From positions 1 to 64,000 of the forward strand of contig JAJYLH010000016.1 in the NCBI GenBank assembly GCA_021787845.1: a DNA stretch of 64,000 nt, read 5' to 3'. Positions 1-64,000 of this stretch are shown piece after piece (position 1 is the stretch's first letter; each line of letters starts with the position of its first letter). The position numbers and the translations under genes are program-made. Under the pieces are notes generated by a model. The model saw only the letters and a program-made list of their open reading frames with translations. It was not told where the DNA came from and ran no database searches. Source of the stretch: Myxococcales bacterium. GTDB lineage: Bacteria > Myxococcota > Myxococcia > Myxococcales > JAJYLH01.

Positions 1-798
1 ACCGCCCCAGGCTCAAACCCAGACTCGCCGCTGGACAAAAGGGAGCCAACTGACGATCATCACGTCCGCGTCACGCAGGGGGGGAAAGTTTTGGAAGTAC
101 GGGGGGAAAGGTTTTGAGAATCGACACACAACTGCAACACCAGCGGAACCACTGACGAATTTGGCGATGGGCATGGGAGCTTGACGTCCCCGGCGCGAGG
201 GCGCGACGATGGCGAGGATGAGTGCTGTCGCGGTGGCGACGAGTTTCGTCGCGGCGCATGCGCGAGAGACGGCCGTTCGACTGGCAGGGCTCTGGTGAGC
301 CCGCGTGGCGTATTGTGGACGCGCTTCATCCGCAATTCGTCGGCCTACCGACCCCGCGGCGCTCGTGGCCGGAATGCCAGTTACCGCCGCTTTCGCCGCC
401 GTTCTTCGGTCTTCGCGAGCACGAGGATCGGGACCCGCGCACCGTACCTGAAGTGTTGCCTTTCTCCGCTTGCCCGACGTTGGAGCCGGGCACGTCAGTG
501 CCCGGGTTGGCTCGGGACGCCGCATCCGACCGGACATTGACATGTCCGGCTCCAAGTGTGTCAACCGGATGGGCATGGTTCGTTCGAAACCCCTGCTTCC
601 CCGCTCAAGACGCGGACGCACTTCCGCGCGCGGCTGCGACTTGCGATGAGAGGGCAGCTCCTTGCCGCGCGAGCTCGTCCGGTCTCGAAATGGGACTCGG
701 TCGTCTCGTTTTGAGACTGCCCAGAGAGCTGGGTCTTCGAAACGGCCTGGCAGCGCGCTTTCGAGGTTGGTCCGGGACGTGCATCGCGGGTCGGCGCG
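1..798. other. Leading region without a recognisable gene
   Basis: I recognise no protein family in any frame of this stretch; the long open frames on both strands are Arg/Pro/Ala-rich, as expected from GC-rich noncoding DNA. It begins with an imperfect direct repeat of a G-run followed by AAAG and TTTT (about 78-97 and 100-117). It carries one copy of the dispersed hairpin element at 480-555 with its flanking motif at 554-578. The left edge may be the end of a larger element outside the window. Confidence 0.5.
480..555. repeat. Dispersed two-hairpin inverted-repeat element, copy 1
   Basis: This 76-bp element starts TTGGAGCCGGGCA and ends TGTCCGGCTCCAA, a 13-bp terminal inverted repeat with one mismatch. 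Inside are two hairpins with 8-bp perfect stems, CCGGGCAC-GTCA-GTGCCCGG and CCGGACAT-TGAC-ATGTCCGG, whose loops are reverse complements. A second copy of identical length lies at 56753-56828. Just downstream (554-578) is a 25-bp motif, AAGTGTGTCAACCGGATGGG plus CATGG, also found near the other copy. The layout resembles a REP doublet (REPIN) or a MITE; no transposase for it is visible here. Confidence 0.75.
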
Positions 799-1704
799 AT
801 GGGCGTGACGGCGCACGAGCTACTGATCGAAGTCTTTCGCGACGAGCCCAAGCTCGTGGTCGACCTCGTGCGAGACCGGCTCGGGTTGGAGGTGCCCGAG
901 TTCAGCGACATCGAGGTGATCGACTCGACGCTCGCGCAGGTGAACCTGGTCGCCGACCTCGCGGTCGTCCTGCGCCGCGAAGGCCAGCCGGTCTTGGCGC
1001 TCGCGCTCGAAATGCAGCTCCGGCCGGACGAGAAGAAGCGCTACTCGTGGCCGCTCTACGCGGCCAGTCTGCGCTCGCGCCATCGCTGCCCGGCGGCGGT
1101 GCTCGTCGTGACACCCGATGCGGCCACCGCGGTTTGGGCGCGGCAGCCCATCGAGCTCGGCTTCGGCTCGCGGTTCACGCCGATTGTCCTCGGCCCCGCG
1201 TCGATTCCGCGAGTGACCGAGCCGGCTCAAGCGCGCTCGTGGCCGGCGCTGGCGTTCTTGTCGGTGCTCACCTTCGGTCGCGACGCCGAGTCGGCCGAGG
1301 CGGTGGCGCGGGCCGCGCTGCTCGCCGTGGCCCAGGTGCCGGAGCCGCGGCGCCGAAAGTATGTTACGCTCGTCCGACGCGCGGTCTCCGAGGCCGTGTG
1401 GCGGGCGCTGGAGGCGGAGATGGCCATCAACTGGGACGAGCTCTACGAGGAGACTTCGCAAAAGATTGCGGCCATCATCGAAAGAAGAGGCGAGGCGAAG
1501 GGGCTGGCCATCGGCGAAGCGAGAGGCGAAGCGAGAGGTCGAGCGGCTTCCATTCTCGACGTGCTCCAGGCGCGTGGCGTCAGCGTGCCCGATGAACTGC
1601 GAGGCCAGGTCCTCGCTTGCACCGACGAAACGGTGCTCGCTCGCTGGCTGCGGCGAGCGGTGGCGGCAAGCTCGGCCGCCGAGGTCTTCGCGCAGGACGA
1701 TTGA
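799..1704 (+). CDS. PD-(D/E)XK-type (Rpn/YhgA-like) hypothetical protein
   Basis: A 301-residue soluble protein, possibly a nuclease-fold protein. The middle holds an acidic beta-strand/Glu-x-Gln pattern, LALALEMQLRPDEKKRY (about residues 68-84), followed by a conserved-looking WPLYAA segment and VLVVTPD. This order matches a PD-(D/E)XK-like family that I recall as common in actinobacteria and myxobacteria, often annotated only as hypothetical. The C-terminal quarter is an Arg/Glu-rich helix with a GEARGEARG repeat, probably a coiled coil. The ATG start has no strong Shine-Dalgarno sequence. It stands alone, convergent with ftsH. A nuclease role is inferred; catalytic residues are not proven. 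Confidence 0.6.
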   Translation: MGVTAHELLIEVFRDEPKLVVDLVRDRLGLEVPEFSDIEVIDSTLAQVNLVADLAVVLRREGQPVLALALEMQLRPDEKKRYSWPLYAASLRSRHRCPAAVLVVTPDAATAVWARQPIELGFGSRFTPIVLGPASIPRVTEPAQARSWPALAFLSVLTFGRDAESAEAVARAALLAVAQVPEPRRRKYVTLVRRAVSEAVWRALEAEMAINWDELYEETSQKIAAIIERRGEAKGLAIGEARGEARGRAASILDVLQARGVSVPDELRGQVLACTDETVLARWLRRAVAASSAAEVFAQDD

Positions 1705-1761
1705 CCGCGAGGTTCGTCCAACGTGCGGTCTCCGAGGCCATCCCGTCTGTCCGGTGGCCCG

Positions 1762-3735
1762 TTACGCCTCCGGCGGCCGGCGTTCGTCGAGGTCGATGGG
1801 CGTCGGTTCGGGCACGATGCTCGGCGGCACGATGGCTCCGCGCAAGAGGTCGCGCACCTCGTCGCCTTCGATGGTCTCGATGGTCAGTAGCCGCGCCGCG
1901 AGCTTCTCCAGATAGCTGCGGTTGAACGTCACCACCGACCGGGCGCGCCGCAGCCCTTCGTGCACGAGGCGTGAAACTTCCTGGTCGATGAGCTGCGCCG
2001 TTCGTTGCGACAGTCCGGTCTCCGCCGCCGGCATCCCGTGGTTCTGGAGGAACATGCTGCGTTGATGATCGAGCAGCGCGAGCGGCCCGACCGCGTCGCT
2101 CATGCCGTATTCACAGACCATCAGCCGCGCGATCTCCGTCGCCTGCTTCAGGTCGCTCGAGGCGCCGGTGGAAATCGTGCCGACCATCTCCTCTTCCGCC
2201 GCCCGGCCGCCGAGGAGCGCCGCGATCTTGTCGGACAGCTCCTCCGCGCTCATCAGGTACCGATCTTCCAGCGGCAGTTGCTTGGTGTAGCCGAGCGCCG
2301 ACAGCCCGCGCGGGATGATGCTGATCTTGTGCACCGGCTCCGAGTGCGGCAGCAAGGTTCCCACGAGCGCGTGCCCCGACTCGTGATAGGCGACGATCTC
2401 CTTTTCCTTCTCGTTGATGCGCCGGCTCTTCTTCTCCAGACCCGCCGTCACCCGCTCGATGGCTTCGTTGAAGTCGCGCATGGTCACCTGGTCGCGCGCG
2501 GCGCGGCCGGCGAGCAGCGCCGCCTCGTTGACCACGTTCGCCAGATCGGCGCCGGCGAAACCCGGCGTGTGCTGCGCGATTTCCTTGAGCTTCACGTCCG
2601 ACCCCAGCTTCACGTCGCGCGCGTGGATCTCCAGAATCTTCTCCCGCCCCCGCTTGTCCGGCCGGTCGACCAGCACGTGCCGATCGAACCGCCCCGGGCG
2701 CATCAGCGCGGGGTCTAGAATCTCCGGACGGTTCGTCGCCGCCATCACGATGAGCCCGGCGCGCGGATCGAACCCGTCCATCTCCGCCAGGAGCTGATTG
2801 AGCGTCTGCTCCCGCTCGTCGTGGCCACTGACGACGCCCGAGTTCCGTGTCTTGCCGATCGCGTCGAGCTCGTCGATGAAGACGATGCACGGCGCCTTGG
2901 CGGCCGCTTGCTGGAAGAGGTCGCGCACCCTGGCCGCGCCGACGCCCACGAACATCTCGACGAACTCGCTGCCGGACAAAGAGAAGAACGCCACGTTCGC
3001 CTCGCCCGCGACCGCGCGCGCGAGCAAGGTCTTCCCGGTTCCCGGCGGTCCGACGAGGAGCACGCCCTTCGGGATGCGCCCGCCGAGGCGCCGGAACTTC
3101 TCCGGCGTCTTCAGGAACTCGACGATTTCCTTGAGCTCCTCCGCCGCCTCGTCGACGCCGGCGACGTCTGCGAACGTGATGCCCGTGTGCTGCTCCAGGT
3201 AGACGCGCGCGCGGGTCTTGCCGAAGCTCATCACGCCCGGGGGGCCCTGGCCCATCGACATCGAGGTGCGGCGGAAGAGGTAAGCCCAGAAGGCGAAGAT
3301 CAGTAGGAGCGGGAGCACCCAGATGGCGAGCATGCCGAGGAGCCCGCTGGAGCTCGTCGCGCCGTAGGTGATGTGCCGTTGCTCGAGAAGCTTCACCAGC
3401 TCCGGGTCGTTGGACACCCGGTTCGCGACCCAGACCGCGCTCGCTTCTGGCGCGCCGGGCGCGAGCTGGCCCTCGGGCTCCGGCTTCGAGAACTGAACGC
3501 GGACCTCGTGCTCGGAGAGGGTGACCTGCTGCACGGGCAGAGTCGCGATGGCGCTCTTGAGAACACTGTAAGGAACCTTGCGGGTGCCGGCATCCTCGAA
3601 CATGCCGCGCAGGAGCAGGAAGCCGAGCACAGCGATCGCGATCCACACGAGCAGCGCGCCGATGCGCGGTGTGGCGGACGGCGTGCCGAGCGGCGGCTTC
3701 TTCGGAGTGCTCGGGCCTTTGAGCGAGGGGGCCAT
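1762..3735 (-). CDS. ftsH: ATP-dependent zinc metalloprotease FtsH
   Basis: Membrane-anchored AAA+ protease that extracts and degrades damaged membrane proteins and short-lived regulators. The 657-residue product has membrane segments at about residues 25-44 and 132-154 around a small periplasmic region, Walker A GPPGTGKT at 229-236, Walker [10 protein letters not shown], the second-region-of-homology arginine segment RPGRFDR, and the zinc-protease motif HESGH at about residue 450. A longer frame runs upstream to 3900, but ATG 3735 gives the normal FtsH N-terminus and follows an AAGGAC-type ribosome binding site. It is monocistronic here. The short C-terminal tail after the protease domain is ordinary. 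Confidence 0.97.
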
Positions 3736-3880
3736 CGTCCTTAGCTCCGGCGCGCCGTGAAGAAGAGAGGCGCCGAAAGCCAAGGTAGACACGGGTTTCG
3801 AGACAGGCACGGGGGCGGCTGATCGACCGTGGGCAGGATGGCACGAGCGCCGGGCCGCGCGGTGCCAGGTGCCGTTCTCT

Positions 3881-3975
3881 CGTGGCACGGGCGTCCCCAC
3901 CTGTGAAAGGCCAGCGGGACTTCATGGCCTGGCCGCGGCGGCCGAGCATCCACGGGCAAGGACGCCCGTGTCACG
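3881..3975. repeat. Dispersed inverted-repeat element (ACGGGCGTCC family), copy 1
   Basis: A 95-bp element between ftsH and the anti-sigma gene. It begins CGTGGCACGGGCGTCC and ends GGACGCCCGTGTCACG, a 16-bp inverted repeat with one mismatch. A related 93-bp element with the same ends lies at 57274-57366. Both contain an internal CAGCGGG...CATGGC segment. The copies lie in unrelated intergenic spaces, which suggests a mobile or REP-like palindrome rather than a gene-specific control site. Confidence 0.7.
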
Positions 3976-4017
3976 GGAGAAGAACCGACACTGAACCTGA
4001 GCGAGCCGGAACGCCCG

Positions 4018-4242
4018 TCACTGCTGTTCGAACTGCCGCAGGAGATCTTCCTTGGTCGAGGGCGGCACGGGCTCGGGCGGCAGGCGGCGCAACCGGCGAA
4101 GGGTCTCGCGCATCTGGTCGAGGTAGGTGCGGCAGTAGCGGCACATCAGGAGATGCATGCGGAACGCCGCTCGCCGGTGCCAAGGGAGGCTGCCGTCGAG
4201 GAAGTCCGTCGCGAGATGGGTGACGTCCTGGCATCTCATCAT
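4018..4242 (-). CDS. Zinc-finger anti-sigma factor
   Basis: Small 74-residue cytosolic protein that probably binds and silences the adjacent ECF sigma factor. It carries the HxxxCxxC signature of zinc-binding anti-sigma domains (HLLMCRYC, residues 30-37) with a preceding Cys at position 4, followed by a helical Arg-rich tail. There is no transmembrane segment, so it resembles the soluble ZAS type rather than the membrane-spanning kind. Its ATG overlaps the sigma gene stop by four bases (ATGA), indicating translational coupling and near-equal production of the pair. Binding to this sigma factor is inferred from the arrangement. Confidence 0.85.
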   Translation of the reverse strand: MMRCQDVTHLATDFLDGSLPWHRRAAFRMHLLMCRYCRTYLDQMRETLRRLRRLPPEPVPPSTKEDLLRQFEQQ

Positions 4243-4886
4243 GGCGACCGCTCCGACGCGTACTCCTCGAGAGCCCTGCGCAGCCGCGTCCGGCCGCGGT
4301 GGAGCAGGACCCGCTGATTGGACTCGGTGATCCCCAGGATGTTACAGACGGTCGGCGCGTCCTCGCCCTCGACGTCGCGGAGCGTGACCACGGTTCGCTG
4401 AGCCGCCGGCAACTCGTCGAGCGCGCGAGCCAGCACCTCCATCGCTTCCGCGCGCAGCAGGCGCTTCTCCGGGTCGTCCGCCGTCCACGCCGCCGGCGGC
4501 GCCGACCACATGCCGCTGTCGTTGAACCGCGCGGGGTCGACCTCGTCGCCCGGCTCTTCCGGCGCCAGCGCGGAAAACGGCGTCGACCGCTTCTCCTTCG
4601 CCGCCCTCGTCTTCGCCGCGTTCACCGCGATGCGGAAGATCCACGTCTTCAGAGACGACCGCCCCTCGAACCCGGCGAGGTTCTTGATGACGCTCGCCCA
4701 CGCCTCCTGCGCGACCTCCTCGGCGGTCGCCTCCTCGTGCACGTAGGCCAGGGCGAGCCGCACGAGCGTTTGGTGGTGCTGGTCGATGAGCGCGGCGAAC
4801 GCGGCTTTGTCCCGCGCCCGCAGCCGCTCGACCAGACGCGCGTCGTCGTCGCCCGGTTCGGAAACCGCGAGGCCCGTCGTTCGCAC
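4239..4886 (-). CDS. ECF-family RNA polymerase sigma factor
   Basis: A 215-residue extracytoplasmic-function sigma factor. Region 2 (about residues 28-95) contains the typical QEAWASVIKNL and GRSSLKTWIFRIAVN segments. Region 4 (about 150-205) has LPAAQRTVVTLRDVEG and the recognition-helix region ITESNQRVLLHRGRTRLR. The linker is longer than usual and acidic/Pro-rich (about 100-145). The start codon is GTG; an alternative in-frame start a few residues in cannot be excluded. It is co-transcribed with the downstream zinc-finger anti-sigma gene through a four-base overlap. The regulon cannot be told from this sequence. Confidence 0.93.
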   Translation of the reverse strand: MRTTGLAVSEPGDDDARLVERLRARDKAAFAALIDQHHQTLVRLALAYVHEEATAEEVAQEAWASVIKNLAGFEGRSSLKTWIFRIAVNAAKTRAAKEKRSTPFSALAPEEPGDEVDPARFNDSGMWSAPPAAWTADDPEKRLLRAEAMEVLARALDELPAAQRTVVTLRDVEGEDAPTVCNILGITESNQRVLLHRGRTRLRRALEEYASERSP

Positions 4887-5130
4887 GCGCGCGACCCTAG
4901 CCGACCGCCATCCGCTCTGGCAAGCGTCTGGCCGCGCCGGCGGCCGCTGTTGTCCGGTGCCGGATGGGCGCCAGGGTCGAGGAGGCGTCGCCTTCGAGCC
5001 GGGCGACGTGCGTTGGCGCGGCGAAGCGATCCCGCTTGACCGCGAGGCCGCTTTCGGCCGATGGTCCGCCGGCTCTGAACCCGGAGGGCGGGACCGCGCG
5101 GCCTTCGCCCTCCTTCACCCGAGGTGCCCC

Positions 5131-6324
5131 ATGAGACCGCTTCCCCAGGACATCGTTTTTCTCTCCGCCAAGCGCACCCCGTTCGGAACGTTCGGCGGCG
5201 CGCTCAAGGATTTCTCCGCCACCGACCTGGGCGTCGTGGCCGCCAAGAGCGCTCTCGCCGAGGCCAAGGTCGAGGTGAACGATGTCGCGCAGGTGGTCTT
5301 CGGCAACGTCCTGCAGACGAGCGCCGACGCCATCTACTGCGCGCGGCACGTGGGGCTCAAGGCCGGGGTCCCCATCGACCGGCCGGCGCTGACCGTCAAC
5401 CGGCTCTGCGGCTCCGGGTTCGAGGCCATCGTCCAGGCCGCGCGGCTCGTCCTGATGGGCGAGGCGGAGTGCGTGCTCGCCGGCGGAACCGAGTCGATGA
5501 GCCAGGCGCCGTTCGCGGTTCGCGGCACCCGCTTCGGCGCGACGTTCGGCAAGCCCGTCGCCTTCGAGGACACCCTCTGGAGCTGCCTCACCGATTCCTA
5601 CTGCAACACCCCGATGGCGGTGACGGCGGAAAACCTGGGCGCGAAGTACGGCGTCACCCAGGACGAGGTCGACGAGTTCTCGGTGCTCTCCCAGAAGCGG
5701 CACGCGGCGGCGCAGGAGGCCGGCCGGTTCGACGCCGAGCTCGCGCCGGTGGAGATCGTCTCGAGGAAAGGGACGACCCTCTTCGCCAAGGACGAGCACC
5801 CGCGCCCGACCACGACGCTCGAGAGCCTGCGCAAGCTGCCGAAGGTCTTCAAGAAAGACGGCCTCATCCACGCGGGTGCGGCGAGCGGCATCTGCGACGG
5901 CGCGGGCGCGCTCGTCGTCGCGAGCGCCAAGTTCGCGGAGAAGAAGGGCCTGACGCCCATCGGCCGGCTCACCGGCTGGGGCATCGCCGCGGTCGATCCG
6001 AACTTCATGGGCATCGGACCCGCGCCGGCGATTCGCAAGGCGCTCTCGACGGCCGGGGCGAAGCTGTCCGACTTCGACCTCGTCGAGGTGAACGAGGCAT
6101 TCGCGCCGCAGTACCTAGCGGTGGAGAAGGAGCTCGAGCTCCCCCGCGACATCACCAACGTCGACGGTGGCGCGATCGCGGTCGGCCATCCGCTCGCGGC
6201 GAGCGGGGCGCGCATCACCGCCCACCTGCTCCACGAGCTCAAGCGGCGAGGCGCGAAGCGTGGCATCGGCTCGGCGTGCATCGGCGGCGGCCAGGGCATG
6301 GCGGTGCTGGTCGAGATGATCTGA
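5131..6324 (+). CDS. Acetyl-CoA C-acyltransferase (thiolase)
   Basis: Catalyses condensation of two acyl-CoA molecules or the reverse thiolytic cleavage, in fatty acid degradation or acetoacetyl-CoA formation. The 397-residue length is standard. The nucleophilic Cys is C93 in NRLCGSGFEA, the catalytic His is H353 in VGHPLAASGAR, and the second acid/base Cys is C383 in SACIGGGQG. ATG 5131 is preceded by GAGGTG at good spacing; the frame opens far upstream but without family similarity. It is monocistronic, divergent from the ECF sigma gene. Sequence alone does not separate the biosynthetic from the degradative subtype. Confidence 0.95.
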   Translation: MRPLPQDIVFLSAKRTPFGTFGGALKDFSATDLGVVAAKSALAEAKVEVNDVAQVVFGNVLQTSADAIYCARHVGLKAGVPIDRPALTVNRLCGSGFEAIVQAARLVLMGEAECVLAGGTESMSQAPFAVRGTRFGATFGKPVAFEDTLWSCLTDSYCNTPMAVTAENLGAKYGVTQDEVDEFSVLSQKRHAAAQEAGRFDAELAPVEIVSRKGTTLFAKDEHPRPTTTLESLRKLPKVFKKDGLIHAGAASGICDGAGALVVASAKFAEKKGLTPIGRLTGWGIAAVDPNFMGIGPAPAIRKALSTAGAKLSDFDLVEVNEAFAPQYLAVEKELELPRDITNVDGGAIAVGHPLAASGARITAHLLHELKRRGAKRGIGSACIGGGQGMAVLVEMI

Positions 6325-6556
6325 TCTCCAGCGTAAGGCCCCCGTCGCCAGCGGTCCTGCTCTCCTTTCCGGCGCCACCCGCCAGCGCTTCCGTTCTCCG
6401 GCGACGGCAGCGAGGGTTGTCGCGTGGAGCGGCTCCCGGCCGGCCTCGCGACGAGGCGCGGTCGGACCCGCCGATGGCGTCGGCCTGTCGAGCTCCCGCG
6501 ATCCGGCCGCCGGACGGGCCGTCGCATCCCCGATGGGCGAGCGGGGCTCGCGGCCC

Positions 6557-6586
6557 TTGACTAGGTGCGGCGCCAACTGCTACACG
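6557..6586 (+). promoter_or_regulatory. Candidate sigma-70-type promoter
   Basis: TTGACT at 6557-6562 and TACACG at 6581-6586 are separated by 18 bp and lie about 60 bp upstream of the lipoprotein start at 6649. The -35 box is strong and the -10 box weak, as is common in GC-rich genomes. The 324-bp gap after the thiolase holds nothing else I recognise. Confidence 0.4.
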
Positions 6587-6648
6587 CTGTCCGGCTTCGG
6601 AAAGCAAGGTCCTTCCACCGCGCCGAAGAGGCGCACACGAGGTTCTCG

Positions 6649-8256
6649 ATGAAAGCGTCCTCCATCCTGCGTTCGCTGGCGATCGCCGCCGCGGCAATTG
6701 CCGGCGCGATGCTCTTCGCCTGTACCAGCTCGCCGAAGAACAACTGCACCCCGACGTGCGGGAGCAAGGTTTGCGGGTCCAACGGCTGCGGCGGTTCGTG
6801 CGGCACCTGCGCGAGCGGGAAGAGCTGTAGCGCTTCCGGCCAGTGCGTCGGCGCGCCGGCGGCGCCCACCGGGCTGACCGCCACCGCCGGCGACACCCTG
6901 GTGGCCTTGAGCTGGGCGGCACCGGCGGACGACGGCGGCACCGCCATCACCGGCTACAACGTCTATCGGGGCTCCGCCTCCGGCGCTCTGTCGACCAAGA
7001 CCAAGATCGCGACCGGCCTCACCGGCACGAACTTCGTCGACGCCGCGCTGACCGACGGCACCGCCTACTACTACCAGGTGACGGCGGTGAGCTCGGCCGG
7101 CGAATCGGTGGGCTCCGCCGAGGCGACCGGGACGCCGGCCACCGGCGCCACCGTGCCCTGCGGGAGCGTGGATCAAGCCGGCTACTGCGCGGGCGATTCC
7201 GCGGTCTGGTGCAACGCCGACCCGACCACCGGGGACCAGTCTCTGGCGGCCGTTTCCTGCGGCGCGCTCGGGACCGACGCGAACGGGAACACCATCTCCG
7301 GCCACTGCGCGGACCTCGGCAGCTTCGGGGCCTGGTGCGCGGTCGCGGAAGGAACCACGTGCTCCGACGGGCAGTCGGTGCTCGCCTGCGGCAGTGCGAG
7401 CGGCGCGGACCTTTCGCTCGCCTGCGACGTCAACACCGGCTGCACCAAGACCACCCAGACCTGCACCGCTCCGGCCGCCGGTGCCCAGTTCACGCCGGTC
7501 TGCGACGGAGACGAGCTCATCGGAAGCTGCACCCCGTGGAACCAGATCCTCGAGGAGAACTGCAAGGCCACCAGCGTCGGCGGGACCGGGTGCCAGAACG
7601 GCGCCTGCGTCGGAATCCCCGAGGGCGGCAACTGCGACGGCCAGCTCTTCAAGTGCGCCGATCCGGACGTGTGCGACACGAACAACACCGGCACCTGCGT
7701 CAAGCCCTGCGGGAACGTGACCGCGGCGGGCGACTGCTCGACCGACACCCACGAGTGGTGCGACACCAGCTCGGGCGCGTTGCAGACCGAGGACTGCACG
7801 ACGGTGGGCCAGGATGCGAACGGCAACACCGTCGCCGGCAAGTGCGGCACCGTCGGCTCGGCGGCGGCGTGCGTCCTGCCGCAGGGCGCGATGTGCGCCT
7901 CCTTCACCGGCTACTACGCCTGCGGCTCCGGCAGCACCGTCGACCTGACGATGGCGTGCGACATGGACACCGGCTGCCGGGCTTCCGGCGGCACCGCCAC
8001 CTGCACCTACGCGGGCGACGGCAACACCTTCACCCCGGCCTGCTCCGGCAACGACCTGGTCGAGGACTGCACGGCGTGGAACCAGCCGGTGGTCGAGGAC
8101 TGCACGGGCGACGCGGTGGGTGGCACGGGCTGCGCCAGCGGCGCGTGCACCGGCATCGCCGCCGGCAAGTACTGCGACGGCCAGGAGTTCAAGTGCGCGG
8201 ACGGCCTCACCTGCGACTCGTCGAGCGGCACCTGCAAGGCCGCCAGCGGCGGGTAA
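6649..8256 (+). CDS. Cysteine-rich FN3-domain lipoprotein
   Basis: A 535-residue exported protein. The N-terminus is a lipoprotein signal ending AMLFAC, with the lipidated Cys near residue 25. A short Cys-rich knot follows, then one fibronectin type III domain (about residues 65-160; hallmark VALSWAAPADDGG and YYYQVTAVSSAG). The rest is two tandem Cys-rich units of about 180 residues, each with a CGxV opening, a GxDANGNT segment, a CTxWNQ segment, and a CDGQ..KCAD closing. The many cysteines imply a disulfide-stabilised surface protein. ATG 6649 follows GAGG. It resembles the large secreted Cys-rich proteins of myxobacteria; function unknown. Confidence 0.8.
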   Translation: MKASSILRSLAIAAAAIAGAMLFACTSSPKNNCTPTCGSKVCGSNGCGGSCGTCASGKSCSASGQCVGAPAAPTGLTATAGDTLVALSWAAPADDGGTAITGYNVYRGSASGALSTKTKIATGLTGTNFVDAALTDGTAYYYQVTAVSSAGESVGSAEATGTPATGATVPCGSVDQAGYCAGDSAVWCNADPTTGDQSLAAVSCGALGTDANGNTISGHCADLGSFGAWCAVAEGTTCSDGQSVLACGSASGADLSLACDVNTGCTKTTQTCTAPAAGAQFTPVCDGDELIGSCTPWNQILEENCKATSVGGTGCQNGACVGIPEGGNCDGQLFKCADPDVCDTNNTGTCVKPCGNVTAAGDCSTDTHEWCDTSSGALQTEDCTTVGQDANGNTVAGKCGTVGSAAACVLPQGAMCASFTGYYACGSGSTVDLTMACDMDTGCRASGGTATCTYAGDGNTFTPACSGNDLVEDCTAWNQPVVEDCTGDAVGGTGCASGACTGIAAGKYCDGQEFKCADGLTCDSSSGTCKAASGG

Positions 8257-8298
8257 CTCTCCACGGCAGCGCTGCTGCTTAGCGGACGGCGACGAAGA

Positions 8299-8336
8299 GC
8301 GGGCGATCGGAGACTCCCGGTCGCCCGCCCTGTCGT
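8299..8336 (+). terminator. Candidate rho-independent terminator
   Basis: GCGGGCGA (8299-8306) pairs with TCGCCCGC (8321-8328), with further pairing toward the loop, and is followed by a short T-containing stretch. It lies 43 bp after the lipoprotein stop. It could also serve the convergent DUF1059 gene, whose stop is at 8355. Confidence 0.5.
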
Positions 8337-8354
8337 TTCCCCGCCCCGAGGAAA

Positions 8355-8585
8355 TCACATCGCCTGATGCGGGCTCGCGCCCGGCGGCCCACGCCGCGGG
8401 ACCGGCTCTTCCTCGTCCTTGAGCGCGCCGCGAAGCTGCGCCCGCAGCTCGAGCGAGGGCTTTTCGCCGTGGACCTTGATCGCGTGGTCGTAGATCGTGT
8501 TGAGCACCTCGTCTTCGGTGCCGCTCACCTTCAACGAGCACTCGACCTCGCCCGGATGCTCCCGGCAATCGATGTACTTGCGCAT
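8355..8585 (-). CDS. DUF1059-like small protein
   Basis: A 76-residue soluble protein. The spacing of Cys and His residues (IDCREHPGEVEC near the N-terminus, DHAIKVHGEKP in the middle, ALKDEEEP near the end) fits the DUF1059 family of short proteins of unknown function. The Cys/His pattern suggests metal binding, which is inference. ATG 8585 is chosen because a very strong GGAGGGGGG ribosome binding site sits just upstream; the frame extends further to 8636 without support. The C-terminus has an unusual Pro/Gly-rich tail of about 15 residues. Confidence 0.7.
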   Translation of the reverse strand: MRKYIDCREHPGEVECSLKVSGTEDEVLNTIYDHAIKVHGEKPSLELRAQLRGALKDEEEPVPRRGPPGASPHQAM

Positions 8586-8608
8586 GTTCGCCCCCCTCCC
8601 GACGGAAA

Positions 8609-8631
8609 GGGAAGGCACGAAGCGCCTTCCC
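8609..8631 (-). terminator. Hairpin between the small ORF and the DUF1059 gene
   Basis: GGGAAGGC and GCCTTCCC form a perfect 8-bp stem with a 7-nt loop. On the minus strand it is followed by TTTCC. It would end or attenuate transcription from the 29-residue ORF at 8647-8736 before the DUF1059 gene. The T-run is short, so intrinsic termination is uncertain. Confidence 0.4.
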
Positions 8632-8646
8632 CGCAAGAGGCACAGG

Positions 8647-8736
8647 TCAGATCATCTGAGCGATTGCGACCAGCGCGACCGCGAGCAGGGCGATCCTCCT
8701 GCCGAGCGCCAGCGCTTCTGGAGTGAGCCACCGCAT
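8647..8736 (-). CDS. Candidate 29-residue membrane peptide
   Basis: A very short frame with good initiation signals: GAGGAGGG lies about 8 bases before the ATG on the minus strand. The predicted peptide starts MRWLTPEALALG, then has an Arg pair and a hydrophobic stretch (IALLAVALVAIAQMI) long enough for one membrane helix, and stops. A hairpin follows its stop codon and the DUF1059 gene lies 61 bases downstream. No family is recognised. A small membrane protein or leader peptide are both possible. Confidence 0.45.
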   Translation of the reverse strand: MRWLTPEALALGRRIALLAVALVAIAQMI

Positions 8737-10146
<1,410 letters not shown>

Positions 10147-10226
10147 CGCCACGAAACGGGCGGTTGACGCCCCGGCCAGCTCGGGGGCGACACTCCTTTT
10201 CCATGAGATGAGTCCGAGGGGCGCGC

Positions 10227-10741
10227 GTGGCTGCGATTCTGGTGTTCGCCGTCATCCCGTCGGCGCGAGCCGTCCCGCAATTGACGCTGACGCAGATGGG
10301 CTATCTGCTCGACGGCCAGGACGTGCCGGTCGAGGGCGTCGTCAGCCCTGCGCGTCCGGCTGTGGAAGAACCGTGCGGGCGTGGACCCGCTGGAGACGCC
10401 GCTGTGGGACGACACGTTCGAGGACGTGCCGGTGCCGGCGGCCGCTACGCCATCGTTCTCGGCGACACCTCGCAGCCGGGACACACGGACAATCCGCTGA
10501 CCCCGGCGCCGACGGAGAGCAACCGCTGACCAGCGACACCGAGGTGTCGGAAACCCACTCGACGGACTACTGGCACCTCAACTGCGACTGCGACCGGATG
10601 TATCTGTTCGACTGCTCGAGCGTGACCCAGGACTTCGATGCGGGCTACGACGTGAACCCCGGCCTCGGCGCCTGGACGGCGACGGCGGGCTGCGCCAGCG
10701 CCGACGGCGGCTCGCTCGTGTTCCACGCGGCGATGCGGTGA
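10227..10741 (+). pseudogene. Decayed secreted-protein gene with frameshifts
   Basis: Three overlapping frames together read like one exported protein. Frame A (from GTG 10227) gives a signal-like start and LTLTQMGYLLDGQDVPVEG. The reading then continues in a second frame from about 10345 (LRVRLW and LWDDTFEDVPVPA). It returns to the first frame at about 10440 (GGRYAIVLGD), and a third frame supplies YWHLNCDCDRMYLFDCSS to the stop at 10741. The phrase pattern resembles a repeated domain in large myxobacterial surface proteins. At least two compensating frameshifts about 95 bp apart indicate decay, or sequencing error in GC-rich DNA. Confidence 0.6.
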
Positions 10742-10777
10742 CCTAGAATAGCGTGGTCGCCCTCGAGGTTGTCTTCC

Positions 10778-11170
10778 GTGCCGTGGTCCAAGCTCTTGTC
10801 CCAACCGCCCCCCGAGCTGAAGCTTCGCTTCCGTTCTGGGCACAAACGCCTGCCCGAGGGCGAGACGCTCCTGACGGTCAGCGGCGCCGGTGTCGCTCGC
10901 CTGGAGCGCTGGGGAGGAGGCGCGCGCACCGTGGTCGAGCGCGGACTGTCGCTCGACGAGGTGCAGGCGCTGTTCGCGGCGCTGGCGGCGACCGGCTTCC
11001 CCGAGGTGGTCCTCCAGACGGTTCCGCCCGGCCCGGGGATGATCGCGGTCGAGGTCGAGGGCGGTCCCGAGCAGCTCCCCGTCCTGATGCATCGCTCGGT
11101 CGTGCGGGAGAGCCCCGCCTGGAGCGCGCTCGTCGACCGGCTCGACGCCCTGTGCGCCCGGCTCGCTTGA
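10778..11170 (+). CDS. Hypothetical protein
   Basis: A 130-residue soluble protein of no family I recognise. It is read from GTG 10778, which follows CGAGG at nine bases; a TTG nine bases earlier is an alternative. It alternates beta-like segments (ETLLTVSGAGVARLERW, MIAVEVEGG) with a helix (LSLDEVQALFAALAATGF) and ends with a basic/hydrophobic helix. It has no signal peptide or membrane segment. It is convergent with typA, 22 bp away. Confidence 0.6.
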   Translation: MPWSKLLSQPPPELKLRFRSGHKRLPEGETLLTVSGAGVARLERWGGGARTVVERGLSLDEVQALFAALAATGFPEVVLQTVPPGPGMIAVEVEGGPEQLPVLMHRSVVRESPAWSALVDRLDALCARLA

Positions 11171-11192
11171 GTCGGGAGCAGGAGCCCTTCCG

Positions 11193-13040
11193 CTACCCCA
11201 GGAGCCCGGCGTCGCGTTTCTTCTCCCGTTGCTCGCGGTAGCGCACGCCCTTGTCGAGGCTCCGTTTGCGCAGGCGGATGCTCTTGGGCGTCGCCTCGAC
11301 CAGCTCGTCGGAGTTGATCCACTCCAGCGCTTCCTCGAGGCTCAGGACCCGCGGCGGCGTCAGGATGACGTTCTCGTCGCGCCCGGCCGCGCGGATGTTG
11401 GTGAGCTTGCGCCCGCGCACCACGTTCACGTCGATGTCGGCCGGATAGACGTGCTCGCCGATGACCATCCCCTGGTAGAGCGAGACGCCCGGCGGGATGA
11501 AGAACGTCGCCCGCTCCTGGAGGTGGAAGAGGTCGTACGCCGTCGCCTCGCCCTCGGTCTCCACCACCACCGCGCCGTTCACCCGCTTCGGGACCGTTCC
11601 CTGCCACGGCTCGTACCCGTCCGGCTGCGAGCTCATGATGCCCTCGCCGCGGGTGAGCGTCATGTACTCGGTGCGAAACCCGATGAGCCCGCGCGCCGGA
11701 ATCCGGAACGAGATGCGCACCCGCCCGGAGCCCAGGTGCGCCATGTCGACCATCCGCCCCTTGCGCGGCCCCAGCCTCTCCGTCACCGAGCCGACCGCGC
11801 TGTCCGGCATGTCGCAGACGAGCAGCTCCATCGGCTCGTGCACCGCGCCGTCGACCTCGTGCGTCACCGGCTCCGGGTTGGAGACCGTCAGCTCGAACCC
11901 CTCGCGCCGCATCGTCTCCACGATGATCGCGAGCTGCAGCTCGCCGCGCCCGATGACCTGGAAAGCGTCAGGGCTGTCGGTGTCCAAGACCCGTATCGAG
12001 GGGTTTCGGTAGGCCTCCTTCATCAGCCGCTCGCGGATGTTGCGGCTCGTGACGTACCTGCCCTCCCGCCCGGCGAAAGGACCGTCGTTGACCCGGAAGA
12101 CCATCGACATCGTCGGCTCGTCGACGTGGATGCGCGGCAACGGCTCCGGAAGCTCCACCTCGCTGATGGTGTCGCCGATGTGCAGGTCCTCGATGCCGCT
12201 GACGACCACGATTTCGCCGGCGCCCGCCTCGGGCAGCTCCACCCGCTTCATCCCTTCGAAGCCGTAGAGCTTCTGCACTCTCTCCCGGGTGACGACGTCG
12301 TTGTCCTTCATCAACGAGACGGCCTGGCCGCTCTTGATGACGCCGCTCGTGATGCGCCCGATCGCGAGCCGCCCGACGTAGTCGTCGTAGTCCAGGTTCT
12401 GCACCAAGAGCTGCAGCCCAGGGTAACCGGTCGTGCTCTCCGGCGGCGGCGGGACGGTGTGGACGATGGCCTCGAAGAGCGGCTTCAGGTCGGTGCCCGG
12501 CGTCTCGAGCGAGGTCGACGCGCGCCCCTGCTTCGCGATCGCGTAGAGGATGGGAAAACCGAGCTGATCCTCGTCGGCGCCCAGGTCGATGAAGAGCGAG
12601 TAGATGGCGTCCAGCACCTCCTTCGGCCGCGCGTCCAGCCGGTCGATCTTGTTCACCACGACCACCGCCGGCAGGTGGAGACCGAGCGCCTTCTGGAGGA
12701 CGAACCTGGTCTGCGGTAGCGGCCCCTCGGCAGCGTCGACGAGGAGCAGCACCCCATCTACCAACCTCAGCGCCCGCTCGACCTCGCCGCCGAAGTCCGC
12801 GTGCCCCGGCGTGTCCGCGAGGTTGATCTTGTACGGGCCGTAGCGGACCGACGCGTTCTTCGCGAGAATCGTGATGCCCTTCTCGCGCTCGAGGTCGTTC
12901 GAGTCCATCACCCGCTCGACCACCTGCTCGTTCGCCCGGAAGACGCCCGCCTGCCTGAGCATGTGGTCGACGAGCGTCGTCTTCCCGTGGTCGACGTGCG
13001 CGATGATGGCGATGTTGCGGAGCTTCTCGCGAGAAATCAT
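11193..13040 (-). CDS. typA: Ribosome-associated translational GTPase TypA/BipA
   Basis: Elongation-factor-like GTPase acting on the ribosome, linked to 50S assembly and stress or cold adaptation. The 615-residue product has G1 AHVDHGKTT (about residues 14-22), G3 [12 protein letters not shown]4 NKIDR, an EF-Tu-like domain 2, EF-G-like domains III and V ([19 protein letters not shown]), and the BipA-specific C-terminal region with [13 protein letters not shown]. The Lys/Arg-rich C-terminal tail is typical. ATG 13040 is the first codon of the conserved start [15 protein letters not shown]. It is monocistronic. Confidence 0.97.
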
Positions 13041-13189
13041 GCTCTTCTTTCACCGTGCGCCGAACCGAAGACCGGTCGGGCGAAAAATGCCTGCCTCGAG
13101 CCCGTCGAAAGGGCCGCGCAGTCTGACGAGAAACGTCGGCCGGGGCAAGCTCCTCGAGCAGGCGGCCCCAAGGGCGAAGGCTTTCCAAG

Positions 13190-13597
13190 ATGCCGAAGGT
13201 GAAAGGCACCCACCACGTCGCGATCCAGGTCACCGACCTCGCCGCCGCCGAACGCTTCTATAACGGTGTCCTCGGGCTCCCGGTGCTCCAGCGCTGGCCG
13301 GAGCCGGACGGCTCCCTCCGGTCGGTCTGGCTCGCCGACGGCGGCGGCGTTTTCATCGCCCTGGAAAAGGCGAGCGCCAACGCGGGGCGGCCGAGTGAGC
13401 GCCCGTTCCACGACAGCGCTGCCGGCTGGCACCTCGTCGCCCTACGCATCGATGCCGCCGAGCGGGCCGCGTGGGAAGCGCACCTCGAGCAGAGCGGCGT
13501 CGCCGTCGTCCACCGCTCCCGCTGGACGCTCTACCTGCGCGACCCGGACGGCAACCGCGTTGGGCTCTCGCACCATCCGGACGAGGCCGAGGGCTAG
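13190..13597 (+). CDS. VOC-family (glyoxalase/dioxygenase-fold) protein
   Basis: A 135-residue single-domain protein with two beta-alpha-beta-beta-beta modules of the vicinal oxygen chelate superfamily. The first module starts [19 protein letters not shown], with the usual metal-ligand His, and contains LGLPVLQRW. The second has [10 protein letters not shown] and ends [14 protein letters not shown]. Members bind a divalent metal and act in glyoxal detoxification, ring cleavage or antibiotic resistance; the substrate cannot be told. It is divergent from typA and convergent with the next gene, 25 bp away. Confidence 0.8.
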
Positions 13598-13622
13598 ACG
13601 AGGCAGGCGGCCGCGGAGCTCG

Positions 13623-14402
13623 TCACCTCGGCAGCACCACGAGCGCGTTGGGCACTCCCCAGCCGCCACGCAGGTCGAAATCGAACGAGGCGGTGTGGAC
13701 CGCGAGCTGAACGGAAGGGCCTCCATCGAGCAGCAGCGCCGACGTACAGCCGAACCCCCCCCGGTCGGCGGGCTCCGCCATCCACCGCGCCAGGTCGCCG
13801 GCGTCGACCGGAGCGTTCTCGGTCGCGAGGAGCAAGATCCGCGTCGGCGACTGCACGCACACCGCGCTGCGCGACGCCCGCTGCCGTTTCAAGGGGAGCG
13901 CTCGGCCTCCGGCGACCGCGCGCGGGCCCACCTGGAGGGCAACCGATAACAGAGAGCGCTTTTGGGCGCCGAGCGCGAGCAGCTGCTCGGTGGAAACCAC
14001 CTCGGCCTGCTGGAAGCCCCCGACCTCCCGGACCACCAGGGCGCCGAACCAGCGGGTGCGGTGGAGCGGGTTGAGCTCGCGCCCCTGGGAAACCACCAGG
14101 CCGATCGGCCGGCGCCGCTCGTCGAAGAACGTGCCGTTGATCGCGACCAGGGCGCCGGATTCCCGGGCGAGGTCGGCCACCTCGGCGACCTGCCGCACGG
14201 CGTTGCGCGCGTCGACGACTTGGAGCCGTTCTCGGGTGAGGTCCACCCTCACCAGATGGAAGAGCGTGTCGCCAGCGTCGGCGGAGGCGTACTCGAGGCC
14301 CGGCCCGATCGTGCGCCAGTGGGCAGGCCCCGGCGGCGGCGCGCAGCGGCAGGAGGCGCCCAGGAGCAAGAGCGCGAGCGCGCGTCGCGGCCCGACCGTC
14401 AT
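13623..14402 (-). CDS. Phosphodiester glycosidase (NAGPA/DUF2233) family protein
   Basis: A 259-residue exported protein. ATG 14402 gives a short signal with a possible lipoprotein box (LLLLGASCRC). The body matches the NAGPA-like fold: residues such as LVAINGTFFDERRRPIG, the later RILLLATENAPVDAGDLARWM, and the terminal ALLLDGGPSVQL, where the Asp-Gly-Gly is the family hallmark. Family members cleave sugar phosphodiesters on proteins, teichoic acids or exopolysaccharide. An envelope-polysaccharide role is inferred. The frame is open upstream to 14444, but that extension lacks signal character. Confidence 0.8.
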   Translation of the reverse strand: MTVGPRRALALLLLGASCRCAPPPGPAHWRTIGPGLEYASADAGDTLFHLVRVDLTRERLQVVDARNAVRQVAEVADLARESGALVAINGTFFDERRRPIGLVVSQGRELNPLHRTRWFGALVVREVGGFQQAEVVSTEQLLALGAQKRSLLSVALQVGPRAVAGGRALPLKRQRASRSAVCVQSPTRILLLATENAPVDAGDLARWMAEPADRGGFGCTSALLLDGGPSVQLAVHTASFDFDLRGGWGVPNALVVLPR

Positions 14403-14584
14403 CGGCCGCTGAGCGCACCATGCGCCTTCCGAACCGTCAAGCACTTTCGCGCCCTGGCGGCGCTCGAAGGAAGCGTTCCCGGCGCCCGATCACCCGGAGC
14501 CGGGTCGCGAGCGCAAAAAGCCTTGTCAGGAACTACCCTTGGCGGAATAGTCCCTAAAGCGGAAGCTCGCGGGGGTGTTCGCGA

Positions 14585-15538
14585 ATGAGCACGATGGCAG
14601 CTTCGGCTCCGGCGCACGCCGCACTCGGCGCGTCCTTCGCGTCAGCTTTGGAACGGTCGAACGATGTCGTGGCGGTGCTCACTCCGCGGGGTGTCGTGCA
14701 GTGGGGCAACGAGGCGGCCCGGTCGGCGCTGGGCGTCGAGCCGGTCGGCCAGTGCCTGGTCGACCTGGCCGACGCCCTCTCGCGCGACGCGCTTGAGCGG
14801 GCGCTCGCTGGCCAGGCGTCCGCGCCGGAGCCGTTCACCCTGTTCCTGAGCCAGCCCGCGCGTGAGCTCGAGGTCACTGTCACGCCCGACGGGAGCGGTC
14901 TTCTGGTGCTCGTCGGACGGCCGCGTGCCCTCCCGCCGCCGCTCTGCGAACGCTTGGACGATCTCAATCGCCGCTACGTCGAGAAGGTGCGCGAGCTCGC
15001 GTCGCTCACCGGCCGGCTGCGCGAGGCGGCGGTCACCGACTCGCTGACGAACCTCTTCAACCGGCGCGCGTTCCTCGACCAGGCCGAGGTCGAATGGGAG
15101 CGCACCCGCCGCCACGGCGCGCTCCTCGGCATCGTCATGTTCGATCTGGATCATTTCAAGGAGGTCAACGACCGCCACGGGCACGCGGCGGGTGACCTCG
15201 TCTTGCGAAGCTTCTCCTTGATTCTGCGGACGACCGTGCGGATGAACGACATCCCGGCGCGCTACGGCGGCGAGGAGTTCGTGGCGCTCCTGCCGCAGAC
15301 GGACCTGGAGGGAGCGGTGCTGCTCGCCGAACGCGTGCGCCAGCGCTTCGCCGAGCAGCCGGTCGAGATTCCAGGAGCGGGACCGGTGACGGTCACCTGC
15401 AGCGCTGGCGTAGGGCGCAGCGAGGGATATCTCAGCTTGCAAGAGGCGCTGGTCGCCGCCGACCGCGCCCTCTACCAGGCCAAACAGGACGGCCGCGACT
15501 GTGTGCGGGTGGTCCCGTTCGAGCGCGACGCCGCCTGA
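14585..15538 (+). CDS. PAS-GGDEF diguanylate cyclase
   Basis: Makes cyclic di-GMP from two GTP. The 317-residue protein is cytosolic. Residues about 20-115 look like a PAS-type sensor (VVAVLTPRGVVQWGNEAA), a short coiled linker follows, and the GGDEF domain spans about 150-315. The active-site signature is GGEEF at 228-232, and the product-inhibition site RxxD is RMND at 219-222, exactly five residues upstream, so both catalysis and feedback look intact. The gene stands alone. The PilZ-like proteins at 44-48 kb are possible, unproven, downstream readers. Confidence 0.93.
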   Translation: MSTMAASAPAHAALGASFASALERSNDVVAVLTPRGVVQWGNEAARSALGVEPVGQCLVDLADALSRDALERALAGQASAPEPFTLFLSQPARELEVTVTPDGSGLLVLVGRPRALPPPLCERLDDLNRRYVEKVRELASLTGRLREAAVTDSLTNLFNRRAFLDQAEVEWERTRRHGALLGIVMFDLDHFKEVNDRHGHAAGDLVLRSFSLILRTTVRMNDIPARYGGEEFVALLPQTDLEGAVLLAERVRQRFAEQPVEIPGAGPVTVTCSAGVGRSEGYLSLQEALVAADRALYQAKQDGRDCVRVVPFERDAA

Positions 15539-15686
15539 GAGCGGGCGGCGGTTCTTCCGGCCGGCTTTGCCTGTGCGCCGCCCCGCTCGGGGCGGAGGAA
15601 GGGAATCGGACCCTCGCAAAGGCGGCCGCGCGAATAGACGCAAAGGTGGCCGCGGACCGTCTTTCGGCTTAGCGTTCCTGCCCGAG

Positions 15687-16331
15687 ATGAGCGCCCTCAG
15701 GCCGGTCCCGCCGCTGTCCGCGCCGCCGCCCGTTCCCCGCCGGCCGGGGCTCGCTGGCTCGTTCGGGCACGCCTGGGACGGAGTCCTCACCGCCTGCGCC
15801 CAGCGGAACATGAAGATTCACGTGGTGGCGGCGACCCTGGTCGGCCTCGTCGGCAGCGGCATCCCCCTCCATCTCGCCGAGAAGGTCTCGCTCATCTTCT
15901 GCGTGCTGCTCGTCTTCTTCGCGGAGATTCTGAACACCGCGCTGGAGGCGCTGGTCGACCTGCACACCGAGGATTTCCGGGATCTGGCGCGGACCACCAA
16001 GGACGCGGCGGCGGCAGCGGTGCTGGTCCTCGCCATCGGAACCGTGGTCATCTTCGCCGCCATCGTGGTCACCGAGTGGCCGGACATCGCGCGCCACGGA
16101 CCGGCGATTCTCCGGCAGGCCGAGGTGGGGCTGCCCTACGCGGCCTGCGTCGCGGCGCTGCTCGCCGACTGGAAGCGCTCCCGCTGGGCGGATCTCCTCC
16201 TCTTCGCCGTCGGCAACGCGCTGTGGGTGAGCCTCTGGGTGTGGACCGAAAGCTACGTCTTCACCGCCCTCACCGGCTCGCTCTTGTGGGTCGCCTGGAG
16301 CGCGCGCCTGCGCCATCGCCCCGCGACCTGA
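15687..16331 (+). CDS. DgkA-type lipid kinase with extra membrane domain
   Basis: A 214-residue membrane protein. The first 125 residues carry the diacylglycerol/undecaprenol kinase core: cytosolic GHAWDGVLTACAQRNMKIH, the catalytic-type AEILNTALEALVDL, and ARTTKDAAAAAVL in the third helix. These enzymes phosphorylate diacylglycerol or undecaprenol for phospholipid or wall-carrier recycling. The C-terminal 80 residues add about three further hydrophobic helices that are not part of the roughly 120-residue enzyme, so the protein is longer than usual. ATG 15687 is the likely start; the frame is open farther upstream. Confidence 0.8.
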   Translation: MSALRPVPPLSAPPPVPRRPGLAGSFGHAWDGVLTACAQRNMKIHVVAATLVGLVGSGIPLHLAEKVSLIFCVLLVFFAEILNTALEALVDLHTEDFRDLARTTKDAAAAAVLVLAIGTVVIFAAIVVTEWPDIARHGPAILRQAEVGLPYAACVAALLADWKRSRWADLLLFAVGNALWVSLWVWTESYVFTALTGSLLWVAWSARLRHRPAT

Positions 16332-16448
16332 ACGTCTGGCGCCTTGCGGGGGCGAGGCGGCGCAAGGTCGAGCCGTCCGACGCTTCCTTCGGGGTGCGCT
16401 TCTGCGCTAGACGTTCGTCCGCGAGGCTTCGTCGAAGGGAGTCACCAG

Positions 16449-17587
<1,139 letters not shown>

Positions 17588-17591
<4 letters not shown>

Positions 17592-18058
17592 GCGCTCGCG
17601 CGCTCTGGCTCGCGATCGTCCTGTGCGGCTGCGCTTCCGCTCCCCAACCGGTGCGGTCGGAGGGCGGTCTCGAGCTGGCAGCGGCACCGGTGTTGCCTAG
17701 CCCGGATTGGCCGCGCGCGGCCGCGGCCCTGGTTCGGTCGAAGCGACCACTTTTCAGCCACTGTTTCGACGACGAGGTCCGCCGGGTGGAGGACCGGGCC
17801 GCGGCGGGCGCCTATCGGCACGGCGAGAAGATTCCGCGCCTGGCGGGGAAGCTCTTGCTGGCGGTGCCGGTGGAGGCGGACGGCACCGTCATCGCGCCGC
17901 GCGTCGAGGACGACGCCTTGCAGAACGCGAACGTGGATCGATGCTTGCTCGCGGCGGCGAAGCGGTTGCGCTTCCCGCCGCCCCCCGACGGCGAACCGGC
18001 GGAGCTGGAAGTACCGCTCTCGTTCAGCGTCAGCGGTCCCGCCAGGCAGGGGGAATGA
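17588..18058 (+). CDS. AgmX/PglI-like small lipoprotein
   Basis: A 156-residue lipoprotein: signal MSARALWLAIVLCGCASAP with the lipidated Cys in LCGC. The C-terminal half (GKLLLAVPVEADGTVIAPRV, then NVDRCLLAAAKRLRFPPPP) has the TonB-C-like pattern of the AgmX/PglI C-terminal domain found in myxobacterial gliding and envelope proteins. It probably resides on the periplasmic face of a membrane and binds other envelope proteins. Its ATG overlaps the acyl-CoA dehydrogenase stop, so the two are translationally coupled although their functions appear unrelated. Confidence 0.72.
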
Positions 18059-18116
18059 GGACCGCGTCGGCCGGGGCGGACGATGGCTGCTGGTTGTCGA
18101 CGGGGCTGAGGTCGCC

Positions 18117-19598
18117 ATGGGAAGCACGGTTCGCGACGCGGCGGCGGTGGTCCTGGTGCGCGAGGCCGGCCGGCGGCGAGAGACGTTCTGGGTCCGCCGC
18201 GGCCGGGAAGTGTCGCTGGGCGGCGGGTTCTACGCCTTTCCGGGCGGGAGCCTCGACCCGGGCGACCGGGCGATGGCGGCGGCTCTGGGCACCGAGGCGC
18301 TGCGCGTCGCGGCGCTCAGGGAGCTGTTCGAGGAGACCGGGGTGTTGCTCGCCTCGACGCCCTTCGACAGCGCTGCCGCCAGACGGGAACGGCGGGCGCT
18401 CCTCGCGGGCGAGCGCGCGTTCGCCGGCGCGGTGCGCGCTCTCGGGGCGCGGCTCGACCCCGCGCGGCTCGATGCCGCGGGCCGCTGGCTGACGCCGGAC
18501 TTCGCGCCCGTGCGATTCGACGCCCGCTTCTTTCTCGCGCGGATGCCGCCGGACCAGGTGGCGGAGGTGTGGCCGGGCGAGTTGGTGGACGGCGAGTGGG
18601 TGACCCCGGACGAAGCCCTGAACCGATGGTCCCGGGCGAAAGCGCTCCTGCACCCACCGGCGAAGCACCTGCTCCAGTGCCTGCGGGACGCGGGGCCGCC
18701 GGCTTGCCTCGCGCGGATGGTCACGCCGGCCGACGCGATCGATTTCGTCGGGCAGCGCATCGATTTTCAGCGGGGAATCCTCTTCGTTCCGCTCAAGACC
18801 CCGACCCTGCCGCCGGCGACGCACACGAACTGCGCCGTCGTCGGGGAAGAGGAGCTGGTGGTCGTCGATCCGGGGAGCCCGTACCGTGAGGAACAGGCGA
18901 AGCTCGCGAAGCTCTGCCATGGGCTGAGGTCGGAAGGGCGCGTCTTCCGCGAAATCCTCCTGACCCACGAGCACGCCGATCACGTCGGAGGGGTCGAGGC
19001 CCTGCGCCGCGAGCTGGACGTTCCGGTGCGCGCGCATCGCCTCGTCGCCGAGCGCCTGGAAGGGGAGGTCCCGGTGGACGGCGTCATCGAGCCAGAGGAG
19101 CGTATTCGCTTGCAGGGAGCGCTGTCGCTCAGCTTGCGGGCGATCCATACCCCGGGGCATGCCCGGGGCCATCTCGCGTTCCTCGAGGAGAATTCCGGGA
19201 CCCTGCTCGCCGGAGACCTGGTCGCGGGCGTCGGCACCGTCATCATCGACCCGCCGGAAGGGGACATGCGCGACTACGTCGCGTCGTTGCGAAAGGTGCG
19301 AGCGCTCGGCGTCGGCGCGATCTTTCCCGCGCACGGGCCGGTCCTGCCCGACGGGCCAGGCCTTCTCGACGCCACCCTCGCGCACCGGGTCGAACGGGAG
19401 AATCGAGTCTTGCGCGCGCTCGCGGCGTGCGGCCCATCGACTCCAGGAGCGCTGGTGCCCCACGTGTACACCGACGTCGCCGAATCCGCCTATCCGATGG
19501 CCACACGATCGTTGCTCGCCGAGCTCAGGAAGCTCGTGCAGGAAGGGCGCGCGGTCGCCGATGGGGAGCGCTTCCGCTTGGCGGGAGGGGGGTCCTGA
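18117..19598 (+). CDS. Nudix hydrolase - metallo-beta-lactamase fusion
   Basis: A 493-residue cytosolic two-domain protein. Residues about 1-235 are a Nudix domain of the NUDT19-like type, with GFYAFPGGSLDPGD and the Nudix helix RELFEETGVL. Residues about 245-450 are a metallo-beta-lactamase fold with THEHADHVGG near 281-290, GHARGHLAFLEE and AGDLVAGVGT supplying metal ligands. A C-terminal winged-helix-like tail (MATRSLLAELRKLVQEGRAV) is like that of LACTB2-type members. The domains may act in series on a CoA or thioester compound, which is inference. The stop overlaps the next ATG by one base. Confidence 0.85.
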   Translation: MGSTVRDAAAVVLVREAGRRRETFWVRRGREVSLGGGFYAFPGGSLDPGDRAMAAALGTEALRVAALRELFEETGVLLASTPFDSAAARRERRALLAGERAFAGAVRALGARLDPARLDAAGRWLTPDFAPVRFDARFFLARMPPDQVAEVWPGELVDGEWVTPDEALNRWSRAKALLHPPAKHLLQCLRDAGPPACLARMVTPADAIDFVGQRIDFQRGILFVPLKTPTLPPATHTNCAVVGEEELVVVDPGSPYREEQAKLAKLCHGLRSEGRVFREILLTHEHADHVGGVEALRRELDVPVRAHRLVAERLEGEVPVDGVIEPEERIRLQGALSLSLRAIHTPGHARGHLAFLEENSGTLLAGDLVAGVGTVIIDPPEGDMRDYVASLRKVRALGVGAIFPAHGPVLPDGPGLLDATLAHRVERENRVLRALAACGPSTPGALVPHVYTDVAESAYPMATRSLLAELRKLVQEGRAVADGERFRLAGGGS

Positions 19599-20578
19599 TG
19601 CCGATGCGGCCGCTCGACCGGCGCCTCGCGGTTCGCGGCACCGACGACGACCCGCGTCTCGGCCGCCGCTTGGTCGACGATCCCGACCGTGCCCGGGTGT
19701 GCCTCGTCGGGTGCGCCGACGACGCCGGGGTCGCGAATTCCGGCGGACGCGCCGGCGCGTCGCTCGGGCCGACCGAGATTCGCCGCTGGCTCTATCGGCT
19801 GACCACCGGGATGAACGGGGAGCTGGAAGCGCTGCCGCTCTTCGACGCCGGTGACGTCCTGCCCGGCGCCGACATCGACGAGACGCACGCCGAAGTCGAG
19901 CGCGTCGTCGCCGAGCACGCGCGGCAGGGGCGGATCGTCGTCTTCCTCGGCGGCGGGCACGACCTCGCCTACGCGAGCCACGCTGGCGTCTTCGAGGCCC
20001 ATTCCGGGCGCGGCGCGGTGGTGAACGTCGACACCCACCTGGACGTGCGGCCGCTCAGAGACGGGCGTGTCATCACCAGCGGCACGCCGTTTCGCCGTCT
20101 CCTCGACCGGTTCGGGCGGCGCGTCGGCGCGTTCGTCGAGCTGGGAATCCAGCCGCAGCACAATTCACGCCAGCACGCCGAGCTCGTACGCGCCAGAGGC
20201 GGGCGGGTGGTCTCCCTCGACCGCTTGCGCGAAGCGCCGTCGGTCGCATCGTTGCTCGAAAGCGAGCTCACCGAGGCGGCATCGGAGCAGACAGCGACGG
20301 CGGGGAGCCCCGAGGGGGAGCCGGCTTTCCTCACCGTCAGCGTCGACCTCGACGTCGCCAGCGCGTCCGACGCCCCCGGAACCAGCGCTCCACCGGCAGA
20401 CGGAATCGCTCCCGCTGACCTGGGCCGCTTCTGTGAGGCGGTAGGCCGCCACCCGAAGGCGCGGCTCCTCGACGTGATGGAGCTGTCGCCGCCGCAGGAC
20501 GAGAACGGGAAGACCGCGCGCCTCGCCGCGTTCTGCGTCTGGCGGTTCCTGGTCGGGGTCGCCTCCCGTCGCGCCTGA
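19598..20578 (+). CDS. Ureohydrolase, formimidoylglutamase-like
   Basis: A 326-residue member of the arginase/agmatinase/formimidoylglutamase superfamily, using two Mn ions to hydrolyse a guanidino or formimino group. Metal-ligand motifs are GGGHDLAYAS, VNVDTHLDVRPL and SVDLDVASAS. The NVDTHLDVR and following SGTPF segments favour formimidoylglutamase (HutG, last step of histidine breakdown) over arginase. No other hut genes are present. The ATG overlaps the Nudix-MBL stop (TGATG), so the two are co-translated. Substrate assignment is tentative. Confidence 0.8.
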   Translation: MPMRPLDRRLAVRGTDDDPRLGRRLVDDPDRARVCLVGCADDAGVANSGGRAGASLGPTEIRRWLYRLTTGMNGELEALPLFDAGDVLPGADIDETHAEVERVVAEHARQGRIVVFLGGGHDLAYASHAGVFEAHSGRGAVVNVDTHLDVRPLRDGRVITSGTPFRRLLDRFGRRVGAFVELGIQPQHNSRQHAELVRARGGRVVSLDRLREAPSVASLLESELTEAASEQTATAGSPEGEPAFLTVSVDLDVASASDAPGTSAPPADGIAPADLGRFCEAVGRHPKARLLDVMELSPPQDENGKTARLAAFCVWRFLVGVASRRA

Positions 20579-20853
20579 ACAGCGCCAGCCGGCACCGCTC
20601 CTGCCATGAGCTTGCCCAACCGACCGGTGAGGGCGGTGCAGCTTGACGTCGAGGCGCTGCACGAGCGTCTGTCTGAGCGCCCGCTGGGGGTGAGCCACCG
20701 GCCGGGAAGGCCAGCGGTCGGGGATCGTGCCCGACAGGCGTGCCGGCGACTGGTGTGTCGGGCGAGGCGCCCGGCCTTCGAGGCGGCTCGGGGGTTTCGT
20801 TCGACCGTGGCCGCGGGTTGGACATCGGCCCGCGTTGCCGGAATGATTCGCGT

Positions 20854-22272
20854 GTGACCGCGGGGTCCGACACGCCTCTGAGGCCCGGCGCGCTGCGCGA
20901 CGCCCTCGCTCGCGCGATGGAGGAGGAGCGCGCCCAAGCCAGCGTCGCCGCGGCCAACGTGCGCGGCGTCATCTCGGTTTCGGTGTTGGTGCTGCTCGTC
21001 CTCGCCTGGGAGCTGCACCGGAGCGCCTGGTGGGAGGTGTACCTGGCGCCGGTGGCGATGCACGCCGCGGCGTCCGGGGTCGCCTATCTCCTGCGACATC
21101 GACCTTTCGCCAAGCATCTCGCGCCGGCCCTGGCGGTGATCGACGCTGGGCTCGTCCTCGCCGGGCAGGCGAGAGCGCTGCCGGTCAGTAGCGACCCTTT
21201 GGGCATCGCCGGATTCAGCGTCGGCCTCTTCGCGATGGTGATCGTGTTGAATGGGCTGACCCTGCGTCCGTCGGCGGTCCTCGTGGCGACGGTGGTCGGG
21301 CTTTCGGGCGAGGCCCTCCTGATGAAGAAGGCCGCCGTCCACGAGCTTCCCGCGGTGGTCTTCATCCTCAGCCTCGTCGTGGTGGCGGGGGCGAGCGTCG
21401 CCCTGATGCATCGGATGAGGAAGATCGTCGCGCGTTTCGCCGCCGCGGAAATCGCTCGGGAAATCGAGCGGCGCAACAGCGCCGAGCAGGAGGCCGCTCG
21501 ACGCGACGCGGAGAGCGTGCTCCACGAGAGCCGCGAGAAGAACGACCGCCTGGAGCGGCTGCAGAAGGACAAGGAGAGCTTGACCGAGTTGTTGGTCCAC
21601 GACCTGCGCTCGCCGATCACGGTGGTGGTCGGCTACGTCGACCTGGTGCGCAACTACTTGGAGCAAGCGCAAGCGCCCCTCGCGTACCGGCAGGCCCTCG
21701 ACCAGGCGCTGGGCACCGCGATGCGGCTGAACGCGATGACCAGCGACATCCTGCAGATCTCCAAGCTCGAGGAGGGGCGGCTGGTCCTGCACAACGCCTA
21801 CGTGGACGCGCGCACGCTCGTCGAGGAGCTGGCCGAGGAAGCGAGGGCGCTGGCCGCGCCCCGCGGGGTCCAGGTCGAGGTGGTCGCGCTGGACGAGGCG
21901 CCGTTGTCCGCCGACTTCGGCCTCCTTCGCCGGGTGCTCGAGAACCTGGTGACCAATGCCCTTCGGTTCACCCCGCCGGAGAAGCGCCTGCGGATTTCGG
22001 TCGAGGCGAGCGAAGACGAGGTGCGCCTCATCGTCCAGAACGAAGGCGCCTCCATCGACCCGGCGCAGCGGGAACAGCTCTTCGACAAGTACCAGCAGGG
22101 TCGCGACGCCCGGGCGGGTTGGGGGCTCGGCCTCTACTTCTGCCGGTTGGCGGTGGAGGCCCATGGGGGCAGCATCGCTATCGAGGACCGGGAGCCGTTC
22201 AACACCTCGTTCGTCATCCGGCTGCCGAAGCGGACCGACTCCCGGCCAGCGCCGAGCGTTCAAGCCGCGTAG
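20854..22272 (+). CDS. Membrane sensor histidine kinase (orphan)
   Basis: A 472-residue kinase. About six hydrophobic segments occupy residues 30-190 and little periplasmic domain is visible, so it may sense within the membrane. A coiled coil (about 195-245, rich in Glu/Arg) leads to the dimerisation helix with phospho-acceptor H249 in LLVHDLRSPITVVVGY. The ATP domain has the N box VLENLVTNALRF, a degenerate G1 box (VQNEGASIDP in place of the usual Asp-x-Gly) and G2 GWGLGLYFC. The GTG at 20854 precedes TAGSDTPLRPG; the frame opens earlier. No response regulator is adjacent. Confidence 0.85.
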   Translation: MTAGSDTPLRPGALRDALARAMEEERAQASVAAANVRGVISVSVLVLLVLAWELHRSAWWEVYLAPVAMHAAASGVAYLLRHRPFAKHLAPALAVIDAGLVLAGQARALPVSSDPLGIAGFSVGLFAMVIVLNGLTLRPSAVLVATVVGLSGEALLMKKAAVHELPAVVFILSLVVVAGASVALMHRMRKIVARFAAAEIAREIERRNSAEQEAARRDAESVLHESREKNDRLERLQKDKESLTELLVHDLRSPITVVVGYVDLVRNYLEQAQAPLAYRQALDQALGTAMRLNAMTSDILQISKLEEGRLVLHNAYVDARTLVEELAEEARALAAPRGVQVEVVALDEAPLSADFGLLRRVLENLVTNALRFTPPEKRLRISVEASEDEVRLIVQNEGASIDPAQREQLFDKYQQGRDARAGWGLGLYFCRLAVEAHGGSIAIEDREPFNTSFVIRLPKRTDSRPAPSVQAA

Positions 22273-22393
22273 GGCAGGCGCTCGGGCTCCCGGACCGACC
22301 GGAAAGGGCTCGCGCGGGGCTTGTCGGGTCGACCTGCGACCCCTGGATTCCCGGTTGGCTCGGGCGGTGTGCCCGCTCGTCAGCCAGACCGCC

Positions 22394-23533
22394 TCAGTCC
22401 GAGTGGCGCTCCTTGTTCAGCACCATCTTGCGCGCCAGCGCCTGGACGGCCGAGGGGACGTTGCGGTTGCGGGCGAGGGACTTCACGTCGTTCGCGTTCA
22501 GGTGCTCCATCAACTTCAGCGACACGGGGACGGGCGTCTTCGGGTTGTTCACCAGGTTCACTTTGACCGCGTAGATCTTGAGCCACTCCCGGTTGCCGGT
22601 GATGCAGCGCATCACGTCGTCTTGGAGCGTGCGGCTGTTGGACAGCGCCACGATCTCCGCGTCGGTGATGCGGGGGCTCTGCACCGCGGCCAGCGCCACC
22701 AGCTTGTTCGCGTCGCGCAGGAGGAAGGTCCGCGCCTCCTTGTTCCCGAGCGTCGCGAGCTTGATCTTCTGGGTGACGCTCATCCGCAGGATTCGCTGCG
22801 CCAGGGTGACGCGCTGCTGTTCACCGAGAGCGGTGTCTTCTACCGACAGCGCTTCCCCGAAGTGGTCGAGCAATGCGCCGGCGGTCTCGTTCTGCTCCCG
22901 CTCGGCTGCGGCCGCGGCGGGGTCGGCTCCGAAAACGCGGAAGCGCGCCGCCTCGAATGCGGGCACGTCCGCCAGCACCAACCCGGAGCGGACGCAGAAA
23001 TCGAGGACGGAATCCTTGGTCACCGCCCGGGTGGCCGGGTTCTGCACCAGGGCACGGACGATGCGGTCGTCGCGAAGGATGCGCAGTTGGTTCTGCGCAA
23101 TGAGGTCCACGAGGTGCGCGCCGCCGGTCTCGGCGATCCGGGCGATGGTCCCGTCGCTCGTCGCCGGGTTGAGCGCGATGAGCTCGAGGAGCGCGTCCTG
23201 CCCGGCCAGCGCCTCGGCGAAGAAGTCGAGCACCAGCGGGTGCAAGTCGCCGTCGCGCAGCCCCGTCAACACCTTCGGCTCGGTCTTGGGCGCGCTCGCC
23301 CGGGCGGTCTGCGAAACGGCGGGGTCGGGGTCGAACGTCAAGACGTAGAGCGCGGTCAGGTAGTCGCGGGGGCTCGCGAGCAGGATGCCCTTCGCCGCCA
23401 TCATCCGGGCCGGAAGGGGGCTGTTCGGGTCGATGCTCCGCTGCAGCGCCGGGGAAAAAGCGCTGAGCGGTATCAGGCAGCGCTCCTGGTCGCCGGCCGG
23501 AGCCGTCGTCGGGTCGTCTCGTCCGCCGGTCAT
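22394..23533 (-). CDS. Helical-repeat protein of unknown function
   Basis: A 379-residue soluble protein built from repeated short helices: units such as AGQDALLELIALNPATSDGT and DDRIVRALVQNPATR read like variant HEAT/leucine-rich repeats with an Asn-Pro-Ala-Thr turn. The C-terminal third (MSVTQKIKLATLGNKEA, DANKLVALAAVQSPRITDAE, NREWLKIYAVKVNLVNNP) looks the most conserved. No enzyme motif is visible, so a scaffold role is likely. ATG 23533 follows GGAGGAGG. It is last in the coaX operon, 24 bp behind the TPR gene. Confidence 0.7.
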   Translation of the reverse strand: MTGGRDDPTTAPAGDQERCLIPLSAFSPALQRSIDPNSPLPARMMAAKGILLASPRDYLTALYVLTFDPDPAVSQTARASAPKTEPKVLTGLRDGDLHPLVLDFFAEALAGQDALLELIALNPATSDGTIARIAETGGAHLVDLIAQNQLRILRDDRIVRALVQNPATRAVTKDSVLDFCVRSGLVLADVPAFEAARFRVFGADPAAAAAEREQNETAGALLDHFGEALSVEDTALGEQQRVTLAQRILRMSVTQKIKLATLGNKEARTFLLRDANKLVALAAVQSPRITDAEIVALSNSRTLQDDVMRCITGNREWLKIYAVKVNLVNNPKTPVPVSLKLMEHLNANDVKSLARNRNVPSAVQALARKMVLNKERHSD

Positions 23534-23557
23534 TCGCGTCCTCCTCCGGCGGAACTC

Positions 23558-24160
23558 CTAGAGCAAACGGCGCATTTCGTCCACGTCGCCGGAAAGCCGT
23601 CCCAGCTCGGCGGGAATCGGCCGCGTCCCGTCGTCGCGTGACCTCTGACGATGGAGCAACCGATGCCGCAGCAGGCCGAGGTACTTGTTGAGGAAGAAAC
23701 CGCGGGGCAGGAACGGTATCACCGGGCGGCGGCGGATCCCGAGGGCGACGAGCTCCGCCTGGGCGGCAGGGCTCACGCCCCTCGCCATCGCCCGCCGGAG
23801 CGCCCGGACCGCCTCCCGCTTGTTCTTCGCCGCGAGGTACGCCCGGGCGAGGTTCACGAGCAGGTCCGGGTGGGGCCCCATCCGCCGCACCGCTTCCTCG
23901 CAGAAGACGATGCCTTGCTGGTACTGGTGCTGCACCTCGGCGACGGCGCGCCCGTAGTAGCTCATCGCGAAGGGGTCGTTCAGGTCGCGTTCGTAGGCCT
24001 CGCGAAAGCGCTGCAGCCGTTCGGGAGCGCTCGGGCAGGCCAAAGCGCGATCGAGCAGGGCGCGGGCCTCTTCGGCCGGGTTCCGGGACCGCTTCTCCAG
24101 AGCTGTGCCGCTTTCCTGGGCTGGCACCGGTTCCAGGTTCCGTTGCTGCTCCAGCGCCAC
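23558..24160 (-). CDS. TPR-like protein
   Basis: A 200-residue soluble protein. Residues about 30-130 contain two or three tetratricopeptide-like helix pairs (AYERDLNDPFAMSYYGRAVA, PDLLVNLARAYLAAKNKREA), a protein-interaction fold. The C-terminal part has a basic, aromatic stretch (RRPVIPFLPRGFFLNKYLG) that could bind membrane or nucleic acid. The start is GTG with GGGAGGTGG just upstream. It lies 22 bp after coaX and 24 bp before the helical-repeat gene, so the three form one operon. Function unknown. Confidence 0.72.
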   Translation of the reverse strand: MALEQQRNLEPVPAQESGTALEKRSRNPAEEARALLDRALACPSAPERLQRFREAYERDLNDPFAMSYYGRAVAEVQHQYQQGIVFCEEAVRRMGPHPDLLVNLARAYLAAKNKREAVRALRRAMARGVSPAAQAELVALGIRRRPVIPFLPRGFFLNKYLGLLRHRLLHRQRSRDDGTRPIPAELGRLSGDVDEMRRLL

Positions 24161-24182
24161 GCCACCTCCCGAAGAAGACCGT

Positions 24183-24962
<780 letters not shown>

Positions 24963-25173
24963 GCGCCAGAGCGCCTCATTGGCGAGAAAACGCCTGGCGG
25001 CGAGTGTCGGGCGCGGCGTGCGGCGGTGTCAACGGAGCGAAGCGACCGGTCCCTTGGGGCCGCACGCTCGGCGCGTGGACGAGGCCCCCTTCCGCCGGGA
25101 CCGGGGACGGCCCAAGGTTGGGTGGGAGCGCCGCCCGAAACGGGGCCGGCGCGCCAGCACCGGGGGGCCGCCG

Positions 25174-25845
25174 ATGAATCGAGCTGATTCGCGATCCATC
25201 CTGGACGAGCGCGCCTGGGAGCGCCGGCTGTTTCCGGTGTTGCTCGTCGCCTTCGCGTTCGCCTCGGTGACCACCTTGGCGACCGCGACCGTCTACCGGA
25301 TGCCAGCAGCGCCGCAGCTCGCCAAGCGTTTGCTCGCCGCCGGAACGGCCGACCGGACGAGGCCTCCGGCAGGTTCCGGTCTGGTCCCGGTGACGGTGGC
25401 CGACGTGGTGGTCGCCGACGGCGAGACCGCGAGCGTCGCGCTCCTGATGGATCCGTCGAAGGAATGGGTGCTGCCGGTCTTCATGAACGCCAGCGACGCG
25501 CGGGTGATCGAAAACGGCCTGCGGATGGCGCCCGACGATCGCGCCCAGACCACGACCGCGGAGCTGCTCGACCGGACCATCGACCGGCTGGGAGGCAAGG
25601 TGGTGCGGGTGGAGGTCGAGGCGCTGGGCGCCAACGCCGCTCGAAGCCGCATCGTGATCGAACGCGACGGGCACGAGCTCGCGGTCGACGCGAGCCCCGA
25701 AGAGGCCCTCGAGGTCGCCGTGTCCACGGGCGCGCCGGTCTACGCCTCCAGCGGCGTACTCGACCGACAGGGCATCAAGCGCGAGCAGGTGTTGCACGGC
25801 CCGAGCGGCCTTCCCGCGACCTACCCCGACCCGGAACGGCTGTAG
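25174..25845 (+). CDS. Bifunctional nuclease (DUF151)-domain protein, membrane-anchored
   Basis: A 223-residue protein. Residues about 20-42 (LFPVLLVAFAFASVTTLATATV) form a signal anchor. The rest carries the DUF151 bifunctional nuclease fold: VTVADVVVADGETASVALLMD, WVLPVFMNASDARVIENGLR, and LLDRTIDRLGGKVVRVEVEAL. Plant BFN members cut RNA and DNA, but most bacterial members are uncharacterised. A membrane-anchored version facing the periplasm is unusual for a nuclease name and suggests a different role. ATG 25174 follows a G-rich ribosome binding site. It is divergent from coaX. Confidence 0.8.
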   Translation: MNRADSRSILDERAWERRLFPVLLVAFAFASVTTLATATVYRMPAAPQLAKRLLAAGTADRTRPPAGSGLVPVTVADVVVADGETASVALLMDPSKEWVLPVFMNASDARVIENGLRMAPDDRAQTTTAELLDRTIDRLGGKVVRVEVEALGANAARSRIVIERDGHELAVDASPEEALEVAVSTGAPVYASSGVLDRQGIKREQVLHGPSGLPATYPDPERL

Positions 25846-25907
25846 CGGGAGCCGAGGCGACGACCGACCCAGGCGATGGTCGCGAACCCGCCGGATCGGT
25901 GAAGCGG

Positions 25908-25953
25908 AGCGAAACCTATCGCCTGAAGCGACGGCGGTCCGACGGGTTTCGCT
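25908..25953. repeat. Inverted repeat between convergent genes
   Basis: AGCGAAACC (25908-25916) and GGTTTCGCT (25945-25953) form a 9-bp perfect stem with a 28-nt loop, between the convergent DUF151 and alcohol dehydrogenase genes. It could act as a bidirectional terminator or be a REP-like palindrome; no T-run follows on either side. Confidence 0.4.
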
Positions 25954-25990
25954 GTCGCTCTCCCTACCCACCGAACTTTCCGGCGCCGGT

Positions 25991-26971
25991 TCAGGTGACC
26001 AGGACCGCAGCGCCCGACAGCTTGCCCTGCCGGAGGGCGTCGAGCGCGTCGTTGGCGGCGGAAAGCGGGTAGGGCACCACCCGGGTGACCACCGGCACCC
26101 GGGGCGCCAGCGCAAGAAAACGGGTGGCGTCTTCGCGCGTCAGATTCGCGACCGAGCGGACGGTGCGTTCCTCCCAGAGCAGCTCGTAGGGAAACGACGG
26201 GATGTCGGTCATGTAGATGCCGCCCAGAACCACCACCCCGCCGCGCTCGACCGCCCGGAGCGCGAGCGGCAGGAGCGAACCGACCGGCGCGAAGACGATG
26301 GCGGCGTCGAGCCGCTCCGGCGGCATCACCGTCGAGTCGCCGGCCCATTCGACGCCGAGCGAGCGGGCGAAGTCCTGGGCGACCAGGTCCCTCGGCGAGG
26401 TGAACGCGAACAGCCGCCGCCCCTGGTGCCGCGCCACCTGCGCCACGATGTGCGCCGCCGCTCCAAAGCCATAGATGCCCAACCGCTTGGCGTCACCGGT
26501 GAAGGAGAGCGAACGGTACCCGATGAGCCCCGCGCAGAGGAGCGGCGCCGCGTGCACGTCGTCGTAGCTCTCCGGCAGCGCAAACGCAAAGCGTGCGTCG
26601 GTGACGGCGTACTCGGCGAAGCCGCCGTCGAGGTCGCAGCCGGTGAAGCGCGCGTTCTCACAGAGATTTTCCCGGCCGGACGCGCAAAAGCGACAGTTCC
26701 CACAGGAGTAGCCGAGCCAGGGGACGCCGACGCGGGTGCCTTCAGGGGTCTCGACGCCCACGCCGCGGCGCTCGACGACGCCGACGATTTCGTGGCCGGG
26801 GACGATGGGGCTCTGGGCGCGGGCCAGCTCGCCTCGGGCCACGTGGAGGTCGGTCCGGCAGACGCCGCACGCCTTCACCCGAATCAACAGCTCACCGGGG
26901 CCCGGCACCGGTACCGGCCGGCTTTCGGGGACCAGCGCCGTCTTCGGGCGTCGCAGCACCATCGCCAGCAT
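25991..26971 (-). CDS. Zinc-dependent alcohol dehydrogenase
   Basis: A 326-residue MDR-superfamily oxidoreductase. Catalytic zinc ligands are the Cys in KACGVCRTDLH and the His-Glu in PGHEIVG. The structural-zinc Cys cluster is CGNCRFCASGRENLC, and the cofactor loop is IYGFGAAAH. It resembles the AdhA-like group (LGIYGFGAAAHIVAQVA) acting on short primary alcohols and aldehydes. It sits 4 bp downstream of a TetR gene on the same strand, so it is probably autoregulated with it. The physiological substrate is unknown. Confidence 0.9.
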   Translation of the reverse strand: MLAMVLRRPKTALVPESRPVPVPGPGELLIRVKACGVCRTDLHVARGELARAQSPIVPGHEIVGVVERRGVGVETPEGTRVGVPWLGYSCGNCRFCASGRENLCENARFTGCDLDGGFAEYAVTDARFAFALPESYDDVHAAPLLCAGLIGYRSLSFTGDAKRLGIYGFGAAAHIVAQVARHQGRRLFAFTSPRDLVAQDFARSLGVEWAGDSTVMPPERLDAAIVFAPVGSLLPLALRAVERGGVVVLGGIYMTDIPSFPYELLWEERTVRSVANLTREDATRFLALAPRVPVVTRVVPYPLSAANDALDALRQGKLSGAAVLVT

Positions 26972-26975
26972 CGGT

Positions 26976-27581
26976 TCACTCCGACCTCGCGCCCAGGTGA
27001 AACGCGCCCAGGCAGAGGTCGACGAAGGTCACGTCCTCGGCCTGCGGCTCGCGCGGCGCCAGCGCCCGGCCGTGCAGCGCGTGCCAGAGGACGGCGGCGT
27101 GGTCGCGGTCGAAGGGGTGGATTTCCACCGGCTCTTCCTGCCGCCGCCGCGCAATCAGCTCGGCGAACGCTTCGATGACCGGCCGGGGGTGGATGCCACC
27201 GCTGCCGTCGGGTGAGGCGGCGCCGAAGGCGAGCGCGTAGCTGGCCCGCTCGTTCGCGGCGAAGGCGAGGTACCGGCACGACGCCTCCCTCAGCGCCGCC
27301 AGCGGTCCACCGAAGCGCTCCGCCACAGCGTCGACCCCTTCGGTCATCGCCAGCGCCAGCCGGCTGAGCGCGTCCTGGCGCAGCTCGTCGACGATCGCCT
27401 CCTTGTTCGGGAAGTGCTTGTAGATGGCGCTCGGCGTGTACTCGCAGCGAGCGCCGATGTTGCGCATGGTCACCGCGGAAAAGCCCTCGATCGCGAAGAG
27501 CGAGCGCGCGGCGTCGAGAATGCGTTCGCGAACCAGTGCCTTCTGCGCCCGGCGGCGGCGGACGTGGGGCTTGAGCGGCAT
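26976..27581 (-). CDS. TetR-family transcriptional regulator
   Basis: A 201-residue repressor type. The DNA-binding helix-turn-helix spans about residues 18-65 (ILDAARSLFAIEGFSAVTMR, then YTPSAIYKHFPNKEAIVDEL). The C-terminal domain has ligand-pocket helices including a WHALHGRAL segment seen in the TetR_C_33/WHG-like group. ATG 27581 matches the usual basic N-terminal arm (PLKPHVRRRRAQK). It is followed after 4 bp by the alcohol dehydrogenase, so it probably controls that operon in response to a substrate or related aldehyde. I did not find a clear operator palindrome. Confidence 0.9.
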   Translation of the reverse strand: MPLKPHVRRRRAQKALVRERILDAARSLFAIEGFSAVTMRNIGARCEYTPSAIYKHFPNKEAIVDELRQDALSRLALAMTEGVDAVAERFGGPLAALREASCRYLAFAANERASYALAFGAASPDGSGGIHPRPVIEAFAELIARRRQEEPVEIHPFDRDHAAVLWHALHGRALAPREPQAEDVTFVDLCLGAFHLGARSE

Positions 27582-27630
27582 CTCGTAGAATCTAACGCAG
27601 TCGGCGAAGACCGGCGCCCTGCGCCCGCGT

Positions 27631-27683
27631 CGATCAGACCGATCAGACAGATCCGACCGATCCGTCCGATCCGTCCGATCGGC
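27631..27683. repeat. 9-bp tandem repeat
   Basis: About six tandem copies of a 9-mer running from CGATCAGAC to CGATCCGTC, each keeping GATC. The array fills the gap between the TetR start and the stop of the upstream-strand Hsp70 gene. The same unit (GTCCGATCC, two copies) occurs at 35606-35623, also just past the stop of a minus-strand gene. Confidence 0.7.
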
Positions 27684-27688
27684 GGGCG

Positions 27689-30388
<2,700 letters not shown>

Positions 30389-32221
30389 TCACCCCTGCTC
30401 GGTCGGCCGCACGTTGAGCTCGAACTTCCACCGGCGGTCCCCGTCGCGCTCGACGCATTCGAGCGCGAGCGTCCCCACCTCGGTCACCCGCGATTGGAGG
30501 CGGACCGGCAGAACACGCCCGACCGCGCCGGGCGCCTCGAGGGTCGTCTCGATCGGCGCCAGCTCCTCCAGCAGCGGGTCGCCGCCGCTCGTCTCGGCGC
30601 CCACCCGATCGTCCCGGCGCACGCTGGAGTCGAAGAACCGGAACTGCGCCGGCTCGCCGACGACCAGCCCGAAGTCGCGTTCGAGCTTGACGGGATCGCT
30701 TCCCTCCTCCATCCCGAACGGCGCCACGCAGACGGCGGTCACCTCGGGTTCCACTCCCGGCACGGCCGGCGTTGCCGACTCGATGCCGACGTAGTAGGCG
30801 CGCGCGGTCCCCCCGTGGATGCGCACGCCCCGGCCGCGCCGGACGAGCCCGTAGTAGGCCGCGCCCTTGGCCACGGCGAGATCCAGGTCGGCCGCGGCGA
30901 GCACCTTGACCTCCGCGCCGTGGTCGTCCCGGACCCACCCCCGGACCACCTCGACCAGCCGGTCCCGCAGGGGGCCGGCTTTCATCACTCCGCCGTTGAA
31001 CAGGACCGCCGTCGGATGGGCGAAGCGCCGCCCCTCGACCGGACGGCTGCCGGGGACCTTCGCGAGCGCGCCCGCCTGCCGGGACAGGAACGCGGCGAGG
31101 TGGCGGGTGATCGCCGGGTCGGACGCGTAAGGCAGGTGCAGCTCGGTCAGCGCGGTGCGCCGCGCCTGCTTCGGATGTTCGTCGACGCCGACCGGGGGAA
31201 GAAAACCGCGCACCAGGAGCTCGTCGACGTCCGCTCGCGACAGCTCCCAGCGAATCGACCCCCCGACGAGACCGCTGCCGCGGCCCGGAACGACCATCGG
31301 CGCCGTCTGGCGCTTCGAGTCGGAGAGCAGGAGCTCTTTGGCCTGGCGGCAGGCGTGGGTCAGCGCGAGAAACTGCCACGCATCCAGGGAGCGCTTCTGC
31401 TCGGCGAGCCTCGCCCGGACCGCGTGCGCGAGCGCCAGGTCCATGTTGTCGCCGCCGAGGAGCAAGTGGTCCCCGACCGCGACCCGATGGAGCACCAGGT
31501 CGCCGTCCTCTTCGCCGACCGCGATCAGGGACAGGTCGGTGGTCCCGCCTCCGACGTCGACCACCAGCACCACGTCGCCGACCTGCAGCTCCCGGCGCCA
31601 GCGCTCCTCGTGTCGGGCGAGGTAGGCGTAGAGCGCCGCCTGCGGCTCTTCGAGCAGCGTCGGCTGGAAGCCCGCCTGGGTCGCCGCCTCGACGGTCAGC
31701 TCGCGCGCGACCGCGTCGAACGAGGCCGGGACCGCGAGAACGACCTCGGCGTCGCCGAGCGTCGCGCCGGTCGCGGCCTCGAACGCCTTCGACAGGTGCC
31801 GGAGGTAGCGCGCGCTCGCGTCGACCGGCGAGACCTTCTCCACCTCCGCGGGCGCATTCCAGGGGAGGATGCGCGAGCGCCGGTCGGCCCCGGCGAACGA
31901 CAGCCAGCTCTTAGCGCTCGACACCAGCCTCGCCGGCACCAGCGCCCCATGGTTCCTCGCCAGCTCGCCGATGACCTCGAATCCGCTCTCGCCCCACGGC
32001 AGCGCCAGCGCTTCCCGTTTGAATTCGTTCGCGTTCGGGAGGTACAGCGCGCTCGGCAAGAGCGCTCTCGCTTCGACGAACCCGGGACTCGTGAGCTGCG
32101 GAACGGGCAGCACCTCGGGTTGCTGGAGGTCGCGCTCGTCTTCCGGCGCCGCGGCGAGCGCGAGCGCCGAGTTGGTGGTGCCGAGGTCGATGCCGACGAC
32201 GCGCGTCGCTCGCGGGGCCAT
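30389..32221 (-). CDS. Hsp70-family protein
   Basis: A 610-residue Hsp70 relative. ATPase motifs are intact: RVVGIDLGTTNSALALA at the N-terminus, VVDVGGGTTDLSLI, and VLFNGGVMKAGPLRDR. The C-terminal beta-type substrate region is short (about residues 480-610) and the helical lid of DnaK is missing. It lies between a DUF2760 gene, whose stop it abuts, and the larger Hsp70. The three-gene order DUF2760-Hsp70-Hsp70 recurs, to my knowledge, in several proteobacteria and suggests a dedicated chaperone complex. Not the housekeeping DnaK. Confidence 0.88.
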   Translation of the reverse strand: MAPRATRVVGIDLGTTNSALALAAAPEDERDLQQPEVLPVPQLTSPGFVEARALLPSALYLPNANEFKREALALPWGESGFEVIGELARNHGALVPARLVSSAKSWLSFAGADRRSRILPWNAPAEVEKVSPVDASARYLRHLSKAFEAATGATLGDAEVVLAVPASFDAVARELTVEAATQAGFQPTLLEEPQAALYAYLARHEERWRRELQVGDVVLVVDVGGGTTDLSLIAVGEEDGDLVLHRVAVGDHLLLGGDNMDLALAHAVRARLAEQKRSLDAWQFLALTHACRQAKELLLSDSKRQTAPMVVPGRGSGLVGGSIRWELSRADVDELLVRGFLPPVGVDEHPKQARRTALTELHLPYASDPAITRHLAAFLSRQAGALAKVPGSRPVEGRRFAHPTAVLFNGGVMKAGPLRDRLVEVVRGWVRDDHGAEVKVLAAADLDLAVAKGAAYYGLVRRGRGVRIHGGTARAYYVGIESATPAVPGVEPEVTAVCVAPFGMEEGSDPVKLERDFGLVVGEPAQFRFFDSSVRRDDRVGAETSGGDPLLEELAPIETTLEAPGAVGRVLPVRLQSRVTEVGTLALECVERDGDRRWKFELNVRPTEQG

Positions 32222-32797
32222 CTACAGCTCCACCTCCGCGGGCGCGAGCACCCGCGCGTCCGCGCCCGACGCGAGGGGCGGAAGCTTCACCTCCTTCGCG
32301 CGCCAGCCGTGGTGCCGGAGGGTTCCCGCGAACGGCGGGTCGCCGGCGACGTTGCCGGTGAGCCGGACAGCCGAGGGGTCGAAGCCGCGATCGACGACTA
32401 CCCGGGCGCCCTCGCCCTCGACGCGCAGGGGCTCGAGCGCGAGGTAGTCCCCCAGCGCCTTGCGGCAGCCGTCGTGGACCATCCGCGCGGCCGCGCCGAC
32501 GTCGGCGTCGGCGTATTGCGAGATGTCCTCCTCGAGGAAGTCGACGAACCGCCCCTCCCGCTGGAGGATGGCGAGCATCTGCAAGGCGGGCGCTGGGTCG
32601 GCCGCTCTGGGCTTGGGCTCTAAGGCAGCGGCTGCGGTCTTGCCTGGGTCAAGCGCTTTCGGCTCCAGAGAGGGCTCCAGGCGTACGGCCTTCTTCTCGC
32701 GAAGCGCAAGCACGTCCGCCGCGAAGCGCGGGTGGAGGAGAATCTGGAACCACGTCGCGATCGCCAGCGCGAGGCGCGCGAAAAAGCCCGGTGTCAT
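32222..32797 (-). CDS. DUF2760-like protein
   Basis: A 191-residue protein. The N-terminal segment (FFARLALAIATWFQILLHPRFAA) is hydrophobic and may attach to the membrane. The remainder (LQMLAILQREGRFVDFLEED, ADADVGAAARMVHDGCRKAL, then GDPPFAGTLRHHGW) fits DUF2760, a family found next to Hsp70 genes. ATG 32797 follows GAGGGA; the frame opens earlier without support. It is the first gene of the operon with the two Hsp70s and might be their partner or membrane receptor. Confidence 0.78.
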   Translation of the reverse strand: MTPGFFARLALAIATWFQILLHPRFAADVLALREKKAVRLEPSLEPKALDPGKTAAAALEPKPRAADPAPALQMLAILQREGRFVDFLEEDISQYADADVGAAARMVHDGCRKALGDYLALEPLRVEGEGARVVVDRGFDPSAVRLTGNVAGDPPFAGTLRHHGWRAKEVKLPPLASGADARVLAPAEVEL

Positions 32798-33307
32798 CGT
32801 CGTTCCCTCGAGCGGGGTGCCGGCCTTCGAGCTCGCCCGGACGGCGTCCGCTCTGGCATCCGAGCGATCACGTCGGCCCGAATGCGTGGAGCTTCGCATA
32901 ACGCGCGGGAGCACCGAGATGCTCCGCCAGGCCCTCCGACGGCGCGTTCCGCACCGCGAAAAGCGCGCCACGATAGTCAGTCGGACGCTCCGAGGGAAGC
33001 GAAGGCGCGCGGGGCGTCTTGAATCGACGACGCCGGCCGCTGGCAGCGGATGCCCTCCGGCCCGCACGGCGAAGGGCTCGAGTCCGGGGCGCTGCCGTCC
33101 GCGACACGCCGCGCCGGAGATTTCCGCTCATCCCGCGCGCAGTCGGAGGATGGGCGCGCCGCGCGAAGAACCGCTCGTTCCTCGTCCTTCGCCTGGCGCT
33201 CGGGATGACCGCTCGGAATGAGCGGTTCTTCGCTTGGGCACGGCATCTGTTCTTGGACGGGAGCGAGTCCGGCGACGGACCGGATTCGTCGAGCGGATGA
33301 GAGCCGC
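32798..33307. other. Intergenic region with palindrome, upstream of the DUF2760-Hsp70 operon
   Basis: A 510-bp gap between the DUF2760 start and the CHAP gene stop. Apart from the inverted repeat at 33163-33233 I see no gene; frames here are Arg-rich and without family similarity. It should contain the Hsp70 operon promoter, but no clear heat-shock or CIRCE-type site was found. Confidence 0.45.
33163..33233. repeat. Inverted-repeat element related to the 57 kb repeats
   Basis: GCGAAGAACCGCTC (33163-33176) and GAGCGGTTCTTCGC (33220-33233) are a perfect 14-bp inverted repeat. The spacer includes CTCGGGATGA and CGCTCGGAATGAGCG, words shared with the direct repeats at 57064-57146 (TCATCCCGAG, GAGCGTTCTTTGCG). 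It is probably a dispersed palindrome family. Confidence 0.65.
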
Positions 33308-34852
33308 CTATGGAAGCCGGTCGGTCGCCCTGCGCCGCCGCAAGCCGAAGAGCGCCAAGGCGAGCAGGAGCGCCCATGCTCCCCCCCGAGCGGAAGCGCA
33401 GCCGCTCGGTGTCTTCGCCGCCGAGCTCGGAGCGGCGGCCGGCGGGTCGGTGGCGGAGCTGAAACCGACAGTGGCGATGGAGACGGGCAGGGTGGCGTCG
33501 GGGCAGTCCATGCTCTGGCCGGTCGGGTTCGACAGGGTGAAGCTCTCGTCGATGTCCGCCTGCGATGACGCGGTGCGGATCGGGAACCGGAGCACCGCGA
33601 CGTCGCCCGGTGCGACGTCCTGGTCGAGGACCGCCGCGGTGTCGTAGGCCGGCCAGCCGTCGGGTGGTTCGAGGAGGCTCGGCTTCCCGGCGTCGGTCGC
33701 GTCGGCGTGGAGCGAGACCGCCCCCGCCTTCCAGGTCGAGGCGCCGACGTTCTCGATTTCGACCCAGGCTTCGGAAGTGACTCCGGCGGCGAGCCAGCGG
33801 GGATAGGACGCGTCGACGATGGCCGCGGCGAACGCCGGCGGCGGGTTGCCCATCGTCGTCGGCGACCCGTCGTCGACCTTGCCGTTGCAATCGTCGTCGA
33901 GCCCGTCGCACTTCTCGGGCGAAGCCTGGGTGGTTTGCACGCAGGCGAGGCAGCCGCCGACGCAGTGTTCGGTCCCGGCCGCGCAGACGCCGAGCTTGCC
34001 CGTCGAGCACGCGGGCGTTCCCGCCGGATCGGGGCCGGCGCACTGGCTCATCGCGCCCCAGCGACAGGCGCCGTCGCACACCCGCTGTTGGGTGCCGCAA
34101 TCGCAACAGGCCTGCTGCTGCACCTGACCAGGAGCGCACTCGCCCTGCCCGTTGCAGCTTCCCCACCCGCTCCACTGGCAGTTGCCCCCACAGGAGCGCT
34201 GCTGGGAGCCGCAGTTGCCGCAACCCTGCGTCTGGCCCTGGCCGGGGCTGCACGGGCCGCTGCCGCCGCAGCCGCTCCAGCCGCCCCAGTTGCCGTTCGA
34301 GTCGCAGGAGCGGCTCTGGGTGCCGCAGTTGCCGCAGCCCTGGACCTGCTGGTCGCCGGGATTGCACTCGCGTTGGCCGGGCAGGCCGATGTAGCCGTTG
34401 TTGAAGTAGCAGGCTCGATACCAATCCGGTATCGCGCTGCCCCGGCAGCCGGCGCAACAGTTCTGTTCCATCACGTGGACGCCGCCGCCGGTCAGCCCGT
34501 CCACCCAGGCGACATGGCCGTATTCGCTGTAGCGGCCGCTACAGGCGTTGTATCCGTCGTGCTCGTTGGCGATGGTTCCGACGCTGGGGGCGCCGCTTAC
34601 GTTGTACCCGTCGACCCGCGCGTTGCCGGCCCAGTCGGTGGCGTTGCCCCACATCGGCAGGGCTCGATGCCAGTTGCAGCAGGCCTCTTCCCACGCCCAC
34701 CAGGTGCAGTTCCCGCCGTTGTCGCAGCAGGGATAGGGATCGTTCCCGGCACACTGGCAGGTGTCGCAGTTGTTGCCACAGCAGTAGTCCGCGCGGGCCC
34801 GCGCGGGGACGAGGAGCGCGGCCGCCAGGAGCCCGACGGCGAGCGCCCTCAT
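33308..34852 (-). CDS. CHAP-domain, Cys-rich protein with MYXO-CTERM tail
   Basis: A 514-residue secreted protein. Signal peptide residues 1-22. The CHAP peptidase/amidase region spans about 40-125, with probable catalytic C49 in NCTWWAWE and H113 in YGHVAWV. Three Cys-rich repeats of about 37 residues follow (each with GCGNCG or CCDCG and a GGW/SGW core). Then comes a MopE-like Asp-rich motif DGLDDDCNGKVDDGS, an NEW1-like or Ig-like segment, and a C-terminal MYXO-CTERM tail: Cys, hydrophobic helix, RRRR. It is probably a surface-anchored wall hydrolase or adhesin. It is coupled to the preceding small secreted protein by a four-base overlap. Confidence 0.85.
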   Translation of the reverse strand: MRALAVGLLAAALLVPARARADYCCGNNCDTCQCAGNDPYPCCDNGGNCTWWAWEEACCNWHRALPMWGNATDWAGNARVDGYNVSGAPSVGTIANEHDGYNACSGRYSEYGHVAWVDGLTGGGVHVMEQNCCAGCRGSAIPDWYRACYFNNGYIGLPGQRECNPGDQQVQGCGNCGTQSRSCDSNGNWGGWSGCGGSGPCSPGQGQTQGCGNCGSQQRSCGGNCQWSGWGSCNGQGECAPGQVQQQACCDCGTQQRVCDGACRWGAMSQCAGPDPAGTPACSTGKLGVCAAGTEHCVGGCLACVQTTQASPEKCDGLDDDCNGKVDDGSPTTMGNPPPAFAAAIVDASYPRWLAAGVTSEAWVEIENVGASTWKAGAVSLHADATDAGKPSLLEPPDGWPAYDTAAVLDQDVAPGDVAVLRFPIRTASSQADIDESFTLSNPTGQSMDCPDATLPVSIATVGFSSATDPPAAAPSSAAKTPSGCASARGGAWALLLALALFGLRRRRATDRLP

Positions 34853-35478
34853 CGCGCGCCCTCCGGCGGCGGCGCCGAGGGGCGAGCCACCGCGCTCGGG
34901 CGCGGCATCGTCGATTTCTCGATCGTCAAGGTGTCGAGCACGCGGACGTACACTTCTCCCGCCCGCCGATTCTCTTCGTTCAGGCACGTCACCCGGATGA
35001 TTCTTCCGCCCAGCGCGCAGACCGTGGCCGCCTGCGGAAGGATGCCCGGCGCGACCGGCTGCTCCATCACGATGGCAGGAAGAGCGCTCCTGCCGACCGT
35101 CCCGTCGGAAACGAACGCGCCGCCATCGCGCATGAACGAGAGATAGCGGTCGAAGAAGTCGTGGAGCCCGAGCCCCTGAGGATTGTCGAAGACGTCGATG
35201 CCGACCTCTTGCCCTTCCGGACCCGAGATGTCGTAGGTGGCCGTGACAACGCCGAGCGGAGGACGGGCGAGGTGCCGTTTCTCCACGCGGAATCCGAGCA
35301 TCGGTACTTCGAAGTGGAGGCTGGTCACCGGGTCGGAGATCGGCCGCCAGGTCACGCCATCCCAGGGGGGGGAGCCTGTGCCGGGCATCGGCCCGTCGTC
35401 ACCCGCCCGCGCGCCGAGGGGCACGAGGAGCAGCAGCGCCAGAAGGAGCGCCAGCCCGGTCGACCCACGCACCCGCAT
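34849..35478 (-). CDS. Secreted protein of unknown function
   Basis: A 209-residue protein. A clear signal peptide (residues 1-25, hydrophobic core LALLLALLLLVPLGA, cleavage near ARAG) precedes a beta-rich body with DGVTWRPISDPVTSLHFEVP, GVVTATYDISGPEGQEVG and RIIRVTCLNEENRR. No family is recognised. The C-terminus is a Pro-rich tail. Its stop overlaps the CHAP gene start by four bases, so the two are made together; it may be a partner or carrier of the CHAP protein. The ATG 35478 follows a GAGGTC-type ribosome binding site. Confidence 0.7.
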   Translation of the reverse strand: MRVRGSTGLALLLALLLLVPLGARAGDDGPMPGTGSPPWDGVTWRPISDPVTSLHFEVPMLGFRVEKRHLARPPLGVVTATYDISGPEGQEVGIDVFDNPQGLGLHDFFDRYLSFMRDGGAFVSDGTVGRSALPAIVMEQPVAPGILPQAATVCALGGRIIRVTCLNEENRRAGEVYVRVLDTLTIEKSTMPRPSAVARPSAPPPEGAR

Positions 35479-35605
35479 CCGGGGACCTCCGGCCCGAAAA
35501 ATTCAAGAATAGCACACCGGCGGCGCCCGGGTCCAGCGTCTGGGGCCGACGGCGCACCCCGTTCCGCGCGGCGTCGCAAGCGAAGCGCAGGCTGGCCGAC
35601 GTGTC

Positions 35606-35623
35606 GTCCGATCCGTCCGATCC
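35606..35623. repeat. Short GTCCGATCC tandem pair
   Basis: Two direct copies of GTCCGATCC, identical in unit to the array at 27631-27683. It sits in the 159-bp gap between the OmpA-type gene stop and the small secreted-protein gene. Confidence 0.6.
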
Positions 35624-35637
35624 GCGACCGCGACGCC

Positions 35638-37677
35638 TCAGTGCTGGCGGGGTGACGTCCCCCCGGGTGGCAGAACCTGCGGCTGTTCGGCGGGAAAAGG
35701 CTGCTCAGGCAGCGCCGGCAGGCTGAGCGAATCGGCCGGCGCCGGCGGCTCGCGCGGCTTCATCGACGGCGCGACCGGCGGCGCGACTTTCGAGAGCACG
35801 AATTCCACCCGCTGGTTCTTCTTCCGGTCGCGCGAGAGCATCGGGTAGAGTGGGTCTTTCAGGCCCATCCCCTTCGCGACCACCCGGTGGACGTCAGCGC
35901 CGTCGGCGAGCAGCGCCTTGCGGAAGGCGTCCGCCCGCTGCTGGGTCCACTTCAGCCGGTCGTCGCCGCGCCGTCGCGCCGGACCCGAGTCGACCTGGAC
36001 CGCAAGCTCGGTGTCCGGATGGCGCGCGAGGTAGTCCGCGATTTCCACCAGCAACGGCGAGTCGGCGCGGGCCACCGTCGGCTTCCGTTCGGAGAGCGCC
36101 GGCGCCTTGCGCGGAACGATCCGGTCGTGGGCGACCTGGAAGAGATCCTTCGCCGGCCTCGGAGCGAGCTGCGCGGTGACCAGCGAAACCACGTTCGCCC
36201 CCACGTCGACCGAGAAATCGCGGGCGAGCTGGTGGTCCGGCAGGATCGCCACGACGTAGTGCCCGGTCGCCACCCGCTCGCTGAAGGAGCCGTCGAGCGA
36301 CAGCGGCGCTTCCATCGTCGTCGGACCGATGAGCCGAACGACACCGGAAACGCTCCCCTTGAGCGCTGTCACCTTCCCCGCGACGAACCCGGTCGGCGGA
36401 GGAGGCGGCGGCGGTGGAGGGGGAGGGGGCGCCGCCGGGGGCGGCGGCACCGCGGTCATCGCCAGCTCGGTAGTCGAGAGCGCTCCCGCTTTCACCACGG
36501 CCGAGCCGGTCGCTGGCTCGTAGCCCTGCCGCTCGGCGTGAAGGGTGACGCTCCCTGCGGCGAGAGCGCGCGAGAGGAAGTGGCCGTCCTCGCCGGTCGC
36601 CACCGGCGGCTCCCTCGCTCCAGCCACCGTTACCACCGCCTTCGCCAGGGGCCTGCCGGTCCTCTGGTCGACCACGGTGCCGCCCAGGTGCCCCGTGGTT
36701 GGCGGCGGCGGTGGCGGTGGGGGAAGCCGGTAGAGCCCTGCGTCGAAGACGAAGGAGTAGGCCGCGCCCAAGCTCCACGGAGGCGTCGCGGCAAAGCCTT
36801 GGACTCCGTTGCCGCCGGCGACGTCGGCGAAGACGTCGAAGGCCCCGAAATGGCCGGCTCGAATGCGTGCGCCGATGCTCAGGCGCTTGGCCGCCGCGCC
36901 GAAGGCCGAGGTGTTCCCGGCCGAGAACGCGCTCTTCGCGACGCCGAGCGGCAGGTCCAGGTCGAGGGTCAAGAACGGCGAGGCGACGCCCAAATCGTAA
37001 TGCGCGCCGACCGCGAAGAGAAAGCGGTCGTAGCCGCTCAGCTCGGTTCCGAAGAGCAGGGCGGGCGTCATCTGCTCGTTGAACGCATCCTGCGCCTTGC
37101 CGAGGGCGACGCCCGCGTTCGCGTCGACTTCGAGCCGGTGCCCGCCGATCGCGTGCGCAAATCCGCCGAGCGCCCGGAGGAACACCGTCGAGTCGCTCAA
37201 GCTCCAGACGTCGGCGCCGACCCCGTTCTTCAGGTCGAAGCGCAGGTCCCCGCCGGCCCGGAAGTCCCCGAGCGCCCGCGCCCATTTCAAACCGATGAGC
37301 CCATCGCCCTCGGCCTGCACGAGCTGCGGGTCGGCCGCGGTGTTCTGGTTCGAGCCGTTCGAGTAGTCGAGGTACAGCTCGAGATCGCGCCAGACACCGT
37401 AGCCGGCCGACAGCTCGCCGTACAGGTCGGTATCGGTGCCGGTCACCGGGAACGAGGCGCCGCGAAAGAAGTTTCCCCGGAGCCCGAGCCGAAACGTTCC
37501 CGGCCTCGCCGACTCGGGCGCGATGATTCGTCCGTAGCCGGCGCCGCCGCCCAGCGCGACCCCCGAGTCCGGGAAGCTCGCGGGAGCGCTGCCGCTCGTC
37601 GTCGCGGCCGCCGCCGAGGCGAGCAAGAGCGTTGCCGAAAAGAGAAAGCGCTTCAGTGTGCCGATCGTCGACGTCAT
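35638..37677 (-). CDS. OmpA-family outer membrane protein with carboxypeptidase-regulatory-like domains
   Basis: A 679-residue outer-membrane protein. Signal peptide about residues 1-25; a beta-barrel or porin-like region follows (about 40-340) with alternating strand segments. A carboxypeptidase-regulatory-like domain (GHLGGTVVDQRTGRPLAKAV onward) comes next, then a polyproline linker, a second such domain (FVAGKVTALKGSVSGVVRL) and a C-terminal OmpA-like peptidoglycan-binding domain (HPDTELAVQVDSG, QQRADAFRKALLADG, DRKKNQRVEFVL). The gene lies 63 bp after the large Ig-like lipoprotein on the same strand. It probably links outer membrane, peptidoglycan and surface proteins. Confidence 0.85.
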   Translation of the reverse strand: MTSTIGTLKRFLFSATLLLASAAAATTSGSAPASFPDSGVALGGGAGYGRIIAPESARPGTFRLGLRGNFFRGASFPVTGTDTDLYGELSAGYGVWRDLELYLDYSNGSNQNTAADPQLVQAEGDGLIGLKWARALGDFRAGGDLRFDLKNGVGADVWSLSDSTVFLRALGGFAHAIGGHRLEVDANAGVALGKAQDAFNEQMTPALLFGTELSGYDRFLFAVGAHYDLGVASPFLTLDLDLPLGVAKSAFSAGNTSAFGAAAKRLSIGARIRAGHFGAFDVFADVAGGNGVQGFAATPPWSLGAAYSFVFDAGLYRLPPPPPPPPTTGHLGGTVVDQRTGRPLAKAVVTVAGAREPPVATGEDGHFLSRALAAGSVTLHAERQGYEPATGSAVVKAGALSTTELAMTAVPPPPAAPPPPPPPPPPPPTGFVAGKVTALKGSVSGVVRLIGPTTMEAPLSLDGSFSERVATGHYVVAILPDHQLARDFSVDVGANVVSLVTAQLAPRPAKDLFQVAHDRIVPRKAPALSERKPTVARADSPLLVEIADYLARHPDTELAVQVDSGPARRRGDDRLKWTQQRADAFRKALLADGADVHRVVAKGMGLKDPLYPMLSRDRKKNQRVEFVLSKVAPPVAPSMKPREPPAPADSLSLPALPEQPFPAEQPQVLPPGGTSPRQH

Positions 37678-37740
37678 CTGGTGGGGTTCCTTCGACCCGC
37701 TTGGCCTCGAGGAAACGGTCCGGGCGCCAGCCGCGCCAAG

Positions 37741-40700
37741 TTAGCGGACCGTGAGCGTCGTCTTGCCGTTCTTGCCTTCGTAGGTCGCTTCCACCTCGCA
37801 CTGGCCGCGACCGGTGAGCTCCACCCAGCCGCTCTCCTGGTGCTGGGGATCGTTCGCGACCACCGCCACCGACGCGTCCGAGGTCGTCCAGAGCGACTGG
37901 GCGGAAACGTCGTTGGTCGTGCCGTCGGAGTAGACCGCCGTCGCGCTGAACTGGACGAACCGCGTGCGCCCGCCCATCGGTCCGCCGCCTTGGAGGTCCT
38001 GAACCGAGTTCGCCGGCGTGACGACGATGAGCTGCAGGGTCGCGTCGGTCACCGTCACCGCTGCCGTACCCTTCACGCCCTGGTAGGTCGCGGTGACCGT
38101 CGTCTGGCCGGGCGAGAGCGCTGTCGCTTCCCCGCGGAAGGAGAGCGCGTTCGACACCGTCAACACCGAGGTGTCGCCGCTCGTCCAGGTGGCGAGGTAC
38201 GTCAGGTCGCGCCGCGAGCCGTCCGAGTAGACGCCGGTCGCGTAGAACGGCCGCATGTCGCCCTGGGCCAGGGTCGCCGACGTCGGCGCGACTTCCATCG
38301 AGGTGAGGGCGGCAGCGGTGACGGTCAGCGTGACCGAGCTCGTCTTGCCCTCGTATTCCGCGGTGACGGAGGTCTGCCCCTGCTTCAGGCAGCGCACGAC
38401 GCCGCCGAGCGTGGGGCCGTTGCCGACGACCGCCACCGAGGTGTCCGCCACGCTCCACGCCGCCTGGTCGCTGATGTCGGCGGGCGCCTGCCAGTTATTC
38501 GAGTAGATGCCGAACGCGCGCAGTTGCAGGACGCCGCCGACCGGACAGCTCGCGTTCTGCCGCCAGCCCCCTCCGGGACCGCCGCCGCCCCCCGGCACCA
38601 CGATCTGGATGTAGGAGAGCGAGCCGTCTTGCACTTGGACGTCGACGCTCGCCGTCACGCTGCCGAGCTGCGCGGTGATGGTGGCGGTGCCGGCGCCGAT
38701 GGCGGTGATCTCGCCGCGGGAGCCAACCGCGTTGGACACGTCGGCCACCTGCGGCGCGCTCGAGGTCCAGGTGGCGAGCGTGGTCGCGTCGGCGATCGAC
38801 CCGTCGGAGTAGGTGGCGATGAGGCCGAGCTGGAAGATGTCGTGCACGGTCAGCCGCGGCACCCGCGTCGGGCGAATGGAGAGCGACACCACCGTCGCGG
38901 TGGTGATGGTCACCGCCTGTTTCGCGGTGATCCCGTCGAACGTCGCCCGCACGTCCGCCGTCCCGGGCGCGAGGAAGGTCGCGTGCCCCGCCTGCGCCGG
39001 CGCGTTCTCGACGGTCAGTAGCGAGGTGTCCGACGACGACCAGGTCGCGACCGGGGTCACGTTCTCCACCGTCCCGTCCTGGAACGTCGCGGTCGCGTGG
39101 AAGTCGAAACCGGTGCCGGCGGGCGCCGCGACGTTCGCCGGCGTCACCTCGAGCTGCACGAGGGGCGCCTGTTCCACCGTCACGAGCTGCTGGCCGGTGA
39201 CGCCTCCCACCGTCGCGCTGATCGTCGCGGTGCCGACGCTGACCGCCGTGACCTGCCCCTTGGACCCAGCGCTGTCGCTCACCGTCGCGACCGCCGGGTT
39301 CGTGCTCGTCCACGTCGCCGTCTCGGTCACCGTGCTGACCGACTTGTCGGAGTAGGTGCCGACCGCGCTGAACGCCCGCCTCGACCCGACGACCAAGGTC
39401 GGCGACGCCGGCAGCACGACGATGCTCGAGAGCGTCGCCGCGTTCACCGTCAGGCTCGTCTGCCCCGTCTTCCCCTCGAACGAGGCGACGATGTTCGTGG
39501 TGCCCGCTTCGAGCGCGCTGGCGACGCCCTTCGACCCGGGAGCGTCGCTGACCGTCGCGACCGCCGAATCCGACGAGCTCCACGACACTTCCCCCGTCAC
39601 GTCGGTCTCGGTTCCGTCGGTGTAGATGGCGGTCGCCCTGTAGCGCACGCTCGCCTGGGTGTCGACCACCAGGCCCTGCGGCGAGAGGGAGATGCGGTCC
39701 AGGTCAGCGGTAGCGTTCTCGGTGAACACGGCCGAGGGAAGGCCGCTCGCGTCCGCGAAGAAGGTCTCCGGGCCCACCTTCGGCCCCAGGGTCGCGGTCG
39801 TCGCCGCGAGCCCGTTCGAGTCGGTGGTCGCGCTCTGGGTGCCGACGCTGCCCCCGTCCGACGTCCGAAAGCCGATGGCGACCCCGGACTTCGGATTGCC
39901 GAGCCGGTCGACCGCCCGGACGGTCAGCTTCTTCGGCAGCGCCGAGCCGGCGAGCGCACTCTGCCCGTCGCCGCCGACGATTTCCAGGTGGTCGGGAGGA
40001 GCAGCGGTGGCGGTCTCCGTGTACGTCGCGGGCGAGCCGAGCGCCCCGGCGAGGGTCGCGACGAACTGCTCCGCGCCTTGCGTCTGCCCCAGGGTCGCGA
40101 TGACGCTCGCCTTGCCGTTCTGGTCGGTCGCGACCGAGAGGGTCGCCGCCGCCGGCGAGGACTGGGTCGCCGCCACCGTCGCCAGGGGGGCTTGAGCGGT
40201 GAAGCTCACCGTCTCGTCGGGCACCGGCTGGCCGAGCCCGTTGGTCACCGTCACTTCCAGCCCCTGCGCGAGCGTTTGCCCGACTTGGGCGGTTTGGCCC
40301 TGCCCGCCGGTGATCTTGAGGAAGAGGGTGTCGACGCTCCCGACCGCGGTCTCGGTGAACGAAGCCGTCGCGCCGCTGTCGGCGGTCGCGGTGAACGACT
40401 GGGTCCCTTCGGCGCTGCCGAGGGTCGCCTGGGTCTGAGCCTGGCCGTTCGCGTCGGTGGTGGTGCTCGCCGGATTCACCGCGCCGTCACCCGGCGCCGC
40501 GAAGGTGATCGGGGCACCCGCGACCGGCTGCCCCATCGAGTCCAGCGCCAGCACCACCAAGGGTGCCGGCAGCGCCACCCCTGGGGCCCCCTGCTGGCCG
40601 TCACCGGCGATGACCTTCAGGAGCGCTACCGGCCGGCGGGTCGCGGTCTCGTCGAAATAGACGGGGCTCCCGACCGCCCCCGCGAGAGACGCGGAGAACT

Positions 40701-42546
40701 GCTGGTGGCCGACCTGGGAGCCCAAGGTCACCGTCGTCGAGGCGAGCCCGCCTGCGATCGCGCTGGTCGCCGGGATCACCGTGCCATCGCCGACGGAGAC
40801 CGCCCATTGCACCACGCCCACGTAGCTTGGCGGCGTCACCTTCACGACGAGCTGCTGCGGGAGCTGGGAGCCCGCGACGCCCGCCTGTCCCCCGCCCGAA
40901 AACGCTTCGATCGTCGGCGTGATGGGGGCGACCGCGGTTCCGGTGATCGTGATCGGCGAGCCGAAGAGCTGCGCGCTCGCCGAGCAGGGCGAAGCTCCGG
41001 GCGCCGGCGCGGCGCAGCGCGTCGACCCGCACGAGCAGGCGCGGAACTGAATGGAGCCGGGAGCGCTGCCGGCGGTCAGCATCGCTTGCGTCAAGCCCGC
41101 CGCGCCGCTCAGCTCGTCCGCTGGCGAAACGGACCCGCTCCCCGCGGTCACCGCCTCGAAGTGGACCGGAATCGTGCCGACCCCGTTCGAATAGGCGTCG
41201 GTCACCCGCACCGAGAAGGCGCCCCCGAACCGGGTGCCGACCGTCGTCGATTGGCCGTCGCCCGCCACCAGCTCCAGGCGCTGGGCCGCGCCGGCCTGCG
41301 CCTGGAGCGCGAAGGTGACCGGCGACCCGGCGAGGTTCGGCGAAGAGCAGGTCACCCGCACGAGCCCCGCGGTCGTCGGCAGCGTGAAGTGAGCGGAAGC
41401 GGTGCCATCCAGCCCGGTCTGGGCATCCGGCGGGGAGGCGAAGGTCCCCCCGTCGGGCGTGGACCAGGTCAAGGTCGCGCCCGGCGCCGGAAAGCCGCCG
41501 GAGTCCAGCGCCTCGACCACCAGCGGCAGCGGAACCGCGGTCCCGACCGGGCCCTTCTGCGCGTCGCCGCTCGAAATCACCAGGCTCGCCGGGGGGCCCG
41601 CGTGCGCCTGGAAATCGAAGGAGGTGGTGACGCTCGGGTCGGCGACCGCCGCGAAGGCGAACGTCTGCGTCCCCGCTGTCGGACCGAGGGTGATCGCGTA
41701 GTCGAGCATCCCGTCAGCGCCGCTGGACGCCGCCTGCGCTGCCGCTGTCGCGCCGGCCGGAGAGGTCACCGCCGCCCGCGCGTCGGGCACCGGGTTGCCC
41801 CAGGCGTCCGCGAAGGAGAGCACCAGCGGATCCGCTATGGGTTGGCCCACCCGCCCGGCGTCCGTGCCGTCGGTCGCCGTCAGCTTGGCCACCGGCCCCG
41901 AGACCACGACGTCGGTGAAGGAAATCGGCTCCAGGCCTCCGCCGCTCGCCGTGGTGATGACCGGCCCGGTCGCGGTCGGGCTCACGGGGTCCGCTTGGGC
42001 GAGACCGCTCGCGTCGGTCACCGACTGCTCGGAGGACCCGCCCGCGGAGGCGAAAGTGACCACCAGGCCGGGAACGCCGGTCCCGTGCGCGTCGACGGCC
42101 TTGGCGACGAGCGGCTCGGGAAGCTTGGTCGCCGGCGGCACCTGTTGGTTGCCGCCGGACATCGCGACCAGCTTGACCGCTGCCGGAGAGCCGTGGGGGA
42201 CGACCGTCACGCTGGCGTCGGCGTGGATGGTCGGGTAGGCGGTCAGGGTCGCGCGCACGTCGACGATCGCCATCGATGCGCCGGCGCCGAGCGCGTCCGG
42301 CGCGGTGTAGATGCCGTCTTGCGTGATGGTTCCGCTCGCCGGGGTCACGACCGACCATCGGACGGCGCTGCCGGCCGGCTCGGTGGTCGCCGTGAACTTC
42401 TGCGAGCGGCCGAGCTCGACGGTGGCGGCGGCCGGCGACAGCGAGACCGCCGGGTGGAGCGGCGCGAACACGTCGGTGCGGGCGCACGAGGCGGCAGCGG
42501 CCAGCGAAAGCAGGAGGACGAGCCGGGAACGGACGCGCGACTTCAT
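37741..42546 (-). CDS. Very large Ig-like-repeat (Big_1/Big_2) lipoprotein
   Basis: A 1601-residue surface lipoprotein. Signal residues 1-22 end at AAAASC. The N-terminal two-thirds is a string of Big_1/invasin-like units with a recurrent VSGDGQ-type opening (LVAGDGQSTTVGT, VIAGDGQQGAPGV, IVGGDGQSALAGS). The C-terminal third is Big_2 units ending in TWTSSxPxVATVS patterns and GxATITA. Such repeats form long rigid stalks. ATG 42546 follows GGAGGT; the frame opens a little earlier. It is the first gene of a minus-strand set of exported proteins, directly before the OmpA-type barrel, suggesting a display or adhesion function. Confidence 0.87.
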   Translation of the reverse strand: MKSRVRSRLVLLLSLAAAASCARTDVFAPLHPAVSLSPAAATVELGRSQKFTATTEPAGSAVRWSVVTPASGTITQDGIYTAPDALGAGASMAIVDVRATLTAYPTIHADASVTVVPHGSPAAVKLVAMSGGNQQVPPATKLPEPLVAKAVDAHGTGVPGLVVTFASAGGSSEQSVTDASGLAQADPVSPTATGPVITTASGGGLEPISFTDVVVSGPVAKLTATDGTDAGRVGQPIADPLVLSFADAWGNPVPDARAAVTSPAGATAAAQAASSGADGMLDYAITLGPTAGTQTFAFAAVADPSVTTSFDFQAHAGPPASLVISSGDAQKGPVGTAVPLPLVVEALDSGGFPAPGATLTWSTPDGGTFASPPDAQTGLDGTASAHFTLPTTAGLVRVTCSSPNLAGSPVTFALQAQAGAAQRLELVAGDGQSTTVGTRFGGAFSVRVTDAYSNGVGTIPVHFEAVTAGSGSVSPADELSGAAGLTQAMLTAGSAPGSIQFRACSCGSTRCAAPAPGASPCSASAQLFGSPITITGTAVAPITPTIEAFSGGGQAGVAGSQLPQQLVVKVTPPSYVGVVQWAVSVGDGTVIPATSAIAGGLASTTVTLGSQVGHQQFSASLAGAVGSPVYFDETATRRPVALLKVIAGDGQQGAPGVALPAPLVVLALDSMGQPVAGAPITFAAPGDGAVNPASTTTDANGQAQTQATLGSAEGTQSFTATADSGATASFTETAVGSVDTLFLKITGGQGQTAQVGQTLAQGLEVTVTNGLGQPVPDETVSFTAQAPLATVAATQSSPAAATLSVATDQNGKASVIATLGQTQGAEQFVATLAGALGSPATYTETATAAPPDHLEIVGGDGQSALAGSALPKKLTVRAVDRLGNPKSGVAIGFRTSDGGSVGTQSATTDSNGLAATTATLGPKVGPETFFADASGLPSAVFTENATADLDRISLSPQGLVVDTQASVRYRATAIYTDGTETDVTGEVSWSSSDSAVATVSDAPGSKGVASALEAGTTNIVASFEGKTGQTSLTVNAATLSSIVVLPASPTLVVGSRRAFSAVGTYSDKSVSTVTETATWTSTNPAVATVSDSAGSKGQVTAVSVGTATISATVGGVTGQQLVTVEQAPLVQLEVTPANVAAPAGTGFDFHATATFQDGTVENVTPVATWSSSDTSLLTVENAPAQAGHATFLAPGTADVRATFDGITAKQAVTITTATVVSLSIRPTRVPRLTVHDIFQLGLIATYSDGSIADATTLATWTSSAPQVADVSNAVGSRGEITAIGAGTATITAQLGSVTASVDVQVQDGSLSYIQIVVPGGGGGPGGGWRQNASCPVGGVLQLRAFGIYSNNWQAPADISDQAAWSVADTSVAVVGNGPTLGGVVRCLKQGQTSVTAEYEGKTSSVTLTVTAAALTSMEVAPTSATLAQGDMRPFYATGVYSDGSRRDLTYLATWTSGDTSVLTVSNALSFRGEATALSPGQTTVTATYQGVKGTAAVTVTDATLQLIVVTPANSVQDLQGGGPMGGRTRFVQFSATAVYSDGTTNDVSAQSLWTTSDASVAVVANDPQHQESGWVELTGRGQCEVEATYEGKNGKTTLTVR

Positions 42547-42731
42547 CTTGGGACCTCCCGCGCCGGGGACCCGGCGTTTTAGCACGGAAGCCGGCGCTGG
42601 CCGGCCTGGGCTCAGGCGGCCGCGCGACCCCCGGCTCGATGGGCTATGGACACGCGTCTGGCTTCCCGGTGCAAGTCCGGGGCGGAGCGCGCCAGCATCG
42701 GCGTTTGTTCCGGGACGGGGAGAAAGATCGA

Positions 42732-43478
42732 ATGCGCGAGCGGGTGTCGGTGGTCGAGTCGGCCGGGCGGGGGCCCCGGGTGCTTCTGCTGCCTGGCCTG
42801 GGGGCGCGGGGCGAGGGCTTTCGAACGCTCGCGACGGCGCTGTCGACGCGGGCTCGGCCGGTCATCGTCGAGTACCCGGAGGGAGCGCGCGCGGGCACGG
42901 GCGCGGGCGCGCTGGCGCGCGAGGTGATGGAGGCGGTCGGCCCGGTCGAAGCCGTCGTCGCGAGCTCGTTCGGGGGAATGGTGGCCGCCCACCTCGCGGC
43001 GGCGGGCGCGGTGAAAGGGGCAGCGTTCCTGGGGTCCTTCACCGATCCCGCCCAGCTCGGGTTCCGGGGCCGGCTCCTCTTCGCGATGGGTCCGATCGCC
43101 GCCTTCGGCCGGCCGGGAGCCCTCGCCGCTGGTCTCGCCGCCGCCTCTTCCGTCCGCCGCGCCGACGTGCCACGGATCGTCCCGACCACCGCCGTCGAGC
43201 GCTGGAGTGTCTGGCACCGGGCCTTCGCCCTCGGGCGCGAACGCCCGCCTCCGAGCCTGGCGGGCTCGAGGCTCGCGTGCGTCGCCATCCATGGCGCCCG
43301 CGACGTTCTCGTGCCGGTCTCGACACTCCTCCGCCTGGCGGAAGCGCTGCCGGTCGGTTCGCCGGTGCACGTGTTGCCCGGCGCTGGGCACGTGCCCTAC
43401 TTCACCCATCCGGCCGACTGCGCCCGCTTGCTCGCGCCGTGGATAGCGCGCATCGAACGCGGCGCGCCCGCCTCTTGA
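42732..43478 (+). CDS. Alpha/beta hydrolase
   Basis: A 248-residue single-domain alpha/beta hydrolase. The fold opens with VLLLPGLGARGEGFRTLATAL, the nucleophile elbow is VASSFGGMVA (a GxSxG variant with Ser for the first Gly), and the catalytic Asp and His lie in HGARDVLVPVS and GAGHVPYF. It has no signal peptide, so it is cytosolic. Substrates may be esters, lactones or thioesters; the sequence does not say. ATG 42732 is the likely start; an earlier in-frame ATG at 42639 lacks the fold. It is divergent from the Ig-like lipoprotein. Confidence 0.82.
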   Translation: MRERVSVVESAGRGPRVLLLPGLGARGEGFRTLATALSTRARPVIVEYPEGARAGTGAGALAREVMEAVGPVEAVVASSFGGMVAAHLAAAGAVKGAAFLGSFTDPAQLGFRGRLLFAMGPIAAFGRPGALAAGLAAASSVRRADVPRIVPTTAVERWSVWHRAFALGRERPPPSLAGSRLACVAIHGARDVLVPVSTLLRLAEALPVGSPVHVLPGAGHVPYFTHPADCARLLAPWIARIERGAPAS

Positions 43479-43995
43479 CCAGAGGCCGCTCCTTCGCGTG
43501 ATGGCGATCCGCGAATCGGCTGGTGCCATTGACGGCGCAGCGACGCTCGCACGAGCCCTCTTCCGCACGGCCTCAAGGCAGGGACCGTTTCGGCCTGCTC
43601 GCGCTCGCGCCGGCTTCGCCGACGCGAAGGCGTCGCGGTGCGAATTCTTGACGGCCGACCGCTCTCGCTGTACGGATGTTCAGCCATGACGACGCCCTCC
43701 CAACTCGTCCTCGTCGACAGCCCGCCCTTCGCCCGAGGCCCCGCCCGCATCCCCCAGGGCCGCTCGCGCCGCGCCCCGCCGCCGCGGTCGCTCTGCCTTC
43801 CGTTCGCCGACCGGAAACCCGCATCCGACGATCGCGGCGCGCCGAGGGAGCCAGCCGGCGCGCACTGATGCCCGCCGCGCCGGACCAAGGACAAGGGACC
43901 TCTTTGCCGCCGCGCGCGGGTTCCCGGTAGACTCCGCCGACGAACCACGCGCCGCCCACGCCTGCCGGACCGCCGGCCCTCTGGACCATCCGCCG
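43479..43995. other. Intergenic region with a weak candidate ORF
   Basis: A 517-bp gap with no recognised gene. On the minus strand, an ATG at 43687 has GGGAGGG nicely placed before it and opens MAEHPYSESGR, but the rest of the 96-residue frame (to 43397) is Arg/Ser-rich and runs into the hydrolase gene, so I do not call it a CDS. Confidence 0.4.
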
Positions 43996-45873
43996 ATGCC
44001 ATCGACCCCCATCTACTTCGCCGCCGACGAGAAGCTTCTCGCGGCGCTCGCCGAACCCCTGCGCCGCAGCGGGCTCGAGCTCGAGACCTTCCCGTCCCTG
44101 GTCGCCCTGCGCGCCGCCTTCGACCGGGAGCTCCCAGGAGCGCTCCTGCTCGGCGCCAGGCTCTCCGACAGCACCGCGTACGCGGCCTTGAAGTCGCTTT
44201 CCGGTCCCCGCCACGTCCCGACGCTGGTCATTGTCGGGGAAAGCCAGCTCGACCACCGGGGCCAGGCGCTGCGACTGGGCTTCGCGGACGTCGCCCCCTC
44301 GCCCCTCAAGCCGCGCGTTCTGGCGTCCAGGCTCCAGGAGCTCGCCGGCACCGCTTCGGGTGAGCAGACGCGCGCGAGCGCCACCGGCACGGTGGTCGTG
44401 AAGACGGATGACGCGGCGCGCGAGGCGGAGGTGATCGAGGCTGGCGAGCAGACGCTGCTCGTCAGGCTTTCGCCGGCACTGACGGAGGACGACCTGGTCG
44501 AGCTCGTCTTCGGGCGCGGCGCGCAGGCGCCGCTATCGCTGTTCGGGCGGGTCCTGACGAGCACCGTGTCTTTCGAGGGCTCGGAGGCGACCCTGCGGCT
44601 CTTGGCCATGACGCCCGAGGAGACGGCAGCGCTCCGGGAGATCGTCCGCCCGCCGCAACCGCCGCCCGCGCCGGCGGACCTGGAGGCGGAGGCGGCGGAC
44701 GGCTGGCCGGCGGGAACGGTCGAAGCCTCCCGCTTCGAGCCGGTGATTCCCGACTTCGACGCCGAGCCCGAGCAGGGCGAGAGCGCTTCCGTTCTGGCGG
44801 AGACGAGCGGTTCCGCGGCAGCGGTCGAGCCGGGCGCCGACGTGTCTCCGGCGCCAGTGACGGCCGCGGCGGCCCCGCCGGCGAGCGCCGAGCCGGAGCG
44901 GCTTTGCTGGCCGGCGGCGCCAGAGCCCCTCGACGCCTGTGTGGAAGCGGTCGCGCGCTTCTTGTCCGCGGGTGACGCCCCCGGGGAGGGCTCGAGCCTT
45001 CCGACGCCCCTCGAGAGCGCCGCCGAACAGATTGCCCGCCAGCTCGGTGACTTCGAGCGGCGGGCGTTCCAGATGCTCCGGGGCGAGCCCGAGGACTCTG
45101 CGGGAGCGCTGCCGGAGTCCGCACCGAAGGGGCCCCCGCCAGAAGCGCCAGTCGCCGCGGAGGCCCCGCCGCCCGCGGAGGGCGGCTCGGTGCTGGCGCC
45201 GGCGGAGCGGGCCGAGCCGAGCGATGCGAAGGATCTGACGTCGTTCGCTGCGTCGCTGGAGAATCTGGCGCTCGAGCCGCCGGCGGGAACGCCGGCGGTC
45301 CCGGCAACCGAAGAGGCGCCCGCGGCGCCGCCGACCGAGCCACCCATACCAGCGGCAGCGGACAAGGGCCTCGACGCCGGTGTTGCTCGGCAGCTTCGCG
45401 AAGGTGCCGGACACCGGGCCCGGGTGCTGGTCGCGGTCACCTCCGGTCGCGCCCTGGCCGACGCGGCGGACCCGAGCGCCCCGCGTGCGCGGGTCGAGCA
45501 CGACCGCGTCACCGCGCTCGCCGCCGACGCCGAGACCTGGACCGCCGCCCTGAATCCGGTGGCTGATTCCGCCGTGGCCGCCGGAGACCTGCCCCTGCTC
45601 GTCGATCTGAACGGCGCCAAGGACGCGCTCTCCAGGTTGGCGGGGGAGCTGCGCGAGCTCGAGGAGCGGCTCGGCCAGGAACGCGACGGGGCGTCTGCCA
45701 CGACCGAGGGGCTCGCCGAGCCCGAGGGAACAGCGGCTGCGCCGGCGACCGGCGCGACGCCGAACGCTCCCGCTTCGAAGCCGGCGCCGAAGAGCTCCGC
45801 GGGGCTCGTCTGGGCGGTGGCGTTCCTCTTGGCGCTCGCCGTCGCCGTCGTCGTCTGGCGCTTCGTGCGTTGA
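43996..45873 (+). CDS. Receiver-like/PilZ-like protein with C-terminal membrane anchor
   Basis: A 625-residue protein. Residues 1-115 resemble a response-regulator receiver fold (IYFAADEKLLAALAEPLRR, HVPTLVIVGE, LGFADVAPSPLKPRVLASRL) but the acidic pocket and phospho-Asp are not clear, so it may be a pseudo-receiver. Residues about 125-215 look PilZ-like (LLVRLSPALTEDDLVELVF, GRVLTSTVSFEGS, MTPEETAALREIV). A long Ala/Pro/Glu-rich disordered region of about 360 residues follows, ending in a single membrane helix (LVWAVAFLLALAVAVVVWRF). It lies just before the PilZ-Hsp70 gene on the same strand. Function unknown. Confidence 0.65.
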   Translation: MPSTPIYFAADEKLLAALAEPLRRSGLELETFPSLVALRAAFDRELPGALLLGARLSDSTAYAALKSLSGPRHVPTLVIVGESQLDHRGQALRLGFADVAPSPLKPRVLASRLQELAGTASGEQTRASATGTVVVKTDDAAREAEVIEAGEQTLLVRLSPALTEDDLVELVFGRGAQAPLSLFGRVLTSTVSFEGSEATLRLLAMTPEETAALREIVRPPQPPPAPADLEAEAADGWPAGTVEASRFEPVIPDFDAEPEQGESASVLAETSGSAAAVEPGADVSPAPVTAAAAPPASAEPERLCWPAAPEPLDACVEAVARFLSAGDAPGEGSSLPTPLESAAEQIARQLGDFERRAFQMLRGEPEDSAGALPESAPKGPPPEAPVAAEAPPPAEGGSVLAPAERAEPSDAKDLTSFAASLENLALEPPAGTPAVPATEEAPAAPPTEPPIPAAADKGLDAGVARQLREGAGHRARVLVAVTSGRALADAADPSAPRARVEHDRVTALAADAETWTAALNPVADSAVAAGDLPLLVDLNGAKDALSRLAGELRELEERLGQERDGASATTEGLAEPEGTAAAPATGATPNAPASKPAPKSSAGLVWAVAFLLALAVAVVVWRFVR

Positions 45874-46270
45874 TCGCGGCGGCGTGGGTCATCGGTGGTC
45901 GCGACGCCGCCCACTCGGAATCGCGCGACCGATCGCCTGCCGCCGCGCCGGACGCCTCCCGGTAGCGCTGCCGCATTGCCCGCGGACGCCACTCGGCTAG
46001 CGTCCTCCTGCGGCTTGCGGTCGCCCCGGTGAAAGCGGCAAACTCTCCGCCGGGCGCCGCCACGGTTGAACGAGCAGCGGCGGCGCTGCCGTCCACCGTT
46101 CCTGATCGAGCGGGATAGCGCTCGCTTCGTCAGGCCGGCAGGCCGGTTTCGAAGAAAGCGGAGGCGCTCTTCGCGAGACCCCGAGACGCTGGCTCGGCGC
46201 CCTCCGGGCCGACATCGTCTCGTCCTGGGCTTCTCGCACCGGTCGCCCGCCACCGCTGGGAGCACAACGT
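45874..46270. other. Intergenic region before the PilZ-Hsp70 gene
   Basis: A 397-bp gap with no gene recognised in either strand. It ends in GGGAG seven bases before the TTG start at 46271. No terminator or strong promoter was seen. Confidence 0.4.
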
Positions 46271-48445
46271 TTGGCGTGGGACTCTTCCCAGCGGCACGGC
46301 CCGCGGCCCGACGCGCTCAAGATGCGTCTCGCGTTCGCGACCGAGCGCGAGTTCGTCGAGCGCTTCGGCCAGAACGTGACCGCGACCGGCCTGTTCGTCC
46401 GGTCGCGCGATCCGCGTCCGCTCGGGACGCGGCTGTCCTTCGAGATCACCCTGCGAGGCGGCGAGGCGGCGCTCAGCGGTAGCGGTGTCGTTCGGTACGT
46501 GCGGGCGGCGGGAACGGGCGCCGACCCTGCCGGGATGGGGCTCGAGGTCGGCGAGCTCGGCGTCGAAAGCCAGCGACTCGTCGCGGCGATTGTGGCCGAG
46601 CGCGCCGCCGGGCGCCTTGCCGCACCGGTGCCGGGGGCCTCCGCGGAAGACTGGCCCCCGCTCGTGGTGACCGCGCCGCCGGCGGAGGAGCCGAACGCTG
46701 GCCGGTCCGCCGCCGCCTCGCCGGTCCTGAAAGCCCGCTCCCTCGAACCGCTGGCTCCCGAAGCGGGGGAGGCGACCCCGCTGATGATGGCTTCCCTCGG
46801 CCTGAGGCCGGCGCCGTCACCGGTCCAGCCGGAGCCGGTGGAGAAGACGGAACGGCTCTTCGGCCCTTTGGCCGCCACGCTGAAGCGGGCCTCGCCGGCG
46901 TCGGGCGATGATCGCCGCTTGGCGCGGGCTCCGTCCCGAGCGCCGCCCGTGATGACACCGGCGAGCGCCACGCCCACGCCGGCGCCGTCGATGGCGGCGC
47001 CCGTGATCGGCCTCGAGCTCGACTGGGGCTCGGTGCGGGCGGCCGTGCGCGAGGACCGCCGGGCGTGCCTGGTGCCCCTGGAGGAAGGCGGGGCGATGCC
47101 GGCGTGCGTCGCGGAGGACGGGGGCGGGCTCGTCTACGGCCGCGCGGCGGAGGAAGCGCTCGCGGCCGGGGCTCCCGGAGCGCGCGGGCTGTTCAGCCTC
47201 CTCGGGGCGTGGCCGAAGACCCGGGCGATCGATCCGTTCGAGCGCCGGGAGCTGACGCACGCGGTCGCCGCGGCGGGGGGAATGGCAGGGCTCCTGCTCG
47301 CCGGTCGCGTGCGTAGCGGTAGCGCTCTCGTGGAGAGTCTCCTCAGGGAAGTTCGTGCGCGCGCCTCCGAGGCTCTGGGCGTCGAAGTGACCCGGGCGGC
47401 GTTGGCGTTGCCGTCGGCGGTCTCGGCGGTGGCGCGCAAGGAGCTCCGGGAAGCGGCGCGACGCGCCGGGCTGGTGGTCGAACGAACGGTGCCGTCGCCG
47501 CTGGCGCTCGCGGCAGGGCGGCGGGAGAAGCGCCTGCTCGTGCTCGACTTGGAAGAGGGGGGCATCGAGGCGGCGGTGGTCGAGTCCGGGTCGCTGGTGG
47601 CAACCGCGTCGGCCCCGGAGGTGGGCGGCGTGGACGTCGACCTGGGGCTGGTCGCAGCCCTGCTGTCGGACTTCGAGGAGCGGGCCGAGGTGGCGGTGCC
47701 GGAAGACGCGGCGCTGTTCCACCGGGTTCGCCAGGCCGCGGCGGTCGCCCGGACGCAGCTTTCGAAAGCGTTGGAAACCGAGGTGGTGGTCCCGGACCTG
47801 ATGACGACGGGGCTGGCGAAGGCGGAGCTGCGGGAACGGCTGACGCGGGCGCGGTTGCACGCGATCGCGGCGCCGGTGATCGAGCGGGCCGCGCGGCTCG
47901 TGCAGGAAGTGCTCGGCGGCCTGGGCTGGGGGTCCGGGGAGGTGGATGCGCTCCTGCTCGGCGGGGCGGCGGGAAGGTGGCCCGTGGTCGCGCACCTCTT
48001 GGGGCAGCGGCTGGCGATGGACGTGACGGCGGTGCCGGAGAGCGCGGCTTTGGGGGCGGCGCTCCTGGGGGACGGTCCTCGGCCCGGCGGAGCGGCGGCG
48101 CTGGGCGCGACGGTGTGGGCACGGCTGGAAGGAGCGAGCCCGCGGCGGTTGGTCGAGCGGGGTACGCCTCTGCCCGCCGAGCGGACCTACGCGGCGCTCC
48201 AGGTGCGCCCGGCCGACCGGGAGATCTCACTCCAGCTCCTCCAGGGCGACCGCGGTCGGCCGGAGGACAACGACTTCCTGGGCGTGGCGAGAGCAGGACC
48301 GCTACCGGCGGGCAGGGGAACAGTTCAGGTGACTTTCACCATCGTCCTCGACGCCGCCGGCGAGCTGGCGGTGGGCGCGCGCGAGACATCGACCGGACGC
48401 CTGGTCCCGGTGCGATTCGAAGCCCAGCCGCCGCCGTCAGCGTAG
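46271..48445 (+). CDS. PilZ-like domain fused to a degenerate-ATPase Hsp70
   Basis: A 724-residue fusion. Residues about 18-115 are PilZ-like (TIGR02266-type: MRLAFATEREFVERFGQNVT, then TGLFVRS and SGSGVVRYVRA). An Ala/Pro-rich linker runs to about 240. Residues about 244-595 keep the Hsp70 nucleotide-domain order, but phosphate-1 is GLELDWGSVRAAV and phosphate-2 is VLDLEEGGIEAAVV, both lacking the Gly/Thr residues needed for ATP. The adenosine motif ALLLGGAAGRWPVV remains. Residues about 615-715 are a well-kept DnaK substrate-binding beta domain (ISLQLLQGDRGRPEDNDFLG, VQVTFTIVLDAAGELAV); the helical lid is missing. TTG 46271 follows GGGAG. Confidence 0.75.
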   Translation: MAWDSSQRHGPRPDALKMRLAFATEREFVERFGQNVTATGLFVRSRDPRPLGTRLSFEITLRGGEAALSGSGVVRYVRAAGTGADPAGMGLEVGELGVESQRLVAAIVAERAAGRLAAPVPGASAEDWPPLVVTAPPAEEPNAGRSAAASPVLKARSLEPLAPEAGEATPLMMASLGLRPAPSPVQPEPVEKTERLFGPLAATLKRASPASGDDRRLARAPSRAPPVMTPASATPTPAPSMAAPVIGLELDWGSVRAAVREDRRACLVPLEEGGAMPACVAEDGGGLVYGRAAEEALAAGAPGARGLFSLLGAWPKTRAIDPFERRELTHAVAAAGGMAGLLLAGRVRSGSALVESLLREVRARASEALGVEVTRAALALPSAVSAVARKELREAARRAGLVVERTVPSPLALAAGRREKRLLVLDLEEGGIEAAVVESGSLVATASAPEVGGVDVDLGLVAALLSDFEERAEVAVPEDAALFHRVRQAAAVARTQLSKALETEVVVPDLMTTGLAKAELRERLTRARLHAIAAPVIERAARLVQEVLGGLGWGSGEVDALLLGGAAGRWPVVAHLLGQRLAMDVTAVPESAALGAALLGDGPRPGGAAALGATVWARLEGASPRRLVERGTPLPAERTYAALQVRPADREISLQLLQGDRGRPEDNDFLGVARAGPLPAGRGTVQVTFTIVLDAAGELAVGARETSTGRLVPVRFEAQPPPSA

Positions 48446-48535
48446 GTGCCCTCGAAACCGGTGCGGCTTGTCGCCTGCGCTTTCAACGATCGAGAGCGCT
48501 GCCGGGTGCCATCGGACAATCGCGAGTCCGCTCGC

Positions 48536-49201
48536 TCATCGCTTGCGGCAGAGCGTCAGCCCGTCGGCGATGGGCACCAGGCTCAGGTCGACCCGTTCGT
48601 CCTTCAGGAGCATCCGGTTGAGGGCGCGCAGGACGAGGGTGTCGGCGTCGTCGTCGGGCCGGTCCGGCTCGGCGACGCTCCCGCCCCACAGCGTGTTGTC
48701 GAAGGCGATGAGCCCGCCCGCTCGAACCAGCTCCAGGCACCGTTCGTAGTAAGCGGGATAGCTCGCCTTGTCCGCGTCGATGAACGCGAAATCGAACGTG
48801 CCAGCCTGCCCCGCTCGCAGCAACTCGCCGACCGTCTCCAGCGCCGGAGCGAGACGCAGCTCGACGCGGCCCGTGACCCCTGCCGCTTCCCAGTAGCGCT
48901 TCGCGACGGCGGTGAACTCCTCGCTGATGTCGCAGGCGACCAGCTTGCCACCGGGCGGGAGCGCGAGCGCCGTGCACAGCGAGCTGTACCCGGTGAAGAC
49001 GCCGATCTCGATCGCCCGCCGGGCGCCGAGGAGCTTGACCAGGAAGGCGAGGAGCTGTCCCTCCTCGGGCGCGACCTGCATCGCGTGAAGCGGATGGCGC
49101 GCGGTCTCGTCGCGCAGCCGCCGCAACAGGGGCGGCTCGCGCAGGCTGACCGACACGAGGTACTCGCGCAGCGCCGGCGTCACGGTCAGATGGGTGCTCA
49201 T
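48536..49201 (-). CDS. Class I SAM-dependent O-methyltransferase
   Basis: A 221-residue member of the catechol/caffeoyl-CoA O-methyltransferase-like family. SAM motif I is AIEIGVFTGYSSLCTALAL; the acidic strand LVACDISEEF and metal-associated FAFIDADKASYP and FDNTLWGGSV follow, and the C-terminus is LVPIADGLTLC. These enzymes methylate catechol hydroxyls using a divalent metal. ATG 49201 follows GGAGG. It is convergent with the PilZ-Hsp70 gene (91 bp) and is monocistronic. Substrate unknown, with a secondary metabolite or flavonoid-like phenol possible. Confidence 0.9.
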   Translation of the reverse strand: MSTHLTVTPALREYLVSVSLREPPLLRRLRDETARHPLHAMQVAPEEGQLLAFLVKLLGARRAIEIGVFTGYSSLCTALALPPGGKLVACDISEEFTAVAKRYWEAAGVTGRVELRLAPALETVGELLRAGQAGTFDFAFIDADKASYPAYYERCLELVRAGGLIAFDNTLWGGSVAEPDRPDDDADTLVLRALNRMLLKDERVDLSLVPIADGLTLCRKR

Positions 49202-49364
49202 TCCGCCGCCTCCACCGGCCATCAGGAGCGCTTTCAGGTAACGACGGATCGCGCCGAAGGCAAGCGGGCGAGGCCCCGCGGACCCGCTGGTCTAGCAGGC
49301 GCGGCTGCCGCTGGCCGGCGGCCGTGGATTCGAGGGGTAGGCGGGTTCGGTGCCGGAGCCCCGC

Positions 49365-50363
49365 CTACCAGAGGTATCCGAGACCGAGATTCCAGAAGAG
49401 GCCCGACAGGTTGAAGGAGCCCACGTCCACCGGGACGTTCTCGACCGGCGCGGGCTTGGGGCTTCCCTGCACCGCTCGCGTCAGCGCGTCGAAGGAGGGC
49501 GAGAGCCGTTCTGCCCAGCCAATCTCGCCAAAGACCGCGAAGCCGCGGTCGGTTCCCGAGTCGCCGAAGGTGTACTGCGCGCCCGCGGCGAGGCCGAGCC
49601 CTGCGCTGAACGCCCAGTCCGCGAGCTCGGCGCCGCCGTCGTTGTCGTCGAGCGCGAGATGGTTGGCGTCGAAGAGGAGCGCGCCGCGCCCGTAGACCTG
49701 CGCCCCGCCGAATTGCACGAGGCGCCAGCGGGCCCCGAGGGCGAGCGAATGGCGCGTGAGGTAGGCGGTACCGGTGCCGAAGAGAGACGCGTTGGAAGCG
49801 GCGCCCTCGTAGGCGACCTGGAAGGCGAGGGGCGCCGGGACCCGGGATGGGTGCCAGTCGACTCCCGCGCTCCACCCGCCGAGGGTGCCGTTCTCGGTCA
49901 CGATGTCCGCCGCGGGGTCGACCGGGTTGACGACGCCGCCGGCGAGGCGGATGCCGAAAGTGGACCACACCGGAGGCGGCGCCGGACGCGGGCGCAGGGG
50001 TGGAAGCGGCGCGGGCACGGGCACCGGTCGGGCCACGGTCGACGACACCGGAGCTCGCTCGGTGGATCGGTTGGCGGCAGCGCTTCGGGCATGAGTGGAG
50101 AGCGTCCGGGCGGCGCCGGTCTCGGTCACCGGTCGTTTCGCAGGGGCCGCCGCGGCCGTGGCCGGCGCTTGCGCGCCGACAGCTTTCTTCTTCGGCGCCG
50201 CGTGCCGAGCGGGAGCCTTCGCGGGCGGCGCGGTTGGAGCAGCAGCCGTGCTGGGTGGCGTGGACGTCTCGGCGGGAGCGGTGGTGTCAGGCGTCGCGGC
50301 GCGGGCGAGAGCGGGAATCGTCGCGACGAGGACGGCCAGGGCGAAGAATCGGAAGCGAATCAT
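49365..50363 (-). CDS. Outer-membrane beta-barrel protein with Pro/Ala-rich N-terminal region
   Basis: A 332-residue exported protein. Signal residues 1-22 (ATIPALARA). Residues about 23-130 are Ala/Pro/Lys-rich and probably disordered or peptidoglycan-spanning. The C-terminal 200 residues are beta-barrel-like: alternating strands such as WSTFGIRLAGGVV, GGWSAGVDWHPS and LFWNLGLGYLW, with the terminal aromatic residue favoured by barrel-assembly machinery. It is the last of three coupled genes, its ATG overlapping the preceding stop. It may serve as the outer-membrane pore or anchor of that operon. Confidence 0.75.
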   Translation of the reverse strand: MIRFRFFALAVLVATIPALARAATPDTTAPAETSTPPSTAAAPTAPPAKAPARHAAPKKKAVGAQAPATAAAAPAKRPVTETGAARTLSTHARSAAANRSTERAPVSSTVARPVPVPAPLPPLRPRPAPPPVWSTFGIRLAGGVVNPVDPAADIVTENGTLGGWSAGVDWHPSRVPAPLAFQVAYEGAASNASLFGTGTAYLTRHSLALGARWRLVQFGGAQVYGRGALLFDANHLALDDNDGGAELADWAFSAGLGLAAGAQYTFGDSGTDRGFAVFGEIGWAERLSPSFDALTRAVQGSPKPAPVENVPVDVGSFNLSGLFWNLGLGYLW

Positions 50364-51970
50364 GGCGAGGTGGCCTCCTTGGTGTCGGTCAAGTGGCTCG
50401 CGAGAAAGCCGGTGACGCGTCGGGCGTGCGCGCGGTCCAAGTGCGCGAGGGGAACGAAGGTGATGTCGCCGAAGGGGCTCGAATGTTGGGCCCAGACGTA
50501 GGCGCCGGCGAAGCCGACGGCGGTGCTGGTGTCGTCGAGCGTGGCGCCGCCCAAGGAGAGGCTGTCCGCGTTCACCGCGACGAGCGAGCCGGTGTCGCCG
50601 TCGAAGTTCTGGTCGTCATTGGGATCGGGAGCGGCGCCGCTATCCTTGCGCGGCACGTCCACGGCGACGAGAAGCATTCCGTTCGCGGCATCCATCGCGA
50701 GGGCGCTCGCGCCGCCACCGAGGACGATGGGCGCCAGGCGTAAGCGCAGCCGGGAACCGTCGTCCTCGAGGCGGACTGCGGTCAGCGCCGCGGTGCTTCC
50801 GCTGGAGGTGTTGACGACGTCGTGGGGAAAGAAGGCGATGCCGGGCCCGACGAGGGGACTCTTCGCGACTTGCCCGCTCAGCACGTCCTGATCGAGGCGG
50901 TCGAGGAGCGGTTCCCAGCCGGCGAGGTAGCGCGTCGGAGCGCCGGGGGCGAGCGCCGGGTCGGCGTAGGCGAGAAGCTGTCCGTTCCCCAAGTCGCCGA
51001 GGGTCGTGGCCGGTTGGGAGAGCTGGGTCGAGTGGGTCTTCGACGTGTCACCGGTCGCGTCGAGCAGGGCGAGCGTGACGGTGTTGGTCGTGTAGAGCGC
51101 CGCGACGTAGCGCGTGAAACCGGCGCCCTGCGGTACCAGGATGTCCTGCAGCCCGGCGCCGCCGGGGAAATAGAGGAAGTTGATGGCGCTCGTCAGGCCG
51201 GAAGCGCTCTTGTCCACTTCGAGGGAGAGCACGTCGTCGTCGCCGCGCGCGCGCACGTAGAGGTAGGCGCCGTCGGGGGCGAAGGCCGCCTGCACAGGCT
51301 GGAGCACGGTGCCGTCGGGGAGCTTGAGCGGCACCACCACCCGCTGGTCGGTATTGTCCGGCTCCACGAGAGCGATGGCGCCGTCCAGGACCACTGCGGC
51401 CACCTGTCCGTCGGGGGAGAAGACAATCTGCTCGGGCGCCAGCGCCTCGGTGCGCAGGGCGAAGGTGGAGACCTTGCCGGCGGCGAGGTCGACCACCGAG
51501 AGCTGATCGTTGTTGCGGGCGGCCGGCCCGCCGGGCGCCGGTGGTTTCGACGGGTCGTAATCCAGGACGACGAGGTTGCCGTCGGGGCTGACGGCGGCGC
51601 GATCGTACGCGCCGGGAAGCGCCAGGGAACGCAGGTCGCCGCTGGGGACGGAAACGATGTCGAGCTCGGGGGCGGCGCCGGTGCCGCCGGCCACGACGAC
51701 GTTGGTGCCGGCGACCGCGAACGCCCGCGGCCAGTGTGTGACGTTGACCGAGACCGGTGCCTTCGAGCCGGAGGGGTCCAGGAGGGTGACGATGGCGGTG
51801 GTGCGGTTCAAGAACGCCAGCTCGCCGTTGACTGCGAGCGGCCCGGCGATGTCGAGCGACTGCGACCAGAGCGGGGCGCGGGTGCGGCAGGAGGCGAGCG
51901 CGACGAGCGCGGCGAGCGCGAGGAGCGGCCCTGCCGTTCGGCGCTGGGGCGAGAGGTGACGGGCGTTCAT
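50360..51970 (-). CDS. Propeller-like lipoprotein (second of coupled operon)
   Basis: A 536-residue lipoprotein. Signal with lipobox ALASC near residue 28. The body has about six to eight blade-like repeats ending in strand-turn patterns such as SPDGNLVVLDYDPS, FSPDGQVAAVVLDG and FAPDGAYLYVRARG, a WD40- or YVTN-like beta-propeller, probably for protein or ligand binding outside the inner membrane. Start ATG 51970 overlaps the stop of the preceding lipoprotein and its own stop overlaps the next gene, both by four bases (ATGA). Confidence 0.75.
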   Translation of the reverse strand: MNARHLSPQRRTAGPLLALAALVALASCRTRAPLWSQSLDIAGPLAVNGELAFLNRTTAIVTLLDPSGSKAPVSVNVTHWPRAFAVAGTNVVVAGGTGAAPELDIVSVPSGDLRSLALPGAYDRAAVSPDGNLVVLDYDPSKPPAPGGPAARNNDQLSVVDLAAGKVSTFALRTEALAPEQIVFSPDGQVAAVVLDGAIALVEPDNTDQRVVVPLKLPDGTVLQPVQAAFAPDGAYLYVRARGDDDVLSLEVDKSASGLTSAINFLYFPGGAGLQDILVPQGAGFTRYVAALYTTNTVTLALLDATGDTSKTHSTQLSQPATTLGDLGNGQLLAYADPALAPGAPTRYLAGWEPLLDRLDQDVLSGQVAKSPLVGPGIAFFPHDVVNTSSGSTAALTAVRLEDDGSRLRLRLAPIVLGGGASALAMDAANGMLLVAVDVPRKDSGAAPDPNDDQNFDGDTGSLVAVNADSLSLGGATLDDTSTAVGFAGAYVWAQHSSPFGDITFVPLAHLDRAHARRVTGFLASHLTDTKEATSP

Positions 51971-53682
51971 GGCGAAATCTCCGAGTTGAGGTCGTAGCCG
52001 GTGGCGGTGCGCACGGTGCCCGCGGCGAGGTCGACGAAGCTGATGCGGCCCGCCGGATGTTTCTGCGTGACCCAGACGGCAGTGCCGCCGTTGCCTGGAA
52101 GCGCTCCCGCATACTGTGGGGCCGAGGCGAGGTCGAGAGGCGTCGCGACCAGCGTCGACAGATCGATCGCCTCCACCTGGTAGACGTGTTGGGAGTCGTC
52201 GCTCAAGGTGACCGCGGCGTGTTGGCCGTCGGCGGCGAAGACGAACTGCTGGGGGGGAACGCTGCCGGTCAGGTCGGTCTGGGCGATGCCGCGATCCAAA
52301 TCGACTACGCTGAAGCCCTGCTGCGGGTCCGCCCACCGCTGGTAGGGATCGGCGGCAGTCGAATTGGGCTGGGGCTTGTGGAGAACGACGAGGCTGTGGC
52401 TGTCAGGGCCGATGCCGAGCGTGTCGACGAGCTTCTCGAGCCGCGAGAAGACGGTGATGTCGCCGGTGGCGAGGTTCAGGGTGGCGAAGCTCTTGGTGTC
52501 GCGGGCGTTGGTGAAGAGGGCGGCGACGGTGCCGTCGGGCGAGAGCACCGACTGGCCGGCGGCGGCGACGCAGGGCGGCGTCTCGTTGGACGGGCAGTTC
52601 TCGGCTGGGAGCTCGATGGTGGCGGTCTTGACGAGCGACGAATCGGTCAGCGCGCCGGGGAGCGGGAACCAGACCACCTGCGAGGTGCTGCGGATCACCG
52701 CCACCGCGGTGGACCCATCGGCCGCCAGGTCGAGGTCGGTCGCCGGGGCGGGGAGCGAGAGGGTGGTGAACGACCGGCTCTGGACGTCGAAGACAGCGAG
52801 AGCGCTGGTGGCGAGCGAGCGGAGGAGGACGGTCTGGCCGTCGGGTGGGGCGACCGCCGCGCGGGTGGACAGGTCGGTGTAGCCGTCGGGAATCGCCACC
52901 CGGTCGGGCACCGGGACCGAGGCTGGGTCGGCCAAGGGCATCACCGCCACCTCGTCCTGGCCGACGAGGACCGCGTCCGTCGCGACGCCGCCGGAGACGC
53001 GGAAATAGACGTCGGTGAGCTGGCGGCCGGCTGCGCGTTCGATGACGGGCGCTGGGGTGCCCGCCTGGAGCGCCTGGACGTCGACGAAGCCGACGATGCC
53101 CTCGGCGCCGGCGTCCGGGTGCGCGCCATCGGGCGTCCACAGCACCGCCCACTTGCCGTCGGGCGAGAGCGCCACCGCCGGGTAGTGCCGTGGCGTCGAT
53201 TGGGAGCGCAGGGTGGTCTTCCCGGCCTCGACCTGGATGAAGCTCACCGCCGCGCCGGTGTGGGAGACGATGACCGCGGCGTCCTGGTGCGGCACCACGG
53301 CGAGGGCGAGCGGCTCGGTCGGGAGGACCACGGAAGTGATGGCGAGGTTCGTCGGATTGATGATCGCTACCGTGCTCGCGTCGGGCGAGAGGACGAAGAC
53401 GAAGTGGTCGGAGGTCTGCGGCTGGAGAAACGTGTTGTTGCTCTCCTGCTCGGGTGGCAGGCCCTGGCTGTCGACGCACTGGTTGTTCTGGCAGACGAGG
53501 CCGGTCGGGCAGTCGCTGTCCTGCATGCAGCCGCTGTACCCGGCGGGGCCGCCGGTGGAGTATCCGCCGTCGCTCGAGGCCGCCTTGTCCAACGCCGAGG
53601 GCGAAGAACCGCCGCAGGCGAGCGCGAGCGTCAGGACGGGTAGCAGAAGCCGTGCAGCGTGGCGTGAAGACGGATGGCGCAT
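51967..53682 (-). CDS. Propeller-like lipoprotein (first of coupled operon)
   Basis: A 571-residue lipoprotein. Signal with lipobox LALAC near residue 23. A Cys-rich EGF-like knot follows (CMQDSDCPTGLVCQNNQCVD, typical of myxobacterial surface proteins). The remainder is beta-propeller-like with blades such as VLSPDASTVAIINPTN, LSPDGKWAVLWTPD and FAADGQHAAVTLSD. It is paralogous in style to the next gene, which suggests duplication. ATG 53682 follows GGAGGAAACG, the strongest ribosome binding site of the operon, so translation of the three genes probably enters here. Confidence 0.78.
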   Translation of the reverse strand: MRHPSSRHAARLLLPVLTLALACGGSSPSALDKAASSDGGYSTGGPAGYSGCMQDSDCPTGLVCQNNQCVDSQGLPPEQESNNTFLQPQTSDHFVFVLSPDASTVAIINPTNLAITSVVLPTEPLALAVVPHQDAAVIVSHTGAAVSFIQVEAGKTTLRSQSTPRHYPAVALSPDGKWAVLWTPDGAHPDAGAEGIVGFVDVQALQAGTPAPVIERAAGRQLTDVYFRVSGGVATDAVLVGQDEVAVMPLADPASVPVPDRVAIPDGYTDLSTRAAVAPPDGQTVLLRSLATSALAVFDVQSRSFTTLSLPAPATDLDLAADGSTAVAVIRSTSQVVWFPLPGALTDSSLVKTATIELPAENCPSNETPPCVAAAGQSVLSPDGTVAALFTNARDTKSFATLNLATGDITVFSRLEKLVDTLGIGPDSHSLVVLHKPQPNSTAADPYQRWADPQQGFSVVDLDRGIAQTDLTGSVPPQQFVFAADGQHAAVTLSDDSQHVYQVEAIDLSTLVATPLDLASAPQYAGALPGNGGTAVWVTQKHPAGRISFVDLAAGTVRTATGYDLNSEISP

Positions 53683-53905
53683 CGTTTCCTCCGAGGTGAC
53701 GGGAGGTGTGATAGCAAATCCCGCGCCAGGCGTGAGCGCCATCACTCGCGGCTCTTTCCCCGGATTCATCGAGCCGCTGGCGGGCCCGAACGGGCCGCAG
53801 TGTGACACCGGTGTCGCGCTGGCCGCTGCCGGTCGTTGTCAGGCACGATGCGGAGTCGTTCCCCGCCTGGGGACCGATTCCCGCGACGGGCGAGCACCCG
53901 AGGCG

Positions 53906-54265
53906 ACACAGACGCTCCTCTGGTCGGCCGTCTTTTTCTTCGCCTCGAGCGCGGCCAGCTCCGCCTACCTGACGGTGAGCGAGCTGTTCCCGGTCGACCT
54001 GCGGGGGATGGCGATTGCGCTCTTCTACGCGGTCGGCACCGCGGTCGGCGGGTCCTTCGCGCCGGCGTTGTTCGCCCACCTCATCGGGAGCGGCAAGCGC
54101 AGCGAGGTCTTTGCCGGCTATCTGGTCGGCGCAGCGCTGATGGCGGCCGCCGCGCTCGTCGCCGCGCTGCTCGCGGTGCCGGCCGAACGCCGGATGCTGG
54201 AGGAGATCTCCGGCGACGACCCGGCGCTGTCGCTCGCTGCGGAATCGATCGAGCACGAGGCCTGA
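53906..54265 (+). pseudogene. C-terminal remnant of an MFS transporter
   Basis: About 120 codons reading as the last membrane helices of a major facilitator superfamily (sugar-porter type) protein: SAYLTVSELFPVDLRGMAIA, then AVGTAVGGSFAPALFAHLIG, GYLVGAALMAAAALVAALLA and a polar tail ending SIEHEA. About 300 residues are missing at the 5' side, and no start codon or upstream similarity is seen, so it is a truncated fragment. Its last 54 bp occur again at 55726-55779. Confidence 0.75.
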
Positions 54266-54267
54266 CG
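54214..54267 (+). repeat. 54-bp direct repeat, left copy (MFS tail)
   Basis: The end of the MFS remnant, from CGACGACCCGGCGCTGTCGC to the stop and CCTGACG. It matches 55726-55779 with one mismatch in 54 bp. The copies are 1512 bp apart and bracket the 54443 gene and the minisatellite. Confidence 0.85.
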
Positions 54268-54340
54268 CCCGCCGATCCCGGCTCCGGCATCGACGCCTGG
54301 CCACAGAGCGAAGCGACGTGCCGGCCGGCCGGCCGCGGAC

Positions 54341-54370
54341 TTGACATGGTCCGGGGCCTGGCTGTACGCT
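54341..54370 (+). promoter_or_regulatory. Sigma-70-type promoter of the 54443 gene
   Basis: TTGACA (54341-54346, a perfect -35 box) and TACGCT (54365-54370) with an 18-bp spacer, 73 bp before the ATG at 54443. It is the most convincing promoter in this part of the window. Confidence 0.6.
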
Positions 54371-54442
54371 CGCGCATGCCGTCCCGCCACGGCTCGACCT
54401 GACCCGTGGCCGCGATGATCGCGACCCGAGGAGGTGCAAAGG

Positions 54443-54958
54443 ATGGTCATCCAACCCAACCTTGTGGCCAGCGAATTCGCGGCGGACATGAAGACGATCG
54501 TCACGTCGCTGGTCACCATCAAGAACCTGTTCGAGAAGCACGCCAACCGCTTGACCGAGATCCAGCGCAAGCGGATGCCGAAGCCCCGGGACGGGTTGAT
54601 CAACGTCGCGCCCGCTTTCATGCGGGCGGTCGAGGCTCACCCGGAGGTCGCCAAGGCTGCCCAGGTCGACGCGCTGCGCGTGAATCTGGTCCTGAATGCT
54701 CTGGATGCGCTCAATCCGGCCGTCCAGACCATCAACCAGTTGGTCACGCTCTTCGCCGACACCAAGCTGACCTGGCGCGGCTGGCTCGAAAACCAGCTCC
54801 TCCTGCTCTACGGCATCGCCAAGGTGGTCGCCGCCAGCGACCCCTCGTTGCAGGAAGTGGTGAACGAGATCGCGCCGACCTTCCCGGGACACCACGGAGC
54901 CACCGCGCCGAACAATCCGGCGCCTCCGGCTCCACCCAGCACGGAGAGCACGAAGTAG
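54443..54958 (+). CDS. Hypothetical protein, monocistronic
   Basis: A 171-residue, mainly helical, soluble protein with no family I recognise (MKTIVTSLVTIKNLFEKHAN, DALRVNLVLNALDALNPAVQ, WLENQLLLLYGIAKVVAA). It ends in a Pro/Ala-rich tail. There is no signal peptide. It has a full set of signals of its own: promoter at 54341, AGGAGG eight bases before ATG 54443, and a strong terminator at 54986. It lies inside a segment bracketed by direct repeats, and may be a recent insertion. Confidence 0.72.
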   Translation: MVIQPNLVASEFAADMKTIVTSLVTIKNLFEKHANRLTEIQRKRMPKPRDGLINVAPAFMRAVEAHPEVAKAAQVDALRVNLVLNALDALNPAVQTINQLVTLFADTKLTWRGWLENQLLLLYGIAKVVAASDPSLQEVVNEIAPTFPGHHGATAPNNPAPPAPPSTESTK

Positions 54959-54985
54959 AACCCTGAGCCTTGGCGGGCGGCGGGC

Positions 54986-55017
54986 GGGAGGCGATGGTCG
55001 CCTCCCGTTTGATTCTT
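54986..55017 (+). terminator. Rho-independent terminator
   Basis: GGGAGGCGA (54986-54994), loop TGG, TCGCCTCCC (54998-55006) give a perfect 9-bp stem followed by GTTTGATTCTT. It lies 28 bp after the stop of the 54443 gene. Confidence 0.8.
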
Positions 55018-55166
55018 GGGGGGCTGGTAACGAAGGCATCCTGGAGATGGGGGGAGCCATGAGGCACTCGCCAAGACTCATGGATGTCCGCCCAGCAGGC
55101 TCGCGTACACGGCCAATCACGGGGTGAGTCTCCGCCCGAGACTGCACTCGTTGTCGGCCCATGCCG

Positions 55167-55510
55167 GCCTCCGCCGAGGCCTGGGGGGTATCCGAGCTTG
55201 TGGTCCGAGGACAACATGGTTGTGGTCCGATGCCTCCGCCGAGGCATGGGGGGTATCCGAGCTTGTGGTCCGAGGACGACATGGTTGTGGTCCGAGGCCT
55301 CCGCCGAGGCATGGGGGGTATCCGAGCTTGTGGTCCGAGGACAACATGGTTGTGGTCCGAGGCCTCCGCCGAGGCATGGGGGGTATCCGAGCTTGTGGTC
55401 CGAGGACGACATGGTTGTGGTCCGAGGCCTCCGCCGAGGCATGGGGGGTATCCGAGCTTGTGGTCCGAGGACAACATGGTTGTGGTCCGAGGCCTCCGCC
55501 GAGGCATGGG
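55167..55510. repeat. 65-bp minisatellite, about 5.3 copies
   Basis: Five full tandem units start at 55167, 55232, 55297, 55362 and 55427, with a partial sixth at 55492-55510. Each unit starts GCCTCCGCCGAGGC (5-bp hairpin stem) and includes GGGGGGTATCCGAGCTTGTG and a second palindrome ACAACATGGTTGT or its variant. Units alternate GACAACATGG, GACGACATGG in strict order 1-5, as if amplified as 130-bp dimers. 65 is not a multiple of 3, so the array is open in all frames but is unlikely to encode protein. Confidence 0.92.
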
Positions 55511-55725
55511 ATGGCTCCATCGGGGAGCTACTTGGCGTCCGCGCCGGCTGCCACCTGCCCTGGGTTCCCTCCAGCCGGCAAAGAACGCCGACATCCACCC
55601 GCGGTTCACGGGGCGACGCCGCCCGGGGCCCGAGCGCCTGCCGCGCCCGTGGTTCCTCAGGCGGGTCTCACCGGCCGTCACCGCTTCCGGCTGGCTCGCG
55701 GCGGCACCCGCACGCGGCGCACGTT

Positions 55726-55779
55726 CGACGACCCGGCGCTGTCGCTCGCTGCGGAATCGATCGAGCACGAGCCCTGACG
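55726..55779 (+). repeat. 54-bp direct repeat, right copy
   Basis: Matches the end of the MFS remnant at 54214-54267 with one mismatch, including the stop codon. The sequence upstream of it (about 55590-55725) does not resemble the rest of the MFS gene. No gene function remains here. It lies 135 bp before the methyltransferase. Confidence 0.85.
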
Positions 55780-55914
55780 GCGCGGACGCTTTCGCCGTTC
55801 TCGGGGTGGCGTTCCCCGCCCGACGTGATAGGGTGGCCTCGCTTCCGCGTGACGCCGGGAGCATCACTCCGATCGGGATGCGCGACAGGCCCGGTCGCTT
55901 TGCCAGGAGGTGAG

Positions 55915-56712
55915 ATGAAACATACGGCCGCTTGCTCCGACTTCCTCCAAGACCAGTGGGCGGAACGGTGTCGCCTTCCCCGGCTCGACGCCGACCTCCC
56001 GCAAGACGCCGAATGGTGCGAAATCCTCGAAGACGGCCGCTGGCGCCGGCTGCGCTTCCATGACTACGGCGACATCTACGACCGCCCCGGGCTCTACGAG
56101 CACCTGTTCTACGGCCTACTCGGCTGCGACTCGCCCCGCCGCGTCGTCGACCTGCTGCGGATGGTCCGCCACGATGGCGGGATGCCCCGCGCGTTCAGCG
56201 CCCTCGACCTCGGCGCCGGCAACGGCCTGGTTGGCGAGGAGCTGCGCGAAGCGGGCGCGGAATCGATCGTCGGCATTGACATCCTCCCGGAAGCAAAGCG
56301 GGCCGCCCAACGCGACCGGCCCGGCCTCTACCGGAACTACCTGGTCGCCGACCTGACCCGGCCGGCCGACGACGTGATCGAGGAGCTCTCTCGAGCGCGC
56401 CCCGAGGTGTTGACGTGCGTCGCCGCGCTCGGGTTCGGGGACATCCCGCCGCTCGCCTACTTCAACGCGGTCCGGTTCGTCCCGGTCGGCGGCCTGCTCG
56501 CGTTCAACATCAAGGAAGAGTTCCTCGACGAGCGCTACACGCACGGCTTCAGCGAGCTCGTCCGCCGGATGGTGCGGGACAAGGTCGTTCGCCTCGAAGC
56601 CCAGGTGCGCTACCGCCACCGGCAAAGCGTCCATGGCGAGGCGCTGTATTACACCGCCGTCGTCGCGACCAAGCTCGCCGAGATTCCACGGGCGATGCTC
56701 GTCCGGCCGTGA
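55915..56712 (+). CDS. Class I SAM-dependent methyltransferase
   Basis: A 265-residue protein. Motif I is ALDLGAGNGLVGEEL, followed by SIVGIDILPEAKRAA, then LTCVAALGFGDIPPLAYFNA in place of the usual motif IV, and C-terminal beta strands. Residues 1-90 form a long N-terminal region (including RFHDYGDIYDRPGLYEHLFY) common in small-molecule or SAM-dependent class I enzymes. AGGAGG lies seven bases before ATG 55915. The frame is open far upstream through the minisatellite but without coding character. Substrate unknown. Its stop is followed by the repeat hub. Confidence 0.85.
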   Translation: MKHTAACSDFLQDQWAERCRLPRLDADLPQDAEWCEILEDGRWRRLRFHDYGDIYDRPGLYEHLFYGLLGCDSPRRVVDLLRMVRHDGGMPRAFSALDLGAGNGLVGEELREAGAESIVGIDILPEAKRAAQRDRPGLYRNYLVADLTRPADDVIEELSRARPEVLTCVAALGFGDIPPLAYFNAVRFVPVGGLLAFNIKEEFLDERYTHGFSELVRRMVRDKVVRLEAQVRYRHRQSVHGEALYYTAVVATKLAEIPRAMLVRP

Positions 56713-56728
56713 TTCGATTGAAGGACTG

Positions 56729-56842
56729 TCCGGTCGACACACTTGCCGGACGTTGGAGCCGGGAACGTCAGCGCCCGAGTTGGCTCGGGACGCCGCATCC
56801 GACCGGACACTGATGTGTCCGGCTCCAAGTGTGTCGACCGGA
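56729..56842. repeat. Dispersed two-hairpin element, copy 2, with 16-bp terminal inverted repeats
   Basis: Outer ends TCCGGTCGACACACTT (56729-56744) and AAGTGTGTCGACCGGA (56827-56842) are perfect 16-bp inverted repeats. The core 56753-56828 matches copy 1 at 480-555 in length and mostly in sequence. A 19-bp direct repeat, GATTGAAGGACTGTCCGGT, occurs at 56716-56734 and 56851-56869, bracketing the element. This is MITE-like; the first copy has lost its left outer repeat. Confidence 0.8.
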
Positions 56843-56951
56843 TAGGCATGGATTGAAGGACTGTCCGGTTCGCTCAGGTGGTTGGTGATTCGGCCTCACT
56901 CCTCGCTGCCGCGCGCCCTTCTATGAGGTGCCCACGCGCACGCAGTTCGAA

Positions 56952-57053
56952 CCATGCCCATCCGGTTGACGCACCCGCCCACGCCGATCCGAAGGTGCCC
57001 CCCGGGAGCTTCGCTGATCATGAATGATCCATGCCTATCCGGTTGACACACCT
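56952..57053. repeat. Two further copies of the 25-bp end motif
   Basis: The motif CCATGCC(C/T)ATCCGGTTGAC(G/A)CAC occurs at 56952-56976 and 57029-57053 in the reverse direction relative to 554-578 and 56827-56851. With the copy at 57451-57475 there are five in the window, four of them within 650 bp. Confidence 0.75.
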
Positions 57054-57063
57054 CAGCCCCAGT

Positions 57064-57146
57064 CGCTCATCCCGAGGGGAGCGAGCGTTCTTTGCGCGCG
57101 GACGACCGCTCATCCTGAGGGGAGCGAGCGTTCTTTGCGAGCGGAC
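57064..57146. repeat. 44-bp direct repeat (TCATCCYGAG family)
   Basis: CGCTCATCCCGAGGGGAGCG followed by AGCGTTCTTTGCGCGCGGA at 57064-57102, and again with two differences from 57108. A 12-bp perfect inverted repeat, CGGACTCGAAGG (57143-57154) and CCTTCGAGTCCG (57183-57194), follows. Related words occur at 33163-33233. Confidence 0.75.
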
Positions 57147-57273
57147 TCGAAGGATGGACGACTGACCTGGGCACGGCGCTCGCCCTTCGAGTCCGGCCGG
57201 CCAAGAGCGCCGGCTTCCCCTTAGCGCGGGCCGACGCCCGCAACCCAAGCTCGACCTTGGAGACGATCGGAAT

Positions 57274-57366
57274 CGTGGCACGGGCGTCCTCGCCCGTGAA
57301 AGCCCAGTCGAACCCGCTGGCATGGCAGGTCCCCAAGCGCTCACGGGCGGGGACGCCCGTGCCACG
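57274..57366. repeat. Dispersed inverted-repeat element (ACGGGCGTCC family), copy 2
   Basis: A 93-bp element whose ends pair over about 25 bp with one mismatch (starting CGTGGCACGGGCGTCC, ending GGACGCCCGTGCCACG). It matches the element at 3881-3975 in ends and partly inside. It is the best-preserved palindrome in the hub. Confidence 0.75.
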
Positions 57367-57450
57367 AAGTCGTGCTACGTGGCGCCGAGAATCTGCGCGC
57401 CGCGCGAGCCTTTCGAGGCTTAGTAGATCAGGGTGAGCGGTGGAACGAGC

Positions 57451-57475
57451 AAGTGTGTCAACCGGATCGGCAAGG
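57451..57475 (+). repeat. 25-bp end motif, fifth copy
   Basis: AAGTGTGTCAACCGGATCGG plus CAAGG. With the inverted copy at 57029-57053 it bounds a 447-bp segment that contains the 57064 and 57274 repeats. The pair looks like the ends of a larger nested element. The rest of 56713-57525 holds no recognised gene. Confidence 0.65.
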
Positions 57476-57525
57476 AATGATCGTCGAAGCTCCCGGTTCG
57501 TGACTCTGACCTACGCGGATGCCGC

Positions 57526-59670
57526 CTAGTTGGTCGCTGCTGGCGCTCCGGCGGTCGCCTGTGCCGTCTTCTCCGCCAGCGCCTCCTTGCGTGAGAGGCG
57601 AATCTTTCCGGTGCGGTCGATCGACAGCACCTTCACCAGCACCTCTTCGCCTTCGTGGACGACGTCGGTGACCTGCTTGACCCGCTTCTCGGACAGTTCG
57701 CTCACGTGCAACAGGCCGTCGGTCCCCGGCAGGATCTCCACGAACGCCCCGAAGTCGGTCACCTTGCGCACGGTGCCGAGGTAGATCTTCCCGACCTCCG
57801 GCTCCTGGGTCAGCGCCTTGATCATCGAGATGGCGTTGTCGACCTGCTCCTGGTTGGCGGAGGCGATGTTGACGACGCCGTCGTCGGTGATGTCGATCTT
57901 GGTGTTGGTCCGCGCCACGATGTCCTTGATCACCTTGCCGCCCGGCCCGATGACGTCGCGAATCTTGTTCTGCGAGATCCGGATGCTGGTGATGCGCGGC
58001 GCGTAGGGGCTGATTTCCGCGCGCGGCTCGGCGATGGCCTCCGCCATCTTGCCCAGGATGTGCAGCCGGCCTTCCTTCGCCTGCTCCAGCGCCCGTTCCA
58101 GGATTTCCTTAGTCACCCCGGTGATCTTGATGTCCATCTGCAGCGCGGTGACGCCGTCCCTGGTGCCGCAGACCTTGAAGTCCATGTCGCCCAAGTGGTC
58201 TTCGTCGCCGAGGATGTCCGTCAGAATCGCGACGTCCTCGCCTTCCTTGATGAGGCCCATCGCGATGCCGGCGACCGGCGCCTTGATCTTCACTCCCGCG
58301 TCCATCAGCGAGAGGCAACCGCCGCAGACCGTCGCCATCGACGAGGAGCCGTTCGACTCCAGGATTTCGCTGACGATGCGGACCGTGTACTGGAAGTCCG
58401 TCTCCGGCGGCATCACCTGGCGGAGCGCGCGCTCGGCGAGAGCGCCGTGGCCGACCTCGCGGCGGCCGGTGGCAATCCGCTTGGTCTCGCCGACCGAGTA
58501 GGGCGGGAAGTTGTAGTGGAGCATGAACTTCTTGAAGTTCTGGCCGTAGAGCGACTCGACCCGCTGCTCGTCCTCGCTCGTGCCGAGGGTCGTGGTGACC
58601 AGCGCCTGCGTCTCGCCCCGGGTGAACAGCGCCGACCCGTGCGGGCGCGGCAGGACCCCGACCTCGCAAGCGATGTCCCGCACCACCGTGTGCGGCCGCC
58701 CGGCGATGCGCACCTTCTCGTGGACGATCATCTCCCGCATCGCCACGTATTTGAGCTCCTCGTACGCCGCCTTGACGTCCTTCTCCTTGCCCTCGAACGC
58801 CGGGTCGGCGACCACCGCCTCGATGAGCTCCTTGCCGAGCGCCTTGAGGGTCCGATAGCGCTCCTGCTTGTCGGCGACGTCGAAGGCCGCCCGCACCTTG
58901 CCGCGGCCGAGCTCGAACACCTTCGCCTTCACGCCCGCGTCGGGCACGAAGGGCTGGAACGCTCTCGGCTCTTTCTTCCCGCCGAGCTTCTCCACCAGCT
59001 CCTTCTGCGCGGCGATGACCTTCTTCGCTTCCGCGTGGCCGAAGAGCAGCGCCTCGACGATGGCGCTCTCGGGGAGCTCTTGCGCTCCGCCTTCCACCAT
59101 CGCGATCGCCTCTTCCGAGGCGCCGATGACGAGGTCGAGGTCGCTCTTCGCGCGCTGTGCGGCGGTCGGGTTCGCGACGAGCTCGCCGTCGACGCGCCCG
59201 ATGCGGACGCCGGCGACCATCCCGTGGAAGGGGATGTCGCTCGTCGCGAGCGCAGCCGAGGCGGCGGTCAGCGCCAGCACGTCCGGCTCGTTCTCGCCGT
59301 CCATCGACAGCACCGTCGCGATGATCTGGATTTCGTTCAGGAAGCCCTCGGGAAAGAGCGGCCGCAAGCTGCGGTCGATGATGCGGGCGCTCAAGGTCTC
59401 CTTCTCGGTCGGCCGCCCCTCGCGGCGGAAGAACGAGCCGGGGATGCTCCCGGCGGCGTACAGCTTCTCCTGGTACTCGACCGTCAGCGGGAAGAAGTCG
59501 AGCCCCTCCCGCTTCTCCTTCGCCGCGACCACCGTCACCAGCACCACCGTGTCCCCGTACCGGACGACAGCGCTCCCGTCGGCCTGCTTGGCGATCTTGC
59601 CGCTCTCGATGGTCAGGGTCTTCCCGCCGAGCTCGACGCTCGCGGACTTCGCTTCCAGCTTCAGTGCCAT
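57526..59670 (-). CDS. pnp: Polyribonucleotide nucleotidyltransferase (PNPase)
   Basis: 3'-5' phosphorolytic exoribonuclease in RNA turnover and quality control, often in the degradosome. The 714-residue length is standard. Two RNase PH cores (first with [20 protein letters not shown], second with [17 protein letters not shown] near residue 500) flank a helical domain; the KH domain has [14 protein letters not shown] and the S1 domain has [20 protein letters not shown]. Its start follows GGGAAGGAAAT and a hairpin about 20-30 bp upstream. It lies 310 bp after rpsO in the conserved rpsO-pnp order. Confidence 0.97.
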
Positions 59671-59980
59671 GTGCGGATTTCCTTCCCGCCGGCGCGCTCA
59701 TGGCGCCGGCCGGCCCCGCTGTTCGGGACCAGAGATGATGGCGGAGCCTCTCGAAGAGACCCGCCGGTCGGCTCGGGAAGAGGTGGCTTCAGTTCCTGAT
59801 CGCAACGGCGACGCACGACGCTTCGCCGCTCCGATGAGGGACCGACACCGCCCACTTTCCGGGCGTTCCGGCCGCCGGCTTTGAGCTCCCTTCGCGGCGG
59901 CTCATTCCGCCACCTCGGGAGCGCTTTCCCAAGGCTCGAGAGGGCCGCGCCGGCGCGCGACCCCCTGGTCCTCTCGTTCC
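59671..59980. other. rpsO-pnp intergenic region
   Basis: A 310-bp gap on the minus strand. In the leader just before pnp, CCGGCGC and GCGCCGG can pair about 15-20 bases before the ribosome binding site. In other bacteria an RNase III-cut stem here controls pnp; no full stem of that kind could be confirmed by eye. Confidence 0.4.
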
Positions 59981-60253
59981 CTACTTGCGCAGGCCGAGCT
60001 GATCGATCAGGTGCCGGTAGCGCACCTGGTCGTTGTTCTTCAGGTACTCGAGGAGCCGCCGCCGCTGGCCCACGAGCATCAACAGCCCGCGCCGCGAGTG
60101 GTGGTCCTTCTTGTGGGTCTTGAAGTGCTCCTGGAGGTAGTCGATGCGCTTGGTCAAGAGCGCGACCTGCACCTCCGGCGACCCGGTGTCGCCGTCGTGC
60201 CGCTTGAACTTCTCGATGATCCCTTGCTTCTGCTGATCGTAGTGAACCGGCAT
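59981..60253 (-). CDS. rpsO: Ribosomal protein S15
   Basis: Small-subunit primary rRNA-binding protein that nucleates assembly of the central domain. The 90-residue length is standard. Conserved segments are [36 protein letters not shown], and QRRRLLEYL with [12 protein letters not shown] at the end. It is followed by pnp. A good promoter lies at 60361-60389 on the same strand, giving an untranslated leader of about 100 bases in which S15 autoregulation could act. Confidence 0.98.
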
Positions 60254-60360
60254 CGTCTGTCCGACCGACCTCGCCGCTGGACGGCTCTTGCTTGCGAAAG
60301 ACCGCCCTGGCGCACGGGCCAGAACTCGCGCCCGCGAATTCGGGCGACGAGAGAAACGCG

Positions 60361-60389
60361 CTCATACCGGCCAGCGCCAGCAAAGTCAA
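60361..60389 (-). promoter_or_regulatory. rpsO: Sigma-70-type promoter of rpsO
   Basis: On the minus strand, TTGACT (60389-60384), a 17-bp spacer, and TATGAG (60366-60361). Box quality and spacing are good, and it is about 108 bp before the rpsO ATG. Confidence 0.6.
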
Positions 60390-60508
60390 GCCGCGCGCAA
60401 AGGACGGGACCTGGCCGTCGCGGCACCTCCGCGGACGTGCCGATCGACCCTACCCGGCCGGACCCTTCGCGTCCCCGGCTCCGACGAGCACAGGTGGCTG
60501 CGGCTACG

Positions 60509-61027
60509 CTACCCCTCTTCGGCAGCGTAGGAGCCGACCCGCGTCACCGCCGGTTCCCGCGCGGCAGCCGTCCTCCGTTCCCAGCGCACCACCAGCCGGG
60601 GGCTCGCGACGAGCAGCGCCATGAGCCCGATGGCCGCGAACCCGGCCGGGGCGAACGTCGGCGGCGCCACCGAGAGCGCCTTGAGCAAGCTGTGCCAGCT
60701 CACCGCCTCGCCGCCCCGGAAGTTCGAGAAGAGCGACTTCAGGTGGAACACCGTCCCCGCGAGCCCGAGCACGACGTTCGACCAGCCCGCGATCGACAAG
60801 CTCCACCGCTCGAGGCGACGTCCCGCCGGCGCGACGAGCGCCATCCCCAGCAGGAGAAACGTCGCCGGCGCGACGAAGATCGGAATCCACTGCGGCCGGG
60901 TCGGGGTGTCCCCCGAGAGCAGATGCCCCACGGCAGCGTCGATGCCCAGCGCAGCGATGCCCAGCATCAGCCCGGCGACCAACAGCCGCCGCGTCCCGAC
61001 TCCACCCGTCCTGCGACCGACCTGCAT
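60509..61027 (-). CDS. Four-helix membrane protein of unknown function
   Basis: A 172-residue inner-membrane protein. Hydrophobic segments lie at about residues 13-36 (RRLLVAGLMLGIAALGIDAA), 48-66 (FVAPATFLLLGMALVAP), 75-92 and 120-143 (APAGFAAIGLMALLVASPRL). Loops are short and the ends are Arg-rich, with the C-terminus probably cytosolic. No family is recognised. It is monocistronic and divergent from the cyclic-nucleotide-binding gene. Confidence 0.7.
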   Translation of the reverse strand: MQVGRRTGGVGTRRLLVAGLMLGIAALGIDAAVGHLLSGDTPTRPQWIPIFVAPATFLLLGMALVAPAGRRLERWSLSIAGWSNVVLGLAGTVFHLKSLFSNFRGGEAVSWHSLLKALSVAPPTFAPAGFAAIGLMALLVASPRLVVRWERRTAAAREPAVTRVGSYAAEEG

Positions 61028-61230
61028 TCCCTGGCTCTCCGAAAAAGAGGTTGGCCCCCCGCCGTCAACTTCGGCCTCGACCGGCCGATTCCACGTTCGC
61101 CTGCGTGCCTGCCCTTGGGCTCGCGGCCGCCGGCGAGTCTTGTTGTTCCACTTCGATGCCGGGCGTTGAAAGTCCGGTTCCGGGCGAGGCGTGTTATTGC
61201 CCTGCGGCGGCGGGATTCGCGAGGTGGACC

Positions 61231-61743
61231 ATGGAGCCGACGATCGAGAGCCTGAAGTCCTTCCTCGTCGGAACGCCGTTCTTCGGCGGCCTCGACGACG
61301 CCGCGCTCGACCGGGTGGCGAGGCGGCTGGTGGCGCACGAGCTCTCTGCCGGCGCGGTCGTGTTTCGCGCGGGCGATACCGGCCGGTCGATGTACATCAT
61401 CGAGCGCGGCGAGGTGCTGCTCACCAGGACCGGCGACGGCGGGCATCCCGTCAAGCTGTTGCGCCTGGGTGTCGGCGACTTCTTCGGCGAGACCACCCTC
61501 ATCGAGATGCAGCCGCGGCCCGAGACCGCCCTCGCCCAGGGCCCCACCCGATTGCTCGAGCTGTCGAACATGGATTTGTATAAGCTATATCGAGAGGATG
61601 TCAAGGCCTACGTCCTGGTGCTGCAGAACGTGAACCGGGAGTTGTGCCGCCGGCTGCGGCGGGCGGACGGACGGATCGCCCAACTCGCCGAGGAGGGCGG
61701 CGACGAGCGCACGCAGATCGGCCCGGTCCCCCGCCTGACCTGA
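61231..61743 (+). CDS. Cyclic-nucleotide-binding-domain protein without DNA-binding domain
   Basis: A 170-residue protein made of a single CRP-like cyclic-nucleotide-binding domain (about residues 15-135) and a helix. The phosphate-binding cassette is FGETTLIEMQPRPETA, keeping the Glu and Arg that contact cyclic nucleotide. The C-terminal 35 residues are a helix with an Arg-rich start (CRRLRRADGRIAQL) and no helix-turn-helix, so it is probably not a transcription factor. ATG 61231 follows GAGGTGG. It may gate the neighbouring polysaccharide genes, which is inference. Confidence 0.85.
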   Translation: MEPTIESLKSFLVGTPFFGGLDDAALDRVARRLVAHELSAGAVVFRAGDTGRSMYIIERGEVLLTRTGDGGHPVKLLRLGVGDFFGETTLIEMQPRPETALAQGPTRLLELSNMDLYKLYREDVKAYVLVLQNVNRELCRRLRRADGRIAQLAEEGGDERTQIGPVPRLT

Positions 61744-61798
61744 AGAGGCGCCTCTTGCCTCCGCCCGCCGATGCGTACCTTTGCGCCCGGGGGTGTCG

Positions 61799-61987
61799 AT
61801 GCCTGCGGCGGCGCTCGAACATGAACGCATGGTCGGCCCGGAGCCGGCGCCGATTGCGCCAGCGCCACCGGCAAGCCGGTCCGGTCCCGTCCAGCGTTTG
61901 CTCCAGAACGCCTACGCCTGGGTCGCGGGAGGAGCGACCCTCCTGGTCGGCTTGAGCGCGGCCGTTCGGCGGGAGCGCCGCCGGTGA
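61799..61987 (+). CDS. Small membrane protein coupled to the glycosyltransferase
   Basis: A 62-residue protein. The start MPAAALEHERMV is polar, followed by Pro/Ala-rich residues and one membrane-helix segment (AYAWVAGGATLLVGLSAAV) with an Arg-rich end. Its stop overlaps the GTG start of the glycosyltransferase (GTGA), which supports a real gene. ATG 61799 follows GGGGGTG; GTG 61793 is an alternative. No family recognised; it may anchor or regulate the glycosyltransferase. Confidence 0.55.
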   Translation: MPAAALEHERMVGPEPAPIAPAPPASRSGPVQRLLQNAYAWVAGGATLLVGLSAAVRRERRR

Positions 61988-63081
61988 GAATCGCCATCGT
62001 CACCGAGTACTACCGGCCGACCGTGGGCGGAGTGCAGGAGCACGTGTTCCACTTCGCCCGGGAGGCGCGGCGGCGCGGGCACCAGGTCACGGTGATCACC
62101 TCGCGCGTTCCCGGCTCGCGGGTACCCGAGAGCGGTGTCGTCCGGCTCGGGCGGTCGCTGCCGGTCGAGGCCAACGGCAGCGTCGGGCGGGTCACGGTCG
62201 GCGCCGACGTCGGGCGCCGCTTGAAGTCGCTCCTCACCCGCGACCGCTTCGACCTGGTGCACGTGCACGCTCCGCTCTCGCCGGTGCTCCCGGTCCTCGC
62301 CGCCCGAGCGACGAAGCTGCCCCTCGTCGCCACCCACCACACGAACTTCCCGAAGTCCGCGGCCTTCTTCGCGCTCAAGCGCGCCTGGCAGGGGCTCGTC
62401 GATCGTTACGACGTCCACCTCGCCGTCAGTCCCGCGTGCGTGCGCGCGCTCGCGCCGTACGTGCGCGCGCGGTTCCAGGTGGTCCCGAACGGGGTCGACG
62501 TCGCCGAGTGGAGCCGCGGACGCCCTCTGGAAGCGCTCCAGGTGGGCGGACCGGTGCTGCTCTTCATCGGCCGGCTGGAGCCACGGTGCGGGCTCGACCG
62601 GCTCTTCGCGGCCTGGCCATACTTCGCGCCCGGACGCGACCCGCAGGTGGTGGTGGTGGGCGACGGTCCGGAACGGGCGCGCCTGGAGGCGCAGGCGCGG
62701 TCGGTCGGCGCGCGGGCGCGCTTCTTCGGGACCCGTCACGACGACCGGGCGGACTTCTTCGCGAGCGCCAAGGTCCTGGTCTGTCCGACCACCATCGCCT
62801 CCTTCGGCATCACCCTGCTCGAAGGGATGGCGGCCGGGCTCCCCATCGTCGCCTCGGACATCGAGGGCTTTCGCGACGTGCTCACGAACGGGAAGGAAGG
62901 GCTCCTGGTCGACAGCGCCGATCCCGTCCTCTTCGCCGAGGCGGTTGCCCGCCTCCTCGACGATCCGTTTGCGCGAGCCGCCCTAGGAGAGGAGGGGCGC
63001 CGGACCGCGGCCCGGTACGACTGGTCCCGCATCGGTGCCGAGGTGCTGGAGGTCTACCGCTCGGTGGGAGCGGCGGCCTGA
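61984..63081 (+). CDS. Glycosyltransferase family 4
   Basis: A 365-residue GT-B retaining glycosyltransferase. N-terminal MRIAIVTEYYRPTVGGVQEH with the Gly-rich acceptor loop, VHVHAPLSP and ATHHTNFPKS; C-terminal nucleotide-sugar region with PNGVDVAEW, LLFIGRLEPR, VVVVGDGPER and the E-x7-E motif SFGITLLEGMAAGLPIVASD. It resembles PimA/PimB-type mannosyltransferases acting on lipid-linked acceptors. GTG start overlaps the small membrane gene. With the flippase-like gene downstream it fits envelope lipid or polysaccharide assembly. Confidence 0.94.
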   Translation: MRIAIVTEYYRPTVGGVQEHVFHFAREARRRGHQVTVITSRVPGSRVPESGVVRLGRSLPVEANGSVGRVTVGADVGRRLKSLLTRDRFDLVHVHAPLSPVLPVLAARATKLPLVATHHTNFPKSAAFFALKRAWQGLVDRYDVHLAVSPACVRALAPYVRARFQVVPNGVDVAEWSRGRPLEALQVGGPVLLFIGRLEPRCGLDRLFAAWPYFAPGRDPQVVVVGDGPERARLEAQARSVGARARFFGTRHDDRADFFASAKVLVCPTTIASFGITLLEGMAAGLPIVASDIEGFRDVLTNGKEGLLVDSADPVLFAEAVARLLDDPFARAALGEEGRRTAARYDWSRIGAEVLEVYRSVGAAA

Positions 63082-64000
63082 CCCCGCTGCCGGCCTCGGC
63101 GCCCGCGGCGACCAGGGGGCGCAGGACGCGCTGGGCGACGGCGGTCGCGCTGGCGCTGGCGGCGGGGTTCGCGGCCTGGGCGGCGGCGACCTTGAGTTGG
63201 CGGGAGCTCGGGCGGGCGTTCGTCCGGGCGCGCCCGGGCCTGCTCTTCGTCGCGGCTCTGGTGAACGTCGGCGCGGTGTTCGTCCAGTCGATGCGCTGGC
63301 GCGCCTTGCTCCGGCCGCTCGCGGCGGTCGGGCGCGGGGAGGCGTTCGGCGCCCTCGCCGCGGGATTCGCCTTCTCGGCGCTCTTGCCGGCCCGGCTGGG
63401 GGAGGTCGCGCGCATCGAGCGGATTTCCCGCGAAAGCGGCCTCAAGCGAGCCTCGGTCGCCGGCAGCGTCGTGCTCGACCACACCGTCAACGGCATCGCC
63501 TTCGCGCCGGTGCTCGCGCTGGTCGGGCTGTGGCCGGGGTCGCCGGCGTGGGCCAGAAGCGCTGCCGATGTCCTGCTGGTCCTCGCGGTCGGCTCCCTCG
63601 CGGCGGCGGTGCTCTTCGCCACCCGGTCGGCTCCGCTGCCCAGGCGCCGGTGGCTCGCGCGCAAGCTCGACGAGCTGCGGGCGGGTCTCGCCGCCGCGCG
63701 TAACCTCCGCCCGTTCGTCCAGGCGGTGGCGTGGGGGGTCCTGTCCTGGGGGTTCGAGGCGCTGACCGTCTGGGTCACCCTCGCCGCGTTCCACCTGCCC
63801 GCGACGGGGTTGACGGCGTTGATTCTGCTCGCGGCCGTCAGCGTCGCGCTCGCCGCGCCGGCGCCGCCGGGAAACGTGGGCACCTTCGAGATCGCGGCGG
63901 TGCTCGCGCTCAGCGGCTTGGGCGTCCCGCGGGCGGACGCGCTCGCGTTCGCGCTCGGCTACCACGCGCTGCAGATCGGTTCGGTGTGGCTGGTGGTGCT
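63078..64000 (+). CDS. Lysylphosphatidylglycerol-synthase-TM / flippase-like membrane protein (partial)
   Basis: A membrane protein cut off by the window end (about 307 codons visible). Hydrophobic segments and the phrases VFVQSMRWRALLRPL, FSALLPARLGEVARIERIS, SVVLDHTVNGIAF and AAPAPPGNVGTFEIAAVLAL match the UPF0104/AglD-like LPG-synthase-TM family, which includes lipid-linked-glycan flippase-like proteins. No ATG, GTG or TTG lies near its beginning; CTG 63078, overlapping the glycosyltransferase stop, is the best start candidate. It is coupled to the GT4 gene and probably moves or modifies its lipid-linked product. Confidence 0.82.
   Translation, partial: MTPLPASAPAATRGRRTRWATAVALALAAGFAAWAAATLSWRELGRAFVRARPGLLFVAALVNVGAVFVQSMRWRALLRPLAAVGRGEAFGALAAGFAFSALLPARLGEVARIERISRESGLKRASVAGSVVLDHTVNGIAFAPVLALVGLWPGSPAWARSAADVLLVLAVGSLAAAVLFATRSAPLPRRRWLARKLDELRAGLAAARNLRPFVQAVAWGVLSWGFEALTVWVTLAAFHLPATGLTALILLAAVSVALAAPAPPGNVGTFEIAAVLALSGLGVPRADALAFALGYHALQIGSVWLVV

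Follow-up and report, generated by a model that had tools for sequence, protein, structure and literature searches.

A PilZ-Hsp70 protein with a predicted dead ATP site in a Myxococcales bacterium

A gene of a Myxococcales bacterium encodes a 724-aa protein in which an N-terminal PilZ domain is followed by an Hsp70 whose ATP site appears dead. It occupies 46271..48445 on the + strand of the window, the whole 64,000-nucleotide stretch of DNA that was analyzed. As read from sequence, the residues for ATP binding and hydrolysis have been lost along with the linker by which client binding responds to the ATP state, while PilZ, the fold of the nucleotide-binding domain (NBD) and the β part of the substrate-binding domain (SBD-β) remain. 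Our best explanation is that the protein is a strongly diverged myxobacterial PilZ-DnaK (CsdK-like), the Hsp70 half of which is now a pseudo-ATPase that acts without ATP as a low-affinity binder of clients or as a scaffold, possibly under the control of c-di-GMP. We consider this explanation about evenly poised between right and wrong.

The Hsp70 cycle requires K70, E171, T199, the phosphate loops and the interdomain linker. ATP sites were scored at 25 positions (nucleotide-contacting residues and signature loops) with E. coli DnaK as the reference. The 724-aa protein keeps 8 of the 25. The seven other Hsp70s found in the same genome keep 22–24, and two rows with scores of 17 and 20, neither of them a PilZ-Hsp70, lack part of their N-terminal sequence. 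The PilZ-Hsp70 set contains 71 rows, or 65 distinct proteins with the 724-aa protein included, and the ATP site is essentially intact (21–24 of 25) in all the others but one, L159 (16/25). The first-pass annotation had inferred a noncycling scaffold, which fails for the fusion as such, since the loops are intact in nearly all other members. The fusion itself recurs in 64 further proteins, but the missing loop residues are not shared. Apart from one partial parallel in L159, the predicted dead ATPase is peculiar to the 724-aa protein.

Where its relatives carry GIDLGTTNSC and VYDLGGGTFDASV, the protein has GLELDWGSVR and VLDLEEGGIEAAV. The degenerate phosphate-1 loop (GLELDWGSVR) is located at 47009..47038 (+), and the degenerate phosphate-2 loop (VLDLEEGGIEA; VYDLGGGTFDA in relatives) at 47540..47572 (+). 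Between them, the E171 segment at 47480..47509 (+) reads ERTVPSP-LAL with four residues deleted, as opposed to ERILNEPTAAALA in relatives. The interdomain linker is replaced and shortened at 48068..48109 (+), keeping 1 of 5 conserved positions of VVLIDVLPM in relatives. Degenerate phosphate loops in an Hsp70 of usual domain order had been noticed in the first pass, and the alignment confirms them with losses exceeding those listed then: K70, the NEPTAA segment (E171), part of the adenosine loop and the VLIDV-type linker are lost too. In all, the equivalents of T11, T12, K70, E171, G196, G197, T199 and D201 are gone, and that of D8 is E. The low score (8/25 vs 21–24/25), the E171 deletion and the linker loss favor the pseudo-ATPase reading, and the alignment strongly supports that the ATPase site is lost.

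The NBD fold (residues 245–602; 47003..48076, +) was assigned from an AlphaFold2 (AF2) model, a fold match and residue scoring. The Hsp70 part matches Pfam HSP70 (1.6e-30), TIGR02350 (1.8e-39) and a DnaK chain (1.8e-32), and its NBD and SBD follow PilZ in one polypeptide in the customary Hsp70 arrangement. In the full-length model (mean pLDDT 73), this part is predicted with the Hsp70 fold, and the NBD fold is complete.

An unusual mode of nucleotide binding could persist in this fold as a slow or ligand-gated switch. D426 (DnaK D194), G452-G453 and parts of the adenosine loop are still there, and the AF2 model is closest to the domain-docked ATP state of DnaK, though aligned intact relatives bias the model. 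Moreover, yeast Ssz1 binds ATP without hydrolysis (PMC7083937). However, with D8 changed to E, the listed equivalents missing, the E171 segment deleted and the linker lost, such a switch seems very unlikely. We also considered whether the ATP site has eroded preferentially over the rest of the NBD. Family-conserved positions are kept at 22/57 in the ATP motifs vs 50/102 elsewhere in the NBD, which is in the expected direction yet not significant (p = 0.25). In the intact divergent members L107, L123 and L127, ATP motifs are better preserved than other NBD positions, but in the 724-aa protein they are not. Nor do its kept fractions differ significantly anywhere else within the Hsp70 part, the SBD (16/29) included.

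The PilZ domain (residues 14–112; 46310..46606, +), a β barrel with a C-terminal helix, was identified with TIGR02266, AF2 and Foldseek. When the N-terminus is scanned alone, TIGR02266 scores 69.7 bits (E 1.8e-19) against a cut-off of 68.7, and the score is 64.2 bits when the whole protein is scanned. The Pfam PilZ match to the N-terminus is weak (16–20 bits; cut-off 22.5). The AF2 model of residues 1–130 has a mean pLDDT of 84, and its top PDB fold matches are Xanthomonas PilZ proteins (E 3.6e-5). The N-terminus is thus PilZ-like, as had been proposed, rather than of an unrelated fold. It shares its domain family and predicted fold with the Xanthomonas type IV pilus PilZ proteins (7lkm, 4fou and 3dsg, the last with a title that speaks of trivial c-di-GMP binding), but these solved proteins are stand-alone, whereas here PilZ is fused and both motif halves are modified.

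The first half of the c-di-GMP-type motif is R8xxxR12 (RHGPR; 46292..46306, +), aligned with RRDPR/RREPR of relatives but closer to strand 1 than in them, and its presence hinges on the TTG start. The second half is N35xT37xxG40 (NVTATG; 46373..46390, +), aligned with NxSxxG of relatives, with T replacing S. The same replacement is found in L053, where that half otherwise looks intact. A putative c-di-GMP-type motif with both halves in modified form is therefore plausible. The T for S and the dependence of the first half on the TTG start weaken the c-di-GMP part of our explanation.

The architecture, which had been taken as undescribed and which we reject as new, was published in 2023 for the PilZ-DnaK chaperones CsdK1 (MXAN_3778) and CsdK2 (MXAN_6605) of Myxococcus xanthus (Seidel et al. 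2023, PMC10313047). They share with the 724-aa protein the order of N-terminal PilZ, linker, NBD and SBD. CsdK-type NBDs are intact (24/25) with a coupling linker and a GWLKGLFGR-type tail, whereas the 724-aa protein has lost ATP site, linker and tail. As assigned by motif and not by locus tag, L053 lacks RxxxR like CsdK1, and L117–L121 have RTTDR, RTSDR or KTDR-type starts with NLSPGG/NISPGG like CsdK2 (PMC10313047). In these M. xanthus and Myxococcaceae relatives (L053, L117–L121), SBD-β is followed by a tail with no helical lid. CsdK2 contacts its client CdbS by the DnaK part, not PilZ, and mutation of its c-di-GMP site left CdbS binding unaltered (PMC10313047), which tempers the c-di-GMP reading. 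That control of client binding has shifted from ATP to c-di-GMP, with PilZ instead of the ATP cycle switching a lidless SBD, is unlikely.

PilZ is joined to the Hsp70 part by a linker (residues 113–244; 46607..47002, +) with pLDDT below 50 and predicted disorder from 132 to 240. Divergence differs between the domains that it separates. Identity of the 724-aa protein to relatives is 25–44% in PilZ, 25–33% in the NBD and 19–38% in the SBD, and PilZ keeps 9/12 family-conserved positions. When L012 is compared with more distant lineages, PilZ is usually the least conserved (28–51%), vs 45–69% in the NBD and 33–60% in the SBD. Judging from these domain identities, constraint on the Hsp70 part has been relaxed or changed, most in the NBD, and constraint on PilZ is unchanged. 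The PilZ identity reaching 44%, the intact predicted fold and the presence of both motif halves favor our best explanation. It is weakened by the restriction to one genome, the SBD divergence and the lack of ATP-site erosion significantly beyond that of the NBD.

SBD-β (residues 614–717; 48110..48421, +) was delimited by the AF2 model, alignment and conserved positions. The chain stops directly after it, lacking both the helical lid (SBD-α) and the C-terminal tail of the family. An SBD-β without a lid had been noted before and is indeed present, but its description as well kept needs qualifying, since 16/29 family-conserved positions are kept at the low identity given above. Because of this divergence, client binding is not assured. 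The lid is absent in other aligned PilZ-DnaKs as well, and lidlessness is a family trait, not a peculiarity of this protein. In most PilZ-Hsp70s (e.g., L017, L072, L117), the place of the lid is taken by a stretch rich in Pro and Ala and then a short tail of basic and hydrophobic residues. By a strict pattern, the GWLKGLFGR-type tail occurs in 48/71 rows, and it is absent from the 724-aa protein and the L123/L163/L159 group.

Alternatively, the Hsp70 half could be a folded platform for partner proteins, e.g., in pairing with L002, serving as a scaffold or regulator that has no peptide clients and leaves the SBD groove unused. The SBD has diverged about as far as the NBD, the coupling linker and the family tail are lost with the fold kept, and L159, a PilZ-Hsp70 of another family, does without any SBD. 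On the other hand, SBD-β is of full length with its L/G/P core positions present and no disruptive indels, which would be superfluous for a pure NBD scaffold. This alternative is possible but clearly less probable than low-affinity client binding by a pseudo-ATPase.

The best full-length matches in the order and the phylum are PilZ-DnaKs with about 31–35% identity. Scanning a species-level contig collection with the 724-aa query gave no relative, and a second scan, for which the query was L021, a related protein, retrieved named PilZ-DnaKs of myxobacteria, including L053 of M. xanthus AM003. Relatives with intact loops characterize the family, but neither a one-to-one orthologue nor an orthologue with the same ATP-site loss was found in a sample of the genomes of the order, the phylum searches and the contig collection. 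The predicted dead-ATPase PilZ-Hsp70 is based on one genome, the sole representative of its taxonomic family in the set searched. Two trees of the Hsp70 part place the protein inside the PilZ-Hsp70 set, with L123 and L127 close by and a branch length of 4.3–5.0 changes per column. Its exact place is unsure because this branch is very long.

Nearest in the trees (support 58–92) are the PilZ-Hsp70s of family f9 (L123, L158/L163, L159), which come from the same taxonomic order and, like the 724-aa protein, have no C-terminal tail. They also resemble it in short stretches (LGAT, TPLPAER, DFLG) that lie downstream of phosphate-1 and within the SBD. No f9 member has RxxxR, and L123 and L163 differ from the 724-aa protein by intact ATP sites (21–22/25) and a short linker. 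L159 (1524-3008, −; 495 aa) has a partly eroded ATP site (GTEG, SETAATA, GAGTFS) and no SBD. Elsewhere, L164 (514-3030, +; 839 aa), from a genome of family f3, joins a Ser/Thr kinase to a PilZ domain of the TIGR02266 type and an Hsp70 NBD, with no SBD. The fusion also extends beyond Myxococcota, as L107 is a PilZ-Hsp70 encoded in a MAG of the Oligoflexia (Bdellovibrionota).

The gene starts with TTG, the first ATG/GTG/TTG past the preceding in-frame stop, and GGGAG 8 nt upstream fits this start. Because the GC content makes chance long open frames common here, the openness of the 724-codon frame is weak evidence by itself, but the frame is backed by homology and by codon-position GC (0.80/0.58/0.88), which is uniform over the gene length and resembles that of neighboring genes. 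The gene contains no stop or frameshift, and no canonical Hsp70 loop exists in other reading frames of 46271-48445, ruling out a frameshift that conceals intact ATP loops.

Could the gene be a decaying, functionless relic or an assembly artifact? It comes from a single draft genome (153 contigs), with no orthologue found, a very long branch and no conserved neighborhood, as six window genes have no match in the flanks of relatives' loci. However, even codon-position bias and the intact predicted fold argue against a pseudogene, PilZ is conserved as in functional members, and a neutral gene at 4–5 changes per column should teem with stops and indels. A dead gene would hardly stay open over such a branch, making a relic or artifact quite unlikely.

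Upstream of the gene lies an orphan (window 43996-45873, +; 625 aa) with a weakly receiver-like N-terminus (Response_reg E 0.01), seemingly lacking the phospho-acceptor Asp, and with hydrophobic residues clustered near the C-terminus. A search of 59 further genomes from the order gave no homologue of it. Window 37741-42585 (−) encodes a 1614-aa protein with bacterial Ig-like Big_1 and Big_2 repeats.

By comparison of features, Ssz1 appears to be the closest functional analogue, not of the same family. It is a lidless, nonhydrolyzing yeast Hsp70 that binds substrate via SBD-β (PMC7083937), and its structure 6sr6 is among the Foldseek matches of the AF2 model. Like the 724-aa protein, it has an altered linker and no lid, and it cannot run an ATP cycle. 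Unlike the 724-aa protein, it is eukaryotic, binds ATP, lacks PilZ and acts together with Zuo1 in the ribosome-associated complex. In DnaK, absence of the lid speeds up both binding and release of peptide and makes binding weaker (as cited in PMC7083937). If the pseudo-ATPase reading is right, the NBD would have turned into a structural platform with no ATP cycle, and SBD-β would, like that of Ssz1, bind peptides or one fixed partner with low strength and no release driven by ATP. PilZ, on its tether of about 130 mostly disordered residues, could provide c-di-GMP input or docking to a partner. The protein may hold a client or help L002, the intact PilZ-DnaK of the same genome.

The fusion dates from 2023 in the literature, but a PilZ-Hsp70 whose ATP site is predicted to be dead is new as far as we searched. 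A nonexhaustive search of the open-access literature gave no account of an ATP-dead bacterial DnaK or a bacterial pseudo-Hsp70. Together with the partly eroded L159, the 724-aa protein suggests that loss of the cycle is tolerated among PilZ-Hsp70s. A family in which many members are intact and one is catalytically dead, all carrying a second-messenger domain, would permit a direct test of the need for the Hsp70 ATP cycle and of the ability of a c-di-GMP domain to control binding by a chaperone.
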